From Burkholderiales bacterium (GTDB lineage Bacteria; Pseudomonadota; Gammaproteobacteria; Burkholderiales; Methylophilaceae), in assembly GCA_030827595.1 (NCBI GenBank), contig JAURED010000004.1:48513-82840 (forward strand): 34,328 nucleotides of DNA, in the 5' to 3' direction. The notes under the pieces were generated by a model. That model did no database searches. It had not been told where the DNA came from and saw nothing but the letters and a program-made list of their open reading frames with translations. Positions within the stretch are counted from its first letter, which is position 1; each line of letters starts with the position of its first letter. Shown here in pieces: positions 1 through 34,328 of the stretch. The translations under genes and the position numbers were made by a program.

Positions 1-365
1 TGGAGGCCATTAAACAACAGACCTTAAAAAAAGGGGATCTGTTTACCGTTGCAAAAATTGCTGCAATCAATGCAGCAAAACAAACCAGTACATTTATTCC
101 TCTGTGCCATCAAATACCTCTAGATTTCATTGATGTTAAATTTAATGTCGATGAAAAACAATTAAAAATAAAAGTTAGCGCTCAAGTCAAGACGTCTTAT
201 AAGACAGGAGTTGAAATGGAGGCGTTAATGGCAGTAAATATTGGCCTGATAACAATTTATGATATGTGTAAAGCTTTATCAAAAGAAATGGTCATAAGTA
301 ACATTCGCCTATTAACAAAGACCGGAGGAAAGTCTGGCGATTACAAGCTCCTCAGAAAAGATTAA
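1..365 (+). CDS. moaC: Cyclic pyranopterin monophosphate synthase MoaC (3' part)
   Basis: MoaC makes cyclic pyranopterin monophosphate from the MoaA product, an early step of molybdenum-cofactor synthesis in the cytoplasm. The first complete codon begins at base 3 and about 120 residues can be read to the TAA at 363-365; the N-terminus lies outside the window. Seen directly are the family motifs IPLCHQIPL, GVEMEALMAV and IYDMCKA (carrying the catalytic Asp and Lys), and a C-terminal GGKSG. The last 14 bases overlap the end of thiO on the other strand. Presence of moaC implies at least one molybdoenzyme in this organism. Identification is secure. Confidence 0.96.
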   Translation, partial: EAIKQQTLKKGDLFTVAKIAAINAAKQTSTFIPLCHQIPLDFIDVKFNVDEKQLKIKVSAQVKTSYKTGVEMEALMAVNIGLITIYDMCKALSKEMVISNIRLLTKTGGKSGDYKLLRKD

Positions 366-1329
366 CTAATTTTTTAGTCGTTGCCGGCGCCATCGAAATT
401 CCATATCGAAAATGGCCCACATTATAAAAAGTGTTGAGATTATCTGAATCTTGCATAATGATCGGGATATTGTCTTTAGATCCAGGTCTGAATCCACACC
501 AATGATTTAAAATTTTATGCTTCTTCAGTTCCGGTAATATATTTTCAGCTTTTTCTCGTAACATCATTAAATCATCAGGAGATAGATCCTCATTGAATCC
601 AACATTTTCAAGCGTACTCCCAGCGATTAATGATCCATTTTGTCTTTGTAATAAATAAAAATTATTTTTATAAATGATATGTTCCAAATCTAATTGTGAT
701 GTATTTTCAAACTCGATTAATTGCCCTTTAATAGGATAAATTTTTCCTGTTAAATGACTATTCAATCCCGAAGTCCATGCGCCGGCTGTTAATATGAATT
801 TATCTCCGTCAATTATATTATTTGAATCATCGGTAAATTGTTTTTTTGTATTCAATTGAATATGGTGGTTTTCATATACATGAATCCCAAGATACTTCAT
901 GTATTTAACCAAACCTAAAATTAATTTTTTTGGATTAATCTGATATACATCACTTATAAAAATGCCCGTTAAACTCTTATAATCTTTAAAATTATATTCA
1001 ATTTTTTTCTTTCTAAGCCAATCCTCAAGAGGCTTGAAGTTCTCGATATTTATCAACATACCTGACTTGAAATATTCAATATCAATATCAAAAAGTTCAA
1101 AGATGGTTTTACTTAAAAAAGAATAATACGTTTTTGAGTCATGGATAAAATCATAAACTTCTGCATCGTATAAATGAGGTAAAAGCGGATACATTATCCC
1201 AGCACCAGAATTAGTTGATCCAGAACCAATATTATTTTTTTCATAAATGGCTACATCAAATCCGAGCCTTTTAAATTCAATTGCTTGAATACATCCAACA
1301 ACTCCACCGCCAATTACATTAATTTTCAT
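352..1329 (-). CDS. thiO: FAD-dependent glycine oxidase-like protein (ThiO family)
   Basis: This is a 325-residue FAD-dependent amine oxidase of the DAO family, most like glycine oxidase ThiO, which supplies dehydroglycine for the thiazole ring of thiamine. The N-terminus has a Rossmann dinucleotide motif (G7-G8-G9-V-V-G12) and an acidic residue, E30, at the end of the second strand to hold the ribose. The C-terminus has GHFRYGISMAPAT (about 305-317), matching the conserved closing motif of ThiO-type oxidases. Its start overlaps the kef stop by one base (TAATG), so the two are likely co-transcribed. Other thi genes are not visible here, so a different amino acid substrate is possible. Family certain, substrate probable. 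Confidence 0.82.
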   Translation of the reverse strand: MKINVIGGGVVGCIQAIEFKRLGFDVAIYEKNNIGSGSTNSGAGIMYPLLPHLYDAEVYDFIHDSKTYYSFLSKTIFELFDIDIEYFKSGMLINIENFKPLEDWLRKKKIEYNFKDYKSLTGIFISDVYQINPKKLILGLVKYMKYLGIHVYENHHIQLNTKKQFTDDSNNIIDGDKFILTAGAWTSGLNSHLTGKIYPIKGQLIEFENTSQLDLEHIIYKNNFYLLQRQNGSLIAGSTLENVGFNEDLSPDDLMMLREKAENILPELKKHKILNHWCGFRPGSKDNIPIIMQDSDNLNTFYNVGHFRYGISMAPATTKKLVNLF

Positions 1330-3299
1330 TATTTGCCATTTGCAGAATAATTCTCAAATAATCTTATTTCATCAAAATGTCCTAGCAGGACAATGACATC
1401 TCCTGGGCCTAATATTAAATCATTTCGAGGCTCAATATCCTCAAGCATATTTGGTCTGCGTAAATGATGGATAGAAACACCAAATTCATCTAGGGGTAAT
1501 TCTGCTAAAGTCTTACCGTTAATAAAGCTTTTATTTTTAATCTCTATTGAGTGGAGCTGGTGCTGATTCATTAAGTCTTCTTTCTCATCGGAGACTCCTT
1601 TAAAGTAGCCTTTAAAGATCTTATATTTTGATTCTCTAAATTCCCTTATTCTTTTAATCACTCGGGACAAAGGAACATCAAACATTACCAGCGCATGAGA
1701 GGCAAGCATCAGACTGCCCTCTAGCACCTCAGGAACAACTTCATCTGCTCCAGATGAGCGAAGTTTTTCAATACCACTTTCATCCATGGTTCTCACAATA
1801 ATTGGGATTGTTTTGTTATGACTTCGAGTGACCCTTAAAACTTTTTCAGATGCTCTATCATCAGCATAGGTCACAATTAAACCCCGCGCCTCAGAAAGAC
1901 CGGCTGCTTTGAGTACCTCAAATCTACTCGCATCTCCATAAACTACACTTTCACCCGCAATTGCAGCATCATTAACTCGACTCATATCTATGTCTATGGC
2001 GATGTATGCAATTTTCTCTTCTTGGAGAAATCTTGCGAGATACTGGCCGCTTCGTCCAAACCCACACAAAATGACATGGTCTTTGAATTGTTTACCTAAC
2101 TCTTCAATTTTGTTGATGTTATTTTTGCTATTAACTAAATAAGATTTAGATAATTTTCTTGCAATTTTTCCATTCATTTGAATAATAAATGGTGCAATTA
2201 ACATTGATAGTAAGGCTACAGACAGAACAATTTGTGTAAGGGATTCGTTTAATAATTTCTCTTGTTGCACGAGGGCTAAAATCACAAAGCTAAATTCACC
2301 AGCATGAGCAAGAATCACTCCAGTTCTTATCCCAACACCGGGCTCATAACCAAATATTTTGATTAAAAAAGAAATTAAAATAGATTTAAATAAAATCAGG
2401 CCTACTAATAGAGATATGATAAGAATAATATTGTCATACAATATTTGTGTATTTAACATCATGCCAACAGTTATAAAAAATAAACCAAGTAAAATATCTC
2501 TGAAGGGTGCAATGTCTGATTCAACTTGGTAACGATAATGGGTTTCTGAAATAATCATTCCGGCAATAAATGCGCCTAATGCATAAGATAAACCTGATAA
2601 GTGGGTTACATAAGAAAATAGCAAGGTGATCATTAATACATTCAACACAAATAATTCGCTTGATTTTTGTCTTGCAATTAAGTCAAACCATGTATTCATT
2701 AAGGGTCTACCTATCCAAAAAACAATTGAAAAAAGAATAGCTGCTTTAAAAATCACAATCATAAATGATTGAAAGATGTTTAAAGATGAGTTGGATAAGG
2801 TAGCAATCAGAATTAATACTGGAATAACCGCCAAATCCTGAAATAACAAAATACCGATAGATAGTTTCCCATGGCGTGAATTAAGATCCAATCTCTCCAT
2901 TAGAATTTTTGATACAACTGCGGTTGATGACATGGTAATTGCTGCTCCCACAACAAACCCATCAATAAAGCTTAAACCGATAAACATCGCGATCATTGTT
3001 GACAAGATAAGTGTGATTCCTACTTGTGCAAGGCCCACTCCAAATAATATTTTTCTCATTGAGTTGAGAGTTGGAAGACTGAATTCTAGCCCAATGGTAA
3101 ACATTAAAAAGACGATACCAAATTCGACCAGGTGTCGATTTGCCTCTGATTCAATTAAAAAAGAAAAGCCACTTGGGCCGAGAATAAGACCTACCAAAAA
3201 ATAAGCTATCATGGGCGGCAGTTTGGCATTTCTAAGTAATGCAACTAACCCAACAGAGCAAACTAAAAGAAGTATGATTAATTCTAATGACGTATACAT
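1329..3299 (-). CDS. Kef-type monovalent cation:proton antiporter (CPA2 family) with RCK domains
   Basis: A 656-residue inner-membrane K+/H+ antiporter of the CPA2 (KefB/KefC/YbaL) type. Residues 1 to about 375 are a chain of hydrophobic helices with the family motifs GLEFS (about 70-74) and FQDLAVIP, including the Q154-D155 pair in the transport core. A Rossmann-like TrkA-N/RCK domain starts near residue 407 (C-G413-F-G415-R-S-G418), followed by a TrkA-C domain near 570-652. Such domains gate transport in response to nucleotides or glutathione adducts. The gene precedes thiO with a one-base overlap and diverges from kdsD; a kef gene beside kdsD is common in Proteobacteria. Which of KefB, KefC or YbaL it matches functionally cannot be decided from the sequence alone. 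Confidence 0.9.
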   Translation of the reverse strand: MYTSLELIILLLVCSVGLVALLRNAKLPPMIAYFLVGLILGPSGFSFLIESEANRHLVEFGIVFLMFTIGLEFSLPTLNSMRKILFGVGLAQVGITLILSTMIAMFIGLSFIDGFVVGAAITMSSTAVVSKILMERLDLNSRHGKLSIGILLFQDLAVIPVLILIATLSNSSLNIFQSFMIVIFKAAILFSIVFWIGRPLMNTWFDLIARQKSSELFVLNVLMITLLFSYVTHLSGLSYALGAFIAGMIISETHYRYQVESDIAPFRDILLGLFFITVGMMLNTQILYDNIILIISLLVGLILFKSILISFLIKIFGYEPGVGIRTGVILAHAGEFSFVILALVQQEKLLNESLTQIVLSVALLSMLIAPFIIQMNGKIARKLSKSYLVNSKNNINKIEELGKQFKDHVILCGFGRSGQYLARFLQEEKIAYIAIDIDMSRVNDAAIAGESVVYGDASRFEVLKAAGLSEARGLIVTYADDRASEKVLRVTRSHNKTIPIIVRTMDESGIEKLRSSGADEVVPEVLEGSLMLASHALVMFDVPLSRVIKRIREFRESKYKIFKGYFKGVSDEKEDLMNQHQLHSIEIKNKSFINGKTLAELPLDEFGVSIHHLRRPNMLEDIEPRNDLILGPGDVIVLLGHFDEIRLFENYSANGK

Positions 3300-3331
3300 A
3301 CAATAAATTTATGATTTCAAATTTAATTAAC

Positions 3332-3337
3332 TATAAT
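3332..3337 (+). promoter_or_regulatory. Putative -10 box (TATAAT) of kdsD
   Basis: A perfect TATAAT lies only 10 bases before the kdsD ATG. Transcription would be expected to begin near 3344, leaving a leader of about four bases. No convincing -35 box is seen at 16-18 bases upstream (TTATGA at 3309-3314 is the nearest candidate), and no Shine-Dalgarno sequence lies before the ATG. A+T-rich DNA produces TATAAT by chance, so this is tentative. Confidence 0.4.
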
Positions 3338-3347
3338 AGTATTAATT

Positions 3348-4319
3348 ATGAATGATAATAAAAAATTAATCATAGAATCGGCAAAAAAAGTCTTAGAGAT
3401 TGAGTCTCGGGAAATCCTGAATGCTGAAAAAAATATTGATGAGCATTTTGCAGAATTTGTATTAAAAGTCCATGAATGTAAAGGCCGAACAATTTTAAGC
3501 GGCATGGGAAAATCTGGACATATAGCAAGAAAAATTGCATCCACCCTATCCAGTACCGGCACCCCATCTTTTTTTATGCACCCTGGAGAAGCAAGTCACG
3601 GCGATCTTGGAATGATTACAAAAGACGATATTGTTATTTTCTTGTCGAATTCTGGAGAAAGTGATGAAATTTATAACCTTATTCCTGCCATCAAAAGAAT
3701 TCAAGCAACTATTATTGCGATTACTGGTAATGATAAATCTGAAATTGCTAAATATGCAGACTTTCATATTTCATCCAAAGTTACCTCTGAAGCATGCCCT
3801 TTAGGTCTTGCTCCCACTGCAAGCTCAGCCCTTATGCTTGCTATTGGAGATGCCCTCGCCATTTCACTTTTTCAATTAAAAGGTTTTACTACAGAGGACT
3901 TTTTAAAAACCCATCCAGGAGGATCTCTAGGTAAAAATAAGCTCCTAAAAACTGAAGATATAATGCGACAGGAATCATCTTTTCCTAACGTACAGGCAAA
4001 TACTCTTCTAGCAGATGTAATAAAGCTTATTAGTGATAAAAAGGTTGGTTTTGCAGTCGTTTCTGAAAATGAAAAACCTATTGGAATGTTTACAGATGGA
4101 GACCTCAGAAGAGCGTTATTAAAAAATGCATCCCTTAAAGATTCAATCAAACTTTGGATGTCATCAGATCCGTTATTTATCAACGAAAATTCATTAGCTA
4201 TAAATGCTGCTGAAATAATGGAAAAAAATAAAATCTCAAGCCTTATTGTCGTAGATGAAAATTTATTTTTAAAAGGGGTTGTTAATTTTCAGGATTTATT
4301 AATTCATAAAGTAATTTAA
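3348..4319 (+). CDS. kdsD: D-arabinose 5-phosphate isomerase (KdsD/GutQ family)
   Basis: Interconverts ribulose 5-phosphate and arabinose 5-phosphate, the first step toward Kdo for the LPS core, in the cytoplasm. The 323-residue protein has the usual layout: a SIS sugar-isomerase domain (about 35-180) with GMGKSGH (52-58, containing the conserved Lys), HPGEASHGD (78-86), SNSGES (100-105) and HPGGSLG (189-195), followed by two CBS domains (about 204-260 and 272-323). The start aligns with the normal N-terminus of the family. lptC follows after four bases; the kdsC gene usually found between them is absent. The lpt neighbours favour the LPS role over GutQ-type sugar-alcohol use. Confidence 0.95.
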   Translation: MNDNKKLIIESAKKVLEIESREILNAEKNIDEHFAEFVLKVHECKGRTILSGMGKSGHIARKIASTLSSTGTPSFFMHPGEASHGDLGMITKDDIVIFLSNSGESDEIYNLIPAIKRIQATIIAITGNDKSEIAKYADFHISSKVTSEACPLGLAPTASSALMLAIGDALAISLFQLKGFTTEDFLKTHPGGSLGKNKLLKTEDIMRQESSFPNVQANTLLADVIKLISDKKVGFAVVSENEKPIGMFTDGDLRRALLKNASLKDSIKLWMSSDPLFINENSLAINAAEIMEKNKISSLIVVDENLFLKGVVNFQDLLIHKVI

Positions 4320-4323
4320 TGTA

Positions 4324-4890
4324 ATGAGCAAATACTCTATTTTCTTTTCCAGCATGACTCTTTTGATCGTTTTTTTTGTGTCTTATTGGCTTAACAATGA
4401 AGTTAAAAAAGAGTTAGAAGTCAGTCAAAAGAAAATAACCAATAACCCTGATTATTTTTTAAAAAATTTTACCTCCAGACAAACGAATGAAAAAGGAGAA
4501 GTGAATTTTAGTTTAGCTGCTGAATTGATGAATTTTTATTCATATAATGAAGAATCCACATTAAAAAAACCTATGTTTATTAAATATGAAAATGAAAAAA
4601 AGGTATTTGATATGGTTGCTAATAATGGAATTATTTTTGATAAAGGTGAAAAAATAAAGATGCTTGGTGGAGTTGAAATGTTAAAACACGAAACAAAAGA
4701 TAAAAAAATAATGAAGCTTCTCAGCGAAGAAATCATCATTCTTCCCAACAAAGATATTTTACTCTCCGATAAAAAAATTAAAATTATTCAGGAACCTAAT
4801 ATTGAAGTCGATGGAGTTGGACTAAACTATAATAAAAAACTTGGAATTATTAAAATAAATAAAGATGTGAAAGTACAATATGTTAAATAA
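4324..4890 (+). CDS. lptC: LPS export system protein LptC
   Basis: LptC is a bitopic inner-membrane protein that takes LPS from LptB2FG and passes it to LptA. The 188-residue product has one N-terminal membrane helix (about 5-23) and a periplasmic part with the repeating beta-strand pattern of the LptC/LptA jelly-roll (for example NNGIIFDKGEKIKMLGGVEM). Sequence similarity in this family is low, so position matters: it lies between kdsD and lptA and overlaps lptA by 11 bases. Length matches the family (about 190). Confidence 0.88.
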   Translation: MSKYSIFFSSMTLLIVFFVSYWLNNEVKKELEVSQKKITNNPDYFLKNFTSRQTNEKGEVNFSLAAELMNFYSYNEESTLKKPMFIKYENEKKVFDMVANNGIIFDKGEKIKMLGGVEMLKHETKDKKIMKLLSEEIIILPNKDILLSDKKIKIIQEPNIEVDGVGLNYNKKLGIIKINKDVKVQYVK

Positions 4891-5389
4891 AATCATATTT
4901 TTACTTTTATTTCTTTCACTCAACTGCTATTCCGAAAAAGCCGATAAAGATCAACCCATAATTATTGATTCAGATGAATTACTCATTGATGATTCAAAAA
5001 ATACCAGCACTTACAGTGGTGATGTCATCCTCCAACAAGGAACTTTAATTATACGAGGAGATAAGCTAACGATCAGAGAGGATAAACAAGGATTTCAACA
5101 TTCTACATCGATTGGTAAGCCAACGACTTTTAAACAAAAAATGGAAAATAGTGAAGATTACATTGAAGGACAAGCCCTAACCATCGAGTATGATGGAAAT
5201 ATGGATAAGATTCATTTATACAGCAAAGCGAGGGTAAAAAAAGGTAATGACTTAGTAATTGGTGATTACATTATGTATGATGCAAACTCGGAATTTGCTC
5301 AAGCCCTTTCAGGAAATACAACCACCAAAGATGGAAATGAAGTCAAAAAAGGTAGGACAAGAGCAATTATTAGACCAGATAAAAAATAA
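4880..5389 (+). CDS. lptA: LPS transport periplasmic protein LptA
   Basis: LptA forms the periplasmic bridge that carries LPS from LptC to the outer-membrane LptD. The 169-residue precursor starts with a short Lys residue and hydrophobic core (residues 4-17) consistent with a Sec signal peptide. The mature part shows the OstA/LptA signature: [20 protein letters not shown], a motif near [10 protein letters not shown], and an [10 protein letters not shown] repeat, which are successive beta turns of the jelly-roll. It overlaps lptC and is followed by lptB after one base, so lptC-lptA-lptB is clearly one unit. Confidence 0.93.
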
Positions 5390-5390
5390 G

Positions 5391-6113
5391 ATGACTACAC
5401 TTCGAATACAAAATATTAAGAAGAGTTATAAAAATAAAGATGTTGTTAAAGATATATCTTTAGAAATTTCTAGTGGTGAAATTATTGGTCTTTTAGGACC
5501 AAATGGTGCTGGCAAAACAACATCTTTTTACATGATCGTTGGTTTAATTCAACCTGAACACGGTTCTATCTTTGTTGATAATCTCGATATTACTAAAAAA
5601 CCCATTCATACAAGATCTCAATTAGGCTTGGCTTATCTTCCTCAGGAACCCTCAATTTTTAGAAAAATGTCTGTTGAAGAGAATATTATTTCTATTCTAG
5701 AGCTGCGAAAACTATCAAATGTAGATATCAAAACAAAATTGAATCTTCTTCTCAAAGAACTTGGTATTGAACATATAAGAAAAAATACAGCGATATCTTT
5801 ATCTGGTGGTGAAAGAAGAAGAGTTGAGATTGCCAGGTGTTTAGCAACTAATCCAAAATTTATTCTTTTAGACGAACCATTTGCTGGAATTGATCCAATA
5901 GCAGTAATTGATATTCAAAAAATTATAAAATTTTTATCCTCAAGGGGTATTGGAATTTTAATTACTGACCATAGTGTGAGAGAAACTCTAGGAATATGTG
6001 ATAGAGCATACATTGTTAATCAGGGTACCATCTTTACATCCGGTTCTCCCAATGAAATTGTTGAAAATCAAAATGTTAAAAATATCTATTTAGGACAAGA
6101 TTTTTCTTTGTAA
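5391..6113 (+). CDS. lptB: LPS export ABC transporter ATP-binding protein LptB
   Basis: ATPase subunit that powers extraction of LPS from the inner membrane by LptFG. The 240-residue protein has a full ABC set: Walker [10 protein letters not shown] (36-44), Q-loop Gln85 in LPQE, signature LSGGE (137-141), Walker B ILLDEP with D161-E162, and switch His194. The start is taken at the ATG at 5391, one base after the lptA stop, giving MTTLRIQNI and a normal family length; a longer reading frame extends upstream inside lptA but is not supported. lptF and lptG are not in this window, which is usual because they form a separate operon. Confidence 0.96.
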
Positions 6114-6116
6114 TTA

Positions 6117-7382
6117 ATGCCATTAAGTATTCAATTAAAGCTTAAAAACTCTCTCAAATTATCACCCAATATCGAGCAATCGGTAAATCTTCTCAAAGCC
6201 AACGAATTAGAAATTGAATATTTAATTAGCGAGTTTTTATCAAAGAATCCATACTTAGATCTTGATGATTCTGATCGGGTTAAAATTAATTCATTAGCCT
6301 ATTCAATAGATAGTACTCAGGATAGTGAACATGAGCTTTCAATATATGGATATGGACTTAAAGATTATTTAGAAAATAACCTTTTTGATTTAGGCTTGGA
6401 TTATGAAGAGGAATACATTGCCCATCTTCTTATCGATTATATTGATGATAATGGATACTTAACCGAGGACTATGAATTTTTTATCGATGAAGTATCCCCT
6501 GAAATTATTATTAATGAAAATAATTTAAAAACAATTATATTAAAACTTAACCACATTTCATCACCAGGAATTGGTGCTCGTAATTTATCAGAGTGTCTTA
6601 TATTTCAACTTGATCAATTTAAGGCTAGTGCAATATCCATTAATTCAAAAAAAATAGCTGAGCGCTATCTTAATGAGTTAGGAAATAAGAATTTTGAAAA
6701 AATCTCGAAAGAACTTAATATCTCTATTGACGAAGTTTTAAAATGCCATGAACTTATTGTTTCACTCAACCCTAAACCTGGATTAGCTTATGGAAATCAT
6801 AAAGACTCAGAGTTTATTTTTCCAGATATTAAGGTTAGCAAAGAACATGAAGGTTTTAAAATCTCTATTTCAAATAATTATGAATCATTAAAATTAATTG
6901 AAATTTCCAAAAAAGATATTTTAGATTCGGAGGCATACAATCAAGCTAAATGGTTCTTAAAAAATATCAATTATCGAAAAATTAATATCATCAGAGTCGC
7001 TCAATATATATTTAACTATCATAAAAATTTTTTAAATAATAAAAGCTTAGAATATCCATTCACTATAAAAATGGTTGCCAATAAGCTCGAAATTCATGAA
7101 TCAACAGTGAGCAGAATGATTAATAGTAAATATATTGAAACTCCTTTTGGTATTTTTCAAATGAAATATTTTTTTACACATGAAGTCAATAATTTTTCTG
7201 ACAATCTTATAAAAGAAAAGATTAAGGAAATTATTAATTCTGAAAATAAATTAAACCCCCTATCCGACACTAAAATAAATTTAACTCTTCTTAAAGAAAA
7301 GATTACAATTAGTAGAAGAACTATCGCAAAGTATAGAGATCAAATGGGTATCTTACCCGCATCAAAAAGAAAGGTTTGTTAA
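6117..7382 (+). CDS. rpoN: RNA polymerase sigma-54 factor RpoN
   Basis: Sigma-54 directs RNA polymerase to -24/-12 promoters and needs an AAA+ activator to open them. The 421-residue protein has region I at the N-terminus (SIQLKLKNSLKLSP through FLSKNPYLD), a core-binding domain with the usual IDYIDDNGYL stretch, a helix-turn-helix (about 315-340, HESTVSRMI), and the RpoN box ISRRTIAKYR (398-407), which reads the -24 element. It is somewhat shorter than the common 450-490 residues, mainly in the acidic region II. Three bases separate it from lptB, the normal neighbour. No intact sigma-54 activator is encoded in this window (see ntrX). Confidence 0.95.
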   Translation: MPLSIQLKLKNSLKLSPNIEQSVNLLKANELEIEYLISEFLSKNPYLDLDDSDRVKINSLAYSIDSTQDSEHELSIYGYGLKDYLENNLFDLGLDYEEEYIAHLLIDYIDDNGYLTEDYEFFIDEVSPEIIINENNLKTIILKLNHISSPGIGARNLSECLIFQLDQFKASAISINSKKIAERYLNELGNKNFEKISKELNISIDEVLKCHELIVSLNPKPGLAYGNHKDSEFIFPDIKVSKEHEGFKISISNNYESLKLIEISKKDILDSEAYNQAKWFLKNINYRKINIIRVAQYIFNYHKNFLNNKSLEYPFTIKMVANKLEIHESTVSRMINSKYIETPFGIFQMKYFFTHEVNNFSDNLIKEKIKEIINSENKLNPLSDTKINLTLLKEKITISRRTIAKYRDQMGILPASKRKVC

Positions 7383-7384
7383 CA

Positions 7385-7708
7385 ATGGATATTGTCATTA
7401 CTGGTCATAATATTGAAATTACTGAAGCTCTTGAAAATTTAATACACGAAAAATTTAAAAAAATTGCTCGACACTTTGAAAATATTACGGATGTCACTTT
7501 TTTACTCAAAATAGATAAAAATGATCATATTGCCGAATGTAAACTTCATTTAATGCACAATGAAATATTTAGTGAGGCTTCTGGATCTGATATGTATGCA
7601 GTTATAGATGATTTAATGCATAAAGTGGATCGCCAGGTTATCAAGATAAAAGAAAAAACCAAAGACCATCATCAGTCAGAAGGGGTTGAAAGAAAACATA
7701 ATTTTTAA
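7385..7708 (+). CDS. hpf: Ribosome hibernation promoting factor (short HPF)
   Basis: Binds the 30S decoding channel in slow or starved cells and promotes ribosome dimerisation or storage. The 107-residue form starting MDIVITGHNIEITEAL matches the short HPF/YfiA N-terminus, with a later SEASGSDMYAVIDDL resembling the conserved EASAEGxDMYAAID segment. A TTG codon at 7376 could add three residues, but the ATG at 7385 fits the family start and has AAAGG (7370-7374) about ten bases upstream. It follows rpoN by two bases, as in most Proteobacteria. ptsN, expected next, is missing. Confidence 0.93.
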   Translation: MDIVITGHNIEITEALENLIHEKFKKIARHFENITDVTFLLKIDKNDHIAECKLHLMHNEIFSEASGSDMYAVIDDLMHKVDRQVIKIKEKTKDHHQSEGVERKHNF

Positions 7709-7710
7709 CT

Positions 7711-8550
7711 GTGAACTTATTTATCATTACAGGACTATCAGGAGCAGGCAAGACAAATGCCCTGAGGACATTTGAAGATAATAATTTTTATTGTATCGAC
7801 AATCTTCCTGCAACATTGCTAACAAAAGCAATATCAGAATTAGATTCAAATAAAATAAAATCCGTTGCTATTAGTGTAGATAGTCGAAGCTTAAACATAA
7901 CTCAACTTCCAAAAATTCTTAATGATTTAGATAAATCATCAATTCCTTATCACTTGATATTTCTGTCTGCATCTCGGGATCAAATTATAAAAAGATTTAA
8001 TGAATCTCGCCGCAAACATCCATTAATTAAAAATTCTCAAAGTCTTGATGAAGCAATTTTTGAAGACGCAGAAATATTAAGCTTATTATCTGACGACGCG
8101 ATTCACATTGATACAACCAATCTCAATCTCAATGAGCTCAGTGAAAAAATAAATAACCATATTAAAAATCAAGTAAATTTTCATCTTCATTTAATTTCAT
8201 TTGCCTATAAAAAGGGTATTCCACTAGATGTTGATTTTATTTTTGATATCCGAGAACTATCTAATCCATTTTATCAAGAACATTTAAAAAATTTGTCTGG
8301 ACTTGATTCAGCCTTATCTGATTATTTAATAAATCAACCTAATACAAAACAACTTCTTGATGAATTGAATCATTTTATTCAAAATAGAATTCTTAATTTA
8401 AAAAAAATAAGTAGAAAATATTTATCTATTGCTTTTGGTTGTACAGGTGGCAGACACCGATCAGTTTTTGTGACAGAAGAAATCAATAAGCTCATAAATC
8501 AAAGTTTGCAAATTGATATTTCAATTTTTCATAGAGATCTCAATGTTTAA
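7711..8550 (+). CDS. rapZ: RNase adapter protein RapZ (YvcJ family)
   Basis: RapZ is a nucleotide-binding protein; in Escherichia coli it delivers the small RNA GlmZ to RNase E and so controls glucosamine-6-phosphate synthase. The 279-residue product starts at a GTG two bases after hpf and has Walker A GLSGAGKT (8-15) followed by the conserved YCIDNLP. The C-terminal domain contains GCTGGRHRS (243-251) and ends with the conserved HRD. Its last eight bases overlap the EIIA gene. In many Betaproteobacteria ptsN and hprK stand just before rapZ; here they do not. Whether GlmZ-type RNAs exist in this organism is unknown. Confidence 0.95.
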   Translation: MNLFIITGLSGAGKTNALRTFEDNNFYCIDNLPATLLTKAISELDSNKIKSVAISVDSRSLNITQLPKILNDLDKSSIPYHLIFLSASRDQIIKRFNESRRKHPLIKNSQSLDEAIFEDAEILSLLSDDAIHIDTTNLNLNELSEKINNHIKNQVNFHLHLISFAYKKGIPLDVDFIFDIRELSNPFYQEHLKNLSGLDSALSDYLINQPNTKQLLDELNHFIQNRILNLKKISRKYLSIAFGCTGGRHRSVFVTEEINKLINQSLQIDISIFHRDLNV

Positions 8551-8920
8551 GTATTTAATCATTACCCATGGGAGTATTGGTGAATCGCTTCTCGAGTGTG
8601 TTGAAAAAAATTTACAGAAAAGTGTTAATACCATTGACATAATTTCATTAAATCCAACGGATATTAATCAGAGTAAATCAAATTTGAAAGACTACATTTC
8701 TAAACATTCTGATCATGACTTGATAATTATGACTGATTTATATGGAGCTTCATCGAGTAATATTGTAAAGCCCTATACAAAAAATAAAAATATTTACGCA
8801 ATCTCAGGGCTTAACTTACCAATGTTGATGAAAGCGGTTACATTTAAAACAGATGATGTACAAATAATGATTGATGAAATCATCAAATGCGGAAATAAAT
8901 CAATAATTAATTTTTTATGA
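8543..8920 (+). CDS. PTS EIIA component, mannose family
   Basis: Phosphocarrier of the mannose-type PTS IIA family, accepting phosphate from HPr. The ATG at 8543, overlapping the rapZ stop and preceded by AGAGA at 8532-8536, gives 125 residues starting MFKYLIITHG; His9 is the expected phosphorylated residue. A longer frame from 8513 would add ten residues inside rapZ and displace this conserved start. The segment IIMTDLYGASSSN resembles the TDLFGGSPSN motif of the family. It overlaps ptsH by four bases (ATGA). No EIIB, EIIC or EIID is in the window, so it probably works in a regulatory relay rather than in sugar uptake. Confidence 0.88.
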   Translation: MFKYLIITHGSIGESLLECVEKNLQKSVNTIDIISLNPTDINQSKSNLKDYISKHSDHDLIIMTDLYGASSSNIVKPYTKNKNIYAISGLNLPMLMKAVTFKTDDVQIMIDEIIKCGNKSIINFL

Positions 8921-9186
8921 TAAAGAAAGATTTAATAATAAAAAATCAGTTAGGGCTTCATGCACGAGCTTCAAATAAATTGGCGACCCTTTCCTCAAAA
9001 TTCAAATCAAACGTAGAAATTATCTACAATGATGAAAAAGTTGATGCAAAAAATATGATGGATATTCTATTACTATCTATCGGCCTTCATGATACTTTTA
9101 CCCTAAAAATTGAAGGATCAGATGAAAAAAAAGCTTTTGAGTCAATTGCTAAACTTGTAGATAACTTTTTTGGTGAAGGAAAATAA
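8917..9186 (+). CDS. ptsH: Phosphocarrier protein HPr
   Basis: Carries phosphate from enzyme I to EIIA proteins. The 89-residue protein has the active-site segment GLHARAS with His15 and Arg17. The position that HPr kinase phosphorylates in other bacteria (Ser46, in a KSIM context) reads K45-N46-M47-M48, so the target serine is Asn. hprK itself is missing from the neighbourhood. The gene overlaps EIIA by four bases and ptsI by one, forming a tight EIIA-ptsH-ptsI unit. Identity is certain; the regulatory consequence of N46 is an inference. Confidence 0.96.
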   Translation: MIKKDLIIKNQLGLHARASNKLATLSSKFKSNVEIIYNDEKVDAKNMMDILLLSIGLHDTFTLKIEGSDEKKAFESIAKLVDNFFGEGK

Positions 9187-10898
9187 TGTTTATACTATCT
9201 GGCATTCCAGTGAGTCCAGGTATTGCAATTGGACATGCTTATATTCTTGCCCATGCATTAGGAGAAATCGAGCCTTACTTAATTCCAAAAAATAAAGTTA
9301 CTCAAGAAATTAAAAGATTTAATAATTCTGTGAGAAATCTTCATCTTGAGTTAGTGAATTTAAAAAATGAATTAAAAAAAAATAAAATGATTGAATATGG
9401 GTCCTTTATTGACATTCAATTGTCGATACTCAAGGATCCAAAGATTTCAGAGGATCCAAAAAAAATTATTAAGGACACACTTACCAATGCAGAATGGGCC
9501 CTTAAAATTCAAATGGATGAAATTATTAGTAAATTTAATAAGATCAATAATACGTATATAAAAGAAAGGAAAAATGACGTATATCAGGTATGTGAAAACC
9601 TTATTAAATACTTAATCGGGCATCAATCTCATAAAGTTTCCAATGACAGAAATCAAATTATAGTTGCTCATGATATATCTCCATCAGATGCACTAAAATT
9701 TAAAAATACAAATAATTTAGCTTTTATAACAGATATTGGTGGTACAACATCGCATACAGCCATTCTCGCCAAAAGCATAAATATTCCATCCGTTGTTGGG
9801 ATACAAAATGCAAAACAATTAATTAATCATGATGATCTTCTTATTGTGGACGGAGGTCATGGGTGTATTTTAGTAAATCCTCCAAATAATGTTATTGAAG
9901 AATATAAAATCAAGCAAAATTTATATGAAATTGAAAGTAAAAAACTTCTTTCTCTTCAAAATATTCCATCCAGGACAATTGATAAAACGGCTATAAATCT
10001 TTTTGTCAATATTGAGGATACGAATAATCTATCCCCTGTTGTTGAGAATAATACAGAAGGAGTTGGTTTATTTAGAACTGAATTCATATTCATGGATCAG
10101 CATAAAATGCTCGATGAAAATGAACAATTTGTAATTTATAAAAATCTCACGAAATCTTTACCCAATAAAACTTTAATTATAAGAACCTTAGATTCTGGTG
10201 GAGATAAAATCATTGAGCATATGCCACATACTAATCAAAATCCTGCTTTGGGTTTACGAGCAATTCGCTTCTGTTTAGCAGAACCAGACGTTTTTATTAC
10301 CCAAATCAAAGCCTTATTGAGGGCTGCTTATTATGGAAATATACAAATCTTAATTCCCATGTTAAGTTCAACAAACGAGTTAAGGCAAGTTAAATTACTT
10401 ATTCAGCGGGCTAAAGATATTCTTTCATCAGAAAGAAAAAAATATAACCCCAAAACCTTAATTGGCGGGATGATCGAGGTACCTGCGGCTGCAATAGATA
10501 TTGATAGTTTTGCAAATGAATTAGATTTTTTATCCATTGGTACTAATGATTTGATTCAGTACACGCTTGCAGTTGATAGAACTGATGATGCCGTTTCACA
10601 TTTATATGATTCCTCACATCCTGCTTTACTGAAGTTAATTAAAGGAGTTATTGACTCAGGAACTAAAGCTGGAATCGAAGTGTCTCTTTGTGGTGAGATG
10701 GCGGGAGACCCAAGACTAACAAAACTCCTAATTGGATTAGGTCTAAGAAATTTTTCAATGCATCCATCGAGTCTGTTAAAAGTCAAAAAAATGATTTTGG
10801 AGTCAGATGCATCAAAACTAAAATTTAAAGCAAATAAAATTTTACGCTCTCATCAAAAACTAGAAATTGATAACTTAATTAATAACTTAAATGATTAA
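9186..10898 (+). CDS. ptsI: Phosphoenolpyruvate-protein phosphotransferase (PTS enzyme I)
   Basis: Uses PEP to phosphorylate HPr, starting the PTS phosphate chain in the cytoplasm. At 570 residues it has full family length. Visible catalytic parts are GGTTSHTAILAKS with the phosphorylated His190, the PEP-binding NTEGVGLFRTEF with Arg297, GGMIEVP with Glu431 (Mg2+ binding), and VSLCGEMAGD with the general acid Cys502. All match the residues of E. coli enzyme I, so the enzyme should be active. It overlaps the ptsH stop by one base and is followed closely by prlC. Confidence 0.97.
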   Translation: MFILSGIPVSPGIAIGHAYILAHALGEIEPYLIPKNKVTQEIKRFNNSVRNLHLELVNLKNELKKNKMIEYGSFIDIQLSILKDPKISEDPKKIIKDTLTNAEWALKIQMDEIISKFNKINNTYIKERKNDVYQVCENLIKYLIGHQSHKVSNDRNQIIVAHDISPSDALKFKNTNNLAFITDIGGTTSHTAILAKSINIPSVVGIQNAKQLINHDDLLIVDGGHGCILVNPPNNVIEEYKIKQNLYEIESKKLLSLQNIPSRTIDKTAINLFVNIEDTNNLSPVVENNTEGVGLFRTEFIFMDQHKMLDENEQFVIYKNLTKSLPNKTLIIRTLDSGGDKIIEHMPHTNQNPALGLRAIRFCLAEPDVFITQIKALLRAAYYGNIQILIPMLSSTNELRQVKLLIQRAKDILSSERKKYNPKTLIGGMIEVPAAAIDIDSFANELDFLSIGTNDLIQYTLAVDRTDDAVSHLYDSSHPALLKLIKGVIDSGTKAGIEVSLCGEMAGDPRLTKLLIGLGLRNFSMHPSSLLKVKKMILESDASKLKFKANKILRSHQKLEIDNLINNLND

Positions 10899-10899
10899 A

Positions 10900-12921
10900 A
10901 TGAACAATCCAATACTTGAACAAATTACAATTCCACTGTTTGATAAAATAAAATCTCATCATTTAGTGCCGGCTATTCAAAAGATTATTATTGATAATGA
11001 AACTACCATTAAAAATATTGAAAATATACAAGATTCAGAGATTTCTTATGAATTCGTTAAAGAGCTAAGTAAAATCGACTATAGATTGAGTAATGCTTGG
11101 TCTCAGATTGGTCATTTAAATTCAGTTTGTAATTCTGAGGAGTTTCGGGTTGAGTACAATAAATGTAAAGATCTCATCACCGACTACTATTCAAATATTT
11201 CACAAAATGTAAAGGTTTTTAACTTATATGTTAAGTTAAAAGAGTCCTCATTATTTGCAGAATTAACTTCAATTCAACAAAAAGTTATCGATAATGAAAT
11301 TAGAGATTTTAAATTGGGAGGAGTAAACCTTGCATTAGAAGAACAGGCAAAATATAAAAAAATACAATCAAAACTTTCAAAATTGGCATCAAAATTTGAA
11401 GAAAATGTTCTTGATGAAACCAACCAATATTTTTTACATATCGAAGATTCTGAACGTGTGAGAGGTATACCGGACGATGTGCTTGAACAAGCCACGCTTT
11501 TAGCTAAGGAAGATAAAAAATCAGGTTATTACTTTACACTACACTTTCCATCATACATCCCTGTCCTTCAATATGCTCATAATCGAGATTTAAGGCAACA
11601 GCTTTATGAAGCGTATGCAAAAAAAGCGTCTGAACTATCAAATCCAAAGTATGATAATTCGAAAATTATTCAAGATATTTTATTTTTAAGATCTCAATTA
11701 GCTAATTTATTGGGCTTCCATAATTTTGCCGAATTAAGCCTTGATACAAAAATGGCAAATTCACCTAAGGAAGTTTGTGATTTTTTAAAAAATTTAGCAT
11801 CAAAAGCAAAACCATTTGCTGAACAAGACTATGAGGATCTTAAAAAATATGCCCTGAAAGATGGCATAAAGCATTTAGAGGCATGGGACGTTGCATATTA
11901 TTCAGAAATAATTAAACAAGAAAAATATCTAATCAGTGACCAGGAGATTAAACAATATTTTCCTGAGCACAAAGTGATTAAAGGACTTTTTGATCTTGTA
12001 AATAAATTATATGGAATTGAAATATTAGAATCTAAAGCGCCATCATGGCATTCCAGTGTAGCTTATTATGAAATTCATCAGAATAATAAAATCATTGGTT
12101 CTTTTTACCTTGATCTTTATGCGCGAAAAAATAAACGAGGCGGGGCTTGGATGGATGAATGCATCTCAAAAAGTCAATTTAATGGTCATATTGATTACCC
12201 AGTCGCTTATTTAACTTGCAACTTTTCATCACCGATAGGGAAAAATCCTGCTTTATTTACGCATGACGAAGTAATAACACTTTTCCATGAATTTGGACAT
12301 GGATTACACCATCTTTTAACACAAGTAGATGAATATAATGTGTCGGGTATTAAGGGGGTTGAGTGGGATGCGGTCGAATTACCCAGTCAATTTATGGAAA
12401 ATTTTTGTTGGAATTGGGAAGTAATTCAAAATATGACGGAACATATAAAAAGCAAAGAAACTATGCCCAAAAATATGTTTGATAAATTAATTCAAAGTAA
12501 AAATTTTCAATCTGGAATGCAGACAGTCAGACAGGTTGAATTTGCATTATTCGATATGCTGATTCATATGAATGATAATCCCATCAATCTCAACGTATTA
12601 GAAACACTTGAAAAGGTGAGAGATGCAGTTGCGGTTGTCAGACCTCCAAAATGGAATCGCTTTCCTCATTCATTTAGTCATATTTTTGCTGGAGGTTATG
12701 CTGCAGGATATTACAGTTACAAGTGGGCTGAAGTGTTATCAGCAGATATTTTTGATGAATTCTTAAACAATGGTGTTCTCAATAAAGATATTGGGACAAG
12801 ATTTAGAAAAGAGGTATTAAGTGTCGGTGGCTCAAGAGGTGCTAATGAATCTTTTGTAAAATTTAAAGGGAGAGAGCCAACGATTGATGCTCTTCTAAAA
12901 CATAATGGTCTTGCTGCATGA
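10900..12921 (+). CDS. prlC: Oligopeptidase A (M3 family zinc metallopeptidase)
   Basis: Cytoplasmic zinc endopeptidase that degrades short peptides, including cleaved signal peptides. The zinc site HEFGHGLHH begins at about residue 463 (two His ligands and the catalytic Glu), with the third-ligand region VEWDAVELPSQ about 25 residues later; the C-terminal IFAGGYAAGYYSY motif is also present. The ATG at 10900, one base after the ptsI stop, gives MNNPILE, like the MTNP start of E. coli PrlC (673 residues). An ATG at 10891 would add three residues and overlap ptsI by eight bases; neither has a clear Shine-Dalgarno. It overlaps xth by four bases. Confidence 0.95.
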   Translation: MNNPILEQITIPLFDKIKSHHLVPAIQKIIIDNETTIKNIENIQDSEISYEFVKELSKIDYRLSNAWSQIGHLNSVCNSEEFRVEYNKCKDLITDYYSNISQNVKVFNLYVKLKESSLFAELTSIQQKVIDNEIRDFKLGGVNLALEEQAKYKKIQSKLSKLASKFEENVLDETNQYFLHIEDSERVRGIPDDVLEQATLLAKEDKKSGYYFTLHFPSYIPVLQYAHNRDLRQQLYEAYAKKASELSNPKYDNSKIIQDILFLRSQLANLLGFHNFAELSLDTKMANSPKEVCDFLKNLASKAKPFAEQDYEDLKKYALKDGIKHLEAWDVAYYSEIIKQEKYLISDQEIKQYFPEHKVIKGLFDLVNKLYGIEILESKAPSWHSSVAYYEIHQNNKIIGSFYLDLYARKNKRGGAWMDECISKSQFNGHIDYPVAYLTCNFSSPIGKNPALFTHDEVITLFHEFGHGLHHLLTQVDEYNVSGIKGVEWDAVELPSQFMENFCWNWEVIQNMTEHIKSKETMPKNMFDKLIQSKNFQSGMQTVRQVEFALFDMLIHMNDNPINLNVLETLEKVRDAVAVVRPPKWNRFPHSFSHIFAGGYAAGYYSYKWAEVLSADIFDEFLNNGVLNKDIGTRFRKEVLSVGGSRGANESFVKFKGREPTIDALLKHNGLAA

Positions 12922-13688
12922 AGGTATTATCATGGAACGTAAATTCATTAAAAATAAGATATGAGCAACTAGGCCAAATTATCACTGAGTATGGTCCAGA
13001 TGTTATTTCATTGCAAGAGACTAAAACTCAAGATGATAATTTTCCTGAAAAATTACTCAAAGATCAGGGTTATGATTCTATTTTTATGGGTCAAAAAACA
13101 TTTAATGGTGTTGCGATATTAACTCGACTTCCTTTTGAGAATATTATTTACAATATTCCCAATTTTGATGATGACCAAAAAAGATTTCTTAGTGTAGATA
13201 TTGATTATCAAAATAAAAAAATAAAAATAATGAACGGATACTTTCCAAATGGTCAATCTTTAGATAGTGATAAGTTTGTTTATAAAAAAAATTGGATTTC
13301 AGCTTTAATCAGCTATATAGAAGATAATCAAAGTGATGCTTTATTAATGGGTGACTTTAATATTGCTCCACATGATATTGATTGCCACGAACCAGAAAAA
13401 TGGATAAATACAGTTTTAACTAGCAAGGAGGAAAGGGACTTATTTAATAAAATTATTAAATTAAATTACATTGACACATATCGAAAATTAAATCCAAATG
13501 AACCCGGATACACATGGTGGGATTATAGAATGGCTGCTTTTAGAAGAAATCTTGGATTAAGGATAGATCATATCTTAGCTTCACATTCACTTATGCCTTA
13601 TGTAAAAAAAGTTGATGTATTAAAAGACTATAGAAAAATAGAACGCCCCTCCGATCATGCCCCTATTTTATTAACTATGAGTTTTTAA
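12918..13688 (+). CDS. xth: Exodeoxyribonuclease III (AP endonuclease)
   Basis: Base-excision repair nuclease that cuts at abasic sites and trims 3' ends. The 256-residue protein shows the full exonuclease III active-site set: W6-N7 in SWNVNS, Glu34 in LQETK, GDFNIAP, DYRM followed by RIDHIL, and the terminal SDHAPI with D246-H247. The start overlaps the prlC stop as ATGA. The 3' end overlaps the end of ntrX on the opposite strand by 14 bases. Confidence 0.96.
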   Translation: MKVLSWNVNSLKIRYEQLGQIITEYGPDVISLQETKTQDDNFPEKLLKDQGYDSIFMGQKTFNGVAILTRLPFENIIYNIPNFDDDQKRFLSVDIDYQNKKIKIMNGYFPNGQSLDSDKFVYKKNWISALISYIEDNQSDALLMGDFNIAPHDIDCHEPEKWINTVLTSKEERDLFNKIIKLNYIDTYRKLNPNEPGYTWWDYRMAAFRRNLGLRIDHILASHSLMPYVKKVDVLKDYRKIERPSDHAPILLTMSF

Positions 13689-14913
13689 TCCCCAATTGTT
13701 TTAGTTTACGATACAAATGGGTTCTTTCAATACCAGAAATCTCTGATAATTCTTTCATAGATAATTTATTTTTTATATGGTGCTGAAAATAAATTTTTTC
13801 GAACTCGTCTCTTGCTTTCTTTAGATCTTGGCCGTAAAGATGTTCAAATGGATTTTGATTTATGACCTCTTTCTTATAACTAACATTTAATTTAACTGCT
13901 TCTTCATAGTCATAGTCTGTAATGATTTCACTCTGTGAAAATTTCAAACTATGCCTAATAATTCGATCCAAATAGAATAAATCATAGCAAAATGAATCAG
14001 ATCTTATTTTATTCAAAAAGGTAATGTCAAATTCTTTATAAATTTTATTTGAAACCGAGTCTAGATAATAATTTAATATTTGTTTGGAATATTTGATCAA
14101 TTGATCTTCATCACTTTTTGTAAAAATTTCAAAATTAATCAATTCATAATTCTCGAAATTTATTTCGATATTTTTATCTGATAAATCTGTCTTTTCTACA
14201 ATCACTGCTTTGATGTTATATTTTGCTAACTTTGATTCAATAATTTTAAAAATGGATAGTGTGTTGGAATTAAAATCAAGAATATTCTCAAAAATCAAAG
14301 TTGAGTTCTTTTTTTCTTCTAAAAATACATCGCAGTCATCAACTTTTCTAAGCTGAACTTGATCGATATTGTAAATATTAGATTTATACAATTCAAATAA
14401 TATCGAATACACAGCATCGGTATAAATCGTTTTTAAAATAAGTTTATTTTTTTTCTTAATTAATTGGTTATATATGCTAATAATGTTTTGATTATCTTGT
14501 TTTTTAAGAAAATCTATTGTCATAGCTGGAAATTCAAGCGATTCATTGATTGCTTGATTGATAACTTTTAATACTTTATGGAGAGAAATGGGTTTTTCAA
14601 TAAAATCATAGGCACCATTTTTTGTAGCATCAATGGCGGTATCAATGGTTCCATGACCAGACATCATGATAATTGGTTGAGAAATATGATTGACCATTTT
14701 TAATTCTTTAAGAAGAGTGATTCCATCAATATCAGGCATCCATATATCCAAAAGAATTAAATCAAATGAATTACCATCACTAATTATTTTTTTTGCAGTT
14801 TTTGCATTATCGGCTAGTAAGGTTTCGTAACCTTCATCAATAAGTATTTCCGATAAAGAATTTCTTATTCCTTGTTCATCATCAATAATTAGTATTTTTA
14901 TTTTTTTACTCAT
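13675..14913 (-). CDS. ntrX: NtrX-like response regulator with degenerate sigma-54 activator domain
   Basis: Response regulator partner of the adjacent ntrY. The receiver domain (1-125) keeps every key residue: D11-D12, phospho-acceptor Asp56, Ser85 and Lys107. The C-terminal 29 residues (from KLSMKELSEISG to HLYRKLKQLGI) form a Fis-type helix-turn-helix typical of NtrX. Between them, where a AAA+ ATPase should lie, there is no GxxxxGK(S/T), no GAFTGA and no normal Walker B. Only faint traces remain: TLIFENILDF sits where TLFLDEIGD is expected, followed by a segment resembling the strand after it. Length is 412 against roughly 450-470 in intact relatives. It should bind DNA but not activate sigma-54. 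The open frame is clean, so I do not call it a pseudogene. Confidence 0.85.
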   Translation of the reverse strand: MSKKIKILIIDDEQGIRNSLSEILIDEGYETLLADNAKTAKKIISDGNSFDLILLDIWMPDIDGITLLKELKMVNHISQPIIMMSGHGTIDTAIDATKNGAYDFIEKPISLHKVLKVINQAINESLEFPAMTIDFLKKQDNQNIISIYNQLIKKKNKLILKTIYTDAVYSILFELYKSNIYNIDQVQLRKVDDCDVFLEEKKNSTLIFENILDFNSNTLSIFKIIESKLAKYNIKAVIVEKTDLSDKNIEINFENYELINFEIFTKSDEDQLIKYSKQILNYYLDSVSNKIYKEFDITFLNKIRSDSFCYDLFYLDRIIRHSLKFSQSEIITDYDYEEAVKLNVSYKKEVINQNPFEHLYGQDLKKARDEFEKIYFQHHIKNKLSMKELSEISGIERTHLYRKLKQLGIKNS

Positions 14914-14916
14914 AGT

Positions 14917-17010
14917 TTATTTATTAAATATAATTTCTGCTTTTACACCACTTCCTTTGTTATTTTGAATAGTGATAACACCGTTATGCTCTTCTATGAT
15001 CTTTTTGACTACCGCTAGCCCTAAACCAGTCCCTGTTTTTTTTGTGGTTACATAGGGTTGAAAAATATCAATATCATCTTGGATACCCATACCGTTATCA
15101 ATGAATTGGATGGCTATAGTTTGCTTTGTATTTATTATTTTTACTTTTATTTCACAATGTTGCTCAGGTCTTTTTGCCTCATAAGCATTTTGTATAAGAT
15201 TCACAAAAACCTGCCTTATTTTTGTAGCATCACATTGAATATCTAATTTTTTAATTTTATATTGTTTTATGATCATTAAATCATCTTTTTCATATAAATT
15301 AGATAGATCATTTAATAGATTGATTATATTAATTTCTTCTTTATTTAAAATTGGAGACCTCGAATACTCTGTGAATTCATTGACCATATTTTTAATTGCA
15401 TCCACTTGGTTTACGATCGTTGTGGTAATTTCTGCTAATAGTTTTTTATCATTTTTTTCTAATTTCTGAGAAAACTTATGTTCAATTCTTTCAGCAGATA
15501 ATTGAATTGGCGTTAGTGGATTTTTTATTTCGTGGGCAAGTCTTCTTGCAACTTCAGACCATGCCTCATTTCTTTGAGCAGCAGTTATTTCAGAAATATC
15601 ATCTATTAATAAAATAATATTTGCATTTTTTTTGTTACTTTCTTTTGTTAGCTGCAAGGATAAAATTCTTTTTTTTATTTTGATGGTTAGATTTTTATTT
15701 GTATCAAAATCATTATTTGATTTATTTATAAAAGTCACAATTTCGTCTAATTCAGAATTTGTCTCCAAAATTTGGCTAAACCGTTGCCCGTTGAGTAAAT
15801 CAAAATTTATTCCTAACAATTTTGTTGCTAATTGATTAGTCAGCCTGATATTTTTAAGATGATCAATCACCACAATTCCAGAGGACATGTTATTAATAAT
15901 ATTCTCTAGGAAATTTCTTGATGTTTCTATTCTTTGCTTATTCAGCTCTAAAGTCTTTGTAGCAGTATCTAATTTTGATGTCATAGAATTAAAAGAGCGT
16001 ATTAGCATTCCTAATTCATCTTTACCCTGATCTGGAATCTTCTTCTTAAAATTTCCTTGAGCAATGTCTTGTGTGGCTTTTGACAAGATTGATATAGGCA
16101 TTGTAAATCTTCTACTAAAATATAATGCTAATGAAATTGATAAAATAATAGCCAAAAATAAAATGATGGTTAAAGTAATTTGATAGATAACCTTCAATGA
16201 ATTTCTACTGTATGTTAATGCCTGGTAGTCTTCAAAGACCGACTCAACCGATAGTGCAACTTGAGAAATACTGTCTGGAACTTTCTGGATAATATTAAGA
16301 TAATATTTTGGTTTTAATTTATTACCCGATGAAAAAAAAGGTAAATAAGTTTTTAAATAGATATCATTTTTATCATTAATATCAATTTTTCCATGAAATC
16401 CGGTATCAGCAAGAATCAATTCTTCTCGCTCAGGTATTATTTGCTCTATATCGGTATATTCTTTTGAAGATAGTGCAATAATTTGATTATCTTCATTAAG
16501 CACCATAGCTTCATAGATATCAAACTTTTCCCTCAAGTCAGATAATACTGTATTAAATTTTTCTTCAGAAATATTTGATAATGAATATCCGATACTTCTT
16601 GATTTAAGCTCAATATCTTTGCGCATTAAATCTAAGGTTTTTTGACCAATATTAAGTCCGCCTTCTAAAGCTGACTCAACCCTGACGTTAAACCAGGATT
16701 CAATGGATTTTGTAAGAAAACTCACTGAGACAAAGTATAGAACCATTAAGGGAATAATAATCATGATGCTATATGAAATTACCAACCTTAATGTTAAACG
16801 GCTACCTGTCACCTCTTTTTTAACTTCATTAAAAAGCCGAAAAATCTGATAAGCAATAAATCCAAATAAGATAACGACAAAAAATAAATTTATTCTCAAT
16901 AATAACTGAAAGGTATTACCTGAAATAAAATCTGCATTCGAAAGAGAGCGAATTAAAATAATTAATAAAGCCAGACTGATAACAGATATCGATGTGATTA
17001 AATACTTCAT
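14917..17010 (-). CDS. ntrY: Nitrogen-regulation type sensor histidine kinase NtrY
   Basis: Inner-membrane sensor kinase that phosphorylates NtrX. The 697 residues hold membrane helices at about 3-21, 38-58, 77-97 and 276-298, an extracytoplasmic region between the last two, a HAMP domain (about 299-350), a PAS domain (about 363-475), a HisKA domain with His493 in RRLAHEIKNPLTPIQLS, and an ATPase domain with N-box FVNLIQNAYEAK, G1 DNGMG (638-642) and G2 GTGLGL (660-665). All catalytic boxes are intact. ntrX begins three bases downstream and the DUF4390 gene overlaps the start by four bases. Confidence 0.94.
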   Translation of the reverse strand: MKYLITSISVISLALLIILIRSLSNADFISGNTFQLLLRINLFFVVILFGFIAYQIFRLFNEVKKEVTGSRLTLRLVISYSIMIIIPLMVLYFVSVSFLTKSIESWFNVRVESALEGGLNIGQKTLDLMRKDIELKSRSIGYSLSNISEEKFNTVLSDLREKFDIYEAMVLNEDNQIIALSSKEYTDIEQIIPEREELILADTGFHGKIDINDKNDIYLKTYLPFFSSGNKLKPKYYLNIIQKVPDSISQVALSVESVFEDYQALTYSRNSLKVIYQITLTIILFLAIILSISLALYFSRRFTMPISILSKATQDIAQGNFKKKIPDQGKDELGMLIRSFNSMTSKLDTATKTLELNKQRIETSRNFLENIINNMSSGIVVIDHLKNIRLTNQLATKLLGINFDLLNGQRFSQILETNSELDEIVTFINKSNNDFDTNKNLTIKIKKRILSLQLTKESNKKNANIILLIDDISEITAAQRNEAWSEVARRLAHEIKNPLTPIQLSAERIEHKFSQKLEKNDKKLLAEITTTIVNQVDAIKNMVNEFTEYSRSPILNKEEINIINLLNDLSNLYEKDDLMIIKQYKIKKLDIQCDATKIRQVFVNLIQNAYEAKRPEQHCEIKVKIINTKQTIAIQFIDNGMGIQDDIDIFQPYVTTKKTGTGLGLAVVKKIIEEHNGVITIQNNKGSGVKAEIIFNK

Positions 17011-17534
17011 AACGAATATGTTAATGTTTTTAATACAAACCAGTCAGGTTTTTTTAAATTTAATTGTAGGCTTTTTGGAAGACTATTTTGTTCAATCTTC
17101 CAATTAATAATCAATAAATTATTGTTTATATCTTTTTTATCAACCTTAAGCTGTAATTCCCTTTTTTTATTGATATCTACTATTAATTCAGTTAACGATA
17201 AATATGATTTTTTTTCACTTCTTTCATAGAAATAATATTTTTTTATTAATGGATGATACTCAATTCTTTTATAGTTTTTTTGAGAAGCAATTTCTTTATC
17301 AAAAAAATAATCTCTTTCTTTAATAATCTTAATTTCTTCAAGAATATTAATAGAGATTCCTTTATCTATAATTTTTTCAAACTCTTCATGCATTTGATAA
17401 TTTAGCTCATATTCAATCTGTATTTGTTTACCATCATCATTATTATTAACAATAATTTGTGCAATAGCGCTTGATGCACATAGGGTTATTAAAAAACTAA
17501 TTTTTAGTAAGAAGTTGAAAAAAAAGGCCATCAT
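17007..17534 (-). CDS. DUF4390 family exported protein
   Basis: Member of a family of unknown function that sits next to ntrY in many Betaproteobacteria. The ATG at 17534 gives 175 residues beginning MMAFFFNFLLKISFLITL, a signal-peptide-like stretch ending near ASSAIA, so the rest is likely periplasmic. An upstream TTG at 17564 would add ten residues ahead of the signal core and is less likely. The mature region is rich in Lys, Ile and Asn with predicted beta strands and has no catalytic motif that I recognise. Its start lies within the 3' end of rsmB and its stop overlaps ntrY (ATGA), so it is translated with ntrY. A role in NtrY signalling is only an inference from position. Confidence 0.8.
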   Translation of the reverse strand: MMAFFFNFLLKISFLITLCASSAIAQIIVNNNDDGKQIQIEYELNYQMHEEFEKIIDKGISINILEEIKIIKERDYFFDKEIASQKNYKRIEYHPLIKKYYFYERSEKKSYLSLTELIVDINKKRELQLKVDKKDINNNLLIINWKIEQNSLPKSLQLNLKKPDWFVLKTLTYSL

Positions 17535-18735
17535 GATTTGAATTGGGTATAAGTTGTTCGTCAATAAAAGAAAAGTCCTTTGGAATATGAGTTTTTTCTA
17601 ATGTAACATCAGTGTGTTTTTTAAGAAATAAACTTATTACATCCCTATTTTCATCATTAAAAATTGAGCAGGTTACATATAACAATTTACCATTCTTTTT
17701 AAGATGGCTCCATCCTTGTTCTAACAATTGCATCTGTTGTTTTTGAAATTTTTTTATATCTTCCTCTCTCCTCATTATTTTAATATCAACATTACGCCGC
17801 ACTACCCCTGAACCTGAACATGGGGCATCAATTAAAATACGATCATACTGATGGCTTGTTTTTAACTGATGGAGAATATTTGCCTGCAAACCTAAACGGG
17901 TTAGATTATCTCTTACTAAAAACAATCTTTCCTCATTGATATCATAGCAGTCTAGTGAAACATTGAACTGTTCAAGAATGTGGGTTGCTTTCCCTCCAGG
18001 TGCAGCACACAAATCTAGAATTTTTAAATCATTTTTTAAATCTAAAAAGTTGATTGCTAGCTGAGCTGCTGGATCTTGAATATAAAGAAAACCCTCAACA
18101 AACCCTGGTAAATTTTTTACATTTATGGATTCATTTATTTGAATATAGTTTTTATCAAGAATTAATTCATACTTAATATTATTTTTTTCAAGAAGATTTA
18201 TATAATCAACATGAGTTATTTTTTTCACGTTTACTCTTAAACAAATTGGTGCGCGTGTATTCCCAATTTTAAGAATTGCTTCATAGTCACGGGGGTATTG
18301 TTTTTTTAATTTCTCTACCCACCACTCTGGATATGAGTATTTAAGCCTTAGGTCAAATGGGTCTTGAAACTCAGACTTTTTTCTTAAGAAGTTTCTTAAT
18401 ACACCGTTAACTAATCCAGAGAATTTATTATTGATTAATTTAGCAGCCTTTACATTTTCATTGACGATCGTAAAACTTTTGATGGATTGATTACTCAGTT
18501 GATAAAAAGCGTTTAATAGTAAATATTTTATGTCTAAATTTTTAAGCTCTACTGAAATCAGTTTATTGAGAAAATACTCATTAAGATATACATCACGAAT
18601 ACTTCCATAAACAATATCTTTGACTAAACTTATATTGTGATTCTTACCAATATATTGATTGAATAATTTCTCAATATTTTTTCCTTGGACAACTTCTTGA
18701 ATAATTTTTGACGCTGCTAAAAGATCATGTTGCAT
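17497..18735 (-). CDS. rsmB: 16S rRNA (cytosine-967-C5)-methyltransferase RsmB
   Basis: Methylates C967 of 16S rRNA with SAM. The 412-residue protein has an N-terminal NusB-like RNA-binding domain (about 1-130, with VNGVLRNFLR) and a C-terminal methyltransferase domain: SAM-binding LCAAPGGKAT (242-251), DAPCSGSGVVRR with Cys306, and the catalytic cysteine Cys357 in VTCSIF. The end DGLFFQLL matches the usual DGFFYA-type terminus. Its start overlaps fmt by 11 bases, which is the conserved def-fmt-rsmB order. Product SAH links it loosely to the ahcY block downstream. Confidence 0.95.
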   Translation of the reverse strand: MQHDLLAASKIIQEVVQGKNIEKLFNQYIGKNHNISLVKDIVYGSIRDVYLNEYFLNKLISVELKNLDIKYLLLNAFYQLSNQSIKSFTIVNENVKAAKLINNKFSGLVNGVLRNFLRKKSEFQDPFDLRLKYSYPEWWVEKLKKQYPRDYEAILKIGNTRAPICLRVNVKKITHVDYINLLEKNNIKYELILDKNYIQINESINVKNLPGFVEGFLYIQDPAAQLAINFLDLKNDLKILDLCAAPGGKATHILEQFNVSLDCYDINEERLFLVRDNLTRLGLQANILHQLKTSHQYDRILIDAPCSGSGVVRRNVDIKIMRREEDIKKFQKQQMQLLEQGWSHLKKNGKLLYVTCSIFNDENRDVISLFLKKHTDVTLEKTHIPKDFSFIDEQLIPNSNHDGLFFQLLTKN

Positions 18736-19669
18736 GCGTAAATATATCTGTTGGTTTGACTTGATAACTTTTAATAAACTCTGACCCTGTTAAAATTTTT
18801 CCACCTACTATTTGTATTTCATTAATTTTAATAAATGAATCCATTGTTCCAAGGTGTAAATCATCATTGATAATCGTTACATGTCCTGGAGTACTCATCT
18901 TACCTATATTTGATTTTTCTGCATGGTAAATTTTACAATCTTTTCCTCTAAATCTTGCTCTTACGATAGGAAATGGATTAAAAGCTAAAATTTTATTTAT
19001 AAGTTCATCACTGTTTTCTTCAAAAGTCATCAAAGCTTCTTCTTTAGATATTTTTTTTGCGTAAGTTACCTCTATATCATTTTGTCTTTCTGAAACTAGA
19101 TTGGAATTATTCGCGATTGAATGTAAATGACTTAACATTAATTCAGCGCCATCATCTGCTAATATTTGAAAATAGTCTTTTGATGTTAATTTAATGTCCC
19201 TCAATCCTTTTCTTAAAGCATAAACATTGCCCGCATCCAATTTTTCAACTACTTCCATTATCGATACACCAATCTCTTTATCACCATTTAAAATCGCTCT
19301 TTGAATAGGAGCCGCCCCTCTCCATTTAGGAAGGATGGATCCATGGATATTAAAGGCTTTTTGGGGAAAAATATTTATAAATTCAACCGGAAGAATAATT
19401 CCATATGCTGCCACAACCAAAATATCAGGTTTTAACTCTTTTATTCTCTGTATAAAATCTAACTCGATTTTTACAGGCTGATAACAGGTTAATTTTTTTT
19501 CTATTGCAAATTGTTTAACAGCACTTTGTTGAAGCTTTAAACCTCTTCCAGCAGGCCTGTCTGGTTGCGTTAGGACCGCTAATAAATCATGTTCCGAATT
19601 ATAAATTTTTTTTAAGCAAGGTAATGCAAACTCTGGAGTTCCTGCATATATAATTCTTAACTTTGTCAT
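18725..19669 (-). CDS. fmt: Methionyl-tRNA formyltransferase
   Basis: Formylates initiator Met-tRNA with 10-formyltetrahydrofolate. The 314-residue protein begins with the GTPEFA loop, has the catalytic site FNIHGSILPKWRGAAPIQ (Asn107, His109) and Asp145 in EKLDAG, and a C-terminal OB-like tRNA-binding domain (from about 205). Length and motifs are standard. The ATG shares one base with the def stop, and the end overlaps rsmB by 11 bases, so the three genes are co-transcribed. Confidence 0.97.
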   Translation of the reverse strand: MTKLRIIYAGTPEFALPCLKKIYNSEHDLLAVLTQPDRPAGRGLKLQQSAVKQFAIEKKLTCYQPVKIELDFIQRIKELKPDILVVAAYGIILPVEFINIFPQKAFNIHGSILPKWRGAAPIQRAILNGDKEIGVSIMEVVEKLDAGNVYALRKGLRDIKLTSKDYFQILADDGAELMLSHLHSIANNSNLVSERQNDIEVTYAKKISKEEALMTFEENSDELINKILAFNPFPIVRARFRGKDCKIYHAEKSNIGKMSTPGHVTIINDDLHLGTMDSFIKINEIQIVGGKILTGSEFIKSYQVKPTDIFTHAT

Positions 19670-20169
19670 TAACTTGATCTTAGCAGCTTAGAGATTTTTT
19701 TCTTAATTCGTTGCTGTTTTAGCTGAGATAATTTTTCAACAAAAACTTTTCCCACCAAATGATCCATCTCATGCTGAATACAGACAGACAATAATCCATC
19801 AGCTGTTAAACTTTTAACTTGTCCATGTTCATCTTGAAAATCTATGGACACAATATCATAACGCTTCACCGTTTCAAAAAAACCCGGAACAGACAGACAG
19901 CCCTCATCATATTCCTGATGGCCTGAATAGTTTTTAAGAATCGGATTGACTAATGTGATTAAAGAATTTTTTTCTTCACTGATATCGATAACGATTATTC
20001 TTTTATGAATATCTACTTGTGTTGCAGCTAAGCCAATTCCTTTAGATTCATACATGGTCTCTGCCATATTTTTTATTAGAGAAGAAAGCTCCTCATTAAA
20101 GCATGTGACAGGTTCAGCAACCTTATGAAGCCTGGGATCTGGGTATTTTAAAATATTTAGTAATGCCAT
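19669..20169 (-). CDS. def: Peptide deformylase
   Basis: Removes the formyl group from nascent proteins, the complement of fmt. The 166-residue protein has the three family motifs: GIGLAATQ (44-51), EGCLSVPG with metal ligand Cys91, and QHEMDHL with His133, Glu134 and His137. All metal and catalytic residues are intact. It is the first gene of def-fmt-rsmB-DUF4390-ntrY-ntrX. The 152-base gap to the divergent smg gene must hold the promoters for both directions. Confidence 0.97.
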   Translation of the reverse strand: MALLNILKYPDPRLHKVAEPVTCFNEELSSLIKNMAETMYESKGIGLAATQVDIHKRIIVIDISEEKNSLITLVNPILKNYSGHQEYDEGCLSVPGFFETVKRYDIVSIDFQDEHGQVKSLTADGLLSVCIQHEMDHLVGKVFVEKLSQLKQQRIKKKISKLLRSS

Positions 20170-20321
20170 TTTTTACTTGCAATTTATTGCTAATACTGTA
20201 AATTTATTATTAGTGAAACATTATTTATCTTATAAATTTTACTTACAACATTATACTCTCATACAGTTATATTTATTTTCTTCACTTTTATTTCAGCTAG
20301 CACTTTACAAAGGAGATCAAT
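20170..20321. promoter_or_regulatory. Divergent intergenic region def/smg
   Basis: A 152-base very A+T-rich gap between divergent genes. On the plus strand a TATACT hexamer (within ACATTATACTCTC) is the most plausible -10 for smg, without a good -35. No clear promoter was found for def among many A+T-rich possibilities. The strong ribosome binding site of smg is at its right edge. No dprA or LysM gene, which often stands here in related bacteria, is present. Confidence 0.4.
20310..20316 (+). promoter_or_regulatory. Strong ribosome binding site of smg
   Basis: AAGGAGA lies five bases before the smg ATG. It fits the 3' end of 16S rRNA much better than the start regions of most other genes in this window, many of which rely on translational coupling through overlaps. 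It fixes the start of smg. Confidence 0.75.
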
Positions 20322-20786
20322 ATGTTTGATTTATTAGTCTATGTATTTGAAAACTACCTCTCATCAAGTCACAACATTTCTGATTTATCAAAAATGACTA
20401 CAGAGCTTGAGGAAGCTGGTTTTGAGTATAAAGAAATAGAATTTGCTATTGATTGGTTTGCAACCTTAAAAGTGTTATCAGAAAAAATCAATGATAAAAA
20501 AATAAACCAATCAGCCCTCAAGTCGAGAATTTACTCGAAGAGAGAGTATGACAAAATCAATAATGAAGGCATAGGTTTTCTAATCTTTTTAGAAAAAGCC
20601 ACTATTCTTACGCCCTCTGAAAGAGAAATTATTTTAGATCGAGCAATGGCCGTCAATCAGACTGAAGTTAATCTTGATGAACTCAAATGGATTGTGATGA
20701 TGACCCTTTGGCATTTTGGCCGAGAGAGTGAATATTTATTTGTGGAAGATGCCTTATTCAATCCAAAGAATGGTGTTGTGCACTAA
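20322..20786 (+). CDS. smg: Smg family protein (DUF494)
   Basis: Small cytoplasmic protein of unknown function. The start MFDLLVYVFENYL is the family hallmark, and the 154-residue length is normal. It is a mostly helical, acidic protein without catalytic motifs that I can recognise. In many Proteobacteria smg lies between dprA and topA near def-fmt; here neither neighbour remains, and the gene stands alone with a strong ribosome binding site. Its TAA overlaps the end of metF by four bases on the other strand. Confidence 0.9.
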   Translation: MFDLLVYVFENYLSSSHNISDLSKMTTELEEAGFEYKEIEFAIDWFATLKVLSEKINDKKINQSALKSRIYSKREYDKINNEGIGFLIFLEKATILTPSEREIILDRAMAVNQTEVNLDELKWIVMMTLWHFGRESEYLFVEDALFNPKNGVVH

Positions 20787-21613
20787 CTAGTAATATTTTT
20801 TAAAATTTTAGAAACAATACCAGACTCATTTAGAGTATAAAAATGAATCGATTCAACACCAAATTGTTGAAGTGTTTCACATAATTCTGAAATGAAATCA
20901 ATTCCGTAGTCGCGAAGGGAATTAATATCTTCATCGTAAGATTCAAGTTTATAACGCAGCCATCTTGGAATTTCCGCTCCACAAGCTTGGGAAAATCGAG
21001 CCAGTTGCTTGATATTATAGATTGGCATAATTCCCGGAACAATTGGAATAGTTATATTTAAAAGATTACATTCCTCAATAAACTTGAAATAGGAGTCGAC
21101 GTTAAAAAAGAATTGGGTAATTGCTGAGTTAGCTCCTGCGTCAATTTTAGTTTTAAAATTATTGAGATCATCTTTAGCACCAACAGATTCTGGATGATAT
21201 TCAGGGTAAGCAGCTACATCAATATGAAAGTAATCACCTGTATTTTCTCGAATAAAGCTAACTAGGTCACTTGCATGGGAAAAGTCACCCTGACCCGCAA
21301 TACCAGAAGGGTTATCCCCCCGCAATGCTACGAGTCGATTGATACCTTTATTTTGGTAATCCTGAATTAACTTTAACACCTCGTCTTTTGTCGAGGTAAT
21401 GCATGATATGTGAGGAACTGCAATAAATCCGTCTTCTTTAATGGTATTGACAGTCTCTATGGTTTTATCTTTAGTAGATCCCCCCGCGCCAAAGGTCACC
21501 GAAAAAAATTCTGGATTAAAAGCAGATAAATTCTTTACGGTCGTCTTTAACTTTTCCTGACCCTCGGTTGTCCGAGGGGGGAAAAATTCAAAACTATAAT
21601 TAGTTTTGCTCAT
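20783..21613 (-). CDS. metF: 5,10-methylenetetrahydrofolate reductase
   Basis: Reduces methylene-THF to methyl-THF with a flavin, supplying the methyl group for methionine synthesis. The 276-residue protein starts with the conserved FEFFPPRT (Glu9 being the catalytic acid), has LRGDNP, and ends with the usual FYTLN segment. It overlaps the stop of ahcY by one base (TAATG), so it is expressed from the SAH-riboswitch leader together with ahcY. In a methylotroph this branch competes for one-carbon units with energy-yielding folate reactions, a point of inference only. Confidence 0.96.
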   Translation of the reverse strand: MSKTNYSFEFFPPRTTEGQEKLKTTVKNLSAFNPEFFSVTFGAGGSTKDKTIETVNTIKEDGFIAVPHISCITSTKDEVLKLIQDYQNKGINRLVALRGDNPSGIAGQGDFSHASDLVSFIRENTGDYFHIDVAAYPEYHPESVGAKDDLNNFKTKIDAGANSAITQFFFNVDSYFKFIEECNLLNITIPIVPGIMPIYNIKQLARFSQACGAEIPRWLRYKLESYDEDINSLRDYGIDFISELCETLQQFGVESIHFYTLNESGIVSKILKNITS

Positions 21614-23031
21614 TAATATCTATAATGATCTGGTTTAAAGGGTCCGTTTACTGAAACACCAATATATTTTGCCTGCTCTTCAGTCAACTGCGTCAATTGT
21701 GCATTTAAAGTTTTCAATTGCAATATTGCAACTTTCTCATCCAGATGCTTAGGGAGCGTGTAAACACCAATTGGATAATCAGATGGATTTTTAAATAATT
21801 CAATTTGAGCAATTGTTTGATTTGCAAATGATGAACTCATCACATAACTTGGGTGTCCGGTTGCGCAACCAAGATTTACTAATCTTCCTTTGGCTAAAAG
21901 AATAATTTTTTTACCATCAGGAAATATTACGTGATCAACCTGAGGTTTAATTTCTTCCCATTCACATTTTTCAAGGCTGGCGACATCAATCTCATTATCA
22001 AAATGTCCAATATTACAAACGATCGCCTCGTCTTTCATTTGACTCATGTGGTTATAGTTGATCACATTGTAGTTTCCAGTTGCGGTCACAAAAATATCAG
22101 CATGTTGAACAGCATAGTCCATTGTAACAACACGGTAACCTTCCATTGCCGCTTGCAGCGCACATATAGGATCAATTTCTGTGACCCATACCTGAGCCGA
22201 CAATGCTCTCAATGCTTGAGCTGATCCCTTTCCAACATCACCGTAACCAGCAACAACAGCAACCTTTCCAGCAATCATCACATCCGTAGCTCTTTTGATT
22301 GCATCGACGAGTGACTCTCGGCATCCATATAAATTATCAAATTTTGATTTCGTGACCGAGTCATTGACATTGATGGCAGGAAAAGCCAACTCTCCCTCTT
22401 TAAACATCTGGTATAACCTATGAACACCCGTTGTTGTTTCCTCAGTCACACCTTTCACATGTTTAATTCGATCGCTATACCATGTCTTGTCTTGTGATAA
22501 TTTATTTTTGATCGCTTTAAATAAAGCAACCTCCTCTTCACTTTCGGGATTGTCTAGGATGGACAGATCTTTCTCGGCTTTCACACCAAGATGAAGTAAT
22601 AAAGTCGCATCACCCCCATCGTCCAGGATCATATTTGTAAATTCGCCATTAGGCCACTCAAAGATTCGGTGTGTAAAATCCCAGTAATCAACTAAGCTCT
22701 CCCCTTTAAAAGCAAATACCGGGGTACCATTTTTTGCAATGGCAGCGGCGGCATGATCTTGGGTTGAATAAATATTACAGGACGCCCATCGCACCTTTGC
22801 TCCAAGTGCTTCAAGAGTTTCTATGAGCACAGCGGTCTGAATGGTCATGTGAAGAGAACCAGTAATTAGCGCGCCTTTAAGAGGCTGAGATGATTTATAC
22901 TCCTCACGAATTGCCATTAATCCTGGCATTTCTTTTTCAGCAATAGATATCTCTTTTCGACCAAAATCTGCTAAGTTAATGTCAGCAATGACGTGATCTA
23001 ATTGAATGTTTTCGTTTGTCACATTATTCAT
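21613..23031 (-). CDS. ahcY: S-adenosylhomocysteine hydrolase
   Basis: Splits SAH into adenosine and homocysteine, relieving product inhibition of methyltransferases. The 472-residue product has the NAD-binding core [11 protein letters not shown] preceded by [15 protein letters not shown], and the C-terminal PDHYRY that contributes to the NAD site of the neighbouring subunit. The start is set at the ATG at 23031, which has AAGGA seven bases upstream and gives normal family length. A longer frame to 23082 would begin inside the riboswitch leader hairpin and is rejected. Transcription is probably controlled by the SAH aptamer at 23104-23163. Confidence 0.96.
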
Positions 23032-23071
23032 AAATTTATCCTTTAAATTTAAAATTAATAAGTGACCAGCT

Positions 23072-23090
23072 GGCTTCTTCACCTGAAGCC
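23072..23090 (-). promoter_or_regulatory. Leader hairpin after the SAH aptamer (possible expression platform)
   Basis: GGCTTC and GAAGCC (six perfect pairs) enclose a seven-base loop reading AGGTGAA on the transcript. That loop is exactly complementary to TTCACCT at 23106-23112, the 3' core strand of the aptamer. The two pairings compete, so this may be the switching element. No U-tract follows the hairpin and the ribosome binding site lies about 30 bases further, so how it would act is unclear. Confidence 0.45.
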
Positions 23091-23103
23091 TTGACTGGCA
23101 AGG

Positions 23104-23163
23104 TTAGGTGAACGCAGTTTAGATCGTCGAGCCTGGGAAAGAATCTCGCAGCGTTCCTCGACA
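23104..23163 (-). promoter_or_regulatory. SAH riboswitch aptamer upstream of ahcY-metF
   Basis: On the minus strand the leader reads GTCGAGGAACGCTGC, then CCCAGGCTCGAC, then GCGTTCACC, closely matching the conserved core of the S-adenosylhomocysteine riboswitch known upstream of ahcY in Proteobacteria. GTCGAG pairs with CTCGAC, and GAACGC pairs with GCGTTC across it, forming the pseudoknot expected for this class. High SAH should turn ahcY and metF on. Context (directly before ahcY) strongly supports the call. Confidence 0.93.
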
Positions 23164-23169
23164 AATGTA

Positions 23170-23198
23170 ATTATATATCAAGATAAAAAAAAAGTTAA
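23170..23198 (-). promoter_or_regulatory. Putative sigma-70 promoter of ahcY-metF
   Basis: A perfect TATAAT (23170-23175 on the plus strand as ATTATA) and TTAACT (23193-23198) are separated by exactly 17 bases. Initiation would fall near 23163, right at the 5' edge of the SAH aptamer, which is where a riboswitch transcript should begin. The agreement of spacing and position makes this the best-supported promoter in the window. Confidence 0.7.
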
Positions 23199-23206
23199 GT
23201 TGCTGT

Positions 23207-24349
23207 TTATGTTAATTTTTTATCAGTTTTTTCCCAAGAAAAGCTATCCTCATCTCGTCCAAAATGTCCATAGGCAGCGGTTTTTCTATAAATTGGGCGC
23301 AAAAGATCAAGCATTTCAACAATGCCTTTGGGACGTAAATCAAAATGTTTTTGGATAATGTCCACCATTTCCATATTGGATACTGTGCCTGTTCCAAAAG
23401 TATCCACCATAATGGAGGTTGGTTTGGCTACCCCAATGGCATAAGACAGCTGGACTAAACATCGACTTGCCAATCCGTTAGCAACAATATTTTTAGCAAC
23501 ATATCTTGCCGCATATGCAGCAGAACGATCCACTTTTGAAGGATCTTTTCCTGAGAATGCTCCGCCTCCATGGGGTGCTGCTCCACCGTATGTATCAACA
23601 ATAATTTTCCTTCCTGTAAGCCCACAATCGCCTTGAGGTCCGCCAATAACAAACTTTCCAGTCGGATTAATTAAAAATTTAGTGTGGTCATGATTAATCT
23701 CATCAGGAAGCGTTGGTCTAATAATTTCCTCAACCACTGCTTCATGAATTTCTTTTTGACTAATTTCAGGATCATGTTGGGTTGAAAGTACAATCGTATC
23801 AATTGCCACAGGCTTATTATCAACATATTTTAGCGTTACTTGGGATTTGGCATCTGGTCTAAGCCAGGGTAACTTTTTAGATTTTCTCACTTCCGCCTGC
23901 TTTTGAACAAGTCGATGCGCTAACCATATGGGTAGAGGCATTAAACTCGGTGTCTCATCACAGGCGTAACCAAACATTAATCCCTGATCCCCGGCACCTT
24001 GATTTAACGGATCATCATTTGCTTGATCTACACCTTGAGCTATATCGGGAGATTGCTCATCATAGGCAACCAGAACGGAGCAGCCGTTGTAATCAATTCC
24101 TTTCGCTGGATCATCATATCCAATATCTTTAATGACTTCACGAGCAACTTTAATGTAATCTACTTTTGCTGTGGTTGTAATTTCTCCGGCCAAAAGAACG
24201 AGGCCTGTATTTGTCAAAGTTTCCGCAGCTACCCGAGCCTTGGGGTCTTGATCTAAAATGGCATCTAAAATCGCATCAGAAATTTGATCGGCAACTTTAT
24301 CTGGATGGCCCTCTGATACAGATTCAGAGGTAAATAAAAATTCATTCAT
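23207..24349 (-). CDS. metK: S-adenosylmethionine synthetase
   Basis: Makes SAM from methionine and ATP. The 380-residue protein shows GHPDK (14-18), [14 protein letters not shown], the [19 protein letters not shown] loop and the ISQ-free C-terminal domain of normal length. It is encoded just before the ahcY leader on the same strand; the ahcY promoter lies in the short gap after it, so metK can be regulated separately. The 62-base gap to divergent lpxL shows no recognisable SAM riboswitch. Together with ahcY and metF it covers most of the methyl cycle; methionine synthase is not in the window. Confidence 0.97.
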
Positions 24350-24411
24350 AATTTTTTTTATTGTTAAGATTCGCGCTAGAATACCAGATAAGAAGAGATA
24401 ATTAAATACCC

Positions 24412-25236
24412 ATGATCGTCATACTAAAACTGCTATTTTCATTACCACTTTTGATCATCCACTTACTCGGCTGTTTTTTAGGCATGATGATGTATTTTTT
24501 TGATGCCAAATTTCGGGAAAGAGTCTCTAAAAATATTAAAGAAGCAAACATTGTAAGTGGAAAAATTGAAACCAAAAATCTAATTGTCAAAAATTCTATG
24601 CACATCGGTATGGCGCTTATGGAAACTTTTACCATTTGGTTTGCCTCTTCAAACAAAATTAAAAAGTTAGTCAAAAAAACCATCAACTGGGATTTAATCG
24701 AGCAGCAAAAGTCAAAAGGTCGAGGAATTATTTTTTTAACCCCACATATGGGGTCATTTGAGATCACAGCCCAATATTATGGTATTAATCATCCAATTAA
24801 GGTCATGTTTAAGCCTAGCAAAAGAGAATGGATCAATAATCTTATGTTTTATGGGAGAAATAAAAATCATGTATCACCGGTGAATATTGAAATGAGCGGC
24901 ATGAAGCAAATTTTAAAATCACTTAAAAATGGAGAGGCCGTTGGGATTTTACCCGATCAGGTTCCACCCGAAGGGCATGGAGCTTGGTCAAAGTTTTTTA
25001 ATCAACGAGTTTATTCGATGACGTTAATTGAAAAGTTACATAAACTAACCCAAGCGCCCATTATATTCGCTTTAGGTCGAAGGAAAAAAATAGGGACCGG
25101 ATTTGAAATTGAACTCTTTAGTTATGAAGATGAAGTAACCGTTCAATCAATAGACCAGTTTATTGAAAAAATTGTAAGGACCGCTCCTGAACAATATTTA
25201 TGGAATTACAGAAGGTATAAGTTACCGAAATCATGA
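24412..25236 (+). CDS. lpxL: Lipid A biosynthesis lauroyl-type acyltransferase (LpxL/HtrB family)
   Basis: Adds a secondary acyl chain to lipid A on the inner face of the inner membrane. The 274-residue protein has an N-terminal hydrophobic anchor (about 3-30) and the HX4E acyltransferase motif H112-M-G-S-F-E117, followed by [16 protein letters not shown], typical of LpxL/LpxM proteins. It is a little shorter than E. coli LpxL (306). It diverges from metK and overlaps dapF by four bases, a common betaproteobacterial order. Which acyl chain and which position it uses cannot be told. Confidence 0.88.
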
Positions 25237-26051
25237 AATTATCATTTACTAAAATGCAGGCGATTGGTAATGACTTTATCATCATTAATCAAATTGAAAC
25301 ATCCTATAACCTCAGTGCAAAAGTGATTCAAAAACTTGCAGATCGGCATTTTGGGATAGGCTTTGATCAATTGCTTATCATTGAAAAAAGTCAATCTACA
25401 GCCAATGATTTTAAGTATCGTATCTTTAACGCTGATGGGTCGGAGGTCGAACATTGTGGCAACGGTGCTCGCTGTTTTTATCAATATATAAAATATAAAC
25501 ATCTCTCAAATAAAGACATTATTTTAGCGGAGACAATGAAAGGCACAATTCGATTATCACAAGAAAGTGATCGAGTCACTGTGGATATGGGACGCTATCA
25601 CTTACCTCGAACTGAAACTAATCAGCCTCCCTCTTTTGATATTTTTTATCAAAACAAAACTATTTTGTCTACGGGGGTCATTGTTGAAATTGGAAACCCT
25701 CATATTGTTTTCTTTCTTGAACAGATTGATCAGGTTGATGCTGTGAAAACTGGAAAAGCCATTCAGCAATCTCCACATTTTCCTCACAGTGTTAACGTTG
25801 GTTTTTGTGAAATTATCAGTGGCCACCAACTCAAGCTGATTGTCTATGAGCGTGGTTCTGGATTAACGCTCGGTTGTGGCTCTGGAGCCTGTGCAGCCAC
25901 AGTGAGTGCTATACATACAAAAAAAATAAAAGAGACAGAAATTGAAATAAGCATGCCGGGTGGAATTATTTATAGCCAATTAATTGCAAATGACCATGTT
26001 TTACTTAAGGGTGATGCTCAAGTTATTTACGAAGGTACTATTCATTTATGA
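25233..26051 (+). CDS. dapF: Diaminopimelate epimerase
   Basis: Converts LL- to meso-diaminopimelate for lysine and peptidoglycan. The 272-residue protein carries both catalytic cysteines, Cys75 in EHCGNGARC and Cys215 in LGCGSGAC, plus the N-terminal GNDFI motif and the YERGSG segment. Both halves of the pseudo-symmetric fold are present. It overlaps lpxL and xerC by four bases each. The DUF484 gene that usually separates dapF from xerC is absent. Confidence 0.97.
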   Translation: MKLSFTKMQAIGNDFIIINQIETSYNLSAKVIQKLADRHFGIGFDQLLIIEKSQSTANDFKYRIFNADGSEVEHCGNGARCFYQYIKYKHLSNKDIILAETMKGTIRLSQESDRVTVDMGRYHLPRTETNQPPSFDIFYQNKTILSTGVIVEIGNPHIVFFLEQIDQVDAVKTGKAIQQSPHFPHSVNVGFCEIISGHQLKLIVYERGSGLTLGCGSGACAATVSAIHTKKIKETEIEISMPGGIIYSQLIANDHVLLKGDAQVIYEGTIHL

Positions 26052-26935
26052 ATGAAAACAGCATTGAGCTTTTTTTAAATTTTATTCGCTTTGAAAAAAG
26101 ATTAAGCCATCTCACAGTTAAAAATTATCTAAGTGACCTAGAGCGATTACATAAATTAATTACCAAACCTACAATCCAGGCAACGACAGAGGATATCAGA
26201 CTGTCTCTTGCAAAACTTCACGCCTCTGGCCTCAGTGGAAAATCATTATCAAGAATCCTGTCGGCCTGGAGAAGTTATTTTATGTTCTTAATAAAATCCA
26301 ATCAGATTAAAAATGACCCAACATCAGGAATAAAAGCTCCTAAATCTGCAAAAAAATTACCACAAACATTGTCGATTGATCAGATTTTTAAACTGATTGA
26401 AATTAATGATAAAACTTTTTATGGCCTTCGCGATAAAGCCATCCTAGAAATTTTTTACTCTTCTGGTTTAAGATTGGCTGAACTGAGTCATATAAAAATA
26501 AATGACATCGACCTTCATGATCAAACACTCAAGGTATTGGGTAAGGGAAACAAGTATCGAATCTTGCCCATTGGTTCCAAAGCAATAGAGGCGATTAATT
26601 CATGGATCAGTAAACTTCAAGAAATTAAAAACATTGATGAACAGGAATATCTTTTTGTTAACTCCAAGGGAAGTAAATTAACTAATCGGGCTATTCAATA
26701 TCGTTTAAAATACTGGGCTAAAAAAAATAATATTCCTGAAAATATCCACCCCCATCTGCTCCGACACAGTTTTGCCAGCCATGTCTTGCAATCGAGCCAA
26801 GATTTAAGAGCAGTGCAAGAGCTATTGGGACATTCAAATATTTCAACCACTCAAATCTATACCCATTTAGATTATCAACATTTGGCAAAAATATATGACC
26901 AGTCACACCCGAGATCAAAAAAAAAGATGGATTGA
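26048..26935 (+). CDS. xerC: Site-specific tyrosine recombinase XerC
   Basis: With XerD, resolves chromosome dimers at dif. The 295-residue protein has a SAM-like N-terminal core-binding domain (about 4-90) and a catalytic domain with Arg142 (SGLRLAE), Lys166 (LGKGNK), His236 and Arg239 (HLLRH), His262 (LGHSN) and the nucleophile Tyr271 (IYTH). The complete set and the dapF neighbour make XerC more likely than XerD or an integrase. No dif site was recognised in the window. Confidence 0.94.
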   Translation: MNENSIELFLNFIRFEKRLSHLTVKNYLSDLERLHKLITKPTIQATTEDIRLSLAKLHASGLSGKSLSRILSAWRSYFMFLIKSNQIKNDPTSGIKAPKSAKKLPQTLSIDQIFKLIEINDKTFYGLRDKAILEIFYSSGLRLAELSHIKINDIDLHDQTLKVLGKGNKYRILPIGSKAIEAINSWISKLQEIKNIDEQEYLFVNSKGSKLTNRAIQYRLKYWAKKNNIPENIHPHLLRHSFASHVLQSSQDLRAVQELLGHSNISTTQIYTHLDYQHLAKIYDQSHPRSKKKMD

Positions 26936-26967
26936 TCCTCCAGGAAAATTAACTTATAGTGGACGTC

Positions 26968-27171
26968 ATGAGACAAGATCTAGAAATGATTGAACAGAAA
27001 TTAAAAACATTGGTAAATTTATTAGCTGAGCTACGAATTGAGAATAAACTTTTAAAAGAAAAAACGGCTCAACAAGATGAGTCGATTAAGCAACTCAATA
27101 CAAAGATTTATGAAGCCTCACAAAAAATAGAAAATCTTCTTGGACAAATTCCCGACGAGGAATTGTTATGA
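26968..27171 (+). CDS. Small coiled-coil protein upstream of zapA (TIGR02449-like, ZapB-like)
   Basis: A 67-residue, highly charged protein that is almost entirely a predicted coiled coil: leucines and isoleucines recur at heptad spacing from LEMIEQKLKTL to the QKIENLLGQ region. Such genes are commonly found directly before zapA and are annotated as TIGR02449 family. The ATG at 26968 is chosen; a GTG at 26959 would add three residues and neither has a strong ribosome binding site. The end overlaps zapA by four bases. A role in cell division is inferred from this coupling and from likeness to ZapB. Confidence 0.75.
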   Translation: MRQDLEMIEQKLKTLVNLLAELRIENKLLKEKTAQQDESIKQLNTKIYEASQKIENLLGQIPDEELL

Positions 27172-27455
27172 GTAAAATTATCGAAATTAATGTTTTAGGT
27201 CGTGATTTTCAAATCAACTGTCCGGATGGCGAAGAAGAATCTTTGATGCAATCTGTTAATCACCTGAATCAAAAAGTCAATCAATTAAAAGATTCGGGTG
27301 TTGTCGGTTTTGACAGAATCTTATTGATGGCATCGCTTAATATTATTAATGAGTCGAGTAATCAAAACCCTGATAATCTTATTCAATTAAAACTTGTTCA
27401 AGAAAAATTGAACAATTTTGATAAAATTTTAGACCAAGCATTGAGTCAGCATTGA
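27168..27455 (+). CDS. zapA: Cell division protein ZapA
   Basis: Small FtsZ-binding protein that bundles protofilaments at the Z-ring. The 95-residue product has the typical N-terminal head (EINVLGRDFQINCPDGEEE, then LNQKVNQLKDSG) and a helical tail with FDRILLMASLNIINE. It overlaps the coiled-coil gene as ATGA and is followed after ten bases by the 6S RNA gene, which is the standard zapA-ssrS order. Confidence 0.94.
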   Translation: MSKIIEINVLGRDFQINCPDGEEESLMQSVNHLNQKVNQLKDSGVVGFDRILLMASLNIINESSNQNPDNLIQLKLVQEKLNNFDKILDQALSQH

Positions 27456-27465
27456 TTCAAGTTTG

Positions 27466-27651
27466 TTTTACTGTTGCTTAGGCTATATATTCTTTGAACT
27501 AGTCATTAGCATCGGTTTGAGTTCATCTGATGTGGTGAGATTGTTTTCAATTGGGTTACCTTATAAGGGCTCTTGATGACAAACCTAAAGCATCATAGAC
27601 TTTTACCACCTGAACCTTTGGTTCTAGATGCTAGTCTAGGCAACAGTAAAA
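27466..27651 (+). ncRNA. ssrS: 6S RNA
   Basis: 6S RNA binds sigma-70 RNA polymerase by imitating an open promoter. No blast was possible; the call rests on position after zapA and on structure. The ends pair perfectly over 12 bases (TTTTACTGTTGC at 27466-27477 with GCAACAGTAAAA at 27640-27651) and extend with two G-U pairs to about 19. An apical stem forms from GGTTTG plus TCATC (27514-27527) with GATGA plus CAAACC (27575-27585). Between them is a large bubble whose 3' side has the small hairpin GAACC-TTT-GGTTC (27612-27624). Size, about 186, is right. The fau (ygfA) gene that usually follows is missing. Confidence 0.88.
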
Positions 27652-27656
27652 TGAAT

Positions 27657-28016
27657 TTATCTTAGGCTGTGGTACTCGAGATCAGCAAGGTCTATTAAAT
27701 CAAGGCACTTCTCATTGGTTGCCTCTAAAATCACTGGGGGAGCCATGCCCGCATCCGCGGCCTCAAGCCAGCGACTTGCACAAATACACCATCGATCGCC
27801 AGGATTTAATCCTTCAAATTGAAATTCAGGTCGGGGGGTAGATAGATCATTACCTAATGCTTTAGAGAAAAGTAAAAATTCTTCACTCACTTCAGCACAT
27901 ACGGTATGACTGCCTTGGTCACTTTCGCAGGTATCACATAAGCCGTTCCTGTAATAACCTGTTTTCGGATTCAGGCTACACACCTGAAGATTGGTCCCTT
28001 TTACATTTTTTTGCAT
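27657..28016 (-). CDS. DUF2237 family protein
   Basis: A 119-residue cytoplasmic protein of a conserved family without known function. Family features seen are NVKGTNLQVCSLNPKTGYYRNG cut here to its recognisable core (GTNLQVCS and GYYRNG), C-D-T-C, the HTVCAEV segment, and GDRWCICASRW. Several cysteines suggest metal binding or redox chemistry, but this is not established. It ends five bases from the 6S RNA end and diverges from the EVE gene. Confidence 0.88.
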   Translation of the reverse strand: MQKNVKGTNLQVCSLNPKTGYYRNGLCDTCESDQGSHTVCAEVSEEFLLFSKALGNDLSTPRPEFQFEGLNPGDRWCICASRWLEAADAGMAPPVILEATNEKCLDLIDLADLEYHSLR

Positions 28017-28026
28017 GATCGTTTAA

Positions 28027-28054
28027 ACTAGTATTAAAAATTAAGGACTAGTAT
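28027..28054. repeat. Tandem ACTAGTAT repeats between divergent DUF2237 and EVE genes
   Basis: ACTAGTAT occurs at 28027-28034 and again at 28047-28054, exactly 20 bases apart (about two helix turns), within a 40-base divergent promoter region. Each copy contains the palindrome ACTAGT. This may be an operator, or chance in A+T-rich DNA. Confidence 0.4.
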
Positions 28055-28056
28055 AA

Positions 28057-28512
28057 ATGAAATATTGGTTAATGAAATCAGAACCCACAGACTACTCCAT
28101 TGATGATCTTGAAAAAGATGGTCATATTGACTGGTATGGGATTCGAAATTATCAAGCAAGAAATTTTATGCGAGATCAAATGAGCATTGACGATCTTGCC
28201 TTTTTTTATCATTCAAATTGTAAAGAACCTGGGATTGTTGGCATTATGAAAGTCTGCAAGTTAGCTTATCCGGATAAACTTCAATTCCAATCTGGTCATA
28301 AGTACCATGACCCCAAGTCCGATCCAAATAATCCTCGCTGGGTAAATGTTGATGTTGCCTTTGTCAAAAAAACTCGACTTTTGAGTTTAAATGAAATCAG
28401 AACCTATCAAGAATTAGAAACACTCAAAATACTCCAAAGGGGAAATCGATTATCGATCACCCCTTTAACTGAATTTGAATGGGATTTTATCAATAAGAAA
28501 TTGGCTACCTAA
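28057..28512 (+). CDS. EVE domain-containing protein
   Basis: A 151-residue single-domain protein of the EVE/thymocyte nuclear protein 1 family, a relative of PUA and YTH domains thought to bind modified bases. It starts with the hallmark MKYWLMKSEPTDYSIDDL, and shows WYGIRNYQARNFMRDQM, FYHSN and a DPKSDPNNPRW segment. The length is typical for bacterial stand-alone EVE proteins. AAGGA lies nine bases before the ATG. Its end overlaps the beta-propeller gene on the other strand by eight bases. The bound ligand is unknown. Confidence 0.93.
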   Translation: MKYWLMKSEPTDYSIDDLEKDGHIDWYGIRNYQARNFMRDQMSIDDLAFFYHSNCKEPGIVGIMKVCKLAYPDKLQFQSGHKYHDPKSDPNNPRWVNVDVAFVKKTRLLSLNEIRTYQELETLKILQRGNRLSITPLTEFEWDFINKKLAT

Positions 28513-29551
28513 CGTCATCAAGACTTCCAATAGCCTTAGGATAAGTCACCACCCCCCAAGGAATTCCTTGAACCGCAATTGATCCGGTCACCTCGAGTTT
28601 GTTCGTATCAATTACTTTTAATTCATCAGATCTTCCACAGGCCATCAGTAACTCATTATTGTCAGGGGTAAAAGAAAAATGCCAACATCTTTTACCATCT
28701 AATGGAATATCCTTAATTTTTGTAAAATTCTCGGTTTCAAATACTTCGAGTAATTTAGATTTACTAGAGGCGACAAATAGCCGATCTCCAGTTGAGTCGA
28801 ATGAAACACCATAGGGGTTGCTCCCAGTAGATATAGTTTTTTGATGGTTAAAGTCCTGATCAAGAACTATAAAGTTATCACTGTGCTCCAAAGTTGATAC
28901 ATATACATTCCCTTTCGGTGACATTTTGATTCCCCGGGGTCGATCACCGTAGGGCTTTACATCAAATGTTTTTAATAATTCACCAGAATTTAAATCATGA
29001 ATGGTGATGGTGTTATCCGCTTCATTGGTCACAATCACTTTTGTCCCATCTTGATTAAATTCAATGCCCTCGGTTTCAGGGCCGCCTTCAATTTCTCTGA
29101 GTTTTTTTCCTTGTTTGATATCAACCACAGCTATTTGCGCTGGCGTTTTATCATCGCCATCATCGTCATCATCTTTTCCCTCATGCTCATTTTGAGCCGG
29201 GGGTTTTCCAGTTGATGCAGGCTCAGTTGAAACAAATACTAAATCTTTAAAGACTCGAATAAATTCTGGATTTTTACCCACCTCGACTTGACTGACTACT
29301 TTTCCAGATACTCGATCTATTATAGTTAAGTTAGCGTCGCCTTTATTTGCGGTCACCAAATATTTTCCATCACTGGATACACCGATACCACGAGGGCCTG
29401 AAGACTGAATATCAATTTCATTAATGACCTCTTTGGTAATCAGGTCAATTACAGTTATCCCCCCTTTTTGAGAGGTTACGTAAGCCTTAGGTGATTCTGA
29501 GGAGCCACAAGACACCAATGCCAAAAAAATTATTCCTATTAACAGCTTCAT
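28505..29551 (-). CDS. Seven-bladed (YVTN-type) beta-propeller lipoprotein
   Basis: A 348-residue exported protein. The signal peptide ends in a lipobox L12-V13-S14-C15, so it is likely lipid-anchored in the periplasm. The body is a series of about 42-residue beta-propeller blades with repeats such as GPRGIGVSSDGKYLVTAN, GIEFNQDGTKVIVTNEAD and GVSFDSTGDRLFVASS, as in the YVTN and PQQ-linked propeller families. An acidic Pro/Asp-rich insert (about 111-138, with DDDDDGDD) interrupts one blade. A good ribosome site (AAGGAG) precedes the ATG. In methylotrophs such propellers often accompany periplasmic PQQ dehydrogenases, but no such gene is here and the function is unknown. Confidence 0.85.
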   Translation of the reverse strand: MKLLIGIIFLALVSCGSSESPKAYVTSQKGGITVIDLITKEVINEIDIQSSGPRGIGVSSDGKYLVTANKGDANLTIIDRVSGKVVSQVEVGKNPEFIRVFKDLVFVSTEPASTGKPPAQNEHEGKDDDDDGDDKTPAQIAVVDIKQGKKLREIEGGPETEGIEFNQDGTKVIVTNEADNTITIHDLNSGELLKTFDVKPYGDRPRGIKMSPKGNVYVSTLEHSDNFIVLDQDFNHQKTISTGSNPYGVSFDSTGDRLFVASSKSKLLEVFETENFTKIKDIPLDGKRCWHFSFTPDNNELLMACGRSDELKVIDTNKLEVTGSIAVQGIPWGVVTYPKAIGSLDDVR

Positions 29552-29579
29552 CTAAACTCCTTCAAAATTTTAAATTATG

Positions 29580-31109
29580 TTATTTACTCAAAAATAGTCG
29601 ATAGCCAGGGTTTTCTGTCTCATCCCAATAAGGATAACCTAAATGACTTAAAAACTTTTTAAAAGTTTTCATTTGTTTTGTCGGAACCTGGATTCCAACA
29701 AGAACTCTTGCAGTATCGGCTCCATGATTGCGATAATGAAAAAGACTGATATTCCACCCTTTATTTAAACTTTGTAAAAAATTCATTAATGCTCCAGGTC
29801 TTTCTGGAAATTCAAAACGATACATTAATTCATTTTTAGCTTGAGGGGCATGCCCACCAACCAAGTGTCTGAGATGAAGTTTTGCCATTTCATTAGCCGT
29901 GAGATCAATGGCTTTTAAACCAACGCTCTCTAGTGAGGTAATAATTTTTTTTACCTCTGAGACATCCTCGATACTGATCCCTGTAAAAATCTGTGCCTCA
30001 GTTTCATCAGCAAAACGATAATTAAATTCTGTAATGTTGCGCTTACCAATCTGCTCACAAAAGCTCTTAAAAGCCCCTGGTTTTTCAGGAATGGTAACAG
30101 CAATAATAGCCTCACGTTGTTCACCGATTTCTGCTCTCTCAGATACAAAACGTAATCGATCAAAATTTAAATTAGCGCCTGAAGCGATCCCGATAATATT
30201 TTCATGTTTGATCTTATTTTTATTTTTTTCAACATACTGCTTGATACCTGCAACCGCTAAAGCGCCTGCGGGCTCTAAAATAATTCTTGAATCTTCAAAA
30301 ACATCCTTGATCGCCGCACAAATAGAATCATTGTCAACAACTAACATCTCATCGACATAATCTTTACAAATCAGGTAATTGTGTTCACCTACTCTTTTAA
30401 CCGCAGCCCCTTCGGCAAATAATGCTACCTGTTTCAAGGTCACTCTTTTTTTACTTTTTAGGGACTTGGTCATGGCTTCAGAACCCTTTGCCTCAACCCC
30501 AATAATTTTTATTTCGGGATGCATGGCTTTCACATAAGCAGCGACCCCCGAAACCAGTCCACCACCTCCGACGCAACAAAAGATCGCATGAATCGGTTTG
30601 TTAAAGTTTTCTAATATTTCTTTTCCAATGGTGCCTTGTCCAATAATGACATCCAGATCATCATAAGGATGAACAAAGGTCATTTTTTCTTTTTGAGCAA
30701 GCTCCAATGCATATTCCATTGATTCAGCAAAATTTTCTCCATGCAGAACCACTTCTGCCCCATAATTTTTGACTGCTTTTATTTTTATGAATGGCGTAAT
30801 TTCGGGCATAACAATAACAGCTCGACATTTTATTTTTTTGGCGCTTAAGGCAACGCCCTGAGCATGATTCCCCGCCGAGGCTGCAATCACTCCATTTTTC
30901 AATTTACTTGCAGGCAGTCTTGAAAACTTGTTCATCGCCCCCCTAATCTTAAAAGAATGAATTGGCTGCAAGTCTTCACGCTTAAGATAAATATTATTTT
31001 CAAAGCGAGATGAAAGTTGCTCCTGCCTCTCCAGGGGAGTTTTTTTGACCACGGAGTAATTATTCACCTGATCAATTGATCGCTTAATTTTTTTTATATC
31101 AATTTTCAT
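29580..31109 (-). CDS. ilvA: Threonine ammonia-lyase, biosynthetic
   Basis: Deaminates threonine to 2-oxobutanoate, the first step of isoleucine synthesis. The 509-residue protein has the PLP lysine Lys54 in [17 protein letters not shown], and the phosphate-binding glycine loop VGGGGLVSG, then two ACT-like regulatory domains (about 325-400 and 420-505) as in the feedback-inhibited biosynthetic form. The beta-propeller gene follows after 28 bases and may be co-transcribed. It diverges from rpiA. Confidence 0.96.
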
Positions 31110-31141
31110 ATATTTTCTTAATTTTAATTCATTCTACAGAG

Positions 31142-31186
31142 GTGTATCATTGTAATCAAAATTTTAAATACATTTTATTGATACAC
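31142..31186 (+). repeat. Inverted repeat in the rpiA leader
   Basis: GTGTATCA (31142-31149) and TGATACAC (31179-31186) are perfect inverted repeats separated by 29 A+T-rich bases. The second arm ends just before the AAAGGGG ribosome binding site of rpiA. It could be a protein-binding palindrome or an RNA stem; no known regulator site is recognised. Confidence 0.5.
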
Positions 31187-31193
31187 AAAGGGG
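31187..31193 (+). promoter_or_regulatory. Ribosome binding site of rpiA
   Basis: AAAGGGG lies five bases before the ATG at 31199 and decides this start over the longer frame beginning at 31142, which would place 19 unconserved residues ahead of the normal RpiA N-terminus. Confidence 0.7.
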
Positions 31194-31198
31194 AAGTA

Positions 31199-31858
31199 AT
31201 GTCATTCACGCAAGATGAATTAAAACAACAAGTTGCTAAAGCTGCGGTAGCTTATGTTGAATCAGGAATTATTGGAGTAGGGACTGGATCAACAGCAAAT
31301 TACTTTATCGATGAATTGGCTAAAGTAAAACATAAGATAGAAGGTGCCGTCGCCAGCAGTGAGGCAACCGCTCAAAAATTAAAAGCTCATGGGATTCAAG
31401 TTTATGATCTAAACAGTGTGAACGGGATGGAGATTTATGTTGATGGAGCGGACGAAATAACAGCTCACATGCATATGCTCAAGGGAGGTGGGGGCGCACT
31501 CACCAGAGAAAAAATAGTAGCGGCCAATGCAAAAGATTTTATTTGTATCTGCGACGAAACCAAATATGTTGACGTATTAGGAAAATTCCCTTTGCCCGTT
31601 GAGGTGCTCCCCATGGCCCGAAGCTATGTGGCAAGAGAGCTCACAAAATTAGGCGGTAATCCCGTTTTAAGAGACTTTACCACTGATAACGGCAATGTCA
31701 TCTTAGATGTGCATAATTTAGTCATATCTGACCCAGTTGAAATGGAAGCAAGGATTAATCAAATTGTTGGGGTTGTAACCAACGGTCTTTTTGCTTCTAG
31801 GCCAGCAAATATACTACTTCTGGCTACATCTGAAGGTGTAAAAACTATTAAGAAATAG
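31199..31858 (+). CDS. rpiA: Ribose-5-phosphate isomerase A
   Basis: Interconverts ribose 5-phosphate and ribulose 5-phosphate in the pentose phosphate or ribulose monophosphate network. The 219-residue length equals that of E. coli RpiA. Visible motifs are GTGSTA (28-33), DGADE (82-86) and [11 protein letters not shown] (95-105) with the catalytic glutamate. In a methylotroph using the ribulose monophosphate cycle it supplies the sugar-phosphate pool, and it shares the ribulose 5-phosphate substrate with kdsD of this window. Confidence 0.97.
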
Positions 31859-31921
31859 TTATTTTTCATAAAAATGACATATACTTAATATAGACTAATC
31901 TTTTAGGTAAAATTTTATATT

Positions 31922-32623
31922 ATGGCAACTCATTCTTTTTCTAAATTTGACTCAGAACTCGAATCTTTAAGAAGTAAGGTTCTTGAAATGGGGGGCATTG
32001 TTGAAGAACAAATAAAAAATGCCGTCGATGCCCTGGTTGATGCAGATGCCAAACTAGCAAAAAAAGTAATTGAGGCCGATGAGAAGGTTAATGACCTTGA
32101 AAAATTAATTGATGAAAATTGTCTCCTAGTACTGGTAAAGCGCTCACCCGCTGCCGGAGATTTAAGATTTGTATCCACCGTGCAAAAAACCATCAGTGAC
32201 TTAGAGCGTATTGGCGATGAGTCGACCAAAATTGCCAGAGCGGCTTTAAGGATCTATGAAGATGACCGCATGGGTAAACCATCACTCAGCGACATCAAGT
32301 CGATGGCTAAATTAGTCTCAGAAATGCTACATGAAGCGCTTGATTCTTTTGCGAGGCTTGATCCAGAGATTTCACTGGATGTTATAAAAACAGATGAGAG
32401 CGTGGACGATATTTATCAGTCCTGTATGCGCACACAGTTAACGTTTATGTTAGAAGATCCAAGAAAAATCTCAGCGTCCATGGAAGTCATCTATATTGCC
32501 AAAGCTCTTGAGAGGATTGGTGACCATTCTCAGAACATTACCGAATATGTGGTCTATACCGTTAAGGGTACGGACGTTCGTCATGCCTCAGTGAAAGATA
32601 TTAAAAGAGAGCTTAAGGGATAA
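31922..32623 (+). CDS. phoU: Phosphate signalling protein PhoU
   Basis: Links the Pst phosphate transporter to the PhoR/PhoB two-component system. The 233-residue protein is all-helical with the two metal-cluster repeats of the family, DLERIGDESTKIA and ALERIGDHSQNITEY, in its N- and C-terminal halves. Usually phoU ends a pstSCAB operon; here it stands as a single gene after rpiA with no pst or pho genes nearby. A weak promoter candidate (ATGACA at 31874, TAATCT at 31896, spacing 16) lies in the 63-base gap upstream. Confidence 0.95.
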   Translation: MATHSFSKFDSELESLRSKVLEMGGIVEEQIKNAVDALVDADAKLAKKVIEADEKVNDLEKLIDENCLLVLVKRSPAAGDLRFVSTVQKTISDLERIGDESTKIARAALRIYEDDRMGKPSLSDIKSMAKLVSEMLHEALDSFARLDPEISLDVIKTDESVDDIYQSCMRTQLTFMLEDPRKISASMEVIYIAKALERIGDHSQNITEYVVYTVKGTDVRHASVKDIKRELKG

Positions 32624-32642
32624 TCACCCAGTCTTTTGAGTC

Positions 32643-32915
32643 CTACGCTTTTGGGGGAACGTAACCTTCAGCTTGATCCGCTCCGGATCCAAAAAAATAA
32701 TTTTCTGTTTGCTGAGTGAGGTATTTTCTTGCCTCTGGATCGATGAGGCTTAATCGATTCTCGTTGACCAGCATGGTTTGATGTTTGAGCCAATCAGCCC
32801 AGGCTTGTTTGGACACGTTTTCAAATATTTTTTTGCCTAACTCGCCAGGGTATGGCGGGAAATCTAAACCTTCAGCTTCTTTACCAAGTTTTACGCATTT
32901 AACAAGTCGTGTCAT
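32643..32915 (-). CDS. yggX: Oxidative damage protection protein / Fe(II) trafficking protein YggX
   Basis: Small protein that protects iron-sulfur clusters from oxidation. The 90-residue sequence has the family features: [19 protein letters not shown] with conserved Cys7, FPPYPGELG, and [14 protein letters not shown] like the conserved AWxxWLxxQTMLINE. It is convergent with phoU (19-base gap) and divergent from dgkA. mutY, a frequent neighbour, is not seen. Confidence 0.95.
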
Positions 32916-32933
32916 TTTTTTCTCACAATGTTT

Positions 32934-32939
32934 TATAAT
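32934..32939 (+). promoter_or_regulatory. Putative -10 box (TATAAT) of dgkA
   Basis: A TATAAT lies 29 bases before the dgkA ATG in the 53-base divergent gap, with AAGGGAG as ribosome site at 32955-32961. The -35 region is not convincing, so the call is tentative. Confidence 0.4.
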
Positions 32940-32968
32940 GGCTTTGATTTTATCAAGGGAGTGGTTTA

Positions 32969-33337
32969 ATGGAAAGTCCTTTTAAAGGCAAGACTGGAAT
33001 AAAAAGATTAATCAATGCCTTCGGCTACTCTCTCTCCGGATTTAAAGTGGCGTTTGCTAAAGAGGATGCCTTCCGTCAGGAAGTTTTCTTATCAATCATC
33101 CTGGTAACTGTGGCGGTTTACATTTCTAACAGCTCAATTGAACTTGTTTTACTTATTGGAAGCACCCTGCTCGTGCCTATTATTGAATTATTAAATTCTG
33201 CCATTGAGGCCACGGTAGATCGAGTGAGTCTTGACAAACATCCGCTTGCAAAACGCGCTAAAGATATTGGCAGTGCAGCAGTTTTTTTAAGTCTTGTTAA
33301 CCTTGTCGCGACTTGGTTAATCATCATTTTTTATTAG
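32969..33337 (+). CDS. dgkA: Diacylglycerol kinase (prokaryotic DgkA type)
   Basis: Small inner-membrane kinase that phosphorylates diacylglycerol, recycling lipid left from membrane-derived glycan synthesis. The 122-residue protein has three membrane helices (about 42-58, 60-80, 98-120) and the signature [13 protein letters not shown] followed by [14 protein letters not shown], matching the active-site helix of E. coli DgkA. An amphipathic N-terminal part contains [13 protein letters not shown]. It overlaps the end of the TonB receptor gene by four bases on the other strand. Confidence 0.95.
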
Positions 33338-34328
33338 AACTCTCCGCGTAAACCAAACAGCACCGATCGCCCCCCCATTGGTATCTTGTCTTTCATTAAC
33401 GAGGCATGATCTCTAATTTCTTCATCTAGCAAGTTATACCCCTTCATAAAAAATTCTAAGTTATATTCAAGGGGTAATTTATAAGATGCATAAGCAGTGA
33501 TGTTGGTATAGCCAGGTGTTGATAATTCATTTGATCCAATATCGTTTTGATTAAAAGCTCTCAAAACATCCAGGCGAGCAAAGAATGCATTTTTTTGATA
33601 ATCAATACTCGTCCCTAATCGCAAAGGTGAGATTCGCGGTAAGTCGTTTCCATTGCTTTGCTCAGCTCGAACATAATCACCTCTAAATAACCATGCCACT
33701 TGATTGTTGACTTGAAACCTTCCATCAAATTCAATTCCCTTAAACGATGCTCCCACTTGTTGATATTGGTATACATCCAATGCTTCAGCTTGTGACTCCC
33801 CATCATGTAAATGATAGAGCTCGCTACCCGAATTGAATAGTCCAATGAAACGATTAAATCGAGTGTAGTATGGCCCAATATTAAAATGATGCGACCCTTG
33901 ATTCCACTTCAGTTGGAAATCTATTGAATTTGATAGCTCGGTTGATAAATTTTCATTGCCTTTTTGCACGGTCTCGGTTGCATGATGAGAGCCATATGGA
34001 AATAATTCAAAAAAAGCAGGTGCTCTTTCTGAGTGGGTAATATTCGACGCAATCGCAAAAGAATTATTGATTTTATAGATTCCACCTAATGAGGCATTGT
34101 TCGTTTGAAATGACTCTTCGGAATCATTAAAACTTGGGCTATCTTCTGTTCCTGAAGAGCTCACACAATCACTTGAGCTGCTAAAACTGACACTACAGCC
34201 TCCATCTCCTTCAAAAGCACTTCTCCTAACATCATGATTACCCCGACGTAATCCAAATGTGATTTTGTGTTCATCTATGGGTAATTCCTCATAAATATAA
34301 ATCGACTGTGAGTTAGTGTTTGAATTTG
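33334..34328 (-). CDS. TonB-dependent outer-membrane receptor (C-terminal part, ZnuD-like?)
   Basis: The reading frame stays open to the window edge, so the plug domain and N-terminus are missing. About 330 residues of beta-barrel are seen, with alternating strands and the closing aromatic residue: ...[12 protein letters not shown]. The segment HSERAPAFFELFPYGSHHAT resembles the conserved stretch of ZnuD-like receptors (RAPxxxELFxxGxHxAT). A Ser-rich loop with two cysteines ten residues apart (codons at 34165-34167 and 34195-34197) and several histidines would fit metal capture. Substrate (zinc, haem or other) is not settled. Confidence 0.85.
   Translation of the reverse strand, partial: NSNTNSQSIYIYEELPIDEHKITFGLRRGNHDVRRSAFEGDGGCSVSFSSSSDCVSSSGTEDSPSFNDSEESFQTNNASLGGIYKINNSFAIASNITHSERAPAFFELFPYGSHHATETVQKGNENLSTELSNSIDFQLKWNQGSHHFNIGPYYTRFNRFIGLFNSGSELYHLHDGESQAEALDVYQYQQVGASFKGIEFDGRFQVNNQVAWLFRGDYVRAEQSNGNDLPRISPLRLGTSIDYQKNAFFARLDVLRAFNQNDIGSNELSTPGYTNITAYASYKLPLEYNLEFFMKGYNLLDEEIRDHASLMKDKIPMGGRSVLFGLRGEF

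Follow-up and report, generated by a model that had tools for sequence, protein, structure and literature searches.

Helix 2 of HPr is the face on which the kinase HprK docks, and it is also contacted by enzyme I (EI) and EIIA. In Escherichia coli, HPr works without HprK; its helix 2 is devoid of the KSIMGVMM motif and its Ser46 is kept. The HPr encoded in the window, which is the whole stretch of 34,328 nucleotides analysed here, is likewise HprK-free and differs from that of E. coli in carrying Asn46. A soluble PTS chain of HprK, NPr and EIIA, held to be regulatory as is the chain considered here, is described in Brucella and other alphaproteobacteria (PMC2937029). The Brucella HprK is devoid of the N-terminal domain, comparable to that of the sister genus of the window's genus. 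It acts on NPr at the conserved Ser, and this phosphorylation slows the transfer to EIIA (PMC2937029), whereas the kinase and the Ser are both gone in the window. In Ralstonia eutropha, as in the window, the genes run ptsM-ptsH-ptsI and encode a relay that is regulatory and has no transporter (PMC3222305); unlike the window, this species also possesses ptsN. An HprK limited to the C-terminal domain has been reported in alphaproteobacteria and in Coxiella, and most gammaproteobacteria are described as being without hprK (PMC2405797). The function of hprK in Gram-negatives is considered less well studied (PMC6916182).

The window derives from a metagenome-assembled genome (MAG) of 821 kb, which is 67% complete. 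Its EI shares 99% identity with the one encoded by Methylophilaceae bacterium LSUCC0401 (chromosome CP103442.1), placed in the Methylophilaceae by the NCBI taxonomy, and the lineage of the window is taken, by inference from its genome size and low GC, as OM43-type. The genus consists of small-genome, methanol-using bacteria. The streamlining of the Methylophilaceae is well studied, and the PTS of their relatives has been reported by Salcher et al. as missing from OM43 and Methylopumilus strains (PMC6794327); the main text of that paper does not mention the terms hprK, HPr or rpoN. Among the top matches in the open-licence literature, no paper describing an Asn46 HPr or a stepwise loss of this kind was found, nor one on LSUCC0401.

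The operon of the other Methylophilaceae, hprK-rapZ-EIIA(Man)-ptsH-ptsI, has its neighbours and gene order in common with the window, the differences being that hprK is excised and the HPr motif KSIMGVMM is rewritten in the latter. The locus is probably an ordinary regulatory EI-HPr-EIIA(Man) relay that has been stripped of the HprK serine switch as one stage in the dismantling of the PTS.

Organisation of the rpoN-ptsI locus

The genes on the + strand of the window follow the order kdsD, lptC, lptA, lptB, rpoN, hpf, rapZ, EIIA-Man, ptsH, ptsI and prlC, with kdsD, lptC, lptA and prlC labelled by eye and the genes from rpoN to ptsI, together with the ABC domain of lptB, checked by profile; rpoN, hpf, rapZ, the EIIA-Man-like protein, HPr and EI passed the Pfam cut-offs. 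All the features described here lie on the + strand. The sigma-54 gene rpoN (6117..7382, 421 aa; TIGR02395, 308 bits against a cut-off of 277.35) is followed by that of the ribosome hibernation promoting factor hpf (7385..7708, 107 aa from the ATG at 7385; TIGR00741, 84.9 bits against 40.9). The hpf stop codon TAA (7706-7708) is separated from the GTG start of rapZ at 7711 by a junction of 2 nt (7709..7710), exactly as had been noticed in a sequence-only reading of this DNA. RapZ (7711..8550, 279 aa; NF003828, 292.7 bits against 244) carries the Walker A and GCTGGxHRS motifs, which are present in 8/8 RapZ of the genus.

The mannose-family EIIA (8543..8920; PF03610, 52.3 bits against 21.4) has its phosphorylatable His in the sequence ITHG, and this residue is kept in all 19 EIIA of the genus; the protein falls below the cut-off of TIGR00824, the mannose/fructose/sorbose PTS transporter subunit (39.6 bits against 98.35). 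HPr is encoded by ptsH (8917..9186, 89 aa; PF00381, 77.6 bits against 23; TIGR01003, 82.3 against 47.9). It reads GLHAR around the PEP-chain phosphorylation site His15 (codon CAT, 8959..8961), which does not vary among the 147 HPr of the family or the 20 of the genus, and Arg17 is likewise invariant across the genus. EI, the product of ptsI (9186..10898, 570 aa; TIGR01417, 539.1 bits against 341.7), carries the GGTTSHTAI and CGEMA motifs, with the active-site His found in 20/20 EI of the genus. The earlier statement that Asn46 occurs in an HPr with an intact His15, beside an intact EI active site, is therefore borne out by the sequence, and the ITHG of EIIA is intact as well.

A GAF domain in EI is the mark of EI-Ntr. 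Only the PEP-utiliser N, mobile and C domains were matched in the 570 aa of the window EI, with no match to a GAF domain, and the PTS of the window, having neither this domain nor a ptsN-type EIIA, is not a PTS-Ntr by the criteria tested. The absence of ptsN, which the sequence-only reading had counted as part of the change, is real, as PF00359 is not matched in the window genome or anywhere in the genus, but it is not distinctive, since only six of the 187 family genomes have PF00359 and never at the rpoN-ptsI locus. A loss of ptsN as part of the event was rejected for this rarity. Five of the six matches lie in frames of 833-862 aa whose loci also gave an HPr match and look like fused PTS proteins; the sixth (G047) lies in a frame of 474 aa.

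Distribution of hprK in the family and the order

HprK, searched with PF07475, was identified in 147 of the 187 family genomes and in none of the 31 genomes of the window's genus (hereafter g1), six of which are single contigs (G001, G003, G005, G008, G012 and G014). By elimination, the 40 family genomes lacking it comprise all 31 of g1, all six of genus g6 and single misses in G084, G105 and G126. In the order-wide sample, which consisted of genomes at least 90% complete with the exception of the window's own, hprK was found in 381 of 399 genomes, and the 18 without it are three from g1 and 15 from other families. The lone PF07475 match in the window genome (E 0.107, in a search at E<=10) was discarded, its 64-residue translation being read by eye as the P-loop of a Clp-type ATPase. 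The N-terminal HprK domain PF02603 did not exceed the cut-off in any of the 12 g1 genomes tried.

As the window MAG is only 67% complete, it is the relatives that provide the firm evidence for the absence of hprK. This incompleteness is the one point that favours an assembly or binning artefact, in which hprK would exist in the organism and be missing from the MAG, an explanation whose probability is practically negligible: the hpf-rapZ junction is intact at 2 nt, a similarly close junction occurs in the single-contig genomes G001, G003, G005, G008 and G014, and the kinase is missing throughout the genus. Incompleteness of the MAG as the cause is thus refuted both at the locus and in single-contig relatives.

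Between the hpf stop and the rapZ open frame, the spacing is 856-1113 nt in 23 of the 24 loci mapped in genera other than g1, g6 and g15 (540 nt in G051), where hprK occupies about 0.9-1.1 kb in the full-kinase relatives; it is 556-577 nt in seven g15 loci and -13 to 0 nt in the eight loci of the window's subclade. At least two losses of the kinase within the family are implied by a FastTree phylogeny in which g1 forms one clade with g15 as its sister and g6 nests with g19, g18 and g14. These groupings recur in IQ-TREE, though trees of this kind are known to be misled by low, uneven GC, and the IQ-TREE run flagged 12 rows of unusual composition.

The sister genus g15 retains the kinase domain in 15 of its 16 genomes. 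Its HprK is reduced to the C-terminal kinase domain, with frames of 194-209 aa (loci L180-L186, for example L182:4235-4861), and PF02603 was matched in none of the 16 g15 genomes vs 6/6 genomes from g14, g16, g18 and g19. The HPr of g15 keeps the target motif despite this C-domain-only kinase. In the g6 loci (L097, L098 and L099) hprK is gone, hpf and the rapZ frame being 144 and 175 nt apart in the two loci that reach rapZ, and EIIA reads AHE or SHE there, as compared with THG in g1 and g15.

Residue 46 and helix 2 of HPr

The HPr survey comprised 200 sequences from 195 genomes. All the 145 HPr of hprK-carrying family genomes (G107 and G149, with hprK and no HPr match, fall outside this number) have Ser46, encoded by AGY throughout, and Gly49, and 144 of them read KSIMGVMM. 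HPr exceeded the cut-off in 20 of the 31 g1 genomes. Residue 46 is Asn in 16 of these and Ser in four (G006, G016, G017 and G019), residue 49 is Asp in 17 and Glu in three, and residue 51 is Leu in every one, leaving all 20 without Gly49 and Met51. The window HPr reads K45 N46 M47 M48 D49, with AAT as codon 46 (9052..9054) and GAT as codon 49 (9061..9063). The Asn46 codons are AAT or AAC in 16/16 cases, one G-to-A step from AGY.

Among the surveyed HPr, Asn46 is confined to the hprK-less g1. An hprK elsewhere in the genome and an Asn46 HPr in a kinase-carrying relative were both sought as evidence against the sequence-only reading; the first was found in none of the 31 g1 genomes and the second neither in the 145 family HPr nor in 19 HPr domains from 16 hprK-carrying genomes of other families, all of which have Ser46. 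The proposal that serine control was abandoned is thus well supported for the lineage of the window, with Asn46 occurring only in kinase-less genomes. Judged from the sequences, two marks of HprK serine control are missing for the window HPr, namely Ser46 and an hprK in the genus.

It is very unlikely that serine control has instead moved, with another kinase phosphorylating HPr at a different residue. In vitro, the HPr of Xanthomonas campestris receives phosphate from HprK on Ser46 or Ser60 (PMC6916182), and the window HPr has Ser54 where hprK-carrying relatives have Ala, both of which would suit such a shift; against it, HprK itself was not found, Thr occupies position 60 of the window HPr (in its own numbering), and the neighbouring genes scanned by profile include no protein kinase.

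The sequence-only reading had further proposed a joint loss of the kinase and its target residue, which the wider sampling contradicts, given that the four Ser46 proteins of g1 share the loss of Gly49 and Met51 with the rest and that g6 keeps the motif. The three HPr found in the hprK-less g6 all read KSIMGVMM (the other three g6 genomes gave no HPr), as do those of the single-miss genomes G084 and G105 (no HPr in G126). Outside the family, all 11 HPr domains from nine hprK-less genomes have Ser46, six of the 15 hprK-less genomes searched giving no HPr match; in the best-matching HPr of the nine, Ser46 is found in 9/9 and residue 49 is Gly in four, Ser in three and Ala in two. Two of the kinase-less controls, G330 and G441, are doubtful as such, both being 91% complete with a main HPr that keeps KSIMGVMM. 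Kinase loss therefore does not entail the loss of Ser46, and in these data Asn46 is accompanied by kinase loss but kinase loss is insufficient for Asn46. The intact motif of g6 and the Ser46 of the hprK-less genomes in other families count against the explanation preferred here, and the Asn46 cases, all descending from one kinase loss, are not independent counts.

Two further sets of HPr were noted in the survey. Second HPr matches occur in six family genomes, five of them, in fused copies, also having Ser46 and the sixth being the second copy of G125. In the f19 lineage of the order (L294, L299, L301, L307 and L315), genera g42 and g111 resemble g1 in yielding no hprK and in having a drifted motif (KSILAVMT, KSILSVMT, KSILSVMG, KSILGLMT), and differ from it in keeping Ser46 in 5/5 and in having no acid at 49.

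An explanation by mutation bias alone, with Ser AGY turning into Asn AAY in AT-rich streamlined genomes irrespective of the kinase, fits the 16 AAT or AAC codons and the mean locus GC of 30.6% over 26 g1 loci and is nevertheless judged quite improbable. The g15 genomes are also small (1.3-1.4 Mb when complete) and AT-rich, with a locus GC of 34.5% over seven loci; they have retained the kinase domain, Ser46 in 16/16 HPr and the motif in full (KSIMGVMM in 15/16, KSIMGIMM in 1/16). Genome reduction and AT bias by themselves thus did not erode the motif where the kinase is present, and they leave the change of Met51 to Leu and the uniformly acidic residue 49 unexplained.

The changes in g1 are concentrated around helix 2. 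In 147 family HPr, made up of the 145 from hprK-carrying genomes and those of G084 and G105, forty positions reach a conservation of at least 97%, and 12 of them are changed in the majority of g1 sequences: 23, 24, 38, 42, 43, 46, 47, 49, 50, 51, 55 and 58. Nine of the 15 conserved positions within residues 42-58 are changed vs three of the 25 elsewhere (Fisher p 0.003, for a region chosen post hoc and for related sequences), and positions 10, 12, 13, 15, 16, 17, 19, 45 and 48 are unchanged. An AlphaFold2 model of the window HPr, built with 50 relatives (pLDDT 96.5; TM 0.96 to HPr 3lfg), places a helix at 47-53, which would make residue 46 the N-cap and residue 49 the third helical residue (N3). 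N-cap mutations in the HPr of E. coli are reportedly the subject of a study from 1996. Asx and Ser/Thr N-caps have been described, along with the capping box, in which the N-cap side chain interacts with that of N3 (PMC4515027). The replacement of Ser by Asn at 46 would accordingly keep a capping side chain and drop the hydroxyl.

The exclusively acidic residue 49 resembles the outcome of selection more than that of free drift, a further point against the preferred explanation. One reading, considered unlikely, is that of compensation: a relay over-active without HprK would be restrained by the acid at 49, which in a capping box [SN]46-x-x-[DE]49 may stiffen helix 2 or partly mimic the charge of phosphoserine and so restrain phosphotransfer. 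For Ralstonia eutropha, a 2009 study reportedly ascribes an essential role to hprK, which would agree with this. Asp or Glu at 49 occurs in all g1 HPr and in none of the 145 hprK-carrying family HPr, the hprK-less members of other families never have an acid there in their nine best-matching HPr, and the N-cap and N3 positions in the model have the geometry by which the capping box is defined (PMC4515027). However, an acid at N3 commonly stabilises helices and need not mimic phosphoserine, and g6 lost hprK with residues 45-52 unchanged. The changes in helix 2 could also come from co-evolution with EI and EIIA instead.

Gene losses at the locus and their order

The preferred explanation, a regulatory relay that has lost its serine switch, may be set out as a sequence of steps. 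The excision of hprK between hpf and rapZ is clean, as seen in its distribution and in synteny, and would most simply be dated to the ancestor of the genus. Loss of the kinase would have freed helix 2 of HPr, permitting the changes from Gly49 to Asp or Glu and from Met51 to Leu, with the His15 site remaining invariant. The N-cap at residue 46 would still need a good capping residue, and Asn AAY, which lies a single G-to-A transition from Ser AGY, would supply one, removing the phosphorylatable hydroxyl and sparing the cap; in DNA as AT-rich as this (about 31% GC at the locus), such a transition should be common. Ser and Asn appear to have been swapped repeatedly at this position within the genus, and HPr would now carry phosphate on His15 only.

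At least three Ser/Asn changes at residue 46 are required within the genus on two trees, a count compatible with three gains or with gains and reversals. A single origin of Asn46, with the 16 Asn rows held together vs 10 Ser rows, was rejected by the AU test, the group being defined from the trait itself. Since Gly49 and Met51 are changed in all 20 g1 HPr, these changes are older, or more readily fixed, than that of Ser46. The intact HPr motif of g6 suggests that its loss of hprK is more recent.

The relay has itself been retained unevenly, so that the earlier view of the PEP-to-HPr-to-EIIA chain as kept holds for the subclade of the window, where every one of the eight genomes has EI, HPr, EIIA and RapZ, and fails for the genus as a whole, 11/31 genomes yielding neither HPr nor EI (only G010, G012, G013 and G030 of these are at least 90% complete, and the locus was mapped in five). 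Across g1, RapZ (PF22740) was matched in 8/31 genomes, EI in 20/31, rpoN in 24/31 and EIIA-Man in 19/31, the last count being affected by G016, whose locus is split over two contigs, one ending at its HPr. RapZ without hprK is found in these eight g1 genomes and in both g6 loci that reach rapZ, and the remaining 12 g1 genomes with HPr have neither hprK nor rapZ. Other members of the genus would have lost rapZ and, last of all, EIIA, ptsH and ptsI together, the window representing a middle step.

The single contig of G012 (1.34 Mb, 96% complete) is without HPr and EI. In G012, G010, G022 and G030 (L168, L169, L170 and L171), a gap of 28-52 nt separates hpf from the prlC frame and the block from rapZ to ptsI is gone; hpf is likewise beside prlC in G026 with no PTS gene between, across 230 nt with broken frames. 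In G002 and G004 (L155 and L156) the search gave no rpoN, and hpf sits directly beside lptB, at 4 and 32 nt, with EIIA-ptsH-ptsI kept, and the losses of sigma-54 and of the PTS seem independent.

The output of the surviving relay would be the phosphorylation of EIIA-Man only, by analogy with other permease-less PTS (PMC2937029). With no HprK, the Brucella-type brake on transfer would be missing from g1, unless the acid at 49 replaces it. That the serine switch has been hard-wired in this manner, the helix 2 sequence Ser46-I-M-Gly49 becoming a capping box of acidic type, [Asn/Ser]46-x-M-[Asp/Glu]49, which would permanently fix the throughput of the relay and later permit the deletion of rapZ and then of the relay, is an improbable extension.

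The family Methylophilaceae provides a natural series that runs from a full HprK, through a C-domain-only HprK, no kinase with an intact motif, no kinase with a rewritten HPr, and then no rapZ, to no relay. In this series, the HPr residues that the kinase apparently constrains (47 and 49-51, with 46 more loosely so) can be told apart from those constrained by phosphotransfer and folding, and it supplies testable substitutions that go with a kinase-free life. The locus is probably a regulatory circuit dismantled piecewise, and its interest lies in being a natural experiment rather than a new system.
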